Shown: one piece after another, positions 1 to 64,000 of the stretch
Numbering within the stretch: the first letter of the stretch is position 1
How the letters are laid out: each line of letters begins with the position of its first letter
Origin: Aureimonas sp. ME7
GTDB taxonomy: Bacteria > Pseudomonadota > Alphaproteobacteria > Rhizobiales > Rhizobiaceae
DNA: 64,000 bases
Direction: 5' to 3'
Assembly (NCBI RefSeq): GCF_903970965.1
Contig: NZ_CAJCKW010000015.1
Span: 1-64,000 of the forward strand
The notes under the pieces: model-generated
Databases searched by the model: none
Told to the model about the DNA's origin: nothing
What the model saw: the letters and a program-made list of their open reading frames with translations, nothing else
Made by a program: the position numbers and the translations under genes

Positions 1-2
1 CC

Positions 3-92
3 GCTCCAGCCGCCGTGCCGTGGCCGGCTGCGCCACCCCAACCCGCTTCGCCGGCCACCTCAGACGTCGCCGACAAGCCAACCATGCATTAG
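3..92 (+). CDS. Possible 3' end of a Pro/Ala-rich protein cut by the window edge
   Basis: An open frame enters from the left edge and ends at TAG 90-92. The 29 visible codons give a Pro/Ala-rich tail with no recognisable domain. It could be the disordered C-terminus of a gene outside the window or chance. Positions 93-332 hold no gene I can support; one small perfect hairpin (CTATCC-GA-GGATAG) lies there. Confidence 0.2.
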   Translation, partial: APAAVPWPAAPPQPASPATSDVADKPTMH

Positions 93-332
93 AGTTCAAC
101 CGGGCCACCTGATGGGGGCAGGCCACTGTGATCATCAGGAAGGTATGGTTTGAATCTATCTTCCTCCTTCTATCCGAGGATAGCGAGGGAGCTTTACCCG
201 AGTTGCCGATATTCCTCAGGTGTGCCGATCCAACAGCGCAAAGGGTGGACACCCAGTGGACATCACAAACAAACGCGTGCTGATCAATAAACTTAGTCGA
301 GTTGGTATCAGCTTGTCTTCGTTGGGGATAAT

Positions 333-407
333 TGGAGCGGGCGATGGGATTCGAACCCACGACCCCAACCTTGGCAAGGTTGTGCTCTACCCCTGAGCTA
401 CGCCCGC
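333..407 (-). tRNA. tRNA-Gly(GCC)
   Basis: The minus strand reads a complete 75-nt cloverleaf with encoded CCA (complement TGG at 333-335). The acceptor stem pairs GCGGGCG with CGCCCGC, the T-arm carries GGTTCGAATCC and the anticodon GCC is complementary to 373-375. The next 412 bases up to the thioredoxin gene hold no gene, only a 16-bp perfect palindrome at 560-575 and further GTTCCGG copies. Confidence 0.97.
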
Positions 408-819
408 CCGCTCCTCGCTGGCAGCGCGTCGGCGCCAGCGGTGAGGCGCTTATCGCTCAATCGTCGGCCGATTGCAACAGGGAAAATAGCGGCATTTTAC
501 CCTTTGTCGGGAAGCTGAAACCAAGGCCGTTGCGGGACGAGCATCCTCCATTCGTAGCGCCCGTTCCGGAACGGGAAGGGGATGGTTCCGGCTGGAAGGG
601 CACTCGTTCCGGCCATAGGCGGAACCGGTTTGCGAACGCTTCCGTGCTGGCCTTTCGGCCTTGATGGGGCAGGGCTTGCGCCCGATATGGGGACCTGTCA
701 TCCCCAGAGGCTTCGATGGGTCGATCAGCCCCCGGGGATGGTTTTTTGCGCCTTGCCGCTCCTCTCGCGTCCTTCGCGATCGGTTCCGCGTCACGGCCGG
801 CGAGCAATGGACGGTTTCG

Positions 820-1794
820 ATGAGCAACAATCCCTATGCGTCCGCCCTCGGCGGCTATGGCGCGCAGACCACTTCGCCGAACCCGGGCGGCGCGAATGCG
901 GCAACCGCTCCGATGGGTGATCTCGTCAAGGACACGACCACGGCGAACTTCTCGACCGACGTGGTGCGCGAATCGCGCAACCAGCCGGTGCTCGTCGACT
1001 TCTGGGCGCCGTGGTGCGGCCCCTGCAAGCAGCTGACGCCGATCCTGGAGCGGGCGGTCCAGGCGGCGGGCGGACGCGTCAAGCTCGTCAAGATGAACAT
1101 CGACGACCATCCGTCCATCGCCGGGCAGCTCGGCGTCCAGTCGATCCCGGCCGTGTTCGCCTTCCACAACGGCCAGCCGGTCGACGGCTTCATGGGGGCG
1201 CTTCCCGAAAGCGAAGTGAAGGCCTTCATCGACCGGCTGACCGCCGGCCAGCCGGCGCCGGGCGGCGATCCGCTGGCCGAGGCTCTGGAACAGGCGGGCG
1301 AGCTTCTGAAGGCGGGCGATGCCGCCCGCGCGTCCCAGGTGTTCGGCGCGGTGCTGCAGCACGACCCCGAGAATGCCAAGGCGGCCGCCGGCCTTGCCGA
1401 ATGCTATCTGGCCGCCGGCGATACGGCGCGCGCCAAGGCCTTGGCGGACCAGCTGCCGCCTGCCCTTCTCGACGATCCGGCGTTCGCCACGGTCAGGACG
1501 CAGCTGAAGCTGTTCGAGGAAATTGCCGGGCTCGGCGATCCGGCGGCGCTGGAAGCGCGCCTTCGCGCCGATCCGGACGACCATGCCGCCCGCTTCGACC
1601 TCGCCCTGATCGCACAGGCCAAGGGCGAACGCGGTACGGCGGCCGACCAGCTTCTCGAGATCGTCCGGCGCGACCGCGCCTTCGACGACGACGGCGCGCG
1701 GCGTAAGCTCCTCGAATTCTTCGAGGCCTGGGGCCCGGCCGATCCCGCCACGAAGGACGGCCGGCGCAAGCTGTCCTCGCTTCTGTTCCGCTAA
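820..1794 (+). CDS. ybbN: Thioredoxin-like co-chaperone with C-terminal TPR (YbbN/CnoX type)
   Basis: The 324-residue product has a thioredoxin fold with active-site motif WCGPCK at about residues 65-70, then about 190 residues of Ala-rich helical repeats typical of the TPR part of YbbN/CnoX proteins. Known members bind unfolded or oxidised clients and pass them to GroEL or DnaK; many rhizobial homologues keep the CxxC, as here. ATG 820 was preferred over upstream in-frame codons because MSNNPY is a natural start and the upstream stretch is low-complexity. The next gene lies 241 nt downstream on the same strand and may share its transcript. Confidence 0.9.
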   Translation: MSNNPYASALGGYGAQTTSPNPGGANAATAPMGDLVKDTTTANFSTDVVRESRNQPVLVDFWAPWCGPCKQLTPILERAVQAAGGRVKLVKMNIDDHPSIAGQLGVQSIPAVFAFHNGQPVDGFMGALPESEVKAFIDRLTAGQPAPGGDPLAEALEQAGELLKAGDAARASQVFGAVLQHDPENAKAAAGLAECYLAAGDTARAKALADQLPPALLDDPAFATVRTQLKLFEEIAGLGDPAALEARLRADPDDHAARFDLALIAQAKGERGTAADQLLEIVRRDRAFDDDGARRKLLEFFEAWGPADPATKDGRRKLSSLLFR

Positions 1795-2035
1795 AGGACG
1801 GGCGTCGCAACACCTGCGACGAAAAGGGCGAGTGGAAACATCCACGCAGTCCCCCGCTTGTCCCTTGCTCGGCAACGCGAAGTTGCTCGGCCCGGGGGTG
1901 CTTAGGGAAGGCTTGCCGGAATCGTCCTGTCGCTTCCGACTCTGGAAGCAGAACGTTCTGCATCCTTGCGGACCCTCTCTTGAGTTCCCGGCCCTCCGCG
2001 CCACTTGCGGGGAGACGCGAAGGGAGGCCCAAGCC

Positions 2036-2716
2036 TTGGTTCAGGTCGGAAACGTCAACTACCGCACGGAAGAGGAGCTCCCGGACACGGTTCCCGTGTT
2101 TCCCCTTTCCGGCGCCCTTCTCCTGCCGGGCGGCCAGATGCCGCTCAACATCTTCGAGCCGCGCTATCTCGCCATGTTCGACGAGGCGATGGCGAGCGAC
2201 CGGGTGATCGGCATGATCCAGCCGCGGCTCGACGGCACTGTTCGCGCCGACGGCGAGCCGGAACTCTGCGCCGTGGGTTGCCTCGGGCGCATCACCTCGT
2301 TTTCCGAAAGCGGGGACGGGCGCTATCTCATCAGCCTCCAGGGCATCGCGCGGTTTCGCATTCTGGAGGAACTCAGCGTTCGAACGCCGTTCCGAGCCTG
2401 CCGCGTCGCACCCTTCTCGGCCGACCTCGATCCGGGCGAGGGCTCGGAAGCGGTGGACCGAGACGAGCTCCTGCGCGCGTTCCGGCTTTATCTCGAAGCG
2501 AACCAGCTGGAAGCGGACTGGGACAGCATCTCCAAGGCCTCCAACGAGACGCTGGTCAACGCCCTGTCGATGATGTCGCCCTATGGCGCGGCCGAAAAGC
2601 AGGCGCTTCTGGAAGCGCCCGATCTCAGGACGCGGGCGCAGACGCTGGTCGCGATCACCGAGATCTCGCTGGCACGCGAGAATTCCGAAGACGGACGCGG
2701 GCAGATCCTGCAATAG
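2036..2716 (+). CDS. LON N-terminal (substrate-binding) domain protein
   Basis: The 226-residue protein is a stand-alone LON substrate-binding (PUA-like) domain. It has the signature VFPLSGALLLPGGQMPLNIF near the N-terminus and ERRY-like EPRYLAMFDEA after it, but no AAA or protease domain. The start is taken as TTG 2036 because AGGGAGG lies 8 nt upstream and MVQVGNVNYR matches the usual family start; longer in-frame forms add Pro/Arg-rich noise. Such proteins are widespread in alphaproteobacteria beside thioredoxin and Trm112-like genes. Their function is not established. Confidence 0.88.
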   Translation: MVQVGNVNYRTEEELPDTVPVFPLSGALLLPGGQMPLNIFEPRYLAMFDEAMASDRVIGMIQPRLDGTVRADGEPELCAVGCLGRITSFSESGDGRYLISLQGIARFRILEELSVRTPFRACRVAPFSADLDPGEGSEAVDRDELLRAFRLYLEANQLEADWDSISKASNETLVNALSMMSPYGAAEKQALLEAPDLRTRAQTLVAITEISLARENSEDGRGQILQ

Positions 2717-2793
2717 GGAACCGGTGACGTCCGCCGGGCAAGCACTCGCTCGCCGGACATGCTCCCAAACTGCGATCGAAGGGATCGACGCCG

Positions 2794-2985
2794 ATGGCGG
2801 ACGACACACAGCGCAACCGGCCGGACCCGAAGCTCCTCGAACTTCTGGTCTGCCCGCTGACGAAGACACAGCTCACCTACGACGCGGAGCGGGGCGAGCT
2901 CGTGTCCAAGGCCGCGCGGCTCGCCTATCCCATCCGCAACGGCATTCCCATCATGCTCCCTTCGGAAGCGCGCGAGCTCGATTGA
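2794..2985 (+). CDS. Trm112-like small protein (YcaR family)
   Basis: A 63-residue protein with the Trm112/YcaR pattern LLELLVCP near residue 16 and [12 protein letters not shown] near the C-terminus. Only one cysteine of the zinc-ribbon set is present, as is usual in alphaproteobacterial members. Eukaryotic and archaeal Trm112 activates methyltransferases; the role of bacterial members is not settled. It lies 77 nt after the LON-domain gene, probably in the same operon, and converges on cysN. Confidence 0.88.
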
Positions 2986-2988
2986 AGC

Positions 2989-3014
2989 GCGGCCCGGCTG
3001 TGGCGCCGGGCCGC
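2989..3014. terminator. Palindromic terminator-like hairpin between trm112-like gene and cysN
   Basis: Perfect 10-bp arms GCGGCCCGGC and GCCGGGCCGC flank a 6-nt loop, between two convergent genes. There is no clear U-tract on either side, so it may pause or block polymerase in both directions rather than act as a classical terminator. Confidence 0.55.
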
Positions 3015-3021
3015 AGCGCCG

Positions 3022-4779
3022 TTAGATTCCCGCCCCGTCCCCGACATCGGTCGGATCGACGGGCCGCGCTTCCGTTTCGGCCGGAACCATCAGCCGGCGC
3101 AGGAGCGGGCGTAGCGTGAAGTCGAGGACGCCGAGGATCAGCGCCTGCCAGATGGCAAGGCCGAGCAGCACCGAGATCACCGCCATCAGGATCGCCGCCG
3201 CCACGCGGAACAGGGTGACGCCGCGCGCGCGCGCCGGATCGGCCGCGAGCGAGGGCCCCAACCATTCGGCCTTGGCCCTTTGGAAGCCGGTCGCCGAGGC
3301 CACGGGGGGCGGCGGGGTGCCGGGGGCGGCGGTGGCGGGCGCCGGCTCGGGGGCGAGGCCGGTGACGACACCGAGCGCCACCGTCTCGTTGGTCAACTGA
3401 TCGACCAGGATGAAGGCGCCGAGCTCGCGGCTTTCGCGATAGGTCGCGACCACCGGCGGCTTGTCGAAGGCGATCGCAACGCGCCCGATCTCGTTCATCA
3501 GGAGCGCGTTGGCCGCGCGCGGCTGGTAGGAATGGATATCGACCGCCTCGCGCAAGGTGCGAACGGTCGCCGGCGTCTGCGCCGAGCCGATCCGGGCGAC
3601 GACGCGCGCGCCCGCGATCAGCGGACGATCCACCATCCAGAGAAGCTCGGCCTCGACGCGGGCCTGGGGCGCGATCGGATCTCCCTCGCGCACGATCACG
3701 TCGCCGCGCGAGGCGTCGATCTCGTCGGTCAGCGTCAGGGTGATCGCCTCGCCGTCCTCGGCCTCGTCCACCTCGCCGTTCGGGCCGAAGATGGCGCGAA
3801 CGCGGCTGCGCTGGCGGCTGGGCAGCGACAGGATCGCGTCTCCTTTAGCGATGCGCCCGCCCGCCACCGTGCCGCAGAAACCGCGAAAGTCGAGGTTCGG
3901 GCGGTTCACCCATTGAACCGGCAGGCGGAACTGCGGCGATCCGGCGTTCAGCGTCGTCGGCTCGGCCCGCTCCAGGGCCTCCAAGAGAGTCGGCCCGTCG
4001 TACCACGGCGTATGGGCGGAGCGGTCGGCGAGATTGTCGCCGTTCTTGGCCGACAAGGGAATGTAGCTGACCTCGGTGAAGCCGAGGTCGGGGCGGATCG
4101 CTTCGTATCCCCTGACGATCTCGCGGAATGTCGCCTCGTCGAAGTCGACGAGGTCCATCTTGTTGACCGCCACGATCACCGACTGGATGCCGACCATCGA
4201 GGTGATGAAGGAATGGCGCCGCGTCTGGGGCAGGATGCCTTTTCGCGCGTCCACCAGGATCACGGCGAGTTCGGCCTGGGAGGCGCCCGTCGCCATGTTG
4301 CGGGTGTACTGCTCGTGTCCCGGCGTGTCGGCGATGATGAAGGCGCGCGCGCCCGTCGAGAAGTAGCGATAGGCGACGTCGATCGTGATGCCCTGCTCGC
4401 GCTCGGCCGACAGGCCGTCGACGAGAAGCGCGAAGTCCATGTCCTCGCCCGTCGTGCCGAACTTTCTGGAGTCGCGCTTCAGAGCCTCCAACTGGTCGTC
4501 GAAGACGGATTTCGTGTCGTAGAGGAGGCGGCCGATCAGAGTCGACTTGCCGTCGTCCACCGAGCCGCAGGTGATGAAGCGCAGGAGGGATTCGGCGGGG
4601 GACGCCAGAAGCGGCATGTCGGCCTGCGGATCGACGATCGCGCCGGTCTCCGGGTCGGCCACGGCGTCGTCCGGCGCCGGGCCGGCGAAGGTCTCGTCCT
4701 CCGCGATCGCCCGCTCGTTGGCGGAGGTCGCCAGCACGTCGTCATGGGCGGAACCCGGGGTCTTTAGGGCACCGGTCAT
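3022..4779 (-). CDS. cysN: Sulfate adenylyltransferase subunit 1 (CysN) with a membrane-like C-terminal extension
   Basis: The 585-residue GTPase subunit of ATP sulfurylase drives APS formation with CysD. G-motifs are clear: GSVDDGKST (G1), DTPGHEQYTRNM (G3) and NKMD (G4). EF-Tu-like domains 2 and 3 follow to about residue 490. The last ~95 residues are odd: a Pro/Ala linker (APEPAPATAAPGTPPPP), then a hydrophobic stretch from LFRVAAAILMAVISVLLGLA through WQALILGVLDF, where NodQ/CysNC proteins would carry APS kinase. The ATG overlaps the cysD stop (TGATG), so the two are coupled. An N-terminal acidic extension of ~50 residues precedes the GTPase core. Confidence 0.95.
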   Translation of the reverse strand: MTGALKTPGSAHDDVLATSANERAIAEDETFAGPAPDDAVADPETGAIVDPQADMPLLASPAESLLRFITCGSVDDGKSTLIGRLLYDTKSVFDDQLEALKRDSRKFGTTGEDMDFALLVDGLSAEREQGITIDVAYRYFSTGARAFIIADTPGHEQYTRNMATGASQAELAVILVDARKGILPQTRRHSFITSMVGIQSVIVAVNKMDLVDFDEATFREIVRGYEAIRPDLGFTEVSYIPLSAKNGDNLADRSAHTPWYDGPTLLEALERAEPTTLNAGSPQFRLPVQWVNRPNLDFRGFCGTVAGGRIAKGDAILSLPSRQRSRVRAIFGPNGEVDEAEDGEAITLTLTDEIDASRGDVIVREGDPIAPQARVEAELLWMVDRPLIAGARVVARIGSAQTPATVRTLREAVDIHSYQPRAANALLMNEIGRVAIAFDKPPVVATYRESRELGAFILVDQLTNETVALGVVTGLAPEPAPATAAPGTPPPPVASATGFQRAKAEWLGPSLAADPARARGVTLFRVAAAILMAVISVLLGLAIWQALILGVLDFTLRPLLRRLMVPAETEARPVDPTDVGDGAGI

Positions 4780-5681
4780 CAAAAGTAGCCTTCCTGCTTC
4801 TTTTCTTCCATGGAGGCGCCGCCGTCCTTGTCGATCAGCCGCCCCTCGCGCTCGGAGGAGCGCGAGCCCCGCATTTCCGAGATGATGCCTTCCAGACTGT
4901 CGGCCTCGGAGCGCACCGCGCCCGTCAGCGGATAGCAGCCGAGGGTGCGGAAGCGAATCGTCATCTCCTCGACCGTTTCGCCGGGGAGAAGCTTCATGCG
5001 CTCGTCGTCGCGCATGATGATCATGCCGTCGCGCACCACGACCGGGCGCTTCTTGGCGAAGTAGAGCGGCACGACCGGAATGTTTTCCAGCGCGATATAG
5101 TCCCAGACGTCGGCTTCCGTCCAATTCGACAGGGGGAAGACGCGAAAGCTCTCGCCCTGCCGCTTGCGCGTGTTGAACAGGCGCCAGGGCTCGGGGCGCT
5201 GGTTCTTGGGCTCCCAGCGGTGCTCGGCCGAGCGCAGCGAGAAGATGCGCTCCTTGGCGCGGCTCTTTTCCTCGTCGCGGCGCGCGCCGCCGAAGGCGGC
5301 GTCGAACTTGTGGATGGCGAGCGCCTGCTTCAGCCCTTCCGTCTTCATCACGTCGGTGTGGACGCGGCTGCCGGAATCGAACGGGTTGACGCCGGCCTTC
5401 ACGCCCTCCTCGTTGATGTGGACGATGAGATCGAGGCCGAGATCCCTGGCGATCTTGTCGCGGAACTCGATCATCTCGCGGAACTTCCAGGTCGTGTCGA
5501 CATGAAGGAGCGGGAAGGGCGGCTTGCCCGGCGCGAAGGCCTTCATCGCGAGATGCAGCATCACGGCCGAATCCTTGCCGATCGAATACAGCATCACCGG
5601 ATTGTCGGCGGTCGCGGCGACCTCCCGGATGATGAAGATCGACTCCGCCTCGAGGCGTTGCAGATGCGTCATGTGCTTCAT
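4779..5681 (-). CDS. cysD: Sulfate adenylyltransferase subunit 2 (CysD)
   Basis: The 300-residue catalytic subunit of ATP sulfurylase makes APS from sulfate and ATP. The PP-loop [15 protein letters not shown] lies near residue 31 and the family tail [21 protein letters not shown]-like end is complete. Length matches the E. coli enzyme. MKHM offers two starts three codons apart; the first is used. It follows cysH after 85 nt and overlaps cysN by one base. Confidence 0.97.
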
Positions 5682-5766
5682 GGGAAAAATGGCTTTCCGC
5701 TGGGCCTTGAGGCCCGGATGATCGATACGACCGGCAGGGGAGCCGGCTGGAACGGGGGTGGGCTAG

Positions 5767-6543
5767 CTAGAAGCTCGCCCGGTCCCGGATGGCGGCCTTC
5801 ATAGTTTCGGTATCGCTGACGGCGACCGGGTCGTCCACATGGAGGCCGCATTCGCGCCGCGTCTCGTCCTCCCACCACCAGCGCCCGGCACGCTCCACTT
5901 CGCCGGGCCGGATGGCGCGGGTGCAGGGAGCGCAGCCGATCGACAGGAAGCCTTGCGCATGCAGCGCGTTGACCGGCACCCCGTTGCGCGCCGTGAACTC
6001 GGCGATTTCGTCGCGCGTCCAGTCGAACAAGGGGTTGGCCTTCACGAGGCCGCGCCCGATGTCGAGGCTGACGAAGTCCATCGTCTCGCGGTTGGTGGAC
6101 TGGTCGCGCCGAAGACCGGCGATCCATGCGCTGGCGCCCGCCAGGGCGCGGTTCAAGGGCTCGACCTTGCGCACGCCGCAACAGGCCTTGCGCATTTCGG
6201 GCGCGAAGTAGAAGCCGTTGATGCCTTGGTCGTCGATCAGCTCTTCCAAGGCCTCGGCCTGCGGATATTTCGCCTTGATGCGCCGGCCGTAGCGGTTCTC
6301 GGTTTCCTGCCACAGCGTGTAGGTTTCGGGAAACAGCCGGCCGGTGTCGAGCGTGACGACCTCGATCTTCAGCTTCTCCGAGAAGATCAGATGCGTCAGC
6401 ATCTGGTCCTCGATCCCGAGCGAGGTGGTGAAGACGATGCGCCCCGGCACGGTGTCGCGAAGGGTTCGCAGTCGCTCCAGCGGGCTTTGGCCTTCGAAGG
6501 CGGCGTTCAGCGCGTCCACCACCTCCGTGTTGGCCGCGCTCAT
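5767..6543 (-). CDS. cysH: Assimilatory APS reductase (CysH, iron-sulfur type)
   Basis: The 258-residue reductase makes sulfite using thioredoxin. Two cysteine pairs, ACCGVRKVEPL near residue 135 and GCAPCTRAIRPGE near residue 215, bind the [4Fe-4S] cluster that marks APS-preferring enzymes of plants and rhizobia, as opposed to the PAPS-specific enterobacterial form; ECGLH near the end carries the catalytic Cys. APS use fits the absence of an APS kinase gene in the operon. Start ATG overlaps the DUF934 stop by 4 nt (ATGA). Confidence 0.95.
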   Translation of the reverse strand: MSAANTEVVDALNAAFEGQSPLERLRTLRDTVPGRIVFTTSLGIEDQMLTHLIFSEKLKIEVVTLDTGRLFPETYTLWQETENRYGRRIKAKYPQAEALEELIDDQGINGFYFAPEMRKACCGVRKVEPLNRALAGASAWIAGLRRDQSTNRETMDFVSLDIGRGLVKANPLFDWTRDEIAEFTARNGVPVNALHAQGFLSIGCAPCTRAIRPGEVERAGRWWWEDETRRECGLHVDDPVAVSDTETMKAAIRDRASF

Positions 6544-7055
6544 GCGCTCGCCCGGCGCGCGGCCAAGCGCTTCTGCAGGATGCTGAGCTCCTCGCCGTAG
6601 CCGGTCTGGTAGTGGTCGCGCACGATGTCCTTGGCGGCCAGCCACTGCTCCACCGGCTGGCGCGCGGCCATCGCGTCGGGCAGTTCGATCTCGTCGAAGC
6701 CGCAGTCCAGCGCCTCGCGGAACTGGTCGGCGATCAGGGGGCCGGCGGCGCGCAGCGTGCCGGCAAAGCCCGCCCGGCGCAGCCGCTTGGCGAGCGACAG
6801 GCCGCGCCCGTCGGAAAACGAGGGGAAGGCGACGGCGATGAGATCCACTGCGCCGAAATAAGGCTCGATCGCACAAAGCGGGGTGTCGCCGGCCACGAGA
6901 AGCCCGAGCGGCGCATTGCGCCGGTCGGCGATCGCCTGATCCACCACGGTCAGCGGCACGAGCACGGCGCCCGCCACCAGCGACAGGTCGGCGCCCTCTT
7001 CGACGCGCGAATAGGCGTCGGTCTTGGCGCCGGTTTCGTCGAGAAGAAGGCTCAT
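6540..7055 (-). CDS. DUF934 protein of the sulfite-reduction operon
   Basis: A 171-residue protein of the DUF934 family, found in proteobacterial cys operons between cysI and cysH. Motifs visible are VAFPSFSDGRGLSLAKRLR and GFDEIELPD. The biochemical role is unproven; its constant position suggests a helper for sulfite reductase or APS reductase. It overlaps both neighbours by 4 nt (ATGA), so translation of cysI, this gene and cysH is probably coupled. Confidence 0.92.
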   Translation of the reverse strand: MSLLLDETGAKTDAYSRVEEGADLSLVAGAVLVPLTVVDQAIADRRNAPLGLLVAGDTPLCAIEPYFGAVDLIAVAFPSFSDGRGLSLAKRLRRAGFAGTLRAAGPLIADQFREALDCGFDEIELPDAMAARQPVEQWLAAKDIVRDHYQTGYGEELSILQKRLAARRASA

Positions 7056-8737
7056 GCCGGCTCTCCTGCCGTTTCCCCGGCGACATAGGCGGAGAAGCCG
7101 TCCTTGAAGGGCTCCAGCCCCGCGCGCTTCACCGTGTCGATGAAGGTTTCCGACCCCTGCCGCTCGCGCTTGTAGACCGCCACCAGTGCCTCGATCGCGC
7201 CCGGGACCTGATCGCCGTCGATGCCCGGTCCGACGCGCTCGCCAAGGCTCGCGTCCAGCGAAGCGTCGCCGCCCACCGTGATCTGGTAGTTCTCGCGGCC
7301 CGACTTCTCGAGCCCGAGAATGCCGATATGGCCGACATGGTGGTGGCCGCAGGCGTTGATGCAGCCCGAGATCTTAATCTGGAGGGGGCCGAGATCGGCC
7401 TGTCGCTCGGGGCTTGCGAAGAGGTTGGAGATGTCCTGCGCGATCGGGATCGAGCGGGCGGTCGCCAGCGCGCAGTAGTCGAGGCCCGGGCAGGCGATGA
7501 TGTCGGTGACGAGCCCGGCATTGGGGGTATGGAGATCCGCCGCCTTCAGCGCCGCGTAGACCGCCGCCACGTCGTCGAGCTTCACATGCGGCAGGACGAG
7601 GTTCTGGACGTGCGTGACGCGGAATTCGTCGAACGAGTACGCTTGCGCGATGTCGGCGAAGGCGCGCATCTGCGCGTCCGACATGTCGCCCGGCACGCCG
7701 CCGATCGGCTTCAACGACACGGTCAGCGCGATGTAGCCGGGCTGGCGGTGTTTGAACCCGTTCTGCTCGACGAAGCGGGCGAACTCCGGGTCGCCGGCCT
7801 GCGCCGCTTCGAACGCGTCCGACGTCTCGGGCAGCGTCTCGTAGGCGGGCGGAGCGAAGTAGCGGGCGATGCGCTCGATCTCTTGCGGAGGCGCGTTGAT
7901 CGTCGGCCCGTCGAGTTCGGCGTATTCGGCCTCGACGCGCTGCTTGAACTCGTCCGTGCCGATCTCGTGGACGAGGATCTTCACGCGCGCCTTGTACTTG
8001 TTGTCGCGCCGTCCTTCCGCATTGTAGACGCGCATCACGGCTTCCAGATAGGCGAGAAGCTCGTCCTTGGGCAGGAAATCGCGGATCACCTTGCCGATCA
8101 TCGGCGTGCGCCCGAGCCCGCCGCCCACGATCACCTCGTAGCCGATCTCGTTCGTTTCCGCATGGCGGAGGATCCGCAGGCCGATGTCGTGGACCTTGAT
8201 CGCCGCCCGGTCGTGCTCGGCCCCCGTCACCGCGATCTTGAACTTCCTCGGCAGCCAAGAAAACTCCGGGTGGAGGCTCGACCATTGGCGGATCAACTCG
8301 CCCGTCGGGCGCGGGTCCTCGACCTCGTCGGCGGCCACCCCGGCGAACTGGTCGGCCGTCACGTTGCGGATGCAGTTTCCGCTCGTCTGGATGCAGTGCA
8401 TCTCGACATCGGCCAGGAGGTCGAGAATGTCCGGCACGTCCTTCAGCTTCGGCCAGTTGTACTGGAGGTTCTGGCGCGTCGTGAAATGCGCGTAGCCCTT
8501 GTCGTACTTCTCGGCGATGTGGGCGAGCTGGCGCATCTGCTTGGAGTTCATCGTGCCGTAAGGCACGGCGACGCGCAGCATGTAGGCGTGGAGCTGGAGG
8601 TAGAGGCCGTTCTTCAGGCGCAGCGGCTTGAACTCGTCGTCCGACAACGAGCCGTCGAGGCGCCGCTCCACCTGATGGCGGAACTGAGCGACCCGCTCGC
8701 GCACGAAGCGCTCGTCGAATTCGTCGTAACGATACAT
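7052..8737 (-). CDS. cysI: Sulfite reductase hemoprotein subunit (CysI; nitrite/sulfite reductase family)
   Basis: The 561-residue siroheme [4Fe-4S] enzyme reduces sulfite to sulfide. Cluster-binding cysteines are in ACPGLDYCA (about residue 416) and SGCINACGHHH (about residue 456). It has the repeated ferredoxin-like half domains (HFTTRQNLQYNWPKL early, VTHVQNLVLPHVKL late). No CysJ flavoprotein is nearby, so the donor is probably ferredoxin or another reductase. It heads the overlap-coupled cysI-DUF934-cysH set. Confidence 0.95.
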   Translation of the reverse strand: MYRYDEFDERFVRERVAQFRHQVERRLDGSLSDDEFKPLRLKNGLYLQLHAYMLRVAVPYGTMNSKQMRQLAHIAEKYDKGYAHFTTRQNLQYNWPKLKDVPDILDLLADVEMHCIQTSGNCIRNVTADQFAGVAADEVEDPRPTGELIRQWSSLHPEFSWLPRKFKIAVTGAEHDRAAIKVHDIGLRILRHAETNEIGYEVIVGGGLGRTPMIGKVIRDFLPKDELLAYLEAVMRVYNAEGRRDNKYKARVKILVHEIGTDEFKQRVEAEYAELDGPTINAPPQEIERIARYFAPPAYETLPETSDAFEAAQAGDPEFARFVEQNGFKHRQPGYIALTVSLKPIGGVPGDMSDAQMRAFADIAQAYSFDEFRVTHVQNLVLPHVKLDDVAAVYAALKAADLHTPNAGLVTDIIACPGLDYCALATARSIPIAQDISNLFASPERQADLGPLQIKISGCINACGHHHVGHIGILGLEKSGRENYQITVGGDASLDASLGERVGPGIDGDQVPGAIEALVAVYKRERQGSETFIDTVKRAGLEPFKDGFSAYVAGETAGEPA

Positions 8738-8829
8738 GGCCCTCTGTCCTTCCTTATCCCTCGCGAAGCTCCGACCCGCTTCGCGTCATGCCCGGCGCTC
8801 GGGGCGCGTCCGCCCGGCCGGTATCGATC

Positions 8830-9168
8830 TCAAAAGTCGGCCTGCTTGCCGTATTGCGTCAGGATCGTCGGTCCCTTCTGTCGGATCGCCTCGCGAAAAT
8901 GCGTGGCGACCGCGGCGCCGGCCTCGTCGCGCGTCACGGGAACGAGATAGGGGTCAACGATGCGGTTGGCCGCAAAGCCCTTGCGCCCTTCCTCCTCCAT
9001 CCATTCGGCCGTCTCGGCGTCGTCCGCGATCAAGGCCGCGCCCGGATCGAAGCTCCAGCCCTCGCGCGTCAGGAACACGACCTCGCCGTCCAAAAGATCG
9101 TTGGCGGTCATGATCACCGGGAGCTTGGGCCCCTTGTTCTTTCCGCCCGCCTTGGCCTCGGTCGCCAT
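8830..9168 (-). CDS. DUF2849 domain protein
   Basis: A 112-residue protein typical of the first position of alphaproteobacterial cysI operons. Recognisable parts are VIMTANDLLDGEVVFLT and DPYLVPV. Start ATG 9168 (MATEAKAGG) has GGAAGGA upstream; longer in-frame starts add unlikely sequence. Function unknown. In many relatives cysG (siroheme synthase) precedes this gene; here the upstream neighbour is a UbiH-type hydroxylase and no cysG is in the window. Confidence 0.88.
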   Translation of the reverse strand: MATEAKAGGKNKGPKLPVIMTANDLLDGEVVFLTREGWSFDPGAALIADDAETAEWMEEEGRKGFAANRIVDPYLVPVTRDEAGAAVATHFREAIRQKGPTILTQYGKQADF

Positions 9169-9354
9169 TCCATTCCTTCCCGGCGACGAAAAAGCGCCGC
9201 CCATGCCTAGGGGCCGCAGGCGAGACGATCGCCGCGGTGAAGCTGTCATGGTTCTAAATAGGCGAAGGGCGCGCAGGTTGCGCCGTCGCGCGTTCCAAAG
9301 CGAAGGGCCGAAGGGAAAGGATTTTGCGCGTCTCCCCGCGATTTCCCGTTCCCG

Positions 9355-10611
9355 TCAGATCGGCTGCCCCGCGAGAAGGCGGGGCGAGGGGCCGCCGGTG
9401 AGCCCCGACGCCTGCCGGATGAAGTGCCGCTTCAAGGGCGGGGCACGGTCCACCAGCGACAGGCCGAAGGAGCGCGCGGCGCGAAGCCAGGCGTTGTCGT
9501 TGGAGAACAGCCGGTTCAGGATGTCGGTGGTCAGGCCCATCTGCACCGTGTCGAAACGGCGCCAGCGTCCGTAGTCCTCCAGGGTGTCGAGCGCGCCGAT
9601 GTCGCGCCCGAGGCGGGCGGCTTCCACCACCACCTGCGCCAGGGCTGCCGCGTCTTTGAAGCCGAGGTTCAGCCCCTGGCCGGCGATCGGGTGGATGCCG
9701 TGCGCGGCATCACCCGCCAGCGCGACGCGCGGGCGCACGAAGTCGCGCGCCAGCGTCAACCCGAGCGGAAAGGCGCGCGGCCGCCCTTCGACGCTGAGCG
9801 CCCCGAGCTTCAGGCCGAAGCGCTGCTCGAGCTCGAGCTCGAACACCATTTCGTCGGCGCGAAGCAGGCGCTCGGCTTCCGCCGTCGATTCGGTCCACAC
9901 CAGCGAGGAGCGGTTGTTGCGCAGCGGCAGGATGGCGAAGGGGCCGGCCGGCAGGAAATGCTCCTCGGCGCGCCCCTCGTGCGGGCGCTCATGCGCGACG
10001 GTCACGACGATGCCGGACTGGCCGTAGTCCTGATGCACGGTGCGGATGCCCGCCATGTCGCGGATCTTCGACTTGACGCCATCGGCGGCGATCAGGAGGC
10101 GGGCGCGCACGACCTTGGCTCCGTCAAGCTCCACCGCGATATCGACCGGCCCTTCCGTCAGCCCGGTGACGGCGGTGCCGGAGCGGATCTCGATGCCGAG
10201 CGCCTCGGCGCGCTTGCGCAGCGCCCCGTTCAGCGCGACGTTCGGCACCATATGGGCGAAGGGCTCGCCCGGCTCCGCCTCGCCCCCGAACGTCAAAAAC
10301 ACTGGGCGGACCGGGTCGGACTGGCGCGAATCAGTGACGATCATCTCGCGGATCGGCTCCGCCTCGGCGCGGATCGCGTCCCAGGCTTCCAGCCGCTCCA
10401 GCATGCGAACGGCGGCGGCCGCGATGGCGGAAGCGCGCGTGTCCCGTCGCCAGACGTCGCCCGGCGCGGCGTCCACCAGCACGATGCGAAGGCTGGGCGC
10501 CGCCTGCGCGATCGCCACTGCCGTTGCCAGCCCCACATAGCCCGCGCCCGCCACCACGATGTCGCGGCGCTGGTCCTCGGCGGCGGCGTCGGTCTCGAAG
10601 GAATCGGGCAT
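9355..10611 (-). CDS. UbiH/UbiF/VisC/COQ6-family FAD-dependent hydroxylase
   Basis: The 418-residue flavoprotein monooxygenase probably acts in ubiquinone ring hydroxylation. It shows the dinucleotide motif IVVAGAGYVGLATA near residue 18, the DG motif LLIAADGVKSKIRDM in the middle and GDAAHGIHPIAGQGLNLG near residue 300, the family signature. Which ring carbon it hydroxylates cannot be told from sequence. ATG 10611 gives the natural length. It is divergent from tesB across a 144-bp gap. Confidence 0.92.
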   Translation of the reverse strand: MPDSFETDAAAEDQRRDIVVAGAGYVGLATAVAIAQAAPSLRIVLVDAAPGDVWRRDTRASAIAAAAVRMLERLEAWDAIRAEAEPIREMIVTDSRQSDPVRPVFLTFGGEAEPGEPFAHMVPNVALNGALRKRAEALGIEIRSGTAVTGLTEGPVDIAVELDGAKVVRARLLIAADGVKSKIRDMAGIRTVHQDYGQSGIVVTVAHERPHEGRAEEHFLPAGPFAILPLRNNRSSLVWTESTAEAERLLRADEMVFELELEQRFGLKLGALSVEGRPRAFPLGLTLARDFVRPRVALAGDAAHGIHPIAGQGLNLGFKDAAALAQVVVEAARLGRDIGALDTLEDYGRWRRFDTVQMGLTTDILNRLFSNDNAWLRAARSFGLSLVDRAPPLKRHFIRQASGLTGGPSPRLLAGQPI

Positions 10612-10755
10612 GGGAAACTTCCGGGCTGAACGGGAACGGCGGGATCGCCGCCGAGGATGTATCTCCTGATCTAGGCGCGCCCGCGTGCCGGGGCAACTTG
10701 CGAGCGCCGAGGAATTGCCGGACAAGGCGGGGCGGCAGGCAGGAGCAAGGATGCG

Positions 10756-11616
10756 ATGAACGAGACGATCCAACGGCTGGTCCGGTCGCTCGACCTCGAA
10801 AAGCTCGAGGAAAACCTCTATCGCGGCGTCAGTTCCACGGTCGGCTGGCAGCGCACCTTCGGCGGCGAAGTGATCGCCCAGAGCCTCGTGGCCGCGCAGC
10901 GCACGGTTCCGGCTGAGCGCGGCGTGCATTCGCTGCACGGCTACTTCATGCGGCCGGGAGACCCCAAGGCACCGGTGATCTTTGAGGTGCGCCGCATCCG
11001 CGACGGGGGCTCGTTCACCACGCGCATCGTCACCGGCATCCAGCACGGCGAGGCGATCTTCACCCTGTCCGCCTCGTTCCAGCGCCACGAGGAGGGGTTG
11101 GACCATCAGATGGCGATGCCGGACGTGCCGCGCCCGGGCGACCTGCCTTCGGCCGCCGACCTGACGGCCGAGATTCTTGAGCGCGCCCCCGAGCCGATCC
11201 GCCGCTACTGGAGCCGGCCGCGCCCGGTCGAGTTTCGGCCCGTATCCTTCGACCACTACCTGACGCGCGACAAGCTGCCTCCGCGCCAGCAGGTCTGGGT
11301 GCGCACCGTCGCGCCCTTGGGCGATGATCCCGCGCTGAACGCGGCGGCGCTCGCCTATCTCTCCGACATGACGCTTCTCGACACCTCGCTCTTCGCCCAC
11401 GGCCTGTCGGTGTTCGACGAGCGCATCCAGGCGGCCAGCCTCGACCACGCCATGTGGTTCCACCGTCCGGTGCATGTCGGCGACTGGCATCTCTACTCGC
11501 AGGACAGTCCGAGCTCGTCCGGCGGGCGCGGCCTGACCCGTGGCTCGCTCTTCGCGCTGGATGGGACCCTCGTCGCCTCCGTTGCGCAGGAAGGGCTGAT
11601 CCGGCGTCGGCGATGA
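10756..11616 (+). CDS. tesB: Acyl-CoA thioesterase II
   Basis: The 286-residue double-hotdog thioesterase hydrolyses acyl-CoA to fatty acid and CoA. Family landmarks include GWQRTFGGEVIAQSLVAA, HSLHGYFMRPGD and FHRPVHVGDWHLY. Likely catalytic residues are Asp in YLSDMTLLDT and Gln in VAQEGLIR, matching the Asp/Thr/Gln triad known from E. coli TesB. AGGAG lies 11 nt before ATG 10756. Confidence 0.95.
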   Translation: MNETIQRLVRSLDLEKLEENLYRGVSSTVGWQRTFGGEVIAQSLVAAQRTVPAERGVHSLHGYFMRPGDPKAPVIFEVRRIRDGGSFTTRIVTGIQHGEAIFTLSASFQRHEEGLDHQMAMPDVPRPGDLPSAADLTAEILERAPEPIRRYWSRPRPVEFRPVSFDHYLTRDKLPPRQQVWVRTVAPLGDDPALNAAALAYLSDMTLLDTSLFAHGLSVFDERIQAASLDHAMWFHRPVHVGDWHLYSQDSPSSSGGRGLTRGSLFALDGTLVASVAQEGLIRRRR

Positions 11617-12225
<609 letters not shown>

Positions 12226-12242
12226 GGGGATACGAAAACACC

Positions 12243-13631
12243 ATGCGCTTGTTGAAGACTGTTCCCGCGGCGCTGGCCCTTTCGGGCCTTTCCGCCGTTG
12301 CCGCCCTGGCGCAGGAGGCCAGCGTCGCGCCCGCGCCCCAGACCGTGCCCGACGCGGCGGCCGCTGTCGCCGAGACGATGGACAAGGGCGACGTCGCCTG
12401 GATGCTCGTTTCGACCGTCCTCGTGCTGTTCATGATCCTGCCGGGCCTCGGCCTGTTCTACGGCGGCCTCGTGCGCGCCAAGAACATGCTCTCCGTCCTC
12501 ATGCAGTGCGTCACCATCACCGCCGTGGTGATGATCATCTATGTCGTCTACGGCTATTCCTTCGCCTTCGGCGGCTCGACCAGCGCCTTCTGGGGCGGCA
12601 CGGGCAAGCTGTTCCTGGCCGGCATCGGCCCGGACACGCTGTCGGCGACCTTCACGGACGGGGTGATGATCCCCGAACTCGTGTTCATCGCCTTCCAGAT
12701 GACCTTCGCCTGCATCACGCCGGCGCTGATCGTGGGCGCCTTCGCCGAGCGCATCAAGTTCTCGGCCGTGGTGCTCTTCACCGTCCTTTGGGTGACGATC
12801 GTCTACTTCCCCATCGCGCACATGGTGTGGGATGCCAACGGCCTGATCTTCACCGGCGCGCATGCGGGCGGCGTCGCCGCGCTCGACTTCGCGGGCGGCA
12901 CGGTGGTGCACATCAATGCCGGCATCGCCGCGCTCGTCGGCGCGATCCTGGTCGGCAAGCGCACCGGGCTCGGCCGTGACATGATGGCTCCGCACTCGAT
13001 GACGCTGACCATGGTCGGTGCCTCCATCCTGTGGGTCGGCTGGTTCGGCTTCAACGCCGGCTCCAACCTCGAGGCCAACGGCGGCGCGGCGCTCGCCATG
13101 ATCAACACCTTCACCGCCACGGCCGGCGCCACGGTGGCCTGGATCGTGATCGAGGCGATGGCACGCGGCAAGGCGTCCATGCTGGGTGCGGCGTCCGGCA
13201 TCATCGCCGGCCTCGTCGCCGTCACTCCGGCGGCCGGCATCGTCGGCCCGATCGGCGGTATCGTGCTCGGCGCCATCGCCTCGGCCGCCTGCTACTTCTT
13301 CGTGGCGGTGGTCAAGCCCAAGGCCGGCTACGACGACTCACTCGACGTGTTCGGCATCCACGGCATCGGCGGCATCGTCGGCGCGATCGGCACGGGCATC
13401 TTCGCCTCCACCTCGCTCGGCGGCATCGGCTATGCCGACGGCGTCACCATGGGCGGGCAGGTCTATTCCCAGATCGTCGCCGTCCTCATCACGATCGTTT
13501 ATTGCGGCGTGGTCTCGGCGATCCTCTACAAGATCGTCGACGCGGTGGTCGGCCTGCGCCCGAGCGTGGAAGCCGAGCGCGAAGGCCTCGACCTCACGAG
13601 CCACGGCGAGGCGGCCTACCACTCGTCCTGA
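12243..13631 (+). CDS. amtB: Ammonium transporter
   Basis: The 462-residue inner-membrane ammonia channel starts with a signal peptide (cleavage likely after ALAQ) and has eleven hydrophobic segments. Amt landmarks are GLGLFYGGLVR, FAFQMTFACITPALIVGAFAE-like core, the first pore histidine in FAGGTVVHINAGIAALVGA and the second in DVFGIHGIGGIVGAIGTGIF. It forms a trimer plugged by GlnK, encoded just upstream. A strong hairpin terminator follows 29 nt after the stop. Confidence 0.97.
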   Translation: MRLLKTVPAALALSGLSAVAALAQEASVAPAPQTVPDAAAAVAETMDKGDVAWMLVSTVLVLFMILPGLGLFYGGLVRAKNMLSVLMQCVTITAVVMIIYVVYGYSFAFGGSTSAFWGGTGKLFLAGIGPDTLSATFTDGVMIPELVFIAFQMTFACITPALIVGAFAERIKFSAVVLFTVLWVTIVYFPIAHMVWDANGLIFTGAHAGGVAALDFAGGTVVHINAGIAALVGAILVGKRTGLGRDMMAPHSMTLTMVGASILWVGWFGFNAGSNLEANGGAALAMINTFTATAGATVAWIVIEAMARGKASMLGAASGIIAGLVAVTPAAGIVGPIGGIVLGAIASAACYFFVAVVKPKAGYDDSLDVFGIHGIGGIVGAIGTGIFASTSLGGIGYADGVTMGGQVYSQIVAVLITIVYCGVVSAILYKIVDAVVGLRPSVEAEREGLDLTSHGEAAYHSS

Positions 13632-13660
13632 TCGCTCGTTCGATCATCGCAACGAAAGAA

Positions 13661-13690
13661 GGGCAGGCGGAGCGATCCGCCTGCCCTTTT
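13661..13690. terminator. Bidirectional intrinsic terminator between amtB and pyrC
   Basis: Arms GGGCAGGCGG and CCGCCTGCCC enclose a 6-nt loop and are followed by TTTT on the plus strand. The minus-strand side reads TTCTTTCG. It serves the convergent amtB and pyrC ends. Confidence 0.85.
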
Positions 13691-13716
13691 CGCGTTTCAG
13701 CCGGGCAATGCCGTCC

Positions 13717-14805
13717 TCAGGGACGGATTTCGCCGATCGACCAGGGCAGGGGCTCGCCGCCCCGAAACACCACGACGTCCTCCTCCTCGACCGACACGGC
13801 GGCGAGCGCCGTCGAGGGCTTCTTGACCAGCGTGATCGTGCCCTCGTTGACCGGGATCCCATGGAAGCGTGCACCGTTGAGGCTCGCGAAGGCCTCGAAG
13901 CGATCCAGCGCGCCTTCCTCGTCGAAGACCTGGACATAGGTCTGGAGCGCCGTCGCCCCGCCGAAGATGCCGGCCGAGCAGCACTCGGCCTGCTTGGCGC
14001 CGCGCCGGTGGGGCGCGGTGTCCGTGCCGAGCATGAAGCAGCCCTCGCCCGATGTCGCCGCCTTGCGCAGCGCCTGCCGGTGCCGCTCGCGCTTGGCGAC
14101 GGGCAGGCAGTAGAGATGGGGCCTGAGGCCCCCTTGGAAGATCGTCGTCCGGTTGATCACGAGGTGATGGGGCGTGATGGTGCAGGCCGCGTGCGAGGCG
14201 TGGGCGCGAACGATGTCGATCGTCTCGGCCGTGGTCGCGTGCTCCACCACCACTCTCAAGCCCTCGTGGCGACGCAGCATGGGCAGGAGGCTCGCCTCCA
14301 TGAAGGCGGCCTCGCGGTCGAAGATGTCGATCTCCGGGTCGGTGGCCTCGCCATGCACCAGCACCGCCATGCCGATGCGCTCCATGCGCTCCAGGACGGG
14401 CGCCAGCGCCGCGATATCGGTGACGCCGGCATGCGAGTTGGTGGTGGCACCGGCCGGGTAGAGCTTCGCCGCGCGCCACACGCCCTCGCGGTAGCCGCGC
14501 TCGATCTCGTCGGGCGTCGTGTGGTCGGTCAGGTAGCACGTCATCATCGGCTCGAAGTCCGAGCCTTCGGGCAGCGCCGACAGGATGCGCTCGCGGTAGC
14601 TTGCTGCCGCCTCGACGCTCGTCACCGGCGGCACGAGGTTCGGCATGATGATGGCGCGCTTGAACTGGTTCGCCGTGAAGGGCAGCACCGCCCGCAGCAT
14701 CGCCCCGTCGCGCAGGTGGACGTGCCAGTCGTCCGGGCGGCGAATGGTGATCTCGACCGGGGCGGAGGCGGCGGTCTCGGCGGCGAAGAGCGTATCGGTG
14801 GACAT
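13717..14805 (-). CDS. pyrC: Dihydroorotase (class II, PyrC type)
   Basis: The 362-residue zinc amidohydrolase forms dihydroorotate in pyrimidine synthesis. Metal-site motif DDWHVHLRDG is near residue 24, the carboxylated lysine lies in AAKLYPAGATTNS, and further ligand histidines are in VLVHGEATD and VEHATTAE; GTDTAPH holds the catalytic Asp. Length and motifs fit the E. coli PyrC class. ATG 14805 (MSTDTLFAAE) is chosen because longer in-frame starts run into the acrB terminator. Confidence 0.95.
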   Translation of the reverse strand: MSTDTLFAAETAASAPVEITIRRPDDWHVHLRDGAMLRAVLPFTANQFKRAIIMPNLVPPVTSVEAAASYRERILSALPEGSDFEPMMTCYLTDHTTPDEIERGYREGVWRAAKLYPAGATTNSHAGVTDIAALAPVLERMERIGMAVLVHGEATDPEIDIFDREAAFMEASLLPMLRRHEGLRVVVEHATTAETIDIVRAHASHAACTITPHHLVINRTTIFQGGLRPHLYCLPVAKRERHRQALRKAATSGEGCFMLGTDTAPHRRGAKQAECCSAGIFGGATALQTYVQVFDEEGALDRFEAFASLNGARFHGIPVNEGTITLVKKPSTALAAVSVEEEDVVVFRGGEPLPWSIGEIRP

Positions 14806-14872
14806 GGGGCGGCCTTGGGCGCGAGGGCGAGAACGGCGGCTACCTCCCTCGCGCGTCGTCGGCTGGCCGAAA

Positions 14873-14910
14873 CGCGAAAGGGCGGCGCGTTCTCGATAAA
14901 CGCGCCGCCC
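14873..14910 (-). terminator. Intrinsic terminator after acrB
   Basis: On the minus strand GGGCGGCGCGTT pairs with AACGCGCCGCCC across a 7-nt loop, followed by CTTTCG. It lies 26 nt after the acrB stop and before pyrC, so it ends the efflux transcript. Confidence 0.75.
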
Positions 14911-14935
14911 TTCGATTTCCAGAACGCCTTGAGGC

Positions 14936-17900
14936 CTATTCCGCCGCCGGCTGCATCTGCGGCGGGGGCAGGCGCTCGTCCCCGCCCCGGTGCGGGAACT
15001 CGGTGACCCGCTTCCAGGACGGCGTGTCGTCGAAGAGATCGGGCGTCTTGTGCCCCGGCTCCGGCGCATGAGGCGCCGCCTCGTCGCCGTCGCCCGAGCC
15101 GTTCGGCTTCACCAGGCGGCGGAAGATGCGCCCCGTCACGTGGCTGAGGTCGTCCATCAGCGTGTAGAGCGAGGGGATGAAGATCAGGGACAGGAGGGTC
15201 GAGACCAGAAGCCCGCCGATCACCGCGATCGCCATCGGCGCGCGGAACTCGCCGCCTTCGCCCGTCGCCATCGCCGCCGGCACCATGCCCGCCGCCATGG
15301 CGAGCGTCGTCATGATGATCGGGCGCGCGCGCTTGCGGCCGGCATCGATGATGGCCTCGCGCTGCGGCATGCCGTGCTTTTCCTGCTCCACCGCGAAGTC
15401 CACCAGCATGATCGAGTTCTTGGTGACGATGCCCATCAGCATCAGGATGCCGATGACGACCGGCATGGAGATGGCGTTCTGCGTCAAAAGCAGGCCGCCG
15501 ACGACGCCGCCGACCGAGAGCGGCAGCGAAGCGAGGATGGTGATCGGCAGGAACACCGAACCGAAGAGGAGAATCAGCACCACCAGCACCATCATGATCC
15601 CGGCGCCCATGGCGGAGGCGAAGCCGGCGAAGACCTCGCCCTGGATCTCGGCGTCGCCGACCTGCTGGAGGCGGACGCCCGCCGGCATGTCCTTGACCGC
15701 TTGGGAAGCCATGATGTGCTCGGTCCCTTCGCCGATCTCATAGCCTGGCGCCATGGAAGAGCCGACCTTGACGAGGCGCTCGCGGTCGTAGCGCTCGATG
15801 GTGGACGGCCCCTGTCCGAAGCCGATGTCGGCGACGGCGTCCAGCGGCACGGAGGCGCCCGAGCCGGTGTTGACGCGAAGCGAGCTGACGGCCTGGAGGT
15901 CGCGACGCGCGTCCTCCGTGATCTGGACGCGGATCGGGATCTGGCGCGTGCCGACGTTGAACTTCGCGAGGTTCGGATCGAGATCGCCGATGGTCGCGAC
16001 GCGCACCGTCTGCGAGATGGCGTCCGGCGCGATGCCGAGGTCCGAGGCTTCGTCGAGGCGGGGGCGGATGCGGATCTCGGGCCGGTCGAACGAGGCCATG
16101 GCCGAGGGGTTGGCGAAGATCGGGTCGCGCCGCATCTCGGCCTCGAGCTTCGACGCCGCTTCCGAAACGGCCCGCCCGTCCTGGCCGAGGATGCCGACCG
16201 ACAACTCGCGCTCGCCCCGGTCGTTGACGAAATAGGAGCGAAGGTCCGGGATCGCCTGCAGCTTGGCGGTGATCACCGGCTCGAGCTGAGCCTGGGAGCG
16301 TGTGCGCTCGAACTTGCGCACGAGCGCCACCGTCATCGCCGCGCGGCGCACTTCCAGCGTGCCGGTCGGCGAGGAGCCGCCGATCACGAGAACCGAGCGC
16401 ACCTCGGGCAGTTCGCGGACGCTCGCCGCCGCGCGGTCGGTGATCTCACGGGTCCGCTCCAAGGTGGCGCCGGGGGGAAGCTCCAGCGACACCACGATGC
16501 GCGAGGCGTCCTCCTTCGGGATGAAGCCGGTCGGCAGGTACTGGATCGAATGGATCGACAGGGCGAAGAGCCCGATGCCGGCGACCAGCGTCAGCCAGCG
16601 CCAGCGCACGGTGGCGCCGAGGAACCCGGTATAGGCCCGCATCAGCGGCCCGTCGTGCTGCTCGGCGGGGTGCGGCCGGTTGAGATAGGCGAGAAGCGCG
16701 GACAGGATCAGCGCGGCGGCGAGGATCTCGATCGACAGCGCTCCCGCCCGGTCCCAGGTGACCGGTGGCAGGGCGCCGGCGTAGGGCAGAAGAGCTTGGG
16801 CCAGCCCGTTGCCGGCGGCCGCCGCCTCCGGAATGGCGGCAAGCGCGAACACGGCGCCGATGGCGAGGCCCGCCAGCGGCAGCGCGCGAACGAGGTAGCG
16901 CTTCAGGAGCGGGGCGAAGCCCGGGCCCTCGTGGCGGGGCGCGCGGAAGAAATAGGCCGCCAGCATCGGCGTGATGAGGCGCGCGACGAGCAGCGAGAAG
17001 AACACCGCCATCGCGACCGTCAGGCCGAACTGCTTGAAATACTGGCCGGCGACGCCGCCCATGAAGGACACCGGCGCGAACACGGCGATGATCGTCATGG
17101 TGATGGCGATCACGGCAAGGCCGATCTCGTCGGCCGCTTCCATCGCGGCGCGGTAGGGCTTCTTCCCCATGCCCATGTGCCGCTCGATGTTCTCGATCTC
17201 GACGATCGCGTCGTCCACCAGGATGCCGGTGACGAGCGTGATGGCGAGAAGACTGACGAGGTTCAAGGAGAAGCCCATCAGGCTCATCGCCCAGAAGGTC
17301 GGGATCGCGGCGAGCGGCAGGGTGATCGCGGCGACGATCGTGGCGCGCCAGTCGCGCAGGAACAGAAGCACGACGATCACGGCGAGCGCGGCGCCCTCGC
17401 CGAGCGTTTCCATGGCCGATTCGAAATTGCCGTAGGTGTAGGTGACGCTGTCGTCGATGCGTGTGAAGCGGATCTCCGGGCGTTCCTGACCGAGTTGAGC
17501 GACACGCTCGGCCACGGCATCGGCCACCGTCGTGTCGCTCGCCCCTTTGGCGCGGAAGATCGAGAAGGCGACCACCGGCTCGCCGTTCAACCTTGCGAAG
17601 GAGCGCGGTTCCTCCCAGCGGTCGAGAACGGCGCCAAGCTCTTCCAGCCGCACCACGCGCCCGCCCGGCAGGGCGATGCGGGTGGAGGCGAGCCCCGAGA
17701 CCGTGGGGGCCGAGGACAGGGTGCGGATCGCCTGTTCCTGGCCGCCGAACTCGCCGCGCCCGCCGGAAAGATCGACGTTCGTGGAGCGCAGCTGCGCGTT
17801 GACGCTGGCCGCCGTGATGCCGAGCGAGGCGAGGCGGTCCGGGTCGAGGCGCACCTGGATCTCGCGCTCGACGCCGCCCATCCGGTCGACGCGCCCGACG

Positions 17901-18415
17901 CCCTTGAGACCCTGCAACGCGCGGATCGCGGTGTCGTCGACGAACCAGGACAATTGCTCCGGCGTCATGCCGGGCGAGGAGGCGGCGTAGGTGACGATCG
18001 ATTGATTCTCGACCTCGACGCGCTGGATGATCGGCTCCTCGATCGTGCGCGGCAGGTCGGCGCGGATCTTGGCGATCGCGTCCTTGACGTCGTTCACCGC
18101 CCGGTCGGTGTTGATCTCCAACCGGAACTCGGCCGCCGTCACCGACTGGCCGTCGGTGATGGTGGACGTGATGTGCTTGATGCCAGACACTCCGGCCACC
18201 GCGTCCTCGACGCGCTTGGTCACCTGCGTCTCGATCTCGGACGGGGCGGTGCCCTGCTCGATCACCGTGACGGAGACCACCGGCACGTCGATATTGGGAA
18301 AGCGGGTGATGGGCAGCGTCATGAAGGAGACGATGCCCAGCGCCACGAGGACGAAGAACAGGAGAAGCGGGGGAACCGGGTTGCGGATCGCCCAAGCCGA
18401 GATGTTCCAGTTCAT
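14936..18415 (-). CDS. acrB: RND efflux permease (AcrB/AcrF family)
   Basis: The 1159-residue inner-membrane proton-driven pump subunit starts MNWNISAWAIRNP with the first membrane helix at once. Typical parts are VVLLFLRDWRATIVAAITLP, LVTGILVDDAIVEIENIERH and the second-half MGIVTKNSIMLVDFA. It is ~110 residues longer than E. coli AcrB. About 90 residues between the two repeats (near residues 510-600) add two hydrophobic segments, and there is a charged Pro-rich tail. Start overlaps the acrA stop by 4 nt (ATGA). Confidence 0.95.
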   Translation of the reverse strand: MNWNISAWAIRNPVPPLLLFFVLVALGIVSFMTLPITRFPNIDVPVVSVTVIEQGTAPSEIETQVTKRVEDAVAGVSGIKHITSTITDGQSVTAAEFRLEINTDRAVNDVKDAIAKIRADLPRTIEEPIIQRVEVENQSIVTYAASSPGMTPEQLSWFVDDTAIRALQGLKGVGRVDRMGGVEREIQVRLDPDRLASLGITAASVNAQLRSTNVDLSGGRGEFGGQEQAIRTLSSAPTVSGLASTRIALPGGRVVRLEELGAVLDRWEEPRSFARLNGEPVVAFSIFRAKGASDTTVADAVAERVAQLGQERPEIRFTRIDDSVTYTYGNFESAMETLGEGAALAVIVVLLFLRDWRATIVAAITLPLAAIPTFWAMSLMGFSLNLVSLLAITLVTGILVDDAIVEIENIERHMGMGKKPYRAAMEAADEIGLAVIAITMTIIAVFAPVSFMGGVAGQYFKQFGLTVAMAVFFSLLVARLITPMLAAYFFRAPRHEGPGFAPLLKRYLVRALPLAGLAIGAVFALAAIPEAAAAGNGLAQALLPYAGALPPVTWDRAGALSIEILAAALILSALLAYLNRPHPAEQHDGPLMRAYTGFLGATVRWRWLTLVAGIGLFALSIHSIQYLPTGFIPKEDASRIVVSLELPPGATLERTREITDRAAASVRELPEVRSVLVIGGSSPTGTLEVRRAAMTVALVRKFERTRSQAQLEPVITAKLQAIPDLRSYFVNDRGERELSVGILGQDGRAVSEAASKLEAEMRRDPIFANPSAMASFDRPEIRIRPRLDEASDLGIAPDAISQTVRVATIGDLDPNLAKFNVGTRQIPIRVQITEDARRDLQAVSSLRVNTGSGASVPLDAVADIGFGQGPSTIERYDRERLVKVGSSMAPGYEIGEGTEHIMASQAVKDMPAGVRLQQVGDAEIQGEVFAGFASAMGAGIMMVLVVLILLFGSVFLPITILASLPLSVGGVVGGLLLTQNAISMPVVIGILMLMGIVTKNSIMLVDFAVEQEKHGMPQREAIIDAGRKRARPIIMTTLAMAAGMVPAAMATGEGGEFRAPMAIAVIGGLLVSTLLSLIFIPSLYTLMDDLSHVTGRIFRRLVKPNGSGDGDEAAPHAPEPGHKTPDLFDDTPSWKRVTEFPHRGGDERLPPPQMQPAAE

Positions 18416-19605
18416 CGGGCCGCCTCCGCCGTCTGCGTGCCGCCGGCCGGCGCTGCTACGGGAGTCACCACGTCGCCGTCGCGCACGAACGTGCCGGCCA
18501 ACGACACGACGTCCTCACCGGGCTGGAGATTGTCGGTGATCTCGACGTCGTCGCCGGCCACCAGTCCGGTTTTCACCTGCCGCGTCTCGATCTTGCCGTC
18601 CTTGACCACCTGGACGCTTGCGACGCCCTCCTCCGTCAGGACGGCGGTGCGCGCGATCACGACGCCTTCGGAATGGGCGGTCTCCACCGTGCCGCGCGCG
18701 AACGAGCCTGTGCGCAGGAGCGGGGAGGGGGGCAGCGCGATGCGCACGCGCCCGAGCCGCGTCGCCTGGTCGACCTTGGGCGAGACGAGGCGCACCTCGC
18801 CCTCGACGCTTCCCGTGCCGCCCGGCAGGAGGACGTCCGCCCGCTGCCCCTTCGCGATACGGCCGAGCTGGGTTTCGGAGACTTCGGCATCGAGCTCGAT
18901 CAGGTCGTCGCGGGCGATCTCGAACAGGGCACCCCCGGCCACGGACGCCACGGCGCCGAGGCGCGCCGGGCGCGACAGGATCACGCCGTCGGTCGGCGCG
19001 CGGATTTCGGCCTTGGCGCGGCGTAGCTCCAGCGTGCGCTTCTCGGCCGTGGTGGCGGCCCGGTCGGCTTCGGCGAGCGCGATGCCCTGGCGCGCGGAGG
19101 CGAGGCGCGCGGCGGCCGCGGAAGCCGCCGACACGCGCTGGTCGAGGATGTCCTGGCCGACGATGCCCTTCCCCGCCAGCGCGCGGGTGCGCTGGAGGCT
19201 GCTCGCCGCTTCCGTGTTGGCCGACTCGGCCTCCTCCACGAGGGCGCCGGCCTGCGTGATGGCGGCCTCCGCCCGGTTGATCTGCGCTTCGGCGCGGGCG
19301 AGGTCCACATCCACGAGATCGGTGGCGAGGCGCGCCAGGACGTCGCCCGCCTTCACCGCGTCGCCCTCGTCCACGAGGAGCGACTCGATGCGAAGCCCAT
19401 CGACGTCGGCGCCCACCATCACCGTCTCGCGCGGGGTGAGCGTGCCGGTGATCGAAACGGTGGCGACGATCGGCCGGCGCTCCGCCTTCACGACGCTGAT
19501 GGAGGGCGGGGCGACGGACGGCGCGGCCGGAGCCTCCTCCGCCCGGGCCGGCGACAGGAGGCAGGCGCCGATCATCAGGGCGGCAAGGGTGGTACGGATC
19601 GGCAT
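18412..19605 (-). CDS. acrA: RND efflux periplasmic adaptor (membrane fusion protein, AcrA family)
   Basis: The 397-residue adaptor links the pump to the outer membrane. The N-terminal signal MPIRTTLAALMIGACLLS contains a possible lipobox (IGAC). A lipoyl half-motif (VDEGDAVKAGDVLARL), an Ala/Glu/Arg-rich alpha-helical hairpin of ~80 residues and a second lipoyl half (APTDGVILSRPA) follow. Start ATG 19605 has GGAG 8 nt upstream; an in-frame ATG at 19656 overlapping the tetR stop is also possible. No outer-membrane channel gene is adjacent. Confidence 0.93.
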   Translation of the reverse strand: MPIRTTLAALMIGACLLSPARAEEAPAAPSVAPPSISVVKAERRPIVATVSITGTLTPRETVMVGADVDGLRIESLLVDEGDAVKAGDVLARLATDLVDVDLARAEAQINRAEAAITQAGALVEEAESANTEAASSLQRTRALAGKGIVGQDILDQRVSAASAAAARLASARQGIALAEADRAATTAEKRTLELRRAKAEIRAPTDGVILSRPARLGAVASVAGGALFEIARDDLIELDAEVSETQLGRIAKGQRADVLLPGGTGSVEGEVRLVSPKVDQATRLGRVRIALPPSPLLRTGSFARGTVETAHSEGVVIARTAVLTEEGVASVQVVKDGKIETRQVKTGLVAGDDVEITDNLQPGEDVVSLAGTFVRDGDVVTPVAAPAGGTQTAEAAR

Positions 19606-19652
19606 GGTGGAGCTCCGGCGGAACTTCGGGGCGGCAGGGAGGATCGGCGCGC

Positions 19653-20273
19653 TCATCGGGACACCTGTCCCAGGAGCCCGGCCACGACGCGGCGCAGGTG
19701 CGGCTCGATGCGGGCGAGCTCGACGTCGCGCTCGAACTGGAGGCGCATCAGGAGCCCGTCGCCGATCGCGAACATCATCGTGAGGACGATGGGAATGTCG
19801 AGATCGGCGGCGATCTCGCCTCGCGTCTTCGCATCCTCCAGAACGGCGCGGAAGTTCTCGCGCACCGTGTTCTCGATCTCGCAGAATCTTGCGCCGACAG
19901 CGGTGTTGCGCAGCGATTCGGAATGGATCTCGACCATCAGCCCGCCGCTTTCGGGATCGCGCGAGGCGGCGAGATAGTCCATGGCCGTCGCCACCATCCG
20001 GTCGAGAAGCGGGCCGGGGCGCTGGAGGGCGGCCGTGCATTCGCCGGCGCCCACCTGCTGCTCCTCGGCGATCGCCCCTATGATCGCGTCCTTGGAGGGA
20101 AAATAGCGATACAGGGCGCCGGGGCTCATCTGCGCCTCGGCGCAGATCTGATTCATCGAAGCGCCGTGGAATCCCCAGCGCGCGAAGCAGACGCGGGCGG
20201 CCGAAAGGATCTGCGCCCGCCGCTGGTCTCCGAGCGAGGGTTCGACAGGCGATGGGGCTTCGGCAACGGACAC
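19653..20273 (-). CDS. TetR/AcrR-family transcriptional repressor of the acrAB operon
   Basis: The protein is ~206 residues. Its N-terminal TetR helix-turn-helix is clear: QILSAARVCFARWGFHGASM then AQMSPGALYRYFPSKDAII. The C-terminal half is a variable ligand-binding domain. It is the first gene of a tetR-acrA-acrB operon and a palindromic operator sits at its start, so autoregulation is likely. No ATG is available; GTG 20273 is chosen over TTG 20285 because the operator covers the latter. Confidence 0.92.
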   Translation of the reverse strand: MSVAEAPSPVEPSLGDQRRAQILSAARVCFARWGFHGASMNQICAEAQMSPGALYRYFPSKDAIIGAIAEEQQVGAGECTAALQRPGPLLDRMVATAMDYLAASRDPESGGLMVEIHSESLRNTAVGARFCEIENTVRENFRAVLEDAKTRGEIAADLDIPIVLTMMFAIGDGLLMRLQFERDVELARIEPHLRRVVAGLLGQVSR

Positions 20274-20283
20274 GCAAGGATCC

Positions 20284-20315
20284 AAGTATGAGAGCGAACG
20301 ATCGTTCTCATACTT
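20284..20315. promoter_or_regulatory. Palindromic operator at the tetR-acrAB start
   Basis: The outer arms AAGTATGAG and CTCATACTT are perfect inverted repeats, and within them GAACGATCGTTC is a perfect 12-bp palindrome offset by 4 nt. Its place at the tetR start and the AACG..CGTT core are typical of TetR operators. Confidence 0.75.
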
Positions 20316-20381
20316 CGGCTGGATCGATTTGTCGAGATCGTGATGGCTGTGGGTTCGATTTCGACCGCCGGCCGAGGCGGG

Positions 20382-20666
20382 TCAGATCGTGTCGTTGGCG
20401 GGACGGGGAGCCGGCGGCGCGTCTACCGGCGCTTGGCTCGCAAAGGCGCGCAGCACGGCCCGTGCGGTCGATCGCCGCGCCATCATGGACGCCAGAAGCG
20501 GGCGCTGCAGCGCGGACAGGGAAAGAAGCGTGCGCGCTTCCGACGAGGACGCACGAGCGCGCCCGCCCATCAGCCCGGCACGTCCCGCGTCCGGTCGAAT
20601 CCCTCCGGAAGGGGTGGCGGAGCCTCCCCCCGGACGGGATGGATCGGGAAAGCGCAGGATCTTCAT
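20382..20666 (-). CDS. Small hypothetical protein, doubtful
   Basis: A possible 94-residue protein starting MKILRFPDPSRP and ending RPANDTI, basic and rich in Ala/Arg/Pro, with one helical Leu/Ala/Arg segment. No family is recognised and there is no clear ribosome-binding site, so it may be a shadow frame. The rest of 20316-21038 shows no gene. Confidence 0.3.
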   Translation of the reverse strand: MKILRFPDPSRPGGGSATPSGGIRPDAGRAGLMGGRARASSSEARTLLSLSALQRPLLASMMARRSTARAVLRAFASQAPVDAPPAPRPANDTI

Positions 20667-20806
20667 CGCACCGGTCGATAGCGTGGCACCCCCGTTTGAA
20701 CGCGATCGGAGGCTGATCCATCCAGCCATACGCCCGGATGCTGAAAAGAGTGTTGGGAAAGACGCTTAACGAAAGGTGGCGTGCTCGTTTCTCCAGGGGC
20801 GAAAGC

Positions 20807-20835
20807 TTGACAAGCTCAAGTGAGGCTGGTTCAAG
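20807..20835 (+). promoter_or_regulatory. Candidate promoter upstream of ffh
   Basis: A perfect -35 hexamer TTGACA (20807-20812) is followed after 17 nt by a weak -10 TTCAAG (20830-20835). It lies about 200 nt before ffh in a stretch without other genes. The -10 match is poor. Confidence 0.3.
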
Positions 20836-21038
20836 CCTTCCAACTCCAAGCGTTCGTCTTTCGTCCGCGACCCGCCGACCATGCCCCTTTCCCCCGCGAA
20901 AGCCGCATGGAGGTCCCCATCCGCCAGCGAGTTTCGCCCGCGGATGCGTTTCCGTTTGGCGCGTCATCGGCTGGCGTCGGGTGCCGCGAGTTCCCATTCT
21001 CCGGGAAGTTCCTTCTCGAGAAAAGGCGAAGGCTTCGC

Positions 21039-22601
21039 ATGTTCGAATCGCTCCAGGACCGGCTCGGGTCCATCCTGAACGGCCTCACCGGCCGCGGCGC
21101 CCTGTCCGACAACGATGTCGCGGCGGCGCTGCGCGAGGTGCGCCGCGCGCTTCTGGAAGCCGACGTGTCGCTGGAAGTCGTGCGCTCCTTCACCGACCGG
21201 GTGCGCGAGAAGGCCGTCGGGGCTCAGATCGTCAAGTCGATCAAGCCCGGTCAGATGGTCGTCAAGATCGTCCACGACGAACTGGTCGCGACGCTCGGGT
21301 CCGATCAGGTCGCGATCGACCTCAACGCGCCCGCCCCCGTCACCATCATGATGGTCGGCCTCCAGGGCTCGGGCAAGACCACCACCACGGGCAAGATCGC
21401 CAAGCGCCTGACGGAGCGCCAGAAGAAGCGCGTCCTGATGGCCTCGCTCGACACGCGCCGTCCGGCCGCCCAGGAGCAGCTTCGCGTGCTCGGCGAGCAG
21501 ACCGGCGTCCAGACCCTGCCGGTGATACAGGGGCAGGGCCCGGTCGAGATCGCCTCCCGCGCCGCCCAGGCCGCCCGCCTCGGCGGCTACGACGTCCTGA
21601 TCCTCGACACCGCCGGCCGCACGCATATCGACGAGCCGCTGATGGTCGAGATGGCGGAGATCAAGGCCCGCTCCGCCCCTCACGAGATCCTTCTCGTCGC
21701 CGACAGCCTCACCGGCCAGGACGCGGTGAACCTCGCCCGCTCCTTCGACGAGCGCGTCGGCATTTCCGGCATCGTCCTCACCCGCGTCGACGGCGACGGG
21801 CGCGGGGGCGCGGCGCTTTCCATGCGCGCCGTCACCGGCAAGCCGATCAAGCTCATCGGCACCGGCGAGAAGATGGACGCGCTGGAGGAGTTCCACCCCG
21901 GCCGCATCGCCGACCGCATCCTCGGCATGGGCGACATCGTTTCGCTCGTCGAGAAGGCCGCCGAAAACATCGACGCGGAACAGGCCGCGGCGATGGCCAG
22001 GAAGATGCAGTCGGGCAAGTTCGACCTCGACGATCTCGCCGCCCAGATCGGCCAGATGCAGAAGCTCGGCGGCATGGGCGGCGTCATGGGTATGATGCCC
22101 GGCATGGGCAAGATGAAGGACCAGATCGCCGCCGCCGGTCTCGACGACAAGCTCCTGAAGCGCCAGCTCGCGATCATCTCATCGATGACCAAGTGGGAGC
22201 GCGCCAATCCGGACGCGCTCAAGCACTCGCGCAAGAAGCGCATCGCCGCCGGCTCCGGCACCAGCGCTGCCGATCTCAACAAGCTCCTCAAGATGCACCG
22301 CCAGATGGCCGACATGATGAAGTCCATGGGCGGCAAGGGGGGCAAGGGCACCGGCATCATGGGCAAGCTGATGGGCGGCCTCGGCTCCAAGATGGGTCTG
22401 CCGCCCGGCATGGGCGGCGGCATGCCGGACCTGTCCAAGATGGACCCCAAGCAGCTCGAGGAAATGGCGAAAGCCATGCAGAAGGGCGGGCTCGGAAGCC
22501 TGGGCGGCGGCCTGCCTCCCGGCTTGGGAGGCGGCGGCCTGCCGGGCCTTCCCGGCGGCGGCTTCCCCGGACTTCCCGGCCTGCCCGGCCGGAAGAAATA
22601 A
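21039..22601 (+). CDS. ffh: Signal recognition particle protein Ffh
   Basis: The 520-residue SRP54 homologue targets membrane proteins co-translationally with 4.5S RNA and FtsY. The N-domain ([14 protein letters not shown]) is followed by the GTPase domain with [31 protein letters not shown] and [10 protein letters not shown]. The Met-rich M-domain follows ([19 protein letters not shown]). It is longer than E. coli Ffh (453) because of a Gly/Leu/Pro-rich C-terminal tail, common in alphaproteobacteria. Start ATG 21039 fits MFESLQDRL. Confidence 0.97.
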
Positions 22602-22707
22602 GGGCGGGATCTCCCGCTCCGAACTCAAACCCGAACCAGACCAACCGGATCGCGGCGCCCAAAATCGCAAGGCGCCCCGTTCCCGAGACCCAGAAGGAAG
22701 TTCTCCG

Positions 22708-23094
22708 ATGCCCCTGAAGATGCGCCTTGCCCGTGCCGGCTCCAAGAAGCGCCCCTACTACCATATCGTGGTGGCCGACGCCCGTGCGCCGCGCGACGGC
22801 CGCTTTGTCGAGACGGTCGGCTCCTGGAACCCGATGCTGCCCAAGGACGCCCAGCGCGTCACCCTCAAGGAAGACCGCGTGAAGCATTGGCTCGGTCACG
22901 GCGCCCAGCCGACCGACCGCGTCCTGCGCTTCCTCGACCAGGCCGGCATCGCCAACCGCGAGACGAAGGCCAACCCGACCAAGGGCCTGCCCGGCAAGAA
23001 GGCGCAGGAGCGCGAGGCCGAGCGCAAGCAGCGCGAGGAAGACGCCCGCGAGGCCGCCGAGAAGGCTGCGGCCGAGACCGCTTCGGCCGAGTAA
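22708..23094 (+). CDS. rpsP: 30S ribosomal protein S16
   Basis: The 128-residue ribosomal protein has the usual start ([20 protein letters not shown] after MPLK) and [20 protein letters not shown] ~45-residue charged Glu/Lys/Ala C-terminal extension is typical of alphaproteobacteria. It lies 106 nt after ffh and ends at a strong terminator. Confidence 0.97.
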
Positions 23095-23123
23095 GCTTCT
23101 TTACGTTTCGACGCTAGATTGTG

Positions 23124-23160
23124 CGGCGCGCCGGCTTCGATCGGCGCGCCGTTTTCGTTT
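23124..23160 (+). terminator. Intrinsic terminator after rpsP
   Basis: Two copies of the self-complementary CGGCGCGCCG pair across an 8-nt loop and are followed by TTTTCGTTT. This separates rpsP from the GGDEF gene and rimM. Confidence 0.88.
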
Positions 23161-23203
23161 GCCGTTTCGTAGCTTGAAAAAACGGCGCTCCCGAGGTGCC
23201 GTC

Positions 23204-24700
23204 ATGTCGCGCTTGTTGTCCGAGCCTTCGCTCGATGTTCAGGGCCCCGATCTCTTCGAACTCGCCCCCGTTCCCTTGTGGCTGGAGGACTGGAGCGCCA
23301 TCCGCGCCCGGCTGGACGAATGGCGTGGCGGCGGTGTGGAGGATCTGGACGCCTTTCTTCTGGCCGATCCCGAGCGCGTTCTCGCCTGCGCGCGGGCCAT
23401 CCGCATCGTCAAGGTGAACGACGCCGTCCTCCAACTGCTCGGCGCGCGCGACGCAGGGCATCTGATGGCGAACCTCGACCGCGTCTTCCAGGGTGCCATG
23501 CTGGAGAACCATCGCCACGAGCTCGTTCAGCTTTGGTCCGGCCGGCCATCCTTCACCAGCCAGGCGGTGAACTACACGCTGGACGGCCGCCCGCTCGACA
23601 TCCAGCTGAAGGGGCGCGTCCTGCCGGGCCACGAGACCGACTGGTCGCGCATTCTGGTGATGACGGAGGACGTCACGGCGCGCGAGGGCGCGCGGCGCGC
23701 GCTCGCGGCGAGCGAGGCCTATGCCAACGGCCTGTTCGAGCACTCGCCGGTGTCGCTCTGGGTGGAGGACTTTTCCGCGATCCGCGATCTCCTGGACGAC
23801 GTCCGCGCCACGGGCATCGGCGATTTCCGCACCTTTCTCGACGTGCATCCCGACTTCGTGTCGCGCTGCATGAGCGAGGTCCGGACGCTCAAGGTCAACC
23901 GACAGACGCTCCTGACCTTCGGCGCCCCCGATCTCGCCGCCCTGATGGAGCGGCGCGACGACATCTTCCGGGACCGGCGGCGCGGCCCCTTCGTCGAGCA
24001 GCTCGTCGATCTCTGGGACGGCCGGCTGACCCAATCGCGCGAGGTGGTGAACTATTCGCTGGCCGGCGAGGAGATGCATTTCGTCAAGCAGATCTCGGTC
24101 CTGCCCGGCCACGAGCACGACTGGGCCGAGGTCCAGGTCGCGCTCACCGACATCACCGCCCGCAAGAAGGCCGAGGCCTATCTCGAATATCTCGGCAAGC
24201 ACGACGTCCTGACCAAGCTCTTCAACCGTTCCTTCTACGTGGACGAGATGAACCGGATCGAACGGCGCAAGCTGGAGCCGGTCAGCGTCCTGGTGGCCGA
24301 TCTCAACGGGTTGAAGCTTCTCAACGACCGGATGGGCCATGGCGTCGGCGACACGCTTCTGCGGCGTGCCGGGGAGGTTCTGGGCGAAGCCGTTCAGAAG
24401 CCCTGGCATGCCGCGCGCATCGGCGGCGACGAGTTCGCCGTGCTCCTGCCCGGCGGCGGGCCGGTCGAGGTGGAAAGCATGCGCCAGTCGATCGAGGATC
24501 TCTGCGAGATCAACAACCAGTTCTATCCCGGCGAGCGTCTGTCGCTTTCCATGGGCACGGCCACCCAGCGCTTAGGCGAGCGGCTGGAGGAAACCGTCCA
24601 GCGCGCCGACCTTCGCATGTACGAGGCCAAGCGACGCTACTACGAAGCGGGAGGACTCGACCGGCGCCACGATCCCGGCCGGCGGGCAGCGGAGACTTGA
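23204..24700 (+). CDS. Diguanylate cyclase with two tandem PAS-like sensor domains
   Basis: The 498-residue cytosolic protein probably makes cyclic di-GMP. Residues ~15-155 and ~180-320 are a tandem duplication (APVPLWLEDWSAIRARL versus SPVSLWVEDFSAIRDLL), each ending in a PAS C-cap (VTAREGARRAL, ITARKKAEAYL). The GGDEF domain follows with intact catalytic RIGGDEFAVLLPG. No RxxD inhibitory site is visible five residues before GGDEF. There is no EAL domain or membrane segment. GAGGTG precedes ATG 23204. Confidence 0.9.
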   Translation: MSRLLSEPSLDVQGPDLFELAPVPLWLEDWSAIRARLDEWRGGGVEDLDAFLLADPERVLACARAIRIVKVNDAVLQLLGARDAGHLMANLDRVFQGAMLENHRHELVQLWSGRPSFTSQAVNYTLDGRPLDIQLKGRVLPGHETDWSRILVMTEDVTAREGARRALAASEAYANGLFEHSPVSLWVEDFSAIRDLLDDVRATGIGDFRTFLDVHPDFVSRCMSEVRTLKVNRQTLLTFGAPDLAALMERRDDIFRDRRRGPFVEQLVDLWDGRLTQSREVVNYSLAGEEMHFVKQISVLPGHEHDWAEVQVALTDITARKKAEAYLEYLGKHDVLTKLFNRSFYVDEMNRIERRKLEPVSVLVADLNGLKLLNDRMGHGVGDTLLRRAGEVLGEAVQKPWHAARIGGDEFAVLLPGGGPVEVESMRQSIEDLCEINNQFYPGERLSLSMGTATQRLGERLEETVQRADLRMYEAKRRYYEAGGLDRRHDPGRRAAET

Positions 24701-24758
24701 CGCGGCGTGCCCTGGCCGGGCAAGCAACCGGACAAAGCCCCGAACCGGATCCCCGCCC

Positions 24759-25307
24759 GTGACGCAGACACAACGCGAACCCGTATTGATGGCCGTGATC
24801 GGCGGTGCGCACGGCATCAAGGGCGAGGTGCGCGTGCGCTCGCTCACAAAGGAGCCCGAGGATCTCGGCGCCTACGGGCCGCTCTTCGACGCTAAGGGCC
24901 GCACGTTCACGGTGGCGTCGGCACGGGCGCAGAAGAACGTCGTGGTGGCGCGCTTCCGCGAGGTCGGCGATCGCAACGCCGCCGAACTCCTGAACGGCAC
25001 CGAACTCTTCGTCGACCGCTCCGCCCTGCCCGAGGAGGGCGAGGACGAGTTCTACCACGCCGATCTCGTCGGCCTCGTCGCCCGCACGACGGACGGACGG
25101 GTGATCGGCGAAGTGGTGGCCTTCCACGACTTCGGCGCCGGCGACATCCTGGAGATCGCGCCGGACGACGGTGCGAGCGTGATGATCCCGTTCACGCAGA
25201 GCGCCGTGCCGGAAGTCGATCTGGAACTCGGCTTTCTCGTGGTGGAACCGGTCGCCGCCGGTCTCGAAGGCGCGGTGGAGGCGAGGGAAGGCGAAGGCGA
25301 CGCCTGA
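24759..25307 (+). CDS. rimM: 16S rRNA processing protein RimM
   Basis: The 182-residue 30S maturation factor has the N-terminal RimM domain (MAVIGGAHGIKGEVRVRSLT) and a C-terminal PRC-barrel (YHADLVGLVAR to FTQSAVPEVDLE). It binds S19 and helps 16S 3'-domain maturation. The GTG at 24759 gives the usual length; ATG 24789 would trim ten residues. trmD and rplS, its usual downstream partners, do not follow. Confidence 0.95.
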   Translation: MTQTQREPVLMAVIGGAHGIKGEVRVRSLTKEPEDLGAYGPLFDAKGRTFTVASARAQKNVVVARFREVGDRNAAELLNGTELFVDRSALPEEGEDEFYHADLVGLVARTTDGRVIGEVVAFHDFGAGDILEIAPDDGASVMIPFTQSAVPEVDLELGFLVVEPVAAGLEGAVEAREGEGDA

Positions 25308-25433
25308 CCCCTTCCGAGGCCCCGTCGACCCTTCCGGTGACCACCTCGGTTCGCGCCCGTTAGGGCGATGCAAACGGTTGTGACCGGATACTCGCCGCCT
25401 GACGACCTCCGGAGGAATGGGAGCTTGAAGCAT

Positions 25434-26867
25434 ATGGCATCAGTCGAGAAGGCCGAGCTTCTTCATCCCGTCGTGATCGCGGGAGGCTCGGGCACGAGAC
25501 TGTGGCCGGTGTCGCGCGACACCATGCCCAAGCAGTTCGTCTCGCTTCTCGATTCGGGACGCTCGACCTTCGAGGAAACGATCCTGCGCGTTTCGGGCGA
25601 GGGCTTCGCCAAGCCGATCGTCGTGACCCATTCCGACTTCCGCTTCGTGGTGGCCGAGCAGCTCGCGGGCCTCGGCGTCGAGGCCGAGATCGTGCTGGAG
25701 CCCGAGCGCCGCGATTCGGCCGCGGCCGTCGCCGTCGGCGCGCTTCTGGTGGCGCGGCGCGACGCCGACGCCGTCTGTCTCGTGCTGGCGGCCGACCATC
25801 TCATTCCCGACCGCGACCTCTTCGTCGCCGATTGCCGCGCGGCCGCGCGCGCCGCCTCCACAGACAACCGGATCATGCTGCTCGGCATCGAGCCGACCGG
25901 CCCTTCCACCGCCTATGGCTACATCGCGCCGGGCGAGCCCTTGGGCGAGGCGGGCGCCTTCCACGTCAACCGTTTTGCCGAAAAGCCGGATGCCGAAACG
26001 GCGGAAATCTACGTGGCGAACGGCTATCGCTGGAATTCGGGCAACTTCCTGTTTCCCGCCGGCCTGATGCTGGACGAGCTCGCCGAGTTCGCCCCCGCCG
26101 TGCTCGGCGCCACGCGCGGTGCCGTCGACGACGCGATGCGCGATCTCGACTTCCTGCGCCTCGATGCGACCGCCTTCGGCGCGGCCCCGCGCATCTCGAT
26201 CGACTATGCGGTGATGGAGAAGACGCGCAGGGCCGGCGTTCTCGCCGCCCGCTTCCGCTGGTCCGACATCGGCTCCTGGGACGCGATGTTCGACGTCAAG
26301 GCGAAGGACGCGAGCGGCAACGTCCTGGAAGGGCCGGTCAGCGTCCTCGATACGCGCGCTTCCTTCGTGCGCTCCGACGAGGTGCTGACCACCGTCATCG
26401 GCCTCGACGACGTCGTGGTGGTGACGACGCCGGACGCCGTCCTCGTGTCGTCGCGCGCGCGCGCCGGCGAGGTCAAGACGCTGGTCGCCCAGCTCCACCG
26501 CGAAACCCGCCCCGAGGCGGGCCAGCATCGCCGCATCCATCGCCCCTGGGGCTGGTATCAGCGCATCGACATCGGCGACCGCTTCCAAGTCAAGCACATC
26601 ACCGTCAAGCCCGGCGGCATCCTCAGCCTCCAGCGCCATCACCACCGGGCCGAGCATTGGGTCGTGGTACACGGCACGGCCGAGGTGACGATCGACGGCA
26701 CGGTGAAGTTCTACCACGAGAACGAGGCGGCCTATCTGCCGATCGGCTGCACCCATCGCCTTCACAATCCCGGCAAGATCCCGTTGAAGCTGATCGAGGT
26801 CCAGGTCGGCTCCTATACGGGCGAGGACGACATCGTGCGCCTCGAGGACGTCTACGCCAGGTCCTGA
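25434..26867 (+). CDS. manC: Mannose-1-phosphate guanylyltransferase / mannose-6-phosphate isomerase
   Basis: The 477-residue bifunctional enzyme makes GDP-mannose for polysaccharides. The N-terminal nucleotidyltransferase has VIAGGSGTRLWPVSRDTMPKQF near residue 13 and FAEKPD; the C-terminal cupin phosphomannose isomerase has WGWYQRIDIGDRFQVKHI, LQRHHHRAEHWVVV and GCTHRLHNPG. The start is uncertain by three codons: ATG 25434 is used, but TTG 25425 lies 9 nt behind a GGAGG. The next gene, a phosphomannomutase, completes the pathway. Confidence 0.96.
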   Translation: MASVEKAELLHPVVIAGGSGTRLWPVSRDTMPKQFVSLLDSGRSTFEETILRVSGEGFAKPIVVTHSDFRFVVAEQLAGLGVEAEIVLEPERRDSAAAVAVGALLVARRDADAVCLVLAADHLIPDRDLFVADCRAAARAASTDNRIMLLGIEPTGPSTAYGYIAPGEPLGEAGAFHVNRFAEKPDAETAEIYVANGYRWNSGNFLFPAGLMLDELAEFAPAVLGATRGAVDDAMRDLDFLRLDATAFGAAPRISIDYAVMEKTRRAGVLAARFRWSDIGSWDAMFDVKAKDASGNVLEGPVSVLDTRASFVRSDEVLTTVIGLDDVVVVTTPDAVLVSSRARAGEVKTLVAQLHRETRPEAGQHRRIHRPWGWYQRIDIGDRFQVKHITVKPGGILSLQRHHHRAEHWVVVHGTAEVTIDGTVKFYHENEAAYLPIGCTHRLHNPGKIPLKLIEVQVGSYTGEDDIVRLEDVYARS

Positions 26868-26909
26868 CGCCCGGCGCGCCTGCCCCTTGCCGATCCGGGA
26901 ACGCCGTCG

Positions 26910-28337
26910 ATGAGCAGCCTGAAATTTGGAACCAGCGGCCTGCGCGGCCTCGTCGTCGATCTCGTCGGCGAACCGGCCGCCGACTGGACGGGCGCGTTTC
27001 TTGCGCATTTGGAGAAGGCGGGCCTGGCGCCGGCCTCGCGCGAGGTGCTGGTCGGCCGGGATCTGCGTTCGTCCAGCCCCGAGATCGCCGGCAATGCCCT
27101 CGGTCGCGCGTCGGCCCTCGGCTGGCAGGCGCTCGACTGCGGCGCCCTGCCGACACCCGCCCTCGCGCTGGAAGCGCTGCGCCGGGGCGCGGCGGCCGTG
27201 ATGGTGACGGGAAGCCACATCCCGGACGACCGCAACGGGTTGAAGTTCTATCGTCCGGACGGCGAGATCACCAAGGACGACGAGGCGGGCATCCGCGCCG
27301 CCTTTGAACGCGGGTCGGCGGGGAGCCTGCCGGACGGACAGGGGAGCGTGTCGCCTCTGGCGGGTCTCGATGCCGCCTATATCCGTCGCTACGCGGATTT
27401 CTTCGGTCCCGATGCCCTTCGGGGCCTTCGCATCGGCGTCTACCAGCAAAGCTCGGTGGCGCGCGATATCCTGATGGAGGCCCTCCGGGCACTGGGTGCC
27501 GAGGCGGAAGCCCTCGGTCGCGCCGATCGCTTCATCCCCGTCGACACCGAGGCGCACCGGCCGGAGGACCTCGAACTCTTGAGGCGATGGGCGACGGACG
27601 CTCGCTTCGACGCCATCGTTTCCACCGACGGCGATGCCGACCGACCGCTTGTCGCCGACGAGGCGGGCGGCGTTGTGCGCGGCGATCTTCTCGGACTTCT
27701 GACCGCGCGCCGGCTCGGCGCCGCCACCGTCGTCACGCCCGTCACCTCCTCCTCCAGTCTGGAGCGGGCGCCGTTTCTGCGCGAGGTCCTGCGCACGCGG
27801 GTCGGCTCGCCCTTCGTGATCGCGGGGATCGAGGAGGCCCGCCGGTCGGGCGCCGTCGTCGTCGGCTTCGAGGCCAATGGCGGCGTGCTCTTGGGCTCCG
27901 ACGTTGCGCACGAAGGGCGCATTCTCGCCGCCATGCCGACGCGCGACGCGCTTCTGCCGATCGTGGCGGTTCTGGCTGAAGCGAAGGCGCGGGGGCTTTC
28001 CCTGTCGCAACTCGTGGCCGACCTCAGCGCCGGCGCGGCGGCCGCCGATCGCCTGGAGCGCATTCCCCCTGAGCGGAGCGGGGCTTTCCTCGACATGCTG
28101 GCATTGTCCGGCGAAGAGGCGGAAGCGTTCTTCGCCGAGCGCAGCGCCGTCGCCGGCGTGAACACGTTCGACGGCGTTCGCGTCGGCCTGTCCGACGGCT
28201 CCACCGTGCATTACCGCGCGTCCGGCAACGCGCCGGAGCTGCGCTGCTACGTGGAAGCGGCAGGAGAAACGCAGGCCGCCGAACTCCTCGTCTGGGGCCT
28301 CGAGGCCGCGCGCCGACGAATGGAGCGCATGCCCTGA
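26910..28337 (+). CDS. manB: Phosphomannomutase / phosphoglucomutase family
   Basis: The 475-residue alpha-D-phosphohexomutase interconverts mannose 6- and 1-phosphate. The active serine loop is VTGSHIPDDRNGLKFY, the metal loop is STDGDADRP, the sugar loop is FEANGG and the phosphate loop is RASGNAPELR. It lies 42 nt after manC, giving a two-gene route to GDP-mannose. The stop overlaps the next start by one base. Confidence 0.95.
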   Translation: MSSLKFGTSGLRGLVVDLVGEPAADWTGAFLAHLEKAGLAPASREVLVGRDLRSSSPEIAGNALGRASALGWQALDCGALPTPALALEALRRGAAAVMVTGSHIPDDRNGLKFYRPDGEITKDDEAGIRAAFERGSAGSLPDGQGSVSPLAGLDAAYIRRYADFFGPDALRGLRIGVYQQSSVARDILMEALRALGAEAEALGRADRFIPVDTEAHRPEDLELLRRWATDARFDAIVSTDGDADRPLVADEAGGVVRGDLLGLLTARRLGAATVVTPVTSSSSLERAPFLREVLRTRVGSPFVIAGIEEARRSGAVVVGFEANGGVLLGSDVAHEGRILAAMPTRDALLPIVAVLAEAKARGLSLSQLVADLSAGAAAADRLERIPPERSGAFLDMLALSGEEAEAFFAERSAVAGVNTFDGVRVGLSDGSTVHYRASGNAPELRCYVEAAGETQAAELLVWGLEAARRRMERMP

Positions 28338-29227
28338 TGGAGGACGAGGGCGCCGAAGCGGGGAGCGATTCCAAGGCCAATCGATGGGATGCGACAAGAC
28401 CGGACTCGCCCGGGGGGGCGCGAACGCGTCGGTTCGGCATCATGGGCGGCGGCGGCACGCTCGCGCTTCGTCTTCTGGCCGTGGTCTTGCTCGGCGCGGC
28501 GGCGATGTATCTCGGGCTCGTCGGGGTGAAGCCCGATCCTGCGGCCGACGCTGGCGCCAGCGCCCCGGTCCGCGCCCCGATCATCCTTCCCGTCGCCCCG
28601 CTGCCCGCCGACATCGCGTCTCCGGCGCAAGCGCCGCCGCCCGAGCGCATGGAAGCGCCGGGACTTCTGCGCGATCTGCGGGCGCCCGGTGTCTCCGACG
28701 CGTTCATCCGAAGCGTGCGCGAGGCGCCCGACGCGATCTGCCGCGATCTGACGGCGAAGGGATGGGACGCCACCCCCTGGGCCCCGAGTCCGATGGGGCA
28801 GGGGAGCGAATGCACCGCCGGGCGCAGCTACGGGCCCAAGGGCGGGACCCGGAGCTTCGCGATCCTGCGAGGCGGAGAGACCTTGAGCGAGATCCGCATC
28901 AAGTTGAATCTCCTCGATGCCGGGACGAGACTGCAAGCCGCACGCGACGCGGCCGATCTCGTCGCGCACCTTTTCGAGCGCTGGCAATGGATGGGGGCGG
29001 AAAGCCTATCCACGCGCATCGCGGCCCTCGAACCGTTCGAGGAAACGCTCTTGGGCACCCGCATCCGCTTCAGCCGCGAATACGGCACCGCGGAGCGCTT
29101 CAACCTCCTTCTCGACGTACCGGCTTCGCCTACGTCGGAAGCCTCGCGAAGCTTCCGGCCTTCCCCCGAGAGCCGAAAGACCTTGTCCGCCCTGTTCGGC
29201 GACGCGGCAGTCTCCGAAACGCCGTAG
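28337..29227 (+). CDS. Membrane-anchored protein of unknown function coupled to manB
   Basis: A 296-residue protein with a basic N-terminus, one membrane helix (LALRLLAVVLLGAAAMYLGL, about residues 41-60), a Pro/Ala linker and a ~190-residue domain predicted outside the membrane. Two cysteines (AICRDL and SECTAG) could form a disulfide. Its ATG overlaps the manB stop (TGATG), so it is translationally coupled to GDP-mannose synthesis and may act in export or modification of a mannose-containing polymer. No family is recognised with confidence. Confidence 0.85.
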   Translation: MEDEGAEAGSDSKANRWDATRPDSPGGARTRRFGIMGGGGTLALRLLAVVLLGAAAMYLGLVGVKPDPAADAGASAPVRAPIILPVAPLPADIASPAQAPPPERMEAPGLLRDLRAPGVSDAFIRSVREAPDAICRDLTAKGWDATPWAPSPMGQGSECTAGRSYGPKGGTRSFAILRGGETLSEIRIKLNLLDAGTRLQAARDAADLVAHLFERWQWMGAESLSTRIAALEPFEETLLGTRIRFSREYGTAERFNLLLDVPASPTSEASRSFRPSPESRKTLSALFGDAAVSETP

Positions 29228-29282
29228 AGCCGATCGGCATTCGGGCTTTCCGGTCAGCAATGGACTGAAGACAGAAGCCTGC

Positions 29283-29359
29283 GGAGGGGTGTCGAGCCCT
29301 CGACGGGAATGGAGCGCCGGGACCTGAGGGAAAAGTGCGGGGGAGGATCGCACCCCTCC
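29283..29359. other. Highly structured intergenic segment after the manCB operon
   Basis: GGAGGGGTG (29283-29291) and CACCCCTCC (29351-29359) pair perfectly. Inside are two further perfect stems, GTCGAG-CC-CTCGAC and GTGCG-N9-CGCAC, giving a branched fold. An overlapping alternative pairs AAGTGC (29333) with GCACTT (29407). It is not a tRNA (no valid T-loop). It could be a terminator-like structure or a small RNA. Apart from this and the attachment site, 29228-29788 shows no gene. Confidence 0.4.
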
Positions 29360-29625
29360 TCTCGCAACAACCCACTTACAAGCTGAGCCGCTCGTGCAGC
29401 ATCCTGGCACTTCAGAAGCGGACCCCTACAGAAGCGACATGTGCGCAAACCCGCAAGTTCGGTTGACCGGCGCCCGCGATATGCCATCGCCAAGCGCAGC
29501 CGGCGGCAGTCTGTAGGTCGGAAGGATAGACGTGCAGATCGCATGCAAGGTTCGATGAACCTCACGAGGCGCTTCGCATCTTTCGGTGGGGACTGCCACA
29601 AACCCATCTGCGGCAGGGGATCGAA

Positions 29626-29671
29626 TGGTGGGCGTGACAGGGATTGAACCTGTGACCCCTACGATGTCAAC
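29626..29671 (-). repeat. Prophage attachment site: 3' fragment of tRNA-Val(GAC)
   Basis: On the minus strand this reads the 3' part of tRNA-Val from the anticodon stem to CCA (anticodon GAC, T-arm ACAGG-TTCAATC-CCTGT, acceptor CACGCCC plus A and CCA). Beyond 29671 the 5' anticodon-stem strand no longer matches, so no complete tRNA can form. This is the expected remnant at one junction when an element inserts in a tRNA 3' end. The integrase gene starts 118 nt away. Confidence 0.85.
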
Positions 29672-29788
29672 ATTCTGACCCAGAGCCAAAGTATTGTTCT
29701 TTCTAGAATGGTGCAACGAACACTCCCCAATATAGCACACCTGCGCTGGCCTCCAAATCCGATTTCTGTCACACAGTCCAAAAGTTCA

Positions 29789-30814
29789 CTACGTTTCTTC
29801 CATCTCCGGCGTGGGGTCTACATCGCTGGGTTCGTCCAACTCCAAGGCGCTCGATGCAGTCTGGAGATAATCAGGGCTGAACCTTGCATAAACGCGGCGA
29901 GTGATGCCTGGATTGCTATGCCCTAGGAACTGCGCCACCTCCTCCATGGGGATGCCGCTCTCAACCATCCAGACCGCGGCCGTGTGCCGAAAAACGTGGG
30001 GTGTCACTCCATCCAGCTTGGCGCGCGCCGCGGCGAGCCTCATACCCTTCTTGATCGACTTGATCGGGTGTCCGCCCCACTCCACGACATAGGGCGACAT
30101 CGCGCCTTCCTTGGCTTCGGTAAGAACTGCCATGAGTGTGGCGTTGATCGGCACAACGGCTCGCCCCTTGCGCTTTGTCGGGTCATCAGGGTTTCGCAGG
30201 CGGATCTGTCGAGTTTTGAAATCCACCCGGTCCCACGTCAGTTCAAGAACCGCGGCGACACGTCCCGCAGTCGCCAGAAGCAGATGCATCACCAGCTTCA
30301 TGTGTGGCTTCTCCGCGGCGTCGATCAATTTCTTGACCTCGCTGCGTGTCAGCCATCGCTCTTTGGGCTCTGGCTTTGATGGTCGTTCAATCCGCGGTGC
30401 GGTAGCGATCAGCTTATGATCCGCGGCCCAGAGCAAAACCATTCGAAGATGTCCGAGTTCGGTGTGGATCGTGCCATCCTTGATGCCCGCCTCGCGTCTG
30501 GCTTTGGTATGAGCCCTGCAATCCGCGATTGTCACCATGTCGCCGCGGATCGGACCGAACCGCGGCCCAAGCGCCTTCCATGTATGGACCATAGTGGCCA
30601 AGACGGCTTTGCCTGCCTTGTCCTCGGTGAAGCCCCGCCACAGAGCTTCCACATGATCCCCCTTCGGTCGGGTTAGTTCTGCATATGCCGCTGGCGCATT
30701 GCGCTCAGCCGCAGCCTTGTCGTCAGTGCCGAGCGATCGTCTAACTCGCTTTCCGTCGAGTTCGCACTCGATGACGAACTTCCCGCGGTGTCTGCTGATG
30801 CGCCATTCTTGCAT
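29789..30814 (-). CDS. int: Tyrosine-type site-specific integrase of the prophage
   Basis: A 341-residue phage integrase. The N-terminal arm-binding part (GKFVIECELDGKRVRRSLGT) and a core-binding SAM-like domain precede the catalytic domain. Catalytic residues visible are Arg in ATAGRVAAVLEL (about 184), His-x-x-Arg in HVFRHTAAVW (about 273-276), His in FLGHSNPG and the nucleophile Tyr in RRVYARFS (about 308). Transcription runs towards the att site. Its first 142 nt overlap the excisionase gene. Confidence 0.95.
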   Translation of the reverse strand: MQEWRISRHRGKFVIECELDGKRVRRSLGTDDKAAAERNAPAAYAELTRPKGDHVEALWRGFTEDKAGKAVLATMVHTWKALGPRFGPIRGDMVTIADCRAHTKARREAGIKDGTIHTELGHLRMVLLWAADHKLIATAPRIERPSKPEPKERWLTRSEVKKLIDAAEKPHMKLVMHLLLATAGRVAAVLELTWDRVDFKTRQIRLRNPDDPTKRKGRAVVPINATLMAVLTEAKEGAMSPYVVEWGGHPIKSIKKGMRLAAARAKLDGVTPHVFRHTAAVWMVESGIPMEEVAQFLGHSNPGITRRVYARFSPDYLQTASSALELDEPSDVDPTPEMEET

Positions 30815-30963
30815 TCGAATGCTTCCACGTCGTCGCCGCGGATACGCAGCAGTTTTCCTCCAAGCCGGAAGGCCGGCAGCTCGCCGCGGTCAAGCATGTT
30901 GCGAATGTGCTGCTCGGAACATTCCCAGCGCGCGGCCAAGGTTCGAGGCGTGAAGACCGTCAT
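30673..30963 (-). CDS. Excisionase-like helix-turn-helix protein
   Basis: A 96-residue protein with an N-terminal MerR/excisionase-type winged HTH (TPRTLAARWECSEQHIRNML then GELPAFRLGGKLLRIRGDDV) and a Ser-rich disordered tail. Such proteins direct excision by bending attachment-site DNA. It overlaps the integrase start by 142 nt in another frame. The tail may be dictated by the overlapping integrase frame. Confidence 0.85.
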   Translation of the reverse strand: MTVFTPRTLAARWECSEQHIRNMLDRGELPAFRLGGKLLRIRGDDVEAFECKNGASADTAGSSSSSANSTESELDDRSALTTRLRLSAMRQRHMQN

Positions 30964-31208
30964 TCGCTACCTCCACGAGCGGCTTTGCCTTTTAGGATCG
31001 GCTCGAAAGGGCCGTGTGGGTGCGGGTGTCTAGATGCGCCCATAAGCTCACGAACGGTGAGCGTGAATGGTATGGCTTGCGGGCGCCTCGCCATGACGTA
31101 TCCTTCAACGGGCTCACACATGATGCGGATAGGGCCACCCGGCGTCATCCAGCGTTTATGGATCTTGCCGCCTATAGCCATTGCGTACTTGGTCGGAAGC
31201 TCACCCAT
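30960..31208 (-). CDS. Small hypothetical prophage protein
   Basis: An 82-residue basic protein starting MGELPTKYAMAIGGKIHKRW. It overlaps the upstream gene by 8 nt and the excisionase by 4 nt, as expected at the end of the leftward early operon. No domain recognised. Confidence 0.65.
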   Translation of the reverse strand: MGELPTKYAMAIGGKIHKRWMTPGGPIRIMCEPVEGYVMARRPQAIPFTLTVRELMGASRHPHPHGPFEPILKGKAARGGSE

Positions 31209-31644
31209 CCTCTCGTTCTCCCGTGCTGGAAGAGGAAAGGGCAGGCGGGGCCGGAAGCGGACGCCAGTGCGAAGGCAGATGATAATGCATCTCAATGATC
31301 GGACTGGCGTAGTAGTCACCGTCCGATAGATTGGCCCACCACCATCCGCCACGCTCTTCGTTGCAGTAGGCCTCGCCAACGATGAAGTCGTCACGGTCTT
31401 TGGTTGGAACGGCGACGATGACGTTCGTGCCGTCACGCGGAGCCGTCTCTATCGGCCTCCACCCGTCCGCCTCCTCCAGCACAGCATCCCGTCCCGCGTT
31501 GGAGGCGCGATCGGCGAGGAACGGCATCAATGCCTCTGCAAGCGCGCCGGCACCGAGCGAATGGCTGCCGTCCACGCGGCGGATTTCTTGCGCGAGTTCA
31601 TCGACGAAGAGCACCGGCACGTCGCTTTGCACGTTATCGGCCAT
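31201..31644 (-). CDS. DUF551-like phage protein with a shared N-terminal module
   Basis: A 147-residue protein. Residues ~8-40 carry a module (LAQEIRRVDGSHSLGAGALA) that recurs in the gene at 32550-33644. The second half has the phage motif GWRPIETAPRDGTNVIVAVP and ends HWRPLPAPP, the hallmark of DUF551-like proteins of unknown function. AGGAG lies 7 nt before ATG 31644. Confidence 0.8.
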   Translation of the reverse strand: MADNVQSDVPVLFVDELAQEIRRVDGSHSLGAGALAEALMPFLADRASNAGRDAVLEEADGWRPIETAPRDGTNVIVAVPTKDRDDFIVGEAYCNEERGGWWWANLSDGDYYASPIIEMHYHLPSHWRPLPAPPALSSSSTGEREDG

Positions 31645-32206
31645 GAGGGGGCTCCTGGGATCGTGAGGCGGCTCGATCGGCGGGAAGCATGGCGCCATGA
31701 TCTTCCAGAAAGCAGCCAGCCTCTACGGCATCGCACCATTCTTGATCTTCGGCCGAAGTTATGCGTCGATCTGTGATGGCTTCGATCCTCTCCTGTTGCG
31801 CTTCAGCAAGCGCAAGCAGCCGATCCCGCTCATCCTCCGCCGCCCGATCTCGCTCCCCGACCAAAGCCTCTATTCGGGCTTGGAGAGAGGCGACGGTGGC
31901 TTCAAGGCCCTTGATCGTAGCATCCCGGCATTCGATGCCGTCCGGTTCGTTATCACGCTCCTCTGGCGGTATCTCAGCGCGCACGAGGTCTTCGCCGTTG
32001 CCCGACAGAACGTAGTGATGCGTGATCTCCAGACGTTCTTCGCGCTCGCGTAGCTTGGCTTGGAGGGAGGCGATCTCGGCGTCTTTGGCTTCGAGGTCGG
32101 AGGCGGCATCGTCACAAGCAATCCGCACCCATGTCGGGGTGTCGTTCGGGGCCGTCATCACCGAGCGCAGCCGCTCGACCAGTCCCGCGCTGTTGGCGGC
32201 GCTCAT
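31634..32206 (-). CDS. Coiled-coil hypothetical prophage protein
   Basis: A 190-residue protein, acidic, with two coiled-coil stretches (DLEAKDAEIASLQAKLRERE and ATIKGLEATVASLQARIEAL). No catalytic motif is visible. Its ATG overlaps the upstream stop (ATGA) and its end overlaps the next gene by 11 nt. Confidence 0.7.
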   Translation of the reverse strand: MSAANSAGLVERLRSVMTAPNDTPTWVRIACDDAASDLEAKDAEIASLQAKLREREERLEITHHYVLSGNGEDLVRAEIPPEERDNEPDGIECRDATIKGLEATVASLQARIEALVGERDRAAEDERDRLLALAEAQQERIEAITDRRITSAEDQEWCDAVEAGCFLEDHGAMLPADRAASRSQEPPHGR

Positions 32207-32553
32207 GGAGTTGCTCCCAGCGGCTTGCCGGTCACCTTGGAATATTCGAGGCGATACCAGCGTGGATCGAAAGTCAGATTGAGCGCTTCGGCAATCTCTG
32301 CCGCGTCTTCCTCGGCTTCTTCGATGCGCTGATCCATCCAGCCCCACCAGATGAGATCGTCGCCGTAGAGGATCGCAATGTTGAAGTCGTCGGAGCCGCG
32401 TAGCTTCCAGCCATGCTTGATGGCGTCGTTGCGATTGTTGAACCGCTCGCCGTCCCAGTTGTAGGTGATGCCGAACCCATCAGCATTCATCCATGCCGAC
32501 TGACAGACGACGATGAACTCAGGATCAAAGGATGCAGGCAGGGCGGCGCTCAT
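32203..32553 (-). CDS. Hypothetical prophage protein
   Basis: A 116-residue acidic protein starting MSAALPASFDPEFIVVCQSAW, with aromatic-rich ILYGDDLIWWGWMDQR. No family recognised. It is coupled by ATGA overlaps on both sides in the early leftward operon. Confidence 0.7.
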   Translation of the reverse strand: MSAALPASFDPEFIVVCQSAWMNADGFGITYNWDGERFNNRNDAIKHGWKLRGSDDFNIAILYGDDLIWWGWMDQRIEEAEEDAAEIAEALNLTFDPRWYRLEYSKVTGKPLGATP

Positions 32554-33644
32554 TCTCCCCCTCCCGAAGCTTGAGCTTGGAGAGCGGCGCGATCCTTCGG
32601 CTCTGGCGCTTTCGGGTGCGCTGTCCAATGGGTGTGATAGTCGGGCCAGTCGCTATCGTTCGGGGTGCCGATCCAGGCAGGCTCGCCCATCCACTGGCCG
32701 TTTTCCCAAGCCCACCAGATCACGGGGCCATAGTCCTCGTGCCATTCGTCGATCGGGCGAGCCAGCTGCAGACCGGCGGCTTCTTGCTCGGCCTTCTCGG
32801 CACGGGCGATGGCTCTAAGCCACCCAGACCGATAATCGTCCTTTTCAATTACTGTCTTCTCGAATTTCGCCTTCCAGTGATCGGCTTCGGCTGCAAGCGT
32901 GCCTTCCCGCTCCCTCTCGGCCTTCTCGGCTCGATGGGGGTCGGGGATGGTGAAGCGATCATCGACGACGCCTTTTAGCGCGTCTACGACACCGTGAGCC
33001 CACCGTTGCAACTCGACACCTTGGGGAGGACCATCAGTGTATGCCTTCAAGTAAGCGGCTAGCGCTGAGAACACTGGTGCCGAGAAGGCCACCGCCTCCC
33101 CGTTCTCGACAGGGCGGGGATTGTCGGAAAGGGCGGCGCGGATGACGCCCCAAACATCGTGCGCAGCCTTCAAAGAGTTGGCTTCGTTTGCGCCAGACGT
33201 GGAGCCGAACTCGCCATGACACTTCAAGGCGACGGCTACGGCTTCGGCCAGATAGTCGGGCATTGGCCCCGCCACCCGCAACCGGTCATCCCGACCGGCT
33301 TCTTGGGCGGGGGAAAGGAACGGCATCAGGGCTTCCGCCAGCGCGCCTGCGCCGAGAGAATTGGTGCCGTCCACTCGCCGGATCTCCTGCGCAAGGTTGT
33401 CCACGTCCAGCGGCTTGACCTTCCCTCGTTCAGAAGGAACGGGCGGGGAGGCGGCGAACTGGATATCGCGCCAGGCGAAGTCGCGAAGGGCTTGTCGATC
33501 AAGATCGAAGGCGGTCATCAGGACCTGGGGCTCGGGATGGTATTGCGTCGAGCCGTGGTGAAAGCGAATGCCGTCCAGGGCGACGCGGCGCTCGGCGGTT
33601 TCGCCGCGGTGGTTCTTGTAGGTGAAGCTCAGGCCTTGGGTCAC
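32550..33644 (-). CDS. Large early-operon protein with WYL-like N-terminus, unknown role
   Basis: A 364-residue mosaic. Residues 1-60 resemble short phage WYL-type modules (LSFTYKNHRGETAERRV, YHPEPQVLMTAFDLDRQ, RDFAWRDI). Residues ~80-112 hold the LAQEIRRVDG..SLGAGALAEALMPFL module shared with 31201-31644. A helical middle with an EKAE coiled coil and a Trp-rich C-terminus (YGPVIWWAWENGQWMGEPAW) follow. GTG start overlaps the upstream stop (GTGA). A ligand-sensing or DNA-binding role is only inferred. Confidence 0.75.
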   Translation of the reverse strand: MTQGLSFTYKNHRGETAERRVALDGIRFHHGSTQYHPEPQVLMTAFDLDRQALRDFAWRDIQFAASPPVPSERGKVKPLDVDNLAQEIRRVDGTNSLGAGALAEALMPFLSPAQEAGRDDRLRVAGPMPDYLAEAVAVALKCHGEFGSTSGANEANSLKAAHDVWGVIRAALSDNPRPVENGEAVAFSAPVFSALAAYLKAYTDGPPQGVELQRWAHGVVDALKGVVDDRFTIPDPHRAEKAEREREGTLAAEADHWKAKFEKTVIEKDDYRSGWLRAIARAEKAEQEAAGLQLARPIDEWHEDYGPVIWWAWENGQWMGEPAWIGTPNDSDWPDYHTHWTAHPKAPEPKDRAALQAQASGGGE

Positions 33645-34069
33645 GATTTGATCTCCGAGCGTCCGCGTTTGGTGATCTTCAGGCGGGGGTGGCGCTGTTT
33701 GCGGTCGACGAAGGCGAGGCCGCCTGCGACGAGGGGCGCCACGGCGTCGAGGGCGATGCGCCCGCCGGTGCCGATCCAGCCGCCGGGCGCGCGGGTGCAG
33801 CCCATGGGCGCGGAGGCGGCGAGGGTGCGCAGCTGGGCGCGAATGGCGGGCGTGATCGCGACGGGCGGGGCCTCGGGCTTCGCTGGGGCCGGCTGGGCGA
33901 GAACCGCGGCGATCTCGGCCATGCAGGCGGTGGCGCCGCGCCCTTCCTCGTACTCCCTCGCCACCCGCTCGACCGCCTCGCGCAGCATGCGATCCTGCTT
34001 GCGGCGATCGCCGACGGCGGTGCGGATCTTGTCGATGCGGGGCGGTTTGGGGTTAGTGGCGGGCGTCAT
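33641..34069 (-). CDS. Hypothetical prophage protein downstream of dnaN
   Basis: A 142-residue basic protein starting MTPATNPKPPRIDKIRTAVG. It has a helical basic N-half and a C-half (RIALDAVAPLVAGGLAFVDR, LKITKRGRSEIKS) that reads like a winged-helix end. ATG overlaps the dnaN stop by one base. Function unknown. Confidence 0.7.
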   Translation of the reverse strand: MTPATNPKPPRIDKIRTAVGDRRKQDRMLREAVERVAREYEEGRGATACMAEIAAVLAQPAPAKPEAPPVAITPAIRAQLRTLAASAPMGCTRAPGGWIGTGGRIALDAVAPLVAGGLAFVDRKQRHPRLKITKRGRSEIKS

Positions 34070-35202
34070 CACACCCTCATGGGCATCAGCACGACGAGGC
34101 GGGCGTCGTCGGCGGGGTTGGTGATCAGGGCGGGGGCGCCGGGGTCGGCGAGGGCGAAGCGCAGGGCGGCGCTTTCGAAGGTGGCGAGCATGTCGCCGAC
34201 GTACTTGGCGTTGAAGCCGATCTCGAGCTCGCTCGGGGCACCGTCGATCTCGATCTCGTCGCTGGCGGTGCCAGCGTCGGGCGACTGGACGGTGAGCGTC
34301 AGCGTCGAGCCGGCGAGGGCAAACTTCACGGCGCGGCCGCGCTCGGCCGAGACGGTGGAGACGCGATCGACGGCGGCGCGCAGCGCGTCCGGCTTCACGT
34401 CGAACGTGTTGTCGTTGCCGCTCGGGATGACGCGGCCATAGTCGGGATAAGTGCCGTCGATCAGCTTGGAGATCAGCTGGAAGCCAGTGGCGGCGAAGGT
34501 GATCTTCGACGCGTCGCAGCGGACCGCGATCTGCTCGCCGTCCGGGCACCAATCGGCCATGCTCCGGAACAGCGAGACCGTCTTGCGCGGCACGATGATG
34601 CCGGCCATGGCCGACAGGTCGCCGTCGACGTTCTGGACGAGCTTCGACAGGCGGTGGCCGTCGGTCGCGACCGTGGCGAGCTCCCGTTCGGTCTCGCCGA
34701 CGCCGTGGAAATAGACGCCGTTGAGGTAGTAGCGGGTTTCCTCGGTCGAGATGGCGAAACCGACCTCGTCAAGGATGCGCGTCAGCGCGCCCGGCCAGAG
34801 CTTGAACTCGGTCGCCTCGCCGGGGATGCCGGCGATGTCGGGATAGTCCGAGGCGGGCAGTTCGTTGAGGTTGAAGCGGGCGCGCCCGGCCGACAGGGTG
34901 GCGAAGCGCTCGTCGGAGCGGAAGCGCACGTCGGTCTTGCCGAGCTTCTTCAGGATGTCGCGCAGGAGCCCGGCGGGGACGGTGGTCGAGCCCGGCGTTT
35001 CGACCGTGGCGGTGCCGGGCTCGGCTTCCATGCGCACGGCGATGTCGAGGTCGGTTCCCTCGACCGAAAGGGAGCCGTCGCCATTCACCGTGAGGAGGAC
35101 GTTGGACAGGATCGGAATCGTGTTGCGCTTCTCGACGACCCGGTCGAGACCGGAGACGAGGCGAAGCAGCACGTCCTGGGGCACGGTGAAGGCGACGGCC
35201 AT
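34069..35202 (-). CDS. dnaN: Phage-encoded DNA polymerase III sliding clamp (beta)
   Basis: A 377-residue beta clamp with three consecutive clamp folds: ALLRLVSGLDRVVEKRNTIPILSNVLL-type start, ATDGHRLSKLV in the middle and ARLVVLMPMRV at the end, the usual MPMR(V/L) terminus. It loads as a ring for DNA polymerase. Position inside the early phage operon between a DUF2303 gene and a small gene shows it is not the host dnaN. It may redirect host polymerase to phage DNA. Confidence 0.93.
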   Translation of the reverse strand: MAVAFTVPQDVLLRLVSGLDRVVEKRNTIPILSNVLLTVNGDGSLSVEGTDLDIAVRMEAEPGTATVETPGSTTVPAGLLRDILKKLGKTDVRFRSDERFATLSAGRARFNLNELPASDYPDIAGIPGEATEFKLWPGALTRILDEVGFAISTEETRYYLNGVYFHGVGETERELATVATDGHRLSKLVQNVDGDLSAMAGIIVPRKTVSLFRSMADWCPDGEQIAVRCDASKITFAATGFQLISKLIDGTYPDYGRVIPSGNDNTFDVKPDALRAAVDRVSTVSAERGRAVKFALAGSTLTLTVQSPDAGTASDEIEIDGAPSELEIGFNAKYVGDMLATFESAALRFALADPGAPALITNPADDARLVVLMPMRV

Positions 35203-35206
35203 GGGG

Positions 35207-36235
35207 TCAGGCTCCGGCAGTGGTGCTGGTGACGATCGAGCCCTGCGCGGTCATTTCAGGCGCACCCTCGTAGACGGCGAGGCCGGTGCGCTCGGCGACC
35301 TCGCGCTTGGCGAGGGTGACGGCTTCGGCCACCGTGCGATCGACGCGGAACAGCTTGTAGATCCACATCAGCGAGCCGCCGACGATGCGATAGCGCAGCC
35401 GCACGGGGATGGTGATCGGCTCCTCGTTGTAGAAGAGCGGGATCTGCAGGGCGAAGGCGCCGGGAACGCTGATCGGCGCGCCGTCCTTGCCGGTGTGCTC
35501 TTCCTCGAACGAGATTTTGGCTTCGCCGGACTGGAGCTTGACGTTCTGCTTCAGCTTGCCACCGACGTTGACTTCGAGTCCGCGCGCAAGAGCGGCGATG
35601 TCCATGGGCGCGCCGATCCGGTCGACCTGAAGCTCGCGGGCATGGTGGCCGTTCTCGGCTTCCACCAGCGTCGTCATGTCGGGCAGGCGCTCTTCGATGA
35701 ACTCGGCGAACTGACCCTGATCCATCGCCTTGCCGTCGTTCTTCAGCCAGACGGACCATTCGTCGGAGAAGGGGAAGGCGTAGTGGACGCGGTGCTTGCC
35801 CCAGTCGGCATCGCCATCGACCGCAGAACGCTCCCGGTCGTGATAGTCGATGACAGCCGTCAGCGACGGGCTGCGCCAATCCGACCGCGCGAAGACGACG
35901 GAATTTTCCGTCTTCTGCCGGTTCACGAGTTCGATCAGGCTGGCGACGTCGCCGACGATCGCAATGCCGCGGCGCGCTTCGGGGAACAGGCGCCATTCCT
36001 CCGCGAGGGCTTTGACGCTGACGATGCCGGGCTTGTCGCCGTGGACGATTCCGAGCGGGAAGCTCTCCGGCAGGCCGGTGAACTCGTCGGGCGTCGACAG
36101 CCAGTCGGTTTCGGCGCCGCTAGCCCGCGAGCCGAGCTCGGCGATCTTGTCGACGGCGTCGCCTTCCAGCGTCGTCGCGCCGTTGCTGATCCAGTTCGTC
36201 GGCTCGGGCGTCGGGGGGGTGGTCGTCTCGGCCAT
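35207..36235 (-). CDS. DUF2303 (YfdQ-like) prophage protein
   Basis: A 342-residue protein of the DUF2303 family, common in early regions of siphophages. Visible landmarks: LTAVIDYH, HRVHYAFPFSDEW and IPLFYNEEPITIPVRLRYRI. No enzymatic motif is obvious. Proximity to the clamp gene (4 nt) suggests a DNA replication or host takeover role, but this is inference. Confidence 0.85.
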   Translation of the reverse strand: MAETTTPPTPEPTNWISNGATTLEGDAVDKIAELGSRASGAETDWLSTPDEFTGLPESFPLGIVHGDKPGIVSVKALAEEWRLFPEARRGIAIVGDVASLIELVNRQKTENSVVFARSDWRSPSLTAVIDYHDRERSAVDGDADWGKHRVHYAFPFSDEWSVWLKNDGKAMDQGQFAEFIEERLPDMTTLVEAENGHHARELQVDRIGAPMDIAALARGLEVNVGGKLKQNVKLQSGEAKISFEEEHTGKDGAPISVPGAFALQIPLFYNEEPITIPVRLRYRIVGGSLMWIYKLFRVDRTVAEAVTLAKREVAERTGLAVYEGAPEMTAQGSIVTSTTAGA

Positions 36236-36277
36236 GGTGGCCTCCTTTGCGGTTGGGCTGGGTGAGGGGTGGCCGGG

Positions 36278-36616
36278 TCAGGCCTGTTCGCGGTTGCTCA
36301 CGTCGCGCGGGCCGTCGAACATGTCGGACTGGCGGGGGTGCTGTGTGGAAAGGTGACCCTCTTCGGTGACCCAGAAGGTGGAGGGGCCGAACTCCTCCTC
36401 CGGCTTCTTGGATGTCAGGTTCGGCGTGATCGTCACCATGCCGGCTTCGACCTTCAGCGCGAGCTTGACCGTGACGTGGCCGGACGCCTTGCCTTTGGGT
36501 CCGGCGGACTCGGTCAGCGCCTTGAGCGTGGCGTCCAGTTCGTTCTGGAACTTGTCGACGAACTCGCCGCCCTCCAACATTCCGATCAGCACTTGCGGTT
36601 GGCGAACGATCTTCAT
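36278..36616 (-). CDS. Hypothetical prophage protein next to DUF2303
   Basis: A 112-residue protein starting MKIVRQPQVLIGMLEGGEFV with an amphipathic helix followed by beta-strands (GHVTVKLALKVEAGMVTITP). It tends to accompany DUF2303 genes in phages, so the two may work together. No motif of known function. Confidence 0.75.
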   Translation of the reverse strand: MKIVRQPQVLIGMLEGGEFVDKFQNELDATLKALTESAGPKGKASGHVTVKLALKVEAGMVTITPNLTSKKPEEEFGPSTFWVTEEGHLSTQHPRQSDMFDGPRDVSNREQA

Positions 36617-36640
36617 GGGGTTCCCTCGGCGGGTTGGCCG

Positions 36641-37309
36641 TCAGTCGGCGGCGTGGTGGAAGGCGGGGCAGAAGCGGTTGAGCGCGTCGGTGAACCGCAG
36701 CTCGGCTTCCCAGACGGTCTTGTCGAAGAAGGCATGGCCTTCCGCGACGGGCAGCGGCTCGACGGTCTCAATCGGCGCATCCCAGGGCATCGGGGCGGGC
36801 AGCATCAGGTGGTCGCGCTCGGTGCGCAGGGCGCGCACGTCGATTTCCTTGATCCGCTCGGCATGCACGGCGTGGCGCGCGGGATCGAGACCGGCGGCCG
36901 CGAAGACCTGTCGGTCGATGTCGGCCTGCAGGGAGCGCAGGCAGAGTTTCAGGTGGGCGGCGCGCGCCGCGGCGACCATCTGCGTCGCCGTCGGATCGAC
37001 GGGCGCGCCCATGGCCATGCGGTCGATCAGGGCGCCCTGCATCGGTCGGGTGATGTCGCCCGTCCAGGTCTCGTGCGCGTCGTGCAGGAGGCAGAAGGCG
37101 GCGAGCTCGCGATCGTCGAAGCAGACCAGCGCCGCCTCAGCGCACAGCACGGAATGCATGGCGACCGAGTAGGGCTGCTGCGTATGACCGCCGAAGCGCG
37201 GCACGGTGGCGAGGACGATCGCGACCTCGGACACGAGGTGCGCGGTTTCGACGACGGGCGCGTCGAAGTGGAAGGCGCGCCCGGTGATGGTCTGGAGCCA
37301 GGCGGACAT
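36641..37309 (-). CDS. HD-domain phosphohydrolase (YfbR-like)
   Basis: A 222-residue HD-family protein. The first metal His is in QPYSVAMHSVLCAEAAL, the HD pair in FCLLHDAHETWTGDI, and a later Asp in DVRALRTERDHL. Phage relatives act as 5'-deoxynucleotidases or nucleotide phosphohydrolases that alter the dNTP pool. This fits a replication-linked early operon. ATG overlaps the upstream stop by one base. Confidence 0.88.
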   Translation of the reverse strand: MSAWLQTITGRAFHFDAPVVETAHLVSEVAIVLATVPRFGGHTQQPYSVAMHSVLCAEAALVCFDDRELAAFCLLHDAHETWTGDITRPMQGALIDRMAMGAPVDPTATQMVAAARAAHLKLCLRSLQADIDRQVFAAAGLDPARHAVHAERIKEIDVRALRTERDHLMLPAPMPWDAPIETVEPLPVAEGHAFFDKTVWEAELRFTDALNRFCPAFHHAAD

Positions 37310-37584
37310 CAGGCCTCCCGAACCCTCGCGGCGTTCGCGAGATCGCGAGCGGCGGGGCCGTGCCTTGCGAGCGCATCGGCCGTCCAGCCGCGCAGGACGA
37401 GATCGGCGTCGTCGACGCTGCCCTTCACGGCGGCGATGTCGAGCATGTCGTCAGCGATCTTGCGGGCGACCCCGTCGGGGGTGGTGACCGGTCCCGGCTG
37501 GGACAGGAGAGGGCGCCGGGTCGCGGCGTGACGCGCGGCGAGGGTGCGGGCGTGGCCCGCGTAGTCGAAGCCGATGGTGCTCAT
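37309..37584 (-). CDS. Small hypothetical prophage protein
   Basis: A 91-residue protein starting MSTIGFDYAGHARTLAARHA; helical, no recognised domain. It is coupled to neighbours by overlaps (TGATG downstream, ATGA upstream). Confidence 0.65.
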   Translation of the reverse strand: MSTIGFDYAGHARTLAARHAATRRPLLSQPGPVTTPDGVARKIADDMLDIAAVKGSVDDADLVLRGWTADALARHGPAARDLANAARVREA

Positions 37585-37784
37585 GGACGATCTTCTTTCA
37601 GTTCGCGGCGCGTCATGCGCGGCGCGCGGTTGCGGGGATCGACCGTGTCGCGGTCAAGCTTGATCTTGCGGATGGGAAGGGCGAACCGGGCGCGCGCTTC
37701 CTTGCGCGCGGCCTCGGGGTCCGGGGCCGCGATGAGATGCGACTCGGCCTCAGGGCCGTCGAGATAGACGCGGAAGCTCGGCAT
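37581..37784 (-). CDS. Small hypothetical prophage protein
   Basis: A 67-residue basic protein starting MPSFRVYLDGPEAESHLIAA. The N-terminus looks like a small beta-alpha fold (FRVYLDG, DPEAARKEARARFALP), as in short phage proteins of unknown role. ATG overlaps the upstream stop by one base. Confidence 0.65.
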   Translation of the reverse strand: MPSFRVYLDGPEAESHLIAAPDPEAARKEARARFALPIRKIKLDRDTVDPRNRAPRMTRRELKEDRP

Positions 37785-38197
37785 CAAGCGTTGCCGCCTT
37801 CCGTCGCCACGGCAACGCCCCGGCTGATAACGGTGCCGCGCTCGGACACGCCGTTGCTGACAGCGCGTAGTTCTGCCAAGCTTTCCGCGAGCTTCATGAC
37901 AAAGTGCTCGAGCACCTTTTCCGGCGCGGCGAGATTTACCCTGGCGATGTTGCTGAGGGCTTCGGCGACGTTCGAAGCCAGCGCTGTCGCGGGCATCGTC
38001 GTCGGAAGGCCTTCGTTGATCGCACGCATTGCTTCCGCGTAGGGAAGCAGAGCGCAATCACGAAGACGGTCCTGCATCTCGATGAAGGTGCGATCGATCG
38101 TGCGTTCCGCCAGCATGACGGCCTGCTCCGTGTTTCGATCATGCTCCCTGCGCATGTCGGCGATCGTCGCTTCGATATCGAAGTGAAGGGGCTTCAT
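37784..38197 (-). CDS. Helical hypothetical prophage protein
   Basis: A 137-residue all-helical protein starting MKPLHFDIEATIADMRREHD. No domain recognised. It is flanked by one-base stop/start overlaps on both sides. Confidence 0.65.
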   Translation of the reverse strand: MKPLHFDIEATIADMRREHDRNTEQAVMLAERTIDRTFIEMQDRLRDCALLPYAEAMRAINEGLPTTMPATALASNVAEALSNIARVNLAAPEKVLEHFVMKLAESLAELRAVSNGVSERGTVISRGVAVATEGGNA

Positions 38198-38481
38198 CAG
38201 TGCGCTCCGATCGGCGGGAAGTCGGCGGGGTTGAGGGTTTCGCCGGGGGCGAGGACGGCTTCGGCGCCGGATCGCGTCAGGCGGAAGAGGGTGAGCATGG
38301 TCGGATAGGTTTCGACCTCGACCGCCCAGCCGTTGGCGACCATCTCGCGCCACATGTCGTGGCCCATGGAATCGACCTGCGCGGTGCGGCGGTTGCCTTC
38401 GGACATCCGGCGGCGACCGTCGAGGTTGAGGGCACCGCGTGCGGACTGGCGCTGCTCGGGCGTCATGACGGGACGGGCCAT
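38197..38481 (-). CDS. Small winged-helix-like hypothetical prophage protein
   Basis: A 94-residue protein starting MARPVMTPEQRQSARGALNL. The segment MVANGWAVEVETYPTMLTLFRLTRSGAEAV reads like a winged-helix C-terminal half (helix, wing, LTRSG), so DNA binding is possible. No firm family call. Confidence 0.6.
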   Translation of the reverse strand: MARPVMTPEQRQSARGALNLDGRRRMSEGNRRTAQVDSMGHDMWREMVANGWAVEVETYPTMLTLFRLTRSGAEAVLAPGETLNPADFPPIGAH

Positions 38482-38615
38482 CAGCGCGACTCCACCATGA
38501 GGACGGCGCGCTCCAGCCGGTGGCGTTCCGTCCAGGACACGGCTCCGGCCATGAAGCCGGCGAAGAAGACGCCGACGGCGACCAGGGAGGCGAGTTCGCG
38601 GAGATAGGCGCGCAT
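38481..38615 (-). CDS. 44-residue single-span membrane microprotein
   Basis: This short frame runs from ATG 38615 to TGA 38481. It starts MRAYLRELASLVAVGVFFAG and holds one membrane helix (SLVAVGVFFAGFMAGAV) with charged ends. Its ATG overlaps the upstream stop and its TGA overlaps the downstream ATG, each by one base. This exact tiling argues that it is real. Role unknown. Confidence 0.7.
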   Translation of the reverse strand: MRAYLRELASLVAVGVFFAGFMAGAVSWTERHRLERAVLMVESR

Positions 38616-38947
38616 CACAGCGTGCCCCCCAGAACGAGGGGCGCGAAGGCGACCCCGGCGATGAAGCCCATGATCAGACCGAAGACGCCGATCAGCATCA
38701 GCGCGGCGGCGAACATGCCGGCGGGAACGCTGCTGTCATCCTCCTGCGCGAAGATGCGCTCCATTTCGCCTTCCTCGGCGAAGTCCGGCTCGCGGCGCAG
38801 GATGTCTTCGACATCGTTGGCGGCTTCGTTGAGGTTCGACGCGCGTTCCACCGACTGGGAGGAACGAACAGCGGAACGCGCGTCGGCACCGAACCCGCCC
38901 CGGGAGGACGCAGGCAGGTCGGTGATGGGGGAATGGGTAGGAGGCAT
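38615..38947 (-). CDS. First gene of the early leftward operon: C-terminal membrane protein
   Basis: A 110-residue protein starting MPPTHSPITDLPASS, with an acidic middle (DVEDILRREPDFAEEGEMER) and one or two C-terminal membrane segments (AALMLIGVFGLIMGFIAGVA). ATG 38947 has GGAG 8 nt upstream. It lies about 25 nt behind the predicted leftward promoter and repressor operator, so it is the first product after induction in that direction. Confidence 0.72.
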   Translation of the reverse strand: MPPTHSPITDLPASSRGGFGADARSAVRSSQSVERASNLNEAANDVEDILRREPDFAEEGEMERIFAQEDDSSVPAGMFAAALMLIGVFGLIMGFIAGVAFAPLVLGGTL

Positions 38948-38978
38948 GAAGGGCTCCGATCCGTGAGGGATGGAGCAG

Positions 38979-39007
38979 TTTGTAACGCTCAAGGGTACAA
39001 ACGTCAA
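38979..39007 (-). promoter_or_regulatory. Early leftward promoter overlapping operator copy 1
   Basis: On the minus strand TTGACG (39007-39002), a 17-nt spacer and TACAAA (38984-38979) form a sigma-70-type promoter. Spacer plus -10 are exactly a 23-bp operator (38979-39001; arms TTTGTA and TACAAA). The same operator stands in the same relation to the rightward promoter. Confidence 0.75.
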
Positions 39008-39036
39008 CTGGTCTGTAACGTGGAAAGCTACATCGC

Positions 39037-39045
39037 TTATCCACA
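39037..39045 (+). promoter_or_regulatory. Perfect DnaA-box consensus in the switch region
   Basis: TTATCCACA, the strict DnaA-box consensus, is followed at once by a partial copy (TCCATCCACAGG). It may be part of a phage origin or a DnaA-sensitive regulatory site; one box alone is weak evidence. Confidence 0.4.
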
Positions 39046-39067
39046 TCCATCCACAGGGTAGGAATAT

Positions 39068-39082
39068 GTTCTTGCTATGTTC
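39068..39082. promoter_or_regulatory. LexA (SOS) box of alphaproteobacterial type
   Basis: GTTC-TTGCTAT-GTTC matches the GTTC-N7-GTTC direct repeat bound by LexA in alphaproteobacteria. It lies 48 nt before the start of the small rightward gene at 39130 and within the prophage switch region, so the gene is probably induced by DNA damage. Confidence 0.65.
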
Positions 39083-39129
39083 TCCTTTGTGCCTCAGTTT
39101 GGTTGTGCGGCACAACTCCGGAGGTGACT

Positions 39130-39384
39130 ATGCAGACGTACTTTGTGGTCCAAACCTACAGCGTAAATCGCAAGAGAAAGATCGAGGCGGATCAGCCACG
39201 GCAGGTGCAGAGCGAGGCTGAGGCCTTGCGTTTGGGCGAACGCCTAAGCGAGACGAAGTTTGGGGTGATTGCGTTTAGTCGCACCGGTGATGCGAAGACC
39301 GGGGACTGGGAGGATGCAAAAATCCTCTTCCAGTTTGGCGATTTTGCCGAGGAAGATGCAGAAGCGATCCGCTCGGCCGCCTAA
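39130..39384 (+). CDS. Small conserved protein behind a LexA box; candidate antirepressor
   Basis: An 84-residue protein starting MQTYFVVQTYSVNRKRKIEA, with ALRLGERLSE and GVIAFSRTGDAKTGDWEDA. This family occurs widely in rhizobia (recalled, not searched) and has no known function. GGAGGTG sits 4 nt before ATG. The gene converges on the repressor and their stop codons overlap. The SOS box upstream and this position make a role in prophage induction plausible but unproven. Confidence 0.8.
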   Translation: MQTYFVVQTYSVNRKRKIEADQPRQVQSEAEALRLGERLSETKFGVIAFSRTGDAKTGDWEDAKILFQFGDFAEEDAEAIRSAA

Positions 39385-39713
39385 GATTTGCTGCTCGCCA
39401 GAGCTTTAAGGACGGCCAAAGTCTGATCGTCCTTACGGTCGCGAAGAATACGAAGGAGGTCCACGACTTCGCCCTCCTTCGTCGGATCAACAGTCAAGAG
39501 ATCAACGACCGACGCATTCAGCGCTTCTGCGGCGGCTTCCAGAAAGTCTTGCGTGTAGGGCTGCTCGCCACGTTCGATCCGGCCAATGTTGACAAACGTC
39601 ATCAGCGGAACACCTGGCGCCGATTCCAACATATCCGCGAACGCTCGCAGAGACAGCTTCCGGTACTGCCTCCACTGACGAACAAAATGTTTCTCGCGAC
39701 GCGGAGCTTTCAT
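39381..39713 (-). CDS. XRE-family prophage repressor (CI-like)
   Basis: A ~110-residue protein with an XRE helix-turn-helix: HFVRQWRQYRKLSLRAFADM then NIGRIERGEQPYTQDFLEAA, and a short C-terminus without a self-cleavage domain. Lack of a LexA-like peptidase domain means induction must use another route, such as an antirepressor. Start ATG 39713 (MKAPRREKHF) matches related proteins. ATG 39779, with AAGGA upstream, would add 22 residues and overlap the operators, so the start is uncertain. Confidence 0.85.
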   Translation of the reverse strand: MKAPRREKHFVRQWRQYRKLSLRAFADMLESAPGVPLMTFVNIGRIERGEQPYTQDFLEAAAEALNASVVDLLTVDPTKEGEVVDLLRILRDRKDDQTLAVLKALASSKS

Positions 39714-39743
39714 TCCCAAGGAATACCGCAGCCCTCGCGGGTC

Positions 39744-39766
39744 GTGGTATCGCTCAAAGTTACATA
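39744..39766. promoter_or_regulatory. Operator copy 3 (imperfect), near the repressor start
   Basis: GGTATCGCTCAAAG then TTACATAA aligns with the 23-bp operator with a few mismatches, sharing the CGCTCAA core. It lies 31 nt upstream of the preferred repressor start, in the spacer of a weak leftward promoter-like sequence. It may serve repressor autoregulation. Confidence 0.5.
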
Positions 39767-39772
39767 ACACCA

Positions 39773-39801
39773 TTGCCATTTGTATCCTTGAGCGTTACAA
39801 A
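39773..39801 (+). promoter_or_regulatory. Early rightward promoter overlapping operator copy 2
   Basis: TTGCCA (39773-39778), a 17-nt spacer and TACAAA (39796-39801) form a promoter. Spacer plus -10 is the second 23-bp operator (39779-39801), differing from copy 1 by one base. Start of transcription is expected near 39808, the first base of the Cro-like gene, so that mRNA is probably leaderless. Confidence 0.75.
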
Positions 39802-39807
39802 CCGGGA

Positions 39808-40074
39808 ATGCGCGATCATCCCCTACGCTCTTTCGCCGTTTCGAACGGCGTCTCGATCACCGAGATAGCTCGGCGCGTCGGCATCAGTCGTATGACGCTG
39901 CACAGGATCCTTCGGGGCGAAAACACTACCCTCGATCTTCTTCAGCGTATCAGCGTGGCCACTCAAGGCGCCGTCTCCGTTCAAAGCCTCGTCGCAGCCA
40001 GTAACTACGCTGCTCCGGCGTCCTGTCACGTAAACGAGAGCTCCGCCGCTTTACCCTCGGAGGCGAGCCGATGA
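39808..40074 (+). CDS. Cro-like XRE-family regulator
   Basis: An 88-residue protein with one helix-turn-helix (GVSITEIARRVGISRMTLHR then ILRGENTTLDLLQRIS) and a short disordered tail. It is divergent from the repressor and first in the rightward operon, the usual place of Cro. The predicted transcription start falls on its ATG. Its stop overlaps the next start (ATGA). Confidence 0.82.
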   Translation: MRDHPLRSFAVSNGVSITEIARRVGISRMTLHRILRGENTTLDLLQRISVATQGAVSVQSLVAASNYAAPASCHVNESSAALPSEASR

Positions 40075-40580
40075 GCGCGCAGGAAGCCGTGAACCGCCCG
40101 TCCACGCGCGTGATGCGGGGGCGCCTCAAGCTGGCGACCAAGGCGTCGATCGCGGATGCCGGCGGCGCGAAGGATCTGGTGTCGGAAAAGATGCTGCGCG
40201 TCGGCGAGGTCGCCCTGTCGCGCGGTTCGGTTCACCGGGTGGAGAACGACGACCACTTCGTCGGGATCGACACGGCGCTGGATCTCGACCTCCTCGCTGG
40301 CGAGCCGCGCCATGCGCGGGCGCTGGCCGAGGCGCAGAACTGGACGCTGGTTCCGCTGGTGGCGGTGTGCCCGACGGCAGTCATCAACGACGCCGGGATG
40401 AACCGGCTCGCGCGCATCACGAACGAGTTCGAACTCAGCATGCGCGAGGCGCTGGAAGACCGCGCCATCAGCGTCGAGGAAGCCGACGAGGCGCTGCCGC
40501 TCATCAACAAGCTGATCGAGGAACTGCTGCACAAGCAGGCCAAGCTGCTCGCCGTTCGGCGACAGGGGGACGGGGAATGA
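40071..40580 (+). CDS. Hypothetical early rightward protein
   Basis: A 169-residue protein starting MSAQEAVNRPSTRVMRGRLK. Helices dominate the C-terminal half (NEFELSMREALEDRAISVEE, LINKLIEELLHKQAKLLAV). Its position between cro-like and primase genes points to replication or replication control; no family recognised. Confidence 0.72.
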   Translation: MSAQEAVNRPSTRVMRGRLKLATKASIADAGGAKDLVSEKMLRVGEVALSRGSVHRVENDDHFVGIDTALDLDLLAGEPRHARALAEAQNWTLVPLVAVCPTAVINDAGMNRLARITNEFELSMREALEDRAISVEEADEALPLINKLIEELLHKQAKLLAVRRQGDGE

Positions 40581-41830
40581 CCGGCGCCCGCTCAATCGAG
40601 ACGGACGCCTTCGTCGCCGATGCCAAGGCGGTGTCGATCACGGCGGCTTTCGAGCGCTGCGGCTATTCGCTGGGCTCGCTGCGCGGCTCGCGCGTCGAGA
40701 TGGTCGGGCCGTGCCCGGCCTGCGGGGGCAAGGATCGCTTCGGCATCAACACGGCGAAGAACGTCTTCAACTGCCGGGGCGCGGAAGGGGGCGACGGGAT
40801 TGCCCTCGTCCGCCACCTGACCGGATGCGACTTCTGGGACGCCTGCGAGCTCCTGACCGGCCAGGATCGGCCCGGCCGCGATGGGGGCGACGATGCGGAG
40901 CGCGCCGCGCGGCGTCGCGAGGCCGAGCGGCGGATGGCCGAGCAGCGCGAGCGCGTTGCGCGCGAGGACGCGGAGCGCGAGGCCGAACAGAACCGATACC
41001 GGGCGCGCGAATGGGACCGCTGCCGCGACATCTGGCGCGAGGGCGCCGCCTTCGACTGCGACGGCGTTTCGGCCAAGGCCTATCTCGCCGCGCGCGGGCT
41101 CGACGTGTCGCATCTCGACGGGGCGTATCTGCGGACCCATCCGCGCCTCGGCTTCTTCGCCCGCGACGCTCGCGACCAGAACATCGCCATCCACCATGGC
41201 CCCGCGATGCTGGGGCTGTTCTGCCGGCTGGAGGGCAATCGATATGTGCCGGTCGGGCTGCACCAGACCTGGCTCGATCTCGACGCCGCGCCGAAGTTTC
41301 GGCCCGCGCTCGTCTCGCCGATCGACGGGGAGTCGCTGCCCTCGAAGAAGATGCGCGGGTCGAAGATGGGCGGGCTCATTCCCGTTCTCGGTCGCCTGTC
41401 GCAGTCCACCCGCATGGTGGTGGGCGAGGGGATCGAGACGGTTCTCGGCTTCGCCATGTTCGACGGGTTTCGCGCCGACACGTTCTATGCGGCGGCGGGC
41501 GATCTCGGGAACCTCGCCGGCAAGGCGATGCCGAAAAGCCGCATCAAGTCGGGCGCGAAGCGCAAGGACAAGAACGGGGTGATGCGCCCTGTGTTCGTGC
41601 CCGGCACCGAGCCGGACATGGGTTCGGACGCGATCCCGGTGCCCGAAACGATCGAGGAGCTCGTGCTTCTCGGTGACGGCGATTCGGACGTGGTGATGAC
41701 GCGCGCGGCGCTGAAGCGCGGCTGCGCGCGCCACGCCCGCCCGGGCCGCACGGTGCGCGATGTCTTCGCCCCGCCTGGCACGGACTGGGGCGAGCGCGGC
41801 GCGGCGCTGGCGCAAGAGGTGGCGGCATGA
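40577..41830 (+). CDS. Phage DNA primase: zinc-finger plus Toprim domain
   Basis: A 417-residue primase-like protein. The zinc ribbon near residues 38-65 has CPACGGKDRF and VFNCRG. A charged coiled linker follows (residues ~110-150). The Toprim domain has MVVGEGIETVLGFAMF (acidic Glu) and VLLGDGDSDVVMTRAALKRG (DxD). It would make primers for the helicase encoded 450 nt downstream. ATG overlaps the previous stop (ATGA). Confidence 0.88.
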   Translation: MTGARSIETDAFVADAKAVSITAAFERCGYSLGSLRGSRVEMVGPCPACGGKDRFGINTAKNVFNCRGAEGGDGIALVRHLTGCDFWDACELLTGQDRPGRDGGDDAERAARRREAERRMAEQRERVAREDAEREAEQNRYRAREWDRCRDIWREGAAFDCDGVSAKAYLAARGLDVSHLDGAYLRTHPRLGFFARDARDQNIAIHHGPAMLGLFCRLEGNRYVPVGLHQTWLDLDAAPKFRPALVSPIDGESLPSKKMRGSKMGGLIPVLGRLSQSTRMVVGEGIETVLGFAMFDGFRADTFYAAAGDLGNLAGKAMPKSRIKSGAKRKDKNGVMRPVFVPGTEPDMGSDAIPVPETIEELVLLGDGDSDVVMTRAALKRGCARHARPGRTVRDVFAPPGTDWGERGAALAQEVAA

Positions 41831-42207
41831 CGGCGATCCTCGTGGCCCGCCTGCAGCTGACGCGCGGCGTCGATCTCGCGCTGAACGCGGACATCCTCCA
41901 GTGGATGGAGGTTGCCGTCACCAACGGCAAGGACCAGCGCTGGCTGCAGCATACATACGGGCTGACCGGCCATCTGACGGGCGCCCTGGCGCTGGCCGAC
42001 GATCTGTTTCCCGGCCTTCGCTGGAACATCCAGGCCAAGCGGCGGGGCAGCGCTTCCATCTATGACGCGGCCGTTCTGGCCCCCGGCGCCGCCGCGCCCC
42101 AGGTGTGCCGATCCGGAGACGCGGCCAACGCTCTTCTCGGCGCCACGCTGCTCGCGTTTGCGGCTGTGGCGCTTCCTTCCACCGATCGTGAGGCGATGGC
42201 GGCCTGA
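41827..42207 (+). CDS. Hypothetical protein between primase and helicase
   Basis: A 126-residue protein starting MTAILVARLQLTRGVDLALN, with a C-terminal Ala-rich hydrophobic stretch (LLGATLLAFAAVALP) that may be a membrane or packing helix. It overlaps the primase stop (ATGA). Function unknown. Confidence 0.7.
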   Translation: MTAILVARLQLTRGVDLALNADILQWMEVAVTNGKDQRWLQHTYGLTGHLTGALALADDLFPGLRWNIQAKRRGSASIYDAAVLAPGAAAPQVCRSGDAANALLGATLLAFAAVALPSTDREAMAA

Positions 42208-42280
42208 GCGCTGCCCCCTTTCGATTCGTCTCCCGAGTTTTCGCGCGCCTGCCGCGCTTTCTCTGCCTTGAGGACTTCGC

Positions 42281-44071
42281 ATGAAACGGAAGCTGGAGGA
42301 GGGCGTCTCGCTGCTGGCGATCTGCGCCGCCGAAGACGAGACCGATATCGGGAACGGCAATCGGTTCTGCCACCGCTATGGCGACGACGTTCGGTTCGTG
42401 ACGCATATCGGGTTTCACGTCTTCGACGGGCTGCGCTGGCGCGAGGACGAGGGCCGCGATTTCGGCGGCAAGCATGTGCGCCCGCTGGCGCACCGCACGG
42501 CCGAGGCGATTCGGCTGGAATGCGTCGAGATCCAGGCCGACGAAGCGCAGATCCTGCTGGTCGAGGCTGGGAACGATGCGGAGGCGGAAATGGACCGGCT
42601 CGGGCCGCCGAAGAAGGATGCGGATCCGGACGTTCATCGGCGCTGGAAGATCCTGAAAGACGCGGTCGCGGAGCGGGACAAGATCGGCGACGCGATCGAC
42701 GAGGCGCGATCGCGCCGCGCGAGCTACTGCCGGTCGAGCCAAAACAGCGGCAAGCTCGACAACATGCTGAAGGAGGCCGCGCCCTACCTTTCCTGCACCG
42801 TGGACGAGCTCAACACCGACCCGCTGGCGCTGAACTGCCGGAACGGGACCGTTCGCTTCGTGAAGGTCGAGGACGACGAAAGCGATCCAGACGAGCCGCG
42901 CTTTCGCTGGCACGCACGGCTCGACCCGCACCGGCGCGAGGATCTGATCTCCAAGCTGTTCGAAGCGAACGTGCTGGCGGCTCCCGAACCCTCGAAGGAG
43001 GGAAGCCCCCGAACGGTGGAGGCGACCCCATCCGACCGGCTGCTGGACGCTTCGGAGCTTCTGCGGCTCGCGCACAAGGCGGCGCCGAACTTCATCGAGT
43101 TCATTCACCGCATGCAGCCCGATATCGACCGCCGGGACTATCTCCGTCGGGTGTTCGGCTACATGCTGACCGGGCTCACCGGCGAGCAGGTGATCTTCTT
43201 CTTCTACGGCATCGGCGCGAACGGCAAGTCGACCATGACCGACGTCATCGGGAAGATGATGTCGGACTATTCCGTGACGCTCGGGATCGAAAGCTTCACC
43301 GGCGATGCGAGGCGGGGTGGGGCCGACGCGACGCCCGACCTGGCGCGCCTGAGCGGGGCCTATGCCTGCTTCGCCTCGGAAGGGGACGAATCGGCCCGCC
43401 TCAAGGAAGGGCTGATCAAGCTCCTGACGGGCGACGACAAGATCGCGGTGCGCAAGCTGCACCAGGACTTCGTCGAGATCCAGATCCGGGCGAAGTTCGT
43501 CATCACCGGCAACCACAAGCCGATCATTCGGGGCGACGACGACGGCATCTGGCGGCGCGTCCACCTGATCGAGTGGCCGGTGCAGATCCCGCGCGAGGAA
43601 CGCGACAAGGATCTGCCCGCCAAGCTCCTGGCCGAGCGGGACGGGATCTTCGCCTGGATGCTGGCGGGCGCGCTCGAGTTCATGACGCTGGGCGGGCTGC
43701 ATCCGCCGGCCTCGGTGCTGGCTGCAGTGCAAGAGCACCGGGAGGAAAGCGACCCGATCAGCGCATTCATTCGCGGCGGGTGCGAGGTGACCGGGGACGA
43801 GACGGACGTCGTGTCGCCGGGGGACCTCCACGAGGCCTATGTCATCTTCTGCCGCCGGGAGGGGCTGACGCCGTTCGGGGCGACGACCTTCAACAGGCGA
43901 TTGCCCGACAAGGCGAAGATGGCCTGGAAGAGCCCCGACGGGCGCATGCGCCAGTTCGTGCGCACGAAGAGCGGCGGCACCGTTTATCGCGGCATCCGCA
44001 TCCTGCCGGCCTTCAAGCCGGGCTCGGGCAACGAATGGCCGGCGGGGCGCGACGCGCCGCCGCTGGATTGA
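42281..44071 (+). CDS. D5-type primase-helicase (SF3 helicase, P4 family)
   Basis: A 596-residue replication helicase. The D5_N region (residues ~170-290) is followed by the SF3 ATPase with Walker A YGIGANGKST at about residues 309-318 and a later sensor-like FVITGNHKPIIRGDDDGIWRR. A C-terminal winged-helix (FGATTFNRRLPDK) follows. It probably unwinds phage DNA with the primase upstream. A long region with repeats and no gene follows. Confidence 0.92.
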   Translation: MKRKLEEGVSLLAICAAEDETDIGNGNRFCHRYGDDVRFVTHIGFHVFDGLRWREDEGRDFGGKHVRPLAHRTAEAIRLECVEIQADEAQILLVEAGNDAEAEMDRLGPPKKDADPDVHRRWKILKDAVAERDKIGDAIDEARSRRASYCRSSQNSGKLDNMLKEAAPYLSCTVDELNTDPLALNCRNGTVRFVKVEDDESDPDEPRFRWHARLDPHRREDLISKLFEANVLAAPEPSKEGSPRTVEATPSDRLLDASELLRLAHKAAPNFIEFIHRMQPDIDRRDYLRRVFGYMLTGLTGEQVIFFFYGIGANGKSTMTDVIGKMMSDYSVTLGIESFTGDARRGGADATPDLARLSGAYACFASEGDESARLKEGLIKLLTGDDKIAVRKLHQDFVEIQIRAKFVITGNHKPIIRGDDDGIWRRVHLIEWPVQIPREERDKDLPAKLLAERDGIFAWMLAGALEFMTLGGLHPPASVLAAVQEHREESDPISAFIRGGCEVTGDETDVVSPGDLHEAYVIFCRREGLTPFGATTFNRRLPDKAKMAWKSPDGRMRQFVRTKSGGTVYRGIRILPAFKPGSGNEWPAGRDAPPLD

Positions 44072-44146
44072 GCCGATGCGCCGCGCCTCCGCACCTCCGC
44101 CTGTCTCAGCCGTCCGACGATCGTGGCGCCGTGTCTGCCGCTCGAA

Positions 44147-44464
44147 TTGGGCAGCTAGGGACGCAAGCGCGCCAGTTGGGTCGCAAGGGTTCGGCTTTCG
44201 AGGGTTCGGGAGGGCCTGCGAACCAAGGGTTTGGGACGCTAGGGCGGCTAGGGAGGCAAGGTCCCGGATTTCCTATATGCGCGCGAGAGAGTGATGGGGT
44301 GTCCGGATCAAGGCTCAAGGTCTCTTACGTAATGCGAGACCTTGCCTCCCTAGCCTCCCTAGCGACCCAAATCAGAATTTATCATTACAAAACATAGGGT
44401 TATAAAGTCCATGACTTGGGCAGCAAGACAGACCGGCTTCCATCTACCTTCCCTAGCTGCCCAA
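44147..44464. repeat. Six-copy repeat array upstream of the nusG-like gene
   Basis: Each copy begins TTGGG, ends near GCAAGG and has 0, 1 or 2 inserted 9-bp units TAGGG(A/C)GGC. Forward copies: 44147-44167, 44176-44188, 44231-44261 and 44416-44427. Reverse copies: 44340-44370 and 44448-44464. Copies at 44231 and 44340 form a ~31-bp inverted repeat around a ~78-nt loop. The stretch 44072-44494 has no other gene I can support. Confidence 0.8.
44379..44406 (+). promoter_or_regulatory. Predicted promoter of the nusG-like/late operon
   Basis: TTATCA, a 16-nt spacer and TATAAA lie in an AT-rich island of otherwise GC-rich DNA. Transcription would start near 44413. The leader would then begin with a hairpin: TTGGGCAGC (44416-44424) pairing with GCTGCCCAA (44456-44464). 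Confidence 0.55.
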
Positions 44465-44494
44465 AACGCCTTTCTGGCGGGTGAAAGGGACTGG

Positions 44495-45064
44495 ATGGGG
44501 CAGGCTCCGACGATGCCGAGCGTTTCCTATGACGATGGGCGGGTGTGGTTCGTGGCTCGCACGAACCCACGCTGCGAGGGCCGGGCCATGGCGACGCTCG
44601 CCGCCAAGGGGTTCGACACGTTTCTGCCGAAGGGGCGCAAGACGCTCATCCACCATCGCAGCAAGCGGGTGATCGAGCGCGAGTTCCCGCTCATGGTGGG
44701 GTATCTGTTCCTGGCGATGCCGGTGGACGCGACGCAGCAGCATTGGGGCGTGGCGCGCACCTGCGACGGCGTGCATGGGATCCTTGGCATGGGCGACCGG
44801 TATGTGCCCGTGCCCGAGCGCGAGGTCATGGTGCTGATGGATGCGGAGGCGGACGGTCGCCTTCGCTTCGAGGCCGCCAAGCGCAACAAGGGGCAGCATA
44901 GCTTCGTGGACGGGATGGAAGCCCGGATCGCGCTGGGGCCGTTCACCGGCTTCGTGGGGCAGGTGGTGGACGCTTCCTGCCGCAAGGCGATCCGCCTGTT
45001 GATATCGATCTTCGGCGGCTTGTCCGAGGTCGTGGTGCCTGTTGACGAACTGGAGGCCGTGTGA
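44495..45064 (+). CDS. Phage NusG/RfaH-like transcription antitermination protein
   Basis: A 189-residue NusG paralogue. The NGN domain shows VWFVARTNPRCEGRAMATLA, GFDTFLPKGRK and EFPLMVGYLFLAMP (about residues 62-76). The C-terminal KOW domain is ALGPFTGFVGQVVDA to VVVPVDELE. NusG-family proteins bind RNA polymerase and suppress pausing or termination. ATG 44495 has AAAGGGA just upstream; the longer form from 44411 would translate the repeat leader and starts at the predicted transcription start. It is placed before the late genes. Confidence 0.87.
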   Translation: MGQAPTMPSVSYDDGRVWFVARTNPRCEGRAMATLAAKGFDTFLPKGRKTLIHHRSKRVIEREFPLMVGYLFLAMPVDATQQHWGVARTCDGVHGILGMGDRYVPVPEREVMVLMDAEADGRLRFEAAKRNKGQHSFVDGMEARIALGPFTGFVGQVVDASCRKAIRLLISIFGGLSEVVVPVDELEAV

Positions 45065-45204
45065 CAGCTATAGGGGCAGACGGAAAATGCCTGTTCTGAG
45101 CGGCCATGTGACTCGCCGGGGCTTGAGATGAGAGATCGTCACTCATCGCCATGGATACCTATGGGCTCGCGCAAGCGGGCCCTTCGTGTTTGTGGGATAG
45201 GGTT

Positions 45205-45543
45205 ATGGCCCGCATCCCCGTCATGAAGCCCAGCCTTCGAACCGCTCGCACCTTCATCGCGCCAATCGTGCGCGGCGATGCGGCGGCGCGCTCGGTCAAG
45301 CCGACGCTGGACTTCTACGGTTCGGCGGCCTGGAAGAAGGTTCGGCTGGAGGTGCAGCGCGCTTGCGGGCGGACGTGCCAAGGCTGCGGCAAGGCGGATA
45401 CGCGGATCTACGTCGACCACATCGTCGAACTGAGGGACGGGGGCGCGCCGCTCGATCGGGGGAACCTCATCGGGCTGTGTGCGGTGTGTCACGGGAAGAA
45501 GACGGCTCGGGAGCGGGCGAAGAGGGAGGCGCAGCATGCCTGA
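45205..45543 (+). CDS. HNH endonuclease
   Basis: A 112-residue HNH nuclease. Zinc cysteines CQGC and C..CH frame the motif: YVDHIVELRDGG then RGNLIGLCAVCHGKKT. Small HNH proteins next to terminase genes are common in HK97-type phages and help large terminase cut DNA during packaging. GGGATAGGG precedes ATG 45205; ATG 45151 is possible. Confidence 0.9.
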   Translation: MARIPVMKPSLRTARTFIAPIVRGDAAARSVKPTLDFYGSAAWKKVRLEVQRACGRTCQGCGKADTRIYVDHIVELRDGGAPLDRGNLIGLCAVCHGKKTARERAKREAQHA

Positions 45544-45832
45544 CAAGCCTCCTACATCCGGTATTGGTGGATGGTCCGGCCAAGAACTTGAGCCTACTCC
45601 GGGGCAATACCGTATCAGGTGGGCACGGGTGTCGACCTGCTTCGGCCAGCAGCGCCGCTGCATAGCCGAGCGGCGTGTGCAGTTGTGGTTTGGGCTTGGG
45701 ACTTGGTGGCCGGTTGGTGACTGGCGCTCGGCCGAGGGCGTGGCCCTCGACGACATCGGCAGCGATTGGGCGCTTCGGCGTCCGCTGCCCCCGACCCGCC
45801 TCGTCGAGATGGTGCAGACCCCCGAAACCTGA
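45536..45832 (+). CDS. Small hypothetical protein between HNH and small terminase
   Basis: A 98-residue protein starting MPDKPPTSGIGGWSGQELEP, rich in Trp and Arg (LWFGLGTWWPVGDWRSAEG). GGGAGG lies before ATG 45536, which overlaps the HNH stop by 8 nt. No family recognised. Confidence 0.6.
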   Translation: MPDKPPTSGIGGWSGQELEPTPGQYRIRWARVSTCFGQQRRCIAERRVQLWFGLGTWWPVGDWRSAEGVALDDIGSDWALRRPLPPTRLVEMVQTPET

Positions 45833-46048
45833 CCCGAGAGGTGGGGGGGGGTCGAAAGTTCGGCCCTGGGGACCCTCCACCGTCACAGGGGCTCTCACGC
45901 GGATTTTTAATTTCGGCTGATCGGATTTTTCAGGCCAGGGTCGGCGTGATGGTGGGCTGGAAGGCCTACGCTGCATGGGGTGATCGCGTTGGCGGGCCCT
46001 GGATCAGACCAATACTTTTCGCCGGACCGACCGGCTGGAGCCTTCGCC

Positions 46049-46525
46049 TTGTCCGAGTATGTCAACCTCTTCGGCGAGACCGTTTTGCTGGCCGCTCGCG
46101 GCCGGGGGCGGCCCCCGCATGAACCGAGCACGTGGACGCGCAACCGCGTCACGCTGCTGGTGGTGATGGGGTACGCGAACGAACTGATCGCGGACATCAT
46201 CGGCATCAGCGCGCCAACGTTGCGCCGTTGCTACAAGGCCGAGTTGGAAGCCCGCCCGGTCGCACGCATGCGCCTCGACCTTCGCCGGATGGAGAAGCTG
46301 GTCGAGGGCATGAACGACGGCAACGTCGGGGCGATCAAAGAACTCGGGAAGCAGCTTGAGAAACTCGACATGACGCTGGCCGAGAAGCGTGTGCGCGATC
46401 GGGCCAAGACGGAAGCCCCAGCCGAAGAGCGTCTTGGAAAGAAAGCGCAGCGGCTGGAGAACGCCAAGCGCGCGGTCGGCGAGGGCAGGTTCGCCGTCCC
46501 GCCGGCGCCGCGCCTGGTGCAGTAG
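46049..46525 (+). CDS. terS: Putative small terminase subunit (HTH DNA-binding)
   Basis: A ~158-residue protein. RGRGRPPHEPSTWTRNRVT leads into a helix-turn-helix (MGYANELIADIIGISAPTLR then RCYKAELEARP) and a long charged coiled region. This pattern occurs in phage packaging-site recognition proteins. Start is uncertain: TTG 46049 has GGAG 9 nt upstream; GTG 45980 would add 23 residues. A remnant of the large terminase starts 4 nt after its stop. The 216-nt gap upstream includes a run of nine G at 45843-45851. Confidence 0.65.
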   Translation: MSEYVNLFGETVLLAARGRGRPPHEPSTWTRNRVTLLVVMGYANELIADIIGISAPTLRRCYKAELEARPVARMRLDLRRMEKLVEGMNDGNVGAIKELGKQLEKLDMTLAEKRVRDRAKTEAPAEERLGKKAQRLENAKRAVGEGRFAVPPAPRLVQ

Positions 46526-46528
46526 CCC

Positions 46529-46567
46529 ATGGAATGGACGACTGCCTGCCCCGACTGGGAACGGCGA
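46529..46567 (+). pseudogene. terL: Remnant of large terminase gene (first 13 codons)
   Basis: ATG 46529 starts MEWTTACPDWERR, the typical N-terminus of HK97-type large terminases, but after 13 codons the frame diverges into unrelated sequence while the portal frame takes over. The ~1.6 kb expected for the ATPase-nuclease is missing. This marks an internal deletion. Confidence 0.75.
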
Positions 46568-46568
46568 G

Positions 46569-47681
46569 GTGAGCGTCGTCCAAGCGTTGCGCAACCCGTC
46601 GGTGTTCCGGTGCGTCACGCTAATCTCGTCGGTGATCGGCATGCTGCCGCTCCACCTGATCAACGACGAGACGAAGGAGAAGGCGTCCGAGCATCCGCTG
46701 TTCCGGCTGCTTCACGCTGAGCCGAACAGCTATCAGACGGCCTACGAGTTCCGCTCGCTGATGCAGATGCGAGTGCTGACCAAAGGTAACGCCTACGCCC
46801 GTATCATCTGGTCAAGGGAAGGCCAGCGCAGCAACCGGCGCAAGCCGATCCGCCTTCTACCGCTCGATCCCGACCGCGTCACGGCGAAGCTGAACGACGC
46901 GTGCGAGATGGTTTACGAATACCGGCAGGCGAGCGGCGGCAACATCGCGATCGCGGCCAGCGACATGCTGCACCTGCGCGGGTTCTCGCTCGACGGCGTG
47001 ACGGGCATCTCGATGCTGCGCCAAGCGCGTGATGCGGTCCGGCTTGCGCTCGACGCCGATCTCGCCGTTCGGCGCCTGTTCCGGAACGGGTCGTTCGTCG
47101 GAGCCACGCTGGAGACGCCGGGCGAGCTTACTCCAGAGGCCTACGATCGCCTCATCGCGTCGTGGAATGAGAACTACGCCGGAGCCAACAACGCAGGCAA
47201 GACGCCGCTACTCGAGGGCGGCACGAAGCTTGTCATTCCCGGCACCTCGGCCAAGGACGCGCAGTCGAACGAGTTGCGTGGCCGACAGATCGAAGAGATT
47301 GCCCGCATCTTCGGCGTGCCACGGCCGCTCCTAATGGTGGACGAGACAAGCTGGGGCTCGGGCATCGAAGCGTTGGGCCAGTTTTTTGTCACCTTCGCGC
47401 TAAACCCGTGGTTCGAGGTCTGGCAGCAGTCGATTGATCGCTCACTGCTCGACGACGCCGACAAGGGCCGTTTCTCGGCCAAGTTCAATCCGGGCGCACT
47501 GCTGCGTGGCTCGCTGGAGGCACAGGGCAACTATCTGGCCCAAGCGCTCGGCGCAGGCGGCCACCAGCCCTGGATCTACGCTGATGAGGCCCGTGACGTC
47601 ATGGACCTGCCGAAGCGAGCCGCTCCGCCCAACCCGATGGCGGGCAACACCGGCGCTTCGCCGCCCACCGGAGAAGAGTAG
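46569..47681 (+). CDS. HK97-family portal protein, N-terminally truncated
   Basis: About 370 residues of a phage portal, the dodecameric DNA gate of the capsid. Clear family sequence starts at VQALRNPSVFRCVTLISSVI and includes NAYARIIW, MLHLRGFSLDGVTGIS, GNGSFVGATLETPG-like text and IFGVPRPLLMVDE. Typical portals carry ~40-60 more N-terminal residues. GTG 46569 is the first plausible start and lacks a good ribosome-binding site. The upstream junction with the terminase remnant shows the gene lost its true start. Confidence 0.85.
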   Translation: MSVVQALRNPSVFRCVTLISSVIGMLPLHLINDETKEKASEHPLFRLLHAEPNSYQTAYEFRSLMQMRVLTKGNAYARIIWSREGQRSNRRKPIRLLPLDPDRVTAKLNDACEMVYEYRQASGGNIAIAASDMLHLRGFSLDGVTGISMLRQARDAVRLALDADLAVRRLFRNGSFVGATLETPGELTPEAYDRLIASWNENYAGANNAGKTPLLEGGTKLVIPGTSAKDAQSNELRGRQIEEIARIFGVPRPLLMVDETSWGSGIEALGQFFVTFALNPWFEVWQQSIDRSLLDDADKGRFSAKFNPGALLRGSLEAQGNYLAQALGAGGHQPWIYADEARDVMDLPKRAAPPNPMAGNTGASPPTGEE

Positions 47682-48557
47682 ATGATCACGCTTAACTGCC
47701 CACGCGTGTTCGCCATGGCGCGCCCGGCCGCGATGCCGCTCCCCGTCCGCCAGGACGTCCACGCCTTCACCAAACCGTCGGTCTTCGACGAGTGGGGCAA
47801 GGACGCTGCTGGCGTGCGCGCCGTCGCAGTCGGCGACAACATCATCACTATGTTCGACGTCATCGGCGAGGATTTCTGGTCGGGCGGCGGCGTGACGGCC
47901 AAGCGCGTGACGGCCGCACTGCGCGCGATCGGCGACCGACCCGTCGAGGTGCACATCAACTCGCCAGGCGGCGATATGTTCGAGGGCATCGCGATCTACA
48001 ACGTGCTCCGCGAGCACTCGCAGCCGGTGACGGTCAAGGTGATGGGCATGGCGGCTTCGGCCGCGTCCGTCATCGCCATGGCGGGCGACACGATCGAGAT
48101 TGGCGCCGCATCCTTTCTGATGATCCATAACTGCTGGGTCGTCGCCATAGGCAACCGGCACGATATGGCCGAAACGGCAGAATGGCTGGAGCCGTTCGAC
48201 CGAGCGATGGTCGATCTCTACGCGGCGCGCACGAAGCGCGACGCCAAGGAGGTGGCGCGTTGGATGGACGCCGAAACATTCATGTCTGGTAGCCAAGCGA
48301 TCGAGCGTGGCTTTGCCGATGCCCTTCTCCCTGCTGACGCAATGAAGACCGATGAAGAAGCGCAGGCCTCCGATCGGAAGGTCAACGACCTGCGTGCGAT
48401 GGAGCTCCAGCTTGTGTCCGCCGGCCTTCCGAGGACGCAGGCGCGCGAGCGCATCAACAAGATCAAGGGCACGCCGGGCGCTGCCATTGAAGCCACGCCT
48501 GGCGCTGGCGACGACTGGTCGGCAGCTGCCGATCTCCTTGCCTTCCTCAAATCCTAA
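47682..48557 (+). CDS. ClpP-like prohead protease (S14 family)
   Basis: A 291-residue head maturation protease. ClpP-type landmarks: HINSPGGDMFEGIAIYN, catalytic Ser in GMAASAASVIAMAG (about residue 125) and His in MIHNCWV (about 148). The C-terminal ~80 residues are a linker-like extension. Between portal and capsid genes, it would trim capsid N-termini during assembly. ATG directly follows the portal stop. Confidence 0.93.
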   Translation: MITLNCPRVFAMARPAAMPLPVRQDVHAFTKPSVFDEWGKDAAGVRAVAVGDNIITMFDVIGEDFWSGGGVTAKRVTAALRAIGDRPVEVHINSPGGDMFEGIAIYNVLREHSQPVTVKVMGMAASAASVIAMAGDTIEIGAASFLMIHNCWVVAIGNRHDMAETAEWLEPFDRAMVDLYAARTKRDAKEVARWMDAETFMSGSQAIERGFADALLPADAMKTDEEAQASDRKVNDLRAMELQLVSAGLPRTQARERINKIKGTPGAAIEATPGAGDDWSAAADLLAFLKS

Positions 48558-48571
48558 CCAAGGAGCGACCC

Positions 48572-49975
48572 ATGTACCGGGCCTTCATGCTGGTGGCGCT
48601 CGTCGCGACCGCCCTTTTTTCCATGCCCCACGCCTACGCCATGTCGGAGGTCACCCAGGCGGCATCCGCCTTGCCGGTCATCGCACCGTTCGCACTCGCG
48701 AGCGCCGCGGCGCTCGGCGCCTCGACCATGCCGCGCGCCATCAGCGCGCTCGGCCTGCGCGCTGATGCCTCCGACCCGAAGGTGATCCTCGCCCAGTTGC
48801 AGGCCGCTTTCTCCGAGTTCAAAGACGCCAACGACAAGCGCCTGTCGGCGAAGGTTGACGACACCGTCCTGAATGAGAAGGTGGAGCGCATCAACACCGA
48901 CATCGGCAACTTTCAGAAGTCGCTCGACGATTTGAACGCCGCGATCGCCACCGCCTCGCTTGGCGGTGTCGGCGACGAGAAGAAGATCGCCGACCCGGAG
49001 TATTCGGAGCGGTGGAGCGCCTACTTCCGCCACGGCGATGACGAGACCGGACTGCGCTCGGCATCGCGCGCCGGGCCCCGCGCCGCGATGACGGCTGGCT
49101 CCAATCCGGACGGCGGCTATCTGGCTCCGGTCGAGTGGGACCGCACCATCACCGGTCGCCTGAAGGAAATCTCACCGATCCGCCAGAATGCGACGGTCCA
49201 AGCGATCACCGGCTCGGGTTTCCGTAAGGTCTACAACGACCGCGCGGTCGGCTCCGGCTGGGTCGGCGAGACGGCGTCCCGTCCCGCAACCGCGACTCCG
49301 GCGCTGTCGGTCCTCGACTTCAACACGGGCGAACTCTACGCCTTCCCGTTCGTATCCCGTCAGATCCTGGAGGACGCCGAGGTCAATCTTGAGCAGTGGC
49401 TCGCCGACGAGGTCGAGGTTGAGTTCTCTCGCCAAGAGAACATCGCCTTCCTTGCCGGGGACGGCGCGAACAAGCCGTTCGGCATCCTGACCTACGTCAC
49501 AGGGGGCGCGAACGCGGCCAAGCACCCCTTCGGTGCGATCAAGACAACCGTCACCGGCGATGCTTCGAAGCTGACCCCGGACGCCTTCATCTCGATCGTT
49601 CAAGACACACCGTCGGCCTTCCGGCCGAACGCCAAGTTCTATCTGAACCGGCAGACCGTCTCGGCGGCCCGCAAGTTCAAGGACGCAGGCGGCAATTACA
49701 TCTGGCAGCCGTCCTACGCGGCGGGCGTGCCGGCGACGATCGTGGGCGAGTCCGTCGTTGAGGTTCCCGACATGCCGGACGTCGGAGCGGGTGCCATCGC
49801 TGCGCTCTACGGCGACATGGCCGCGACCTACGTCGTCGTGGATCGCCGCGGCATTCTGGTGCTGCGCGACGAGCTGACGAACAAGCCGTTCATCGGCTTC
49901 TACACGACGCGCCGTGTCGGCGGCGGGGTCTTCAACCCCGAGCCCATGCGCGCGCTGAAGGTGGCCGCCTCGTAA
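48572..49975 (+). CDS. HK97-fold major capsid protein
   Basis: A 467-residue capsid precursor. Residues ~75-130 form the coiled-coil delta/scaffold region (ILAQLQAAFSEFKDANDKRL, NEKVERINTDIGNFQKSLDD). The HK97 fold follows (GGYLAPVEWDRTITGRL, FPFVSRQILEDAEVNLEQWL, FLAGDGANKPFGIL). The first ~23 residues look like a signal peptide (MLVALVATALFSMPHAYA), yet AAGGAG supports this start. The protease upstream probably removes the N-terminal part. Confidence 0.95.
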   Translation: MYRAFMLVALVATALFSMPHAYAMSEVTQAASALPVIAPFALASAAALGASTMPRAISALGLRADASDPKVILAQLQAAFSEFKDANDKRLSAKVDDTVLNEKVERINTDIGNFQKSLDDLNAAIATASLGGVGDEKKIADPEYSERWSAYFRHGDDETGLRSASRAGPRAAMTAGSNPDGGYLAPVEWDRTITGRLKEISPIRQNATVQAITGSGFRKVYNDRAVGSGWVGETASRPATATPALSVLDFNTGELYAFPFVSRQILEDAEVNLEQWLADEVEVEFSRQENIAFLAGDGANKPFGILTYVTGGANAAKHPFGAIKTTVTGDASKLTPDAFISIVQDTPSAFRPNAKFYLNRQTVSAARKFKDAGGNYIWQPSYAAGVPATIVGESVVEVPDMPDVGAGAIAALYGDMAATYVVVDRRGILVLRDELTNKPFIGFYTTRRVGGGVFNPEPMRALKVAAS

Positions 49976-50002
49976 GGGGCGACCGTCGCAGATCCTGCAA
50001 CG

Positions 50003-50034
50003 GGGCTGGTGCCGATCGGTGCCAGCCCTTTTTT
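50003..50034 (+). terminator. Intrinsic terminator after the capsid gene
   Basis: GGGCTGG pairs with CCAGCCC around an inner CCG-AT-CGG stem, followed by six T. It sits within the late operon, 28 nt after the capsid stop. It probably raises capsid mRNA relative to downstream genes unless antiterminated. Confidence 0.88.
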
Positions 50035-50048
50035 ATAGGAGGTCCGAC

Positions 50049-50429
50049 GTGACCACGAAGAAGAAGCAGACCGAGGAAGCGGCCGTCGAAGAGAAGGTCG
50101 CCGAGACGAAAGCCGCAACGGCCGACGAGGCGACCGAGCAGGCCGACGAAGCCGCGAAGGGACCGATCTCGGACGCGCATGCCGAGGATGGCGCGGGGCA
50201 GGCCGAGGAGCCCCATTCGGGTGACAACGGCGCGCAGCCCGCGACCGAGTTCGAGCCCTCCGGCGCGCCCCTCCAGGTGGTCGAGGACGTCGATCCTTCG
50301 CACCCGGCGGTCGACAACGATCCGCGCGCGGCGACCTCGTCCGAGCAGAACCGGATCGACTTCAACGATCCGAACCTGTCCGGCGCCGAGGCGGTGAAGC
50401 GCAACCTCGAAGCGCAGTCGAAGGGCTGA
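50049..50429 (+). CDS. Acidic Ala/Glu-rich hypothetical phage protein
   Basis: A 126-residue acidic protein with a Lys-rich start (MTTKKKQTEEAAVEEKVAET), then Ala/Glu/Asp-rich low-complexity sequence. AGGAGG lies 6 nt before GTG 50049. Such genes between capsid and connector are common and of unknown or accessory function. Confidence 0.75.
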   Translation: MTTKKKQTEEAAVEEKVAETKAATADEATEQADEAAKGPISDAHAEDGAGQAEEPHSGDNGAQPATEFEPSGAPLQVVEDVDPSHPAVDNDPRAATSSEQNRIDFNDPNLSGAEAVKRNLEAQSKG

Positions 50430-50432
50430 CCT

Positions 50433-51053
50433 GTGCAGAAGCGCCCGCCCATTCTGGTCACCAAGCCGGCGGTCCTGCCAGTGACGGTCGAGACGGTTCG
50501 CGAGGTTTGCCGCGTCGAGGAGGCCGATGTCTCCGACGCACGCCTCAAGGATCTGATCGCCGTCGCCACGGCCGAGTTCGATGGCTATGGCGGCATGCTC
50601 GGGCGGGCGCTCATCCGGCAGACCTGGCGGCAGGACTTCCTGTCGCGCTACGGACCCTACCGTCTACCTTTCCCCGATGTCAGTTCGGCCGCTGCCGTGT
50701 GGCGCAGCTCGGCTGGCGTGGAGACGATTGCGCCTGTTGCGCTCGACGAGGACGTGATCGGACCATTCGTCACTGCGACTGGATGGGGCGTCGGGTTCGG
50801 CGGCTCCCTGCGGGTAACCTTCGCCGCCGGATACGGGGAAGAGCCCAAGGATGTTCCGGCTCCGATCCGAGAGGCGATCCTGAAGCGCGTTGGTCAGCAG
50901 TTGCTCGAAGGCTCCGACGATGGGCAGGTGCGCTCTTTCCAGGTCGAAGGAGGCTTCACCGAGGCTTTCAACAGCCCAGAGCAGCGTCAAGCCGAGGTCG
51001 ATCGCAGCGTTCGCGCGCTGGTGAAGCCATATCGTCGGGGCAACCTTCTATGA
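50433..51053 (+). CDS. Head-tail connector (HK97 gp6-like)
   Basis: A 206-residue protein with the helical gp6-like pattern (DARLKDLIAVATAEFDGYGG, LIRQTWRQDF) and FAAGYGEEPKDVPAPIREAI, a common connector signature. It forms the adaptor ring under the portal. GTG 50433 start. Its stop overlaps the next ATG by 4 nt. Confidence 0.85.
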   Translation: MQKRPPILVTKPAVLPVTVETVREVCRVEEADVSDARLKDLIAVATAEFDGYGGMLGRALIRQTWRQDFLSRYGPYRLPFPDVSSAAAVWRSSAGVETIAPVALDEDVIGPFVTATGWGVGFGGSLRVTFAAGYGEEPKDVPAPIREAILKRVGQQLLEGSDDGQVRSFQVEGGFTEAFNSPEQRQAEVDRSVRALVKPYRRGNLL

Positions 51054-51385
51054 GGCGCCGTTCCGCCTATCGCCGGATGTTCACGAAGGCCGGGCGCCGC
51101 GTGACGCTGGAGCGTTCCGTTCCGAACGGGGACCCTGTTCGGGTGGAGAATGTGCGCGCGCGCATTCGCGGGGCAACGGCGGACGAAGTAGCGGGCGGGA
51201 TCAAGGAATCGGAGCGTCGGGTTCTGATCCTCGCCGAGGATGTCCCGGAGACATTTCGGCCGCTCCGCGAAGGCGATCGGGTGTTGGTCGATCAGCTTCG
51301 ACTTCGGTTTTCGTCGCTGCCGGACGATCAGTCCCATCGGGATGGCGATCTTCTTCTGGCCTATGATGGGTTCGCCGCGTCGTGA
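51050..51385 (+). CDS. Head closure / head-tail joining protein
   Basis: A 111-residue basic protein starting MRRRSAYRRMFTKAGRRVTL, mostly beta, with FRPLREGDRVLVDQLRLRF. Size and position after gp6 fit the stopper/adaptor group. Function is inferred from position. Confidence 0.72.
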   Translation: MRRRSAYRRMFTKAGRRVTLERSVPNGDPVRVENVRARIRGATADEVAGGIKESERRVLILAEDVPETFRPLREGDRVLVDQLRLRFSSLPDDQSHRDGDLLLAYDGFAAS

Positions 51386-51981
51386 AGCTGGAAGCGCTCG
51401 ATCGTCAGATCCAGGTCTTCGTCTCGGACCTGAAATCGCCGAAAGCCCGCTCGGCTCGGCTCGCCCAGGTCGCAGAAGACGGGATCGCCGAGATCCAGAA
51501 GTCCAACGCGGCAGCGACAGGGCGGCCTCAGTTGGCGCCGAAAGTCACGGTCGACGGTCGCGCCCATGCGGCGCTTGCCAGCGTGAAACCCGATGGCGTG
51601 ATCGTCGCCGAGTTCGATCAGGTGCGAACCGTGCTCGACTGGATCGGCAAGGCGCTGGTGCAGGAATCGCCGGTGCTCACCGGGAAATATCAACGTAGCC
51701 ATGTGCTGCTGGTCGACGGTGTCGAGCACGATCCAACCTCGCCCGCAATTCCGTCTGCCGAACTCTACCGGTTCGTGAACCGTCAGCCGTATTCGGCCAA
51801 GATCGAGCGCGATGGGGTTTTGGCCGGGCAGAGTCCGCAATCGGCGGATGGTGTCTACATGGTCGTCGCCGCGGTCGCGGGCCGGGTGTTCTCGGAGGTC
51901 GCCCAGATCTCCTATTCGACGAAGTATTTCGACGAGGCGACCCGTCTCATGCACCCATCCATCGTGGTGAGGCCCTACTGA
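51382..51981 (+). CDS. Tail completion-type protein (gp10-like by position)
   Basis: A 199-residue protein: helical N-terminus (LEALDRQIQVFVSDLKSPKA) then SPVLTGKYQRSHVLLVDG and YRFVNRQPYSAKIER, which recall HK97-gp10-like tail proteins. GTG start overlaps the previous stop (GTGA). Confidence 0.72.
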   Translation: MKLEALDRQIQVFVSDLKSPKARSARLAQVAEDGIAEIQKSNAAATGRPQLAPKVTVDGRAHAALASVKPDGVIVAEFDQVRTVLDWIGKALVQESPVLTGKYQRSHVLLVDGVEHDPTSPAIPSAELYRFVNRQPYSAKIERDGVLAGQSPQSADGVYMVVAAVAGRVFSEVAQISYSTKYFDEATRLMHPSIVVRPY

Positions 51982-52376
51982 TGGCCGCTCTCACCGTTGT
52001 GCAGATCGTCGAGGCGCGCTTGCGTGCGGGTTTCGATCGGTGCCCAATCTATGTCGAGAACAGCACGTTGGGAACGCCGAGCGGTGGCGGTCCTTGGATC
52101 CTTGTCGATTTCCCATGGTCGCGCTCCGAGTGGGTGAGCGCGGACGAGTTCTGGGAAGATGGGGGCTTTCGCGTGCTGCTCGCAATCGAAGCCGGCGCCG
52201 GGGCTCACGATGGCCGCGCCTGGCTCGACGAAATCGCCTCACTGTTCCGGGGTGTCGAAGTTGGTGGGGTGCAGTTCTTCGCACCGCAGTCCGCATCCAC
52301 CGGCGATCAAAGCGATCGGGGCGTGCATTTCCGCCTCGCCCTGACCGTTCCCTACCAGTTCATCATCGAAGGATAG
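51981..52376 (+). CDS. Tail terminator-like protein
   Basis: A 131-residue protein starting MAALTVVQIVEARLRAGFDR, ending FRLALTVPYQFIIEG. The layout (helix, WILVDFPWSRSEWVS, ELW-like FWEDGGFRVLL, C-terminal strand) fits phage tail terminators (DUF4128-like), which cap the tail tube. One-base overlap with the preceding stop. Confidence 0.75.
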   Translation: MAALTVVQIVEARLRAGFDRCPIYVENSTLGTPSGGGPWILVDFPWSRSEWVSADEFWEDGGFRVLLAIEAGAGAHDGRAWLDEIASLFRGVEVGGVQFFAPQSASTGDQSDRGVHFRLALTVPYQFIIEG

Positions 52377-52385
52377 GAGGCCATC

Positions 52386-52667
52386 ATGGTCCATGTCGCC
52401 AACACCTCGCACGTCGTCCAGCGTTTGAACGACAGGGCGGGCAAGCTGCACGAGCTGGAGCCCGGCGAGCACGCCAACATCGACATCGATAAGGACGATC
52501 CGCACGTCGCGGCCAAGGTCAACGCGCTGCTGATCACCGTCGGGGGCACCGAGAAGCAGGCTGAAGCTGCTGCAGCTGGCGGCGTGGTCGTTGTGCCGCC
52601 TGAGCCGAAGACTGCCGCGGCCGCCAAGGGCAAGGCTGCGACTGCGGACGAGAAGTCCGCCGAATAG
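52386..52667 (+). CDS. Small hypothetical phage protein
   Basis: A 93-residue protein: an ordered N-half (TSHVVQRLNDRAGKLHELEP) and an Ala/Lys-rich disordered tail. GGAGG lies before ATG 52386. Function unknown. Confidence 0.72.
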   Translation: MVHVANTSHVVQRLNDRAGKLHELEPGEHANIDIDKDDPHVAAKVNALLITVGGTEKQAEAAAAGGVVVVPPEPKTAAAAKGKAATADEKSAE

Positions 52668-52706
52668 CGGCCCGCCGCTTCCTTCCTCGCAATCCCGCGA
52701 GACACC

Positions 52707-52733
52707 ATGGCCGCCTTCGGGGCGGCCTTTTCT
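52707..52733 (+). terminator. Intrinsic terminator before the tail tube gene
   Basis: GGCCGCC and GGCGGCC pair across a TTCGG loop and are followed by TTTTCTTT, a textbook strong terminator, 40 nt after the previous stop and inside the late operon. Confidence 0.85.
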
Positions 52734-52760
52734 TTGCGCCATCCACGAAAGGACAAGGCC

Positions 52761-53222
52761 ATGGCTCGTAATCCCCTGCCGGTCGCGCGTACGCGCATTT
52801 CCATCGGCGGTGCCACCGGTGTTTACACGCAGGCCGCGCTGGCGGCCGACACCTACAAGAAGATCGGCGGCGTGCGGTCGGTGCCTGGCACCGGCGACCA
52901 GTACCAGGACATCACCGTCGAAGAGGTCGAGGACGCCCGTTCCCGGCACGCCAAGGGCACGGCCAACGCGCAGGCGATGGACATCGTGTGTTCGCGGCGG
53001 GCCGACGACGAAGGGCAGATCGCCTGCGCGGCCGCTGCCGACAGTCTCGCCTCGTTCAACTTCAAGATCGAGGAGCCGAACGCCGACGGCACGTTCTCGA
53101 CCACCTACATTTCGGCGCTCGTCATGGGCAAGCCGCGCGGACGCGGTGGCCCGAACGACACGCAGACGGTGACCTTCACCATCCAGCCGAACGAGGCGCC
53201 GATCGAGGTCGTGACGCCCTAA
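52761..53222 (+). CDS. Major tail (tube) protein
   Basis: A 153-residue beta-rich protein starting MARNPLPVARTRISIGGATG, with RSVPGTGDQYQDITVEEVED, SLASFNFKIEEPN and TVTFTIQPNEAPIEV. Size, position (after terminator and before the chaperone pair) and motif layout fit a siphophage tail tube protein. ATG 52761 is preceded by AAAGGA. Confidence 0.82.
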   Translation: MARNPLPVARTRISIGGATGVYTQAALAADTYKKIGGVRSVPGTGDQYQDITVEEVEDARSRHAKGTANAQAMDIVCSRRADDEGQIACAAAADSLASFNFKIEEPNADGTFSTTYISALVMGKPRGRGGPNDTQTVTFTIQPNEAPIEVVTP

Positions 53223-53324
53223 CCGCCTCTCTCGCGAGAGACGGGCGGGCGGTGTCATCGGGGCGCTGTCCGCCCAATCCCCGAACCCCGATATCCAAAT
53301 CCGAACCCGATAGGAGCCCCCCCG

Positions 53325-53690
53325 ATGGGCAAGCAGACCCTTTCCGCCAACGTGACGATCACGCTCGGCGACGACGAACACGAACTGAAGGCGTCCATGA
53401 AGGCCGCGACCGCCGTCTCGAACCGCTTCGGCGGCTTCGCGAACGCACTGTCGGCTGTGGCGGCTTCTGATCTTTCCGCGATCCAGTTCATCGTCCGCCA
53501 AGGCGTTTCACTGCGCGACATTTCGAACAAGGAACTCGAGGAGGAAGTCTACCTCGCCGGTACGCGCAACATCATGGCAGACGTGATGAAGTTCGTTACG
53601 CGCTTGGCCAACGGCGGCCGCGACCCCGACCTGGAAGGTGAAGGCGACGACAAGACGGCCGACGAGGGCGCGGAGGGAAACGGCGACTGA
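53325..53690 (+). CDS. Tail assembly chaperone, short form (gpG-like)
   Basis: A 121-residue helical protein starting MGKQTLSANVTITLGDDEHE with an acidic C-terminus. Genes in this position chaperone the tape measure protein. The last codons contain G-GGA-AAC, a slippery heptamer in the zero frame, three codons before the stop; a fraction of ribosomes should shift to make the long form. Confidence 0.85.
   Translation: MGKQTLSANVTITLGDDEHELKASMKAATAVSNRFGGFANALSAVAASDLSAIQFIVRQGVSLRDISNKELEEEVYLAGTRNIMADVMKFVTRLANGGRDPDLEGEGDDKTADEGAEGNGD
53675..53681 (+). promoter_or_regulatory. -1 ribosomal frameshift site GGGAAAC
   Basis: The heptamer fits X-XXY-YYZ exactly in the frame of the short chaperone (codons GAG GGA AAC). 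Shifting back one base moves ribosomes past the TGA at 53688 into a 99-codon open frame. Confidence 0.82.
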
Positions 53691-53980
53691 TCACGCCGGA
53701 AGAAGCGCTGGAAAGCACCTACCGGGCGGCGGTCATTGCGCTGCCCGGTTGGACGGACGAGGCGATCGTCGAGTGCGACCTCGTCCGGCTTCATCAGGCG
53801 ATCACGGCGGCGAACGAGCGAATCGCGGCGGACTGGCGCCAGCGGGCGCGCCTGGCCGGCCACGATGTGCCCGAGCCGGAAGACGAGCGCGAGCCGCAAT
53901 CGGACGAAGAGTTCAACGCGCAGTTCCGGTTGTCGCTGGCGCGCTGGAAGCGGTCGGCGTCGGTCAGCCGCACCGAGTGA
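53681..53980 (+). CDS. Frameshift extension of the tail assembly chaperone (gpT-like)
   Basis: In the -1 frame this encodes 99 residues (ITPEEALESTYRAAVIALPG, helical, ending SASVSRTE). It has no start codon or ribosome site of its own, so it is made as a C-terminal extension, giving a ~218-residue long form. This matches the G/GT arrangement conserved in siphophages. Confidence 0.8.
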   Translation, partial: RRLITPEEALESTYRAAVIALPGWTDEAIVECDLVRLHQAITAANERIAADWRQRARLAGHDVPEPEDEREPQSDEEFNAQFRLSLARWKRSASVSRTE

Positions 53981-54296
53981 GTTCGAACGTGTCGCCGGAA
54001 ATCGGGGAATGCCATGTAAGCGTTCTCCGTTTGACGTCGAATAGCGCAACTCGGTAGCCGTCTGAAAACGAAAGCAGGAAGTTCGCCCCGTCCCGCTCTA
54101 CCGATCGAACCTTGATCGGCTTCCCAAGCGGGGGAACGTACTGCGATCCCGTGAAGCGGAACGGTTCGCGGCATGTTGCCGGGCCGCCAGCCCAGTTGCC
54201 ATGGAACGGAAGCTTCTCCGCTCCAGTGGTTTGCATCCCGCTCGCGAGCAGCGCGAGCAGCCCGCTTGCGGTCAGTTTCCAAGCTCTGAGACCCAA
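53964..54296 (-). CDS. Small secreted protein on the opposite strand (moron)
   Basis: A 110-residue protein with a signal peptide (AWKLTASGLLALLASGMQTTGA) and a beta-rich mature part with two cysteines (ATCREPF and LTRCG). Start is TTG 54296, with GGGAGG 8 nt upstream. It runs against the late operon between the tail chaperone and tape measure genes and overlaps the chaperone end by 17 nt. Opposite-strand single genes in tail operons are typically morons expressed in the lysogen. Function unknown. Confidence 0.75.
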   Translation of the reverse strand: MGLRAWKLTASGLLALLASGMQTTGAEKLPFHGNWAGGPATCREPFRFTGSQYVPPLGKPIKVRSVERDGANFLLSFSDGYRVALFDVKRRTLTWHSPISGDTFELTRCG

Positions 54297-54364
54297 GACC
54301 GCATCCTCCCTGCATCGATCATGTCGCCAGCCTACTCCAGTAGGCGGTCACTCGTGGATATGTC

Positions 54365-55507
54365 ATGGCCAATCGGACCGTAACAACTGCGACTTTCCGA
54401 GCTGAAGAGCAGGGGGTCTCGCAGACCGCTGCCGCGCTCGGCAAACTGCAGGGCGCGGCTGGTGGTGCGGCCCGTGGCGTAGAAAATTTCACCCGCAGCA
54501 CCGATTCATCCGCGAAGAAGATCGGCACGGTCGAGCGTGAGGTCGATCGGCTGCAGCGCCAACTGGCCGGCGCTCCGGCAGCCTGGACGGCGTATGAGCG
54601 CGGCGTGCGCGCTGCGACCACCGGTCTCGACGCCGGCAAGCTTACCGTGGAGCAATACCAGCGCTCGATCCAAGGTTTGCAGCAGCAGCTGCAGCGGGTG
54701 GTCGCGCCGCAACTGAAGATGGACGTCGATGCGTCCGGTCTGACGTCGATCCTCGGGAACACCGCGAAGGTCTCGGCCGCGCAGCGCGAGGCGGCCAAGG
54801 AAGCGCTTCGCAATGCGCAGGCGCAGCAATCCGCCATCAAGGATCAAGCGGAAGCTCAAGCGCAGCTGGCGGTCGCCGCCGCGAAGCTCAAGGCCGAACT
54901 CGACCCCCTCTCCGCGGCACAGACGAAGCTCAACTCGGAGCTTGCGCAGTACGACAAGTTGCTCATCGCCGGGACGATCGATGCCGAGGAGATGTCGAAG
55001 GCCACCGCGCTCGCCAATCAGCGCTTCAAGGAAACCGCCGACAAGCTCAAGCCCGCAAATGACAACCTGAAACTGTCGTCGCATCAGGTGACCAACCTCG
55101 GCTACCAGCTGAACGACATCGGAACGATGCTCGCCATGGGGGCGAACCCGTTCCAGATCATCGCCTCTCAGGCGGGTCAAGTCGTCCAAGCGCTGGGCGA
55201 CCATCCGAAGGGCGTTCGCGGTTCGCTGAAGGCTATCGGAACGTCGGCCTTGGAGATGGGCGCCGCTGCCGTGCGCGCGCTTGGGCCTGTCGGGACGGTG
55301 CTGGCTGGGCTGGGGGTGGCTGCCACCGCCTATGCCATGACGCTCGGCGAGAAGATCCCGACGGCCACCGAAGCCCTGGACAAGCAGGCGAAGGCCCTCA
55401 AGGCGCTCGAGGACCGCTATGGCTCGTTCGGCGGAGATCGCCGAGCTGGAGCGGACGAACGGTGCGGCCACCGCGATCGCCGCCACCCGTCAGCGTATCG
55501 AAGCTGA
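54365..55507 (+). pseudogene. Tape measure protein, N-terminal part (frameshifted)
   Basis: The first ~355 residues of a tape measure protein: coiled and Ala/Gln-rich, with the conserved LSSHQVTNLGYQLNDIGTML and NPFQIIASQAGQVVQALGDH, and membrane-like segments. After about ALEDRYGSF the frame turns into Arg-rich nonsense and stops at 55507, while the next frame continues the protein. One extra base near 55430-55433 would explain this. Confidence 0.85.
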
Positions 55508-58500
55508 GGTGCAGGCTGCCACCATCGAGACGACACGCGCCGAGACCGCGCGGCGTGCCGGCTATGAACTCGATCTGAAGGCGGTCACCGACATCACAGC
55601 CGCGCAGAAGGCGGCGACCGCTGGTCAGCGCGCCTACAACGACGCGATCGCGGCCGGGCAGTTGGAGAGCGACGCGCGGGCGCGCCAGGCAGAGGCAAGC
55701 GCATTGTCGCTGGCGCAGGCTCGCCAGCAACTGTCCGAAGCCGGGCGCCAGCAGACGCTGGCGACCGAGCGGCAGATCGCCCAGGCTCAGCTGGAATACG
55801 ACCTCGTCGGCAAGTCTGCCGGCGAGGTGGCCCGGCTGCGCACCGAGTTCGATCTTCTGGCGCAGGCGAAGGACGCCGCGCGCTCGGCCGGGTTCGACGA
55901 AGCGCAGGTCCATCTAACGGATGAGATGCGCCGCCAGGCCGCCGAGGTGGGGCGCCTCACGGATGCGACGCAGCGCCTGAACTTCGAACGCGACCTCCTG
56001 TTCGACCGTCAACAGGCCACCCGCTCGCCCGAAGATCAGCGCATCGCCGAACAGCTGCGTTCGATCGGCGTGGAGTTCGACAGCGTCCAAGGGCGCGCCG
56101 ATGCCGCGCAGCTGCGTTTAAACGAGCGCCTGCATCAAACCAACGACGCCTTCTACGAAATGCGGGACGCCGGTAAGGAGGCGTTCCTCGACCTGATCGA
56201 ATCCATCGGATCGGGCGACGATGCCCTGAAGACGATCACGCAGACGCTGGCCGGTTTTGGTCGGCAGTTCGCATCGGTCGGTCTCGACAAGATCATGGAT
56301 ACCGTCTTCGGCAAGGGAGGATCGGCATCCACGTCCGGCGGCGGCGTGCTGGCAGCCTTGTCAGGTCTCACCGGTGGAGCGTCGCGGGGCGGGGGCACCT
56401 CGACCGTATCGATGGCGCCTCTGAATGTGCCGGTCCCCACGCCGGCAGCGCGCGCAACGACAGCGGCGCTGGTGCAGACCGTCACGCAAAACGTATCCAG
56501 CAACCTCCTGACGTCGATGCTGGGAGCGGGCAAGAACCGCTCGCACATCACCGGAATGAACAAGGAGTTCGCGTCCGCGCTAACGAACATGTTCGAGGCG
56601 GCGCCTCAGGCGGTCAAAGCGTCGCTCACGATCAATTCCGGATTCCGATCGGTCGCCCGTCAGGCCGAGTTGTTCGACGCCGCGCTAAAGAAGTACGGTT
56701 CGGTTTCGGCTGCCAGAAAGTGGGTGGCTCCCCCAGGTAATTCTCAGCACAACCACGGCAATGCCGCCGATCTCGGATACGGATCCGTATCGGCTCGGGA
56801 GTGGGTTCATAACAACGCCGGGAAATATGGTCTGGCGTTCCCCCTTTCGAATGAGAACTGGCATATCGAGCTCGCCAGCGCGCGAGGTGGTGGCTCCGCT
56901 CGCTCCGTTGCGACGGAACAGAAGACGCTGGCGAAGGGCGTCAGCCAAGGCCTCGAAGACTACCAGCGGAAGATCGGCACGCCCGAAAGCTATTCGGCAG
57001 GCCGCTTCGACGCGAGCGCACCCTCCGGCGGCACCACCATCGGCAGCAAGCTCCAGAACCTCCTGAAGTCCCCGTTCGGCCAAGGCGCCATGAACGCGCT
57101 TGGGGCCTTCGGCGCGGGCGTGTCGGGCGGTCCCTTGTCCGGGGCTTTGACGGGCGGCCTTGGTGCGATCGGCATGGGCCTCGGCCCGCTCGGGATCGCG
57201 GCCGGCGTCGCGGGCGGCGTTCTCGGCGGTCTCGCCAAGAACCTGTTCAACAAGAAAGAGCGCGAGGCCAAGCACCGCGAGCAGGCAGCCGCGTGGGACG
57301 CGATGCAGGGCGACTACCTCGCCTGGCAGAAGCAATCCAAGACGAGCATGCCGACGTCGGGCCTGTCGGACTATTTCGCGACCGACATCGCGAACTTCGA
57401 CAAGTTCCGCGAGGCCGGCGGCGCGGCCTGGAAGTATGGCAAGAATAATTCGAGCCAGTCGTTCATCGACGTGGGCACGGCCATGTTCGGCCAGCACCAT
57501 CGGATCCGCGACGCCTTCCGCGAGACGATCGATCCCACGATCGAGATGCTGAAGAAGGGTCTCGGCATCGACAGCCCGCTCGCGGACGGTCGGAACCAGA
57601 TCTACAAGCTCGGCCAGCAGCTGCTGCAGGTCATCGACGACACCACCGAGGCGCTGAGCTACCGGCCTGACGAGCAGGGGCGCCGCGTCAAGGAAGTGAC
57701 GGACGCCGCGATCGAGCAGGTCCTCAAATCGATGGACGTGGTCGAGCCGATGTCGGACGTCGCCACCGAGCTCCAGCGGCTCGACGGTGGCTTCCTCGGC
57801 GCGAAGAAGGTCTTGATGGATCTCGGCCTGACGGCCGACGATGCGGCGGCCCGGCTCGAAGGCAAGCTGCCGGCGGCGATCAAGGCGCTCGGCGAGAGCT
57901 GGGAGCAGGACTTCCAGAGCCGCATCAACGAGCTGTCGAACGTCGGCTACCTCAACGACGTGACGAGCCTCTTGAAGGAGCGCGACACCGGCCTGTCGGA
58001 TGCCGCGCTTCTCGGCAAAGATCCGGCCGTCGTGACGAAGTGGTTCACGCTGGCGGCGCAGAGCATTGTCGACGGGTCCGAACTCACCGGCGATGCCTTT
58101 GCCGAGCTGGTGAAGGCCTTCCCGCAGCTGACGGGCGTCGTTCACGCCTTCACCGGCGCGACGAAGACGGCGACGCAGATCGCGGAGGAAGCCCAGCAGG
58201 CGGCCCTGTCCGCGTTCGAGGCTTCGAAGGCGCAGCTGCAGACCGTCTATCAGACGATGCTGAGCTACCGGGACGGGATCGCCTCGTTCCGCGACAAGCT
58301 GCAGCTGGGCGACACCGCGACGCTGAGCCAGGCCGACCAGGTGGCCGAGGCGCAGCGGATCTACAACGAGACGCTGGCCAAGGCGAACGCGGGCGACAAG
58401 GAGGCGATGTCCTCGCTGACGGGCGCGGCCGGCGACCTCCTGTCGAAGGCCAAGGACTACTTCAAGACGAGCCCCGAATACGTCGCCATCTTCAACAGCG

Positions 58501-59219
58501 TCAGCGCGTCGCTGAAGGCGGCCGAGGGCAAGGCGACGAGCCAGCTGACGACGATGGAGAAGCAGGCGGCCTTCCTGAAGGATATCGCCGGGTCGAACCT
58601 CAACATCGAGAAGGCGCTATCGGACTTCCTGAAGAGTCAGAAGGCGGTCAACGACAATCGCAACTGGGGCCTCAACCCCGAGCGCAACAAGGCGATGGTG
58701 AAGGCGGCTTCGGCCGCCGGCTACGACTACACCGGCGCCTTCGGCTCGGGCGGGTGGAACTCCTGGATTGCGTCGATGAAGCCGTCGGATCAGGCGATCC
58801 TGCGCGCGATCGAGCAGCGCTATGCCGGTATGAACTACGACACCGGCGGCTACACCGGGGCGGGCGGGCGCAAGGAAGTCGCTGGCGTCGTCCACCGCGG
58901 CGAGGTCGTCTGGAACCAGGACGACGTCGCGCGCGGCGGCGGCGTGGCTCGCGTCGATGCCATGCGGCTTGGCCTCGTGCGCGATCCCTATCCTCAGACG
59001 GCCGTGATCAGCCGTCAGGCGGCCAATCTCGACCGGCCGGACGCCTTCGCTTCGCGCGGCGACGTGCGCGATCTCGCTGCCCGGCTGGACCGCATCGCGG
59101 ACATCCTCGGCGACGGGTTCGGCGGGACGATCGAGGCGACCAACCGCGTGTCGTCGGCCGCGCAGCAGTCCGCCTACGCCTCGCGGCGCGCGGCGATCAA
59201 ATCCGGGAAGGCCGCATGA
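55419..59219 (+). CDS. Tape measure protein, main part, with embedded M15-like peptidase domain
   Basis: Up to 1266 residues continue the tape measure. Coiled-coil (residues 1-200) is followed at ~390-490 by a zinc D,D/L,D-peptidase-like domain: INSGFRSVARQAELF, SQHNHGNAADLGYG and NENWHIELA. Membrane/Gly-rich segments (~540-610), more helices and a C-terminus with YDTGGYTGAGGRKEV and HRGEVVWNQDDV follow. ATG 55419 has GAGG 6 nt upstream, so restart is possible, but the frame is best read as the second half of a broken gene. Confidence 0.88.
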   Translation: MARSAEIAELERTNGAATAIAATRQRIEAEVQAATIETTRAETARRAGYELDLKAVTDITAAQKAATAGQRAYNDAIAAGQLESDARARQAEASALSLAQARQQLSEAGRQQTLATERQIAQAQLEYDLVGKSAGEVARLRTEFDLLAQAKDAARSAGFDEAQVHLTDEMRRQAAEVGRLTDATQRLNFERDLLFDRQQATRSPEDQRIAEQLRSIGVEFDSVQGRADAAQLRLNERLHQTNDAFYEMRDAGKEAFLDLIESIGSGDDALKTITQTLAGFGRQFASVGLDKIMDTVFGKGGSASTSGGGVLAALSGLTGGASRGGGTSTVSMAPLNVPVPTPAARATTAALVQTVTQNVSSNLLTSMLGAGKNRSHITGMNKEFASALTNMFEAAPQAVKASLTINSGFRSVARQAELFDAALKKYGSVSAARKWVAPPGNSQHNHGNAADLGYGSVSAREWVHNNAGKYGLAFPLSNENWHIELASARGGGSARSVATEQKTLAKGVSQGLEDYQRKIGTPESYSAGRFDASAPSGGTTIGSKLQNLLKSPFGQGAMNALGAFGAGVSGGPLSGALTGGLGAIGMGLGPLGIAAGVAGGVLGGLAKNLFNKKEREAKHREQAAAWDAMQGDYLAWQKQSKTSMPTSGLSDYFATDIANFDKFREAGGAAWKYGKNNSSQSFIDVGTAMFGQHHRIRDAFRETIDPTIEMLKKGLGIDSPLADGRNQIYKLGQQLLQVIDDTTEALSYRPDEQGRRVKEVTDAAIEQVLKSMDVVEPMSDVATELQRLDGGFLGAKKVLMDLGLTADDAAARLEGKLPAAIKALGESWEQDFQSRINELSNVGYLNDVTSLLKERDTGLSDAALLGKDPAVVTKWFTLAAQSIVDGSELTGDAFAELVKAFPQLTGVVHAFTGATKTATQIAEEAQQAALSAFEASKAQLQTVYQTMLSYRDGIASFRDKLQLGDTATLSQADQVAEAQRIYNETLAKANAGDKEAMSSLTGAAGDLLSKAKDYFKTSPEYVAIFNSVSASLKAAEGKATSQLTTMEKQAAFLKDIAGSNLNIEKALSDFLKSQKAVNDNRNWGLNPERNKAMVKAASAAGYDYTGAFGSGGWNSWIASMKPSDQAILRAIEQRYAGMNYDTGGYTGAGGRKEVAGVVHRGEVVWNQDDVARGGGVARVDAMRLGLVRDPYPQTAVISRQAANLDRPDAFASRGDVRDLAARLDRIADILGDGFGGTIEATNRVSSAAQQSAYASRRAAIKSGKAA

Positions 59220-60754
59220 TCATTCTGGTGGAAATCGACGCCGTTCACGAGATGACGGGCGAGGCGGTGACGCTGCGCTTCGGCTCGCGGCCCTACACGA
59301 CGAAGCCCGGCGACGATCCGTCGAACGCCGTGTTCCGCTCGCGCCTGAAGGACCCGGGGAACTACGAGCGCCACCTGTTCGGCGAGGGCCGCACCTACGG
59401 CACCAGCGAGGTCGGCGTTGGCGAGGTGGTCCTCAACAACGCCGACGGCAAGCTCGACCTGTTCGATGATCTGGCGCTCGACGGGCGGGCGATCCGCATC
59501 TGGTCGGTGAAGCGGGTGAACAGCCCGTGGGCGTCGCGCGAGACGGTTCTCGTCGGCACGATGGATCAGGCGAGCTTCACCGGCCGCGAGGTGCAGATCC
59601 GGTTGATGGACCGGCTGGAACTCCTGCGCGAGGCGATCCAGCCGGACGCCTATCTCGGCACGACGACGGCGGGCTCGGCAACGGTCGCCGAGGGCAACAC
59701 CGACCTGAAGGACGTCAAGAAGCCGATGCTGTTCGGCCGGGCGCTGGCCATCGCGCCCGTCATGGTCGACCAGTTCAACAACGTCTACCAGGTCGCCTCG
59801 AACGCGTTGGCGGTGATCGAGAACGCGCGCGACAGCGGCGTGAAGCTCGAACCGACGCAGGACTATCCTGATCTCGCTGCGCTGAAGGCCGCGTCGATGG
59901 TCGGCGGCCAGTATGCCACCTGCCTGACGTCCGGCCTCGTGCGCACGTACCTTCGCCCTGACGGCACGCTGACGGTGGATGCGGCCGAGGGTGCGACCTT
60001 GGCAGATCGCTCGGCCGCGCGGATTGCACAGCGTATGCTGGGCTCGCGCGTGCCGATCAACGCCGCGGACTTCGATGCGCTCCACGCGGGCAACCCGGCC
60101 GAGTGCGGATTGTGGATCGGGCAGGGGGAGACGCTGATCCTCTCGGCCGTCTCCAGCGTGCTTGGCTCGATCGGCGCCTGGCTCCTGCCCGACCGCTTCG
60201 GCATCTTCCGCACCGGGCGGCTCGAACTGCCGGCGGGGGCGCCCGTCACGCTCCTGTCACGCAACCGTATCATCGACCGGGGCGAGGGGTTCGCGCGCCT
60301 GCCGACGGACGATCCCGGCGAGGGCATGCCGGCCAAGAACCTGACGGTGCGGTTCGGGCGCGCCTATACGACGTTCACCGAAGCCGACCTGAAGGAGGTC
60401 GCCGCTGACGACGCCTTCCGCACCTTCGCCAAGGAGGAATGGCGGCAGGTGAAGGTCGAGGCGCCGGAGACGGCCGAGCGCCACCCGCGCGCGATCGAGA
60501 TGATCTTCGACAGCTGCCTCGTCCAGGAGGCCGACGCGCGGGCCGAGGCGGAGCGGCTCCTCGTCATCTACCGCGCGCCGCGCCGCCGCTTTCAGATCGT
60601 TCAGGCGAGCCCGACGGTGGCCCATGTCGAGCCGGGGGACTGCGCCACGCTGCAAATGAACCGCTACGGGCTGGACGCCGGGCGCCTCGTGCGCGTGCTC
60701 GGCATCGCTCCGACCTACGGCACCAACCTCACCACGCTGGACGTCTGGGCATGA
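59216..60754 (+). CDS. Tail-tip / distal tail protein
   Basis: A 512-residue structural protein starting MIILVEIDAVHEMTGEAVTL. It begins with a distal-tail-like beta domain and continues with hub-like sequence (LLPDRFGIFRTGRLELPAG, FRTFAKEEWRQVKVEAPE). It comes straight after the tape measure (ATGA overlap), the usual place of distal tail and hub proteins. Confidence 0.75.
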   Translation: MIILVEIDAVHEMTGEAVTLRFGSRPYTTKPGDDPSNAVFRSRLKDPGNYERHLFGEGRTYGTSEVGVGEVVLNNADGKLDLFDDLALDGRAIRIWSVKRVNSPWASRETVLVGTMDQASFTGREVQIRLMDRLELLREAIQPDAYLGTTTAGSATVAEGNTDLKDVKKPMLFGRALAIAPVMVDQFNNVYQVASNALAVIENARDSGVKLEPTQDYPDLAALKAASMVGGQYATCLTSGLVRTYLRPDGTLTVDAAEGATLADRSAARIAQRMLGSRVPINAADFDALHAGNPAECGLWIGQGETLILSAVSSVLGSIGAWLLPDRFGIFRTGRLELPAGAPVTLLSRNRIIDRGEGFARLPTDDPGEGMPAKNLTVRFGRAYTTFTEADLKEVAADDAFRTFAKEEWRQVKVEAPETAERHPRAIEMIFDSCLVQEADARAEAERLLVIYRAPRRRFQIVQASPTVAHVEPGDCATLQMNRYGLDAGRLVRVLGIAPTYGTNLTTLDVWA

Positions 60755-61641
60755 ACGATCCGCGCATCCTCAAGCTGTTCTACGACAACAAGTCGGACGC
60801 GCCCTTTCCCGGCCGGTTCGGGCAAATCCCCGGCGCCACCTTGTCGGGCGGCAACTGGGTGATCCCGCTCGCCAACCTGCAGGATCCGGAACTCGGACTG
60901 ATCGCGCGCTCAGCATCAGCCAGCGCAGCCGACGCGCGCTTCACGATCGCCTTCTCGACGCTGGCGAAGCTTTCCGCCTTCTTCCTGTGCAACACGAACC
61001 TTGGCATTTCCGCGCAGATCGAGCTTGTCGGCTACTACGATACGGCCCGCACGCAGATCGCCTTCCAGACGACTTTCGACGCCTATCCGGGGATCGGGTT
61101 CACCGAGGAACTCGAATGGGAGGACGAGAACTCCTGGGACGGCAAACCGCTGTCGAAGGATCTCGAGGGGCTGACGCAGAACGCCTTCACCGTGTTCGAC
61201 GACGACGTGCGCATTCTGGCGTTGGACGTTCGGATCCTCGATCCGAACAACGCCGACGGCTTCATCGACCTCGGCCGGCTGTTGTGCATGTCGGGCTGGC
61301 AGCCGACGCGTAACCCCCTGCTGGGCAGCGGGCTTGGCATCGAGACCGACACGGCGGCCGAGAAGTCGATGTCGGGCGCCGAAAGCTTCGACCACCGCGA
61401 GCCCTTCCGGGTCTACACGCTGAACTACGGCTACCTGCCCGAGCAGGAAGCGCTGGATCGCGGCCTCGAGATGGCGCGCCGCATCGGCATCGACGGCGAG
61501 GTGTTCGTCGTCAGCGACTACCGCTCGGTGAACCTGCATCGCCTCAGCTTCCTCGCTCGGCTGCGTCAGCCGCCGGTCTGGGAACGCTCTGCGCCGCGCC
61601 TTGCCAATATTCAGTTCCAGTTGAAGGAGCGTCTTCCATGA
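60751..61641 (+). CDS. Tail-tip structural protein
   Basis: A 296-residue protein starting MNDPRILKLFYDNKSDAPFP, beta-rich (GNWVIPLANLQDPELGLIAR, FRVYTLNYGYLPEQEALDR). No enzymatic motif. Position and ATGA overlaps put it in the tail-tip module. No family named with confidence. Confidence 0.75.
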   Translation: MNDPRILKLFYDNKSDAPFPGRFGQIPGATLSGGNWVIPLANLQDPELGLIARSASASAADARFTIAFSTLAKLSAFFLCNTNLGISAQIELVGYYDTARTQIAFQTTFDAYPGIGFTEELEWEDENSWDGKPLSKDLEGLTQNAFTVFDDDVRILALDVRILDPNNADGFIDLGRLLCMSGWQPTRNPLLGSGLGIETDTAAEKSMSGAESFDHREPFRVYTLNYGYLPEQEALDRGLEMARRIGIDGEVFVVSDYRSVNLHRLSFLARLRQPPVWERSAPRLANIQFQLKERLP

Positions 61642-62081
61642 GCCTCACACCGGCGCAGGGCGTAGCTGCCGAAGAGCTCGACCAGGTCAACGACGGCCCC
61701 TATGACGCCGCGAACAATCCCTACGGCCTTGCCCGAGGCGGCAACAGCAAGGGCGTTTTCGTCGGCTCCTTGCGCAATTTCGTCACGCTGGTGCGTGCAG
61801 TCGTGGGTCTGGCGGACGCTGCCGCATCGGACGCCTCTGGCGCAAGTAGTAGCGCGGCTGCCGCTGGCGCCAGTGCCGTGGCCGCAGCCGCCAGCGCCGA
61901 TCGCGCGGCGATGTGGGACCCGACGAACTACGCGACCAAGGCGTCTCCGACCTTCACGGGTGACCCGAAGGCGCCGACGCCTGCGCCTGGCGACAGCGAC
62001 ACGTCGATCGCCACCACCGCCTTCGTCCAGGCCGAGACGGTTCGGCTTGCCTACGCCCTCAAGAACCATTTCGGAGGCTGA
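61638..62081 (+). CDS. Tail fibre-like protein with Ala/Ser linker
   Basis: A 147-residue protein. The middle is an Ala/Ser low-complexity helix (residues ~60-92); the end carries the common fibre motif NYATKASPTFTGDPKAPTPA followed by TSIATTAFVQAE. Such motifs recur in trimeric tail fibres. ATGA overlap with the previous gene. Confidence 0.78.
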   Translation: MSLTPAQGVAAEELDQVNDGPYDAANNPYGLARGGNSKGVFVGSLRNFVTLVRAVVGLADAAASDASGASSSAAAAGASAVAAAASADRAAMWDPTNYATKASPTFTGDPKAPTPAPGDSDTSIATTAFVQAETVRLAYALKNHFGG

Positions 62082-62084
62082 ACC

Positions 62085-62408
62085 ATGGCCGACAACGGCA
62101 TTCGGGGCGTGGCGCCCATCGTCAAGCTTCTCTCGGCAGCGTTGGAGACCTTCCACACCATTCCGGTCGGGAAGGAGGAAACTCCGACGCTGATCCGCGC
62201 CACCAATGTTAGCGCCGCCGATACGACGGTGACCGTCACGGTGGGCGGCGGGCGATTGGCCTTCAACTGGCCGGTGAAGGTCGGTGAGGCGGTGAACATC
62301 CTCGGGCCGGACTTCGGCGTTCTGCCGCCTGGCACCGTGTTCCAGGCGCGCGGAGGAACCGTCAATGCGATCGAGATCACCATGTTCCGTTCGCAAAGGG
62401 ATCTGTGA
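62085..62408 (+). CDS. Small hypothetical tail-region protein
   Basis: A 107-residue beta-rich protein starting MADNGIRGVAPIVKLLSAAL, with ADTTVTVTVGGGRLAFNWP. GGAGG precedes ATG. Possibly a fibre accessory. Confidence 0.75.
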   Translation: MADNGIRGVAPIVKLLSAALETFHTIPVGKEETPTLIRATNVSAADTTVTVTVGGGRLAFNWPVKVGEAVNILGPDFGVLPPGTVFQARGGTVNAIEITMFRSQRDL

Positions 62409-63130
62409 TGCTGAAGCACGGGGCTCGCAGCATCGGAAACGCTCTGCCGGGTGGCGGTCAGGTCAATCTCGCCCCCGCCGTCAGCACATCCTTCGTCGGG
62501 GAGGGCAACTACACCTATACCGCGCCGGCTGATGGATATGCGGAAGTCTATGCGTTCGCACCGGGCGGCGGCGGGCGGTACTATGGCGGTGCATCCAACA
62601 TGGCAAGCGGTGCGGGGGGAGGCGCTGGGCGGTTCGACCCGTTCAAGATCCAGAAGGGTCAGGCGATCTCGATCACCATCGGTGCGGTCGGTGCTGGTGG
62701 AACCTCGGCCGCCCCCACGGGTGGCACTGGTGGGAACACCACCGTCCAAAAGCCGGATGGCACCACAGGCGTCGCGACGGGCGGAACGGGCGGGTTCACG
62801 AACAGCTCCGGTGTTCTTGCCGGGGGCGTGGGCGGCTCTGCATCTGGTTTCGATCTCAACTCGAATGGGGGCAATGGGGGCGGCGCGGGTACGCGCCCGA
62901 CAAGCGGGCAGAACAACGGCTCGATCCCTCCGAACTTCGATGGCCGCGGCGGTGGTGTGGGCGGCATCGGAGCCGGGATGCAGTTTCCGTTGCCGACGCA
63001 CGACGCCTCCAACGCTCGTCCTGGAGCGACGCCCGGCAACGGTGGGAATGGAACAACGACATCCGGGCAAAACGGCGGTATCGGCGGTGCCGGTCAGGTC
63101 ATGATTGCCTTTTCGGAGATCAAACCATGA
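62408..63130 (+). CDS. Glycine-rich receptor-binding tail protein
   Basis: A 240-residue protein. After an N-terminal beta part (YTYTAPADGYAEVYAFAPGG) most of the rest is Gly-rich with many GGxGG blocks, as in polyglycine-helix tips of phage adhesins. It probably contacts the host surface. ATG overlaps the previous stop (TGATG). Confidence 0.8.
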   Translation: MLKHGARSIGNALPGGGQVNLAPAVSTSFVGEGNYTYTAPADGYAEVYAFAPGGGGRYYGGASNMASGAGGGAGRFDPFKIQKGQAISITIGAVGAGGTSAAPTGGTGGNTTVQKPDGTTGVATGGTGGFTNSSGVLAGGVGGSASGFDLNSNGGNGGGAGTRPTSGQNNGSIPPNFDGRGGGVGGIGAGMQFPLPTHDASNARPGATPGNGGNGTTTSGQNGGIGGAGQVMIAFSEIKP

Positions 63131-63729
63131 CCGATCTCTATCGTCACAACGGCGGCGCGCCTGCCGTCCTGCCGGAGCGTGCCTACGACGCCGACAACAA
63201 CGCCTTCACCCCGCCCTACGTCGACGACGATCTCGCCATGCTCGGCTTCGTCCTCGCCCCGCCCAAGCCGGACGACACGGACGCGCAGACGGCGGAATGG
63301 GACGCCGAGAACGAGGCCTGGATCATGGTCGATCGGCCACCGCCGCCTTCGGAGCCAATGCCAACCGCAGCCGACATCGACGCCGAGCGCGATCGCCGGA
63401 TCGAGGCGGGCTTCACCTTCGCCGGCAAGGCCTTCCAGGCCCGCCCCGCAGATCGGGAGAACATCCTCGGCGCTGCCTCGCTCGCCCACATGGCGATGAC
63501 GCTGCAGAACAAGAAGCCGGGCGACCTGCGCTGGCACGGCGGCGAGGACGACTTCGTGTGGATCGCGGCCGACAACTCGCTCGTGCCGATGGACGCGCCG
63601 ACGGTCATGGCCTTCGGGCAGGTGGCGGCGAACCACAAAAGCGCCCACACCTTCGCCGCGCGGGCGCTGAAGGATCTGGACGAGATCCCGGCGGACTTCG
63701 CCGACGATCGGCATTGGCCGGACGCGTGA
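63127..63729 (+). CDS. DUF4376-type tail fibre-associated protein
   Basis: A 200-residue protein. The C-terminal half matches the DUF4376 pattern (ERDRRIEAGFTFAGKAFQAR, ENILGAASLAHMAM, RWHGGEDDFVWIAADN), found beside tail fibre genes. The N-terminus is proline-rich. ATGA overlap with the adhesin gene. Confidence 0.82.
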   Translation: MTDLYRHNGGAPAVLPERAYDADNNAFTPPYVDDDLAMLGFVLAPPKPDDTDAQTAEWDAENEAWIMVDRPPPPSEPMPTAADIDAERDRRIEAGFTFAGKAFQARPADRENILGAASLAHMAMTLQNKKPGDLRWHGGEDDFVWIAADNSLVPMDAPTVMAFGQVAANHKSAHTFAARALKDLDEIPADFADDRHWPDA

Positions 63730-63749
63730 GCGGTCCGCACCCCTAATCC

Positions 63750-63995
63750 ATGATCGATTACCAGTGCACGTACTGGCCTGATGTCTGGTTCGGCATCAGC
63801 CTGACGGATTGCTGCGTCACGCACGACCTGTCCCGTCTCGATCTTTCGTCCTCGATCGATCTCGGCGTTTGCGCCTTTCGGGCGCTCGCCACCGTCAACC
63901 CCGTCGCGGGCGCTGTCGTCGGCACGCTGATGGCGATCGGAACCGCCGTTTGGTGCGGCATCCGGCACGGCCCTCGCGGCAAGCGCGATCCCTGA
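63750..63995 (+). CDS. Small phage membrane protein, lysis region candidate
   Basis: An 81-residue protein starting MIDYQCTYWPDVWFGISLTD, with four cysteines and a C-terminal membrane segment (VNPVAGAVVGTLMAIGTAVW) followed by basic residues. Position after the tail fibre genes suggests the start of a lysis cassette, but no holin family is recognised. The prophage continues past the window end. Confidence 0.7.
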   Translation: MIDYQCTYWPDVWFGISLTDCCVTHDLSRLDLSSSIDLGVCAFRALATVNPVAGAVVGTLMAIGTAVWCGIRHGPRGKRDP

Positions 63996-64000
63996 CCCTT

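Follow-up and report, generated by a model that had tools for sequence, protein, structure and literature searches.

The repeat array at 44147-44464 of the window (the whole 64,000-nucleotide stretch of Aureimonas sp. ME7 DNA analyzed here) is a single element built from 9-bp units. It pairs with the D5-type primase-helicase gene upstream, not with the nusG-like gene that follows it, and arrays of the same kind recur beside D5 genes of other phages and prophages with units that differ from lineage to lineage. We judge, with a probability of roughly 0.87, that the array is the replication origin of the prophage, with iterons bound by a predicted winged-helix domain at the C-terminus of the D5 protein. 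This reading is favored because of the linkage to D5 genes, the common plan of forward arms followed by reverse arms (FFRR), the phage-specific units, and an annotated origin in the Streptococcus phage Sfi21; it is favored also because of published SaPI, PICI and Cch2 cases, the predicted winged helix itself, helicase-less proteins encoded beside arrays, and an AT-rich zone. An earlier note on this DNA, written from the sequence alone, had listed both phage origin iterons and protein binding sites among its options; the first, and in that sense the second, is supported by the association with D5 genes, the parallel in Sfi21 and the winged helix predicted at the D5 C-terminus.

Anatomy of the array

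The units follow the pattern T[T/A]GGGNNGC and are grouped into six arms in the order F2-F1-F3-loop-R3-F1-R2, each arm having one to three units and mostly an AAG end (Table 1). In the 64-kb window, TNGGGNNGCWAGG has nine matches, all of them within the array, where 0.24 are expected and none of 100 shuffled sequences reached nine; TTGGGNNGCWAG has six, again all within the array, where 0.09 are expected. The longest inverted repeat in the array spans 46 nt at 87% identity (44230-44275 and 44326-44371).

Table 1. Features of the array and its flanking genes, in window coordinates.
Feature	Position	Strand	Basis or remark
D5/P4-type (SF3) primase-helicase gene, proposed initiator	42281..44071	+	Pfam D5_N, DUF5906, Pox_D5; PHROG 1156 DNA primase
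D5 C-terminal domain, residues 490-596, proposed iteron reader	43748..44068	+	Predicted structure, fold matches
Outer left arm F2, TTGGGCAGC TAGGGACGC AAG	44147..44167	+	Sequence, 2 units
Single-unit arm, TTGGGTCGC AAGG	44176..44188	+	Forward in the window; arm at the same place reverse in L127 and L128
Central left arm F3, three 9-bp units and AAGG	44231..44261	+	Sequence
Central loop	44262..44339		ATATGCGCGCGAGAGAG near left arm, CTCTTACGTAATGCGAGA near right arm
Central right arm R3, three 9-bp units and AAGG	44340..44370	-	Sequence
AT-rich spacer, proposed melting zone	44371..44415		Start region of the next gene falls here too
NusG-like gene	44411..45064	+	Pfam NusG E 2.9e-15; PHROG transcription antiterminator
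Single-unit arm F1, TTGGGCAGC AAG	44416..44427	+	Inside nusG-like ORF
Outer right arm R2, TTGGGCAGC TAGGGAAGG, with a degenerate second unit	44447..44464	-	Inside nusG-like ORF

Much of the earlier description holds. There are indeed six copies with zero, one or two extra 9-bp units, four forward (44147, 44176, 44231, 44416) and two reverse (44370, 44464). The GCAAGG end said to be common to all, however, occurs in only three of the six (44176, 44231, 44370), the others ending in GCAAGC, GCAAGA and GGTAGA. The 9-bp repetition was seen correctly, and the insert unit written as TAGGG(A/C)GGC is better given in the form above, with its two free bases. The nested inverted repeats were described as including one of about 31 bp; the long one measures 46 nt. 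The region said to be a gap without genes is one for the first four copies, while the last two (44416-44427 and 44447-44464) lie in the nusG-like ORF that begins at ATG 44411. By eye, iteron sequence makes up the opening codons of the gene that follows the array in the window (44411-44470), in L126 (about 8129) and in L139 (5598), so that an arm of the putative origin doubles as coding sequence.

The 45 nt that follow the right arm R3 have a G+C content of about 0.27, versus 0.65 for the 14-kb locus; the central loop is mildly AT-rich at 0.56. An AT-rich region between iteron sets is therefore present in the window, between R3 and the right outer arms. The GC skew profile does not switch cleanly at the window array.

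The repeat is not a general repeat of the host. The 4.38-Mb genome (60 contigs) contains 24 matches to the unit pattern, nine in the array, two in a second prophage, and 13 single and distant from one another, versus 46 matches for a control pattern read backwards. A dispersed host repeat of the REP or MITE type was rejected on these counts; the host-wide scattering that the earlier note had named as evidence against its proposal comes down to those 13 lone matches. A search of phage DNA with 44400-44470 returned no match. A pattern scan of viral contigs returned 97 stretches, which served for anatomy only, many of the matches being possibly due to chance by a rough estimate. Six viral contigs (L064, L071, L095, L107, L114, L122) carry long runs of the 9-bp unit in one direction, with 16 to 36 copies; these may be repeats within coding sequence that have no connection with origins.

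Linkage to D5 genes and to the nusG-like gene

The gene directly upstream of the array is the only D5 gene found in its own genome. For comparison, 183 D5 loci were collected by protein, independently of any repeat: the window, 13 viral contigs, eight named phages, Sfi21, the best 80 of 565 viral contigs and the best 80 of 580 genome contigs. In each locus, the 700 nt beginning 30 nt before the D5 stop codon were scored by their best ungapped inverted repeat, as were all other 700-nt windows, which served as 5 to 39 mostly coding control windows per locus. Five loci (L141, L178, L300, L308, L321) were omitted for a 3' flank too short to score, leaving 178; some contigs were fetched twice (for example L126/L162 and L133/L170), so the counts are partly non-independent. 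The D5-proximal stretch holds the best inverted repeat of its locus in 136 of the 178. A score of at least 14 is reached by 61% of D5-proximal stretches versus 0.8% of control windows, and a score of at least 16 by 45% versus 0.27%.

Among the 42 loci where the D5-proximal stretch did not rank first, seven have by eye an iteron-like inverted repeat displaced to 0.7 to 2 kb past the D5 stop codon (L140, L165, L175, L246, L248, L263, L269), and two (L142 and L288) have an array inside the D5-proximal stretch that is nevertheless outscored or tied. The remaining 33 show no clear array in the fetched locus by inverted-repeat score. Of the eight named phages, the D5-proximal stretch wins in four (AmM-1, Pthi1, Pan4 and phiSP15-1); Nsp-JY21 has an array that is outscored, RR1-A has one about 2 kb beyond the D5 stop codon, and RcapNL, too short for scoring, has one visible by eye. 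RcSaxon alone of the eight shows no array by inverted-repeat score. The gene immediately before D5 in the Aurantimonas phage AmM-1 (L139 2311-3501) encodes a protein whose DnaA C-terminal (HTH) domain matches Pfam Bac_DnaA_C and which may be a second factor that binds the origin.

The link to the nusG-like gene, central to the earlier note, is incidental. Such a gene follows in just five of the 183 D5 loci, representing four phages (the window, L126 = L162, L127 and L128), as detected by tblastn at E <= 1e-4, a search that more distant NusG-like genes would escape. A link between the array and the nusG-like gene was rejected on that frequency. The look at nusG-bearing relatives that the note had recommended found the array in all three, L126, L127 and L128.

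These phages also bear on the proposal that the array acts as a structured RNA or attenuator in mRNA running from the helicase gene into the nusG-like gene, its inverted arms forming one long stem. In favor of it, a strong fold is predicted for 44140-44470 (MFE -156 kcal/mol, z -6.0), but inverted repeats of any kind fold. The match between units is slightly better when they face each other (0.836 vs 0.798 for non-facing units, with 26 loci higher, 9 lower and 11 ties among 46), a similarity that the dyad symmetry of DNA sites yields equally well. Compensatory changes in the long stem divide the four nusG-bearing phages evenly: facing free bases match in L127 and L128, even though the free bases differ between those two phages, and mismatch in the outer and middle facing units of the window and L126. 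The array is found besides in loci that have no nusG-like gene. Rfam returned a single match, at E 0.11 and 22.6 bits against a gathering score of 71, and a known structured RNA family was rejected accordingly. The "RNA switch in read-through mRNA" of the earlier note finds little support in the Rfam result and the mismatched free bases, and we consider a structured RNA extremely unlikely as the explanation of the array, while facing units could still form a hairpin.

Shared plan, proposed reader and known origins

Arms were analyzed in 123 loci with a score of at least 13 (55 of the 178 fell below). Multi-unit arms run forward-then-reverse in 88 of the 123 and reverse-then-forward in two, with 33 mixed, single-direction or unresolved. 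Because the left arm of the inverted repeat supplied the unit, the central pair faces by construction, and the direction of the outer arms is the real test. In the 65 loci with exactly four multi-unit arms, the order is FFRR in 58, FFRF in five, RFFR in one and RFRF in one. Some loci (L128, L259) have the full order F2 R1 F3 / R3 F1 R2, which is identical when read on the other strand; the window array matches it save for its left single arm, which is forward. Single arms vary across the 58 FFRR loci, the left gap holding a lone R1 in 17 and a lone F1 in 12, and the right gap a lone F1 in 18 and a lone R1 in nine.

The 45 nt to the right of the right arm have a median G+C of 0.378 versus 0.644 for the locus, and lie below the loop in 52 of the 58 loci; this AT-richness may reflect the start region of the next gene. 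Alternating purine-pyrimidine words are over-represented in the loops: in a 6-mer test of 45 non-redundant loci from the 58, CGCGCG, ACGCGC and CGCGTA occur in 21 to 25 of the 45 loops, versus at most 10 in 200 sets of resampled loops.

The unit itself varies between lineages, with forms that include GGGNNGCTA, GGGAGGATA, TTGGACAGC, GGGCCTGAC, CGGCCCGAA, TTGGAAGGG and TTGCGATAG among others and a period that is usually 9 bp, and it agrees within any one phage. Agreement within a phage together with difference between phages fits binding sites that track their reader. The likeliest reader would be the C-terminal domain of the D5 protein, whose predicted order of helix-helix-helix-strand, at a mean pLDDT of 86, can be read as a winged helix. 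Foldseek gives this domain weak matches to the RFX DNA-binding domain, the primase of another D5-type virus protein and the P4 origin-binding domain 1ka8 (the last at E 0.47, TM 0.52/0.55), and no match with E <= 0.001. Searched alone by sequence against solved structures, the domain has no match at E <= 1; the structures matched by the D5 profile include 7ola_A, "DNA primase", across the helicase and C-terminal parts. The alpha protein of phage P4, with its origin/crr, is an SF3 primase-helicase, and the comparison made with it covers the protein fold.

Unit sequence follows D5 relatedness with r of about 0.34. From the 123 loci, 16 with poor consensus or duplicated and one with more than three undetermined positions were set aside, leaving 106, of which 84 are non-redundant. 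Across these 84, the partial rank correlation with the unit is 0.17 for the C-terminal domain given the helicase core and 0.16 for the reverse, and the test does not single out the C-terminal domain over the helicase core.

The closest annotated parallel is in Sfi21: where its D5-type gene ends, the record lists an "origin of replication, 302 bp non-coding region, phage inhibitory sequence". Placed on a multicopy plasmid, the Sfi21 element reportedly lowers growth of the matching phage. Both elements sit at the end or 3' of a D5-type helicase gene and extend over about 300 bp, non-coding in Sfi21. By eye, Sfi21 has the plan of the window, with facing tandem arms around a loop, AACCC/GGGTTT spacers, outer pairs, and the ATG of the next gene at the right edge. 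It differs in having units every 8 bp, again by eye, and a very AT-rich loop, whereas in the window the GGGNNGC units are 9 bp long, the loop is less AT-rich, and the AT-rich zone lies to the right of the right arm. The Sfi21 element is described as an independent origin activated by infection (PMC6356513).

Staphylococcal systems offer a precedent for the proposed reader. The C-terminal domain of SaPI Rep is described as reading iterons 3' of its own gene, and the isolated C-terminal domain of the SCCmec protein Cch2, likewise a D5-type helicase, as binding direct repeats 3' of its own gene (PMC7581432). The putative Cch2 origin differs from the window array in that, by the same account, deletion of the inverted repeats had no effect on binding and only three 5-nt iterons were found (PMC7581432). 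In PICI elements, the origin is reported to sit directly on the 3' side of rep and to have an AT-rich region flanked by two sets of iterons (PMC6092414). Our comparison with PICI is by description, and the window array, unlike those of SaPI and PICI elements, sits in a prophage with structural genes. The statement in the earlier note that no element of this build had been described was too strong, since the annotated Sfi21 origin and the PICI and SaPI origins share the general build. The window array is very probably an origin of the Sfi21/PICI kind, a kind that is widely and regularly distributed. A literature search of titles and abstract openings found no such array described in alphaproteobacterial phages.

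For the window copy, we infer the following mode of action. The D5 primase-helicase made from the upstream gene would bind the 9-bp iterons through its C-terminal winged-helix domain, and the facing central arms F3 and R3 would place two helicase hexamers head to head, with the outer arms (F2 and F1 on the left, F1 and R2 on the right) supplying extra binding sites. Melting would begin either in the loop or in the AT-rich spacer to the right of R3, the latter being perhaps the likelier site, after which the helicase and the phage primase would start forks.

Annotated cohesive ends were noticed in two of the fetched records, those of the Rhodobacter phage RcapNL and of Sfi21, and they point in different directions on whether the array could be a packaging (cos) site or terminase-binding region. 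The 3' cohesive overhang of RcapNL, annotated at L141 5448-5473, is found close to the right of the right arm, but in the linear record of Sfi21 the annotated cos is about 6 kb from the origin. We give a packaging role next to no probability. In RcapNL itself, the annotated cohesive end and a stretch "similar to genome start" overlap or adjoin the right arm (L141 5406-5473), and origin and cos may adjoin in that phage.

Helicase-less D5 C-terminal proteins beside arrays

The second prophage of the same genome, on contig C25, has two facing unit matches 120 bp apart (13866-14000). This array (L025, about 5860-6010; inverted-repeat score 44) adjoins a gene for a 207-aa protein (L025 6202-6822, minus strand) with an Arc-like N-terminus (Pfam Arc) and a C-terminus that matches the end of D5 primase profiles, aligning to positions 751-827 of PHROG 1156 (E 5.5e-07 for the protein); Pox_D5 gives no match at E <= 0.1. 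Contig C25 carries integrase, portal, terminase and tape-measure genes, and the two stretches that cover the whole contig contain no D5 match. The window prophage and C25 have a nearly identical 9-bp unit, which makes cross-talk between them directly testable.

The C25 protein has matches in 54 of 297 genomes of the family, most of them to the Arc part and eight over the C-terminal part. A scan of viral contigs for relatives matched nine stretches, none of them confirmed. Seven of the eight C-terminal-part matches were followed (G058 was left out), giving nine proteins with the C25 protein and the RR1-A "anti-repressor Ant". For six of the nine (C25, L343, L344, L345, L349 and RR1-A), the top-ranked inverted repeat lies within 700 nt on the 3' side; L347 has array-like units by eye with a low score, and L346 and L348 show no array beside the D5 C-terminal-type protein. 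A D5 gene is near the proteins of L344, L347 and RR1-A; in L346 and L348 the contig carries one about 30 kb away. Across the whole genomes behind L343, L345 and L349 (G102, G194 and G031) the profile finds no D5 gene, allowing for possible assembly gaps or a divergent D5. The array loci without D5 are then C25, L343, L345 and L349, whose proteins have an N-terminus that is Arc-like in C25, BRO-N in L343 and L345, and of no assigned domain in L349. Portal and integrase genes mark C25 and L343 as prophages.

Bro-N was found by Pfam in all four proteins tested (RR1-A, L324 = L343, L325 = L344, L341 = L345), and Pox_D5 passes the cut-off only in RR1-A among them. BRO-N proteins with a D5-like C-terminal part are encoded beside origin-like arrays whether or not a D5 helicase is near: L343 9767-10615 (-), L345 9597-10307 (-), L344 about 9.6-10.3 kb (-) and L140 6229-6957 (+). 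Bro-N proteins with exchanged partner domains, encoded beside a replication zone, have been described (PMC10111431); the account consulted names no D5 C-terminal domain as a partner, in contrast to the BRO-N proteins found here. Our search of titles and abstract openings found no description of a helicase-less D5 C-terminal protein beside an origin.

The resemblance of the BRO-N and Arc-like proteins to regulators is one point in favor of reading the array as a transcriptional operator instead of an origin, an early/late switch or an autoregulatory site bound by D5 or another regulator. The array occupies the gap between two genes and runs into the start of the second, and its AT-rich spacer could hold a promoter. 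The size of the array and its dyad plan, its position on the 3' side of the helicase gene in widely differing phages, and the origin annotated in Sfi21 all speak against an operator, which we regard as very unlikely, although a regulatory side role could accompany origin function.

With origin function as the preferred reading, the D5-less loci raise the tentative and somewhat doubtful possibility that origin and helicase have been parted in a class of mobile elements, the array standing beside a protein that keeps only a D5-like C-terminal DNA-reading domain. Such helicase-less proteins could start replication with a host helicase, could borrow the helicase of a D5 phage, or could block the origin of a D5 phage by occupying its iterons.

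For many D5-type phages and prophages, these results provide a rule for finding the origin: look directly after the helicase gene for short tandem units in mirror image. We argue that full phages, too, commonly have the plan that has been described as peculiar to PICI satellites, which bears on the source of satellite replicons. Phages that each have their own unit sequence would allow the recognition code between C-terminal domain and iteron to be derived. The helicase-less proteins, finally, may hint at control or theft of origins among co-resident prophages.
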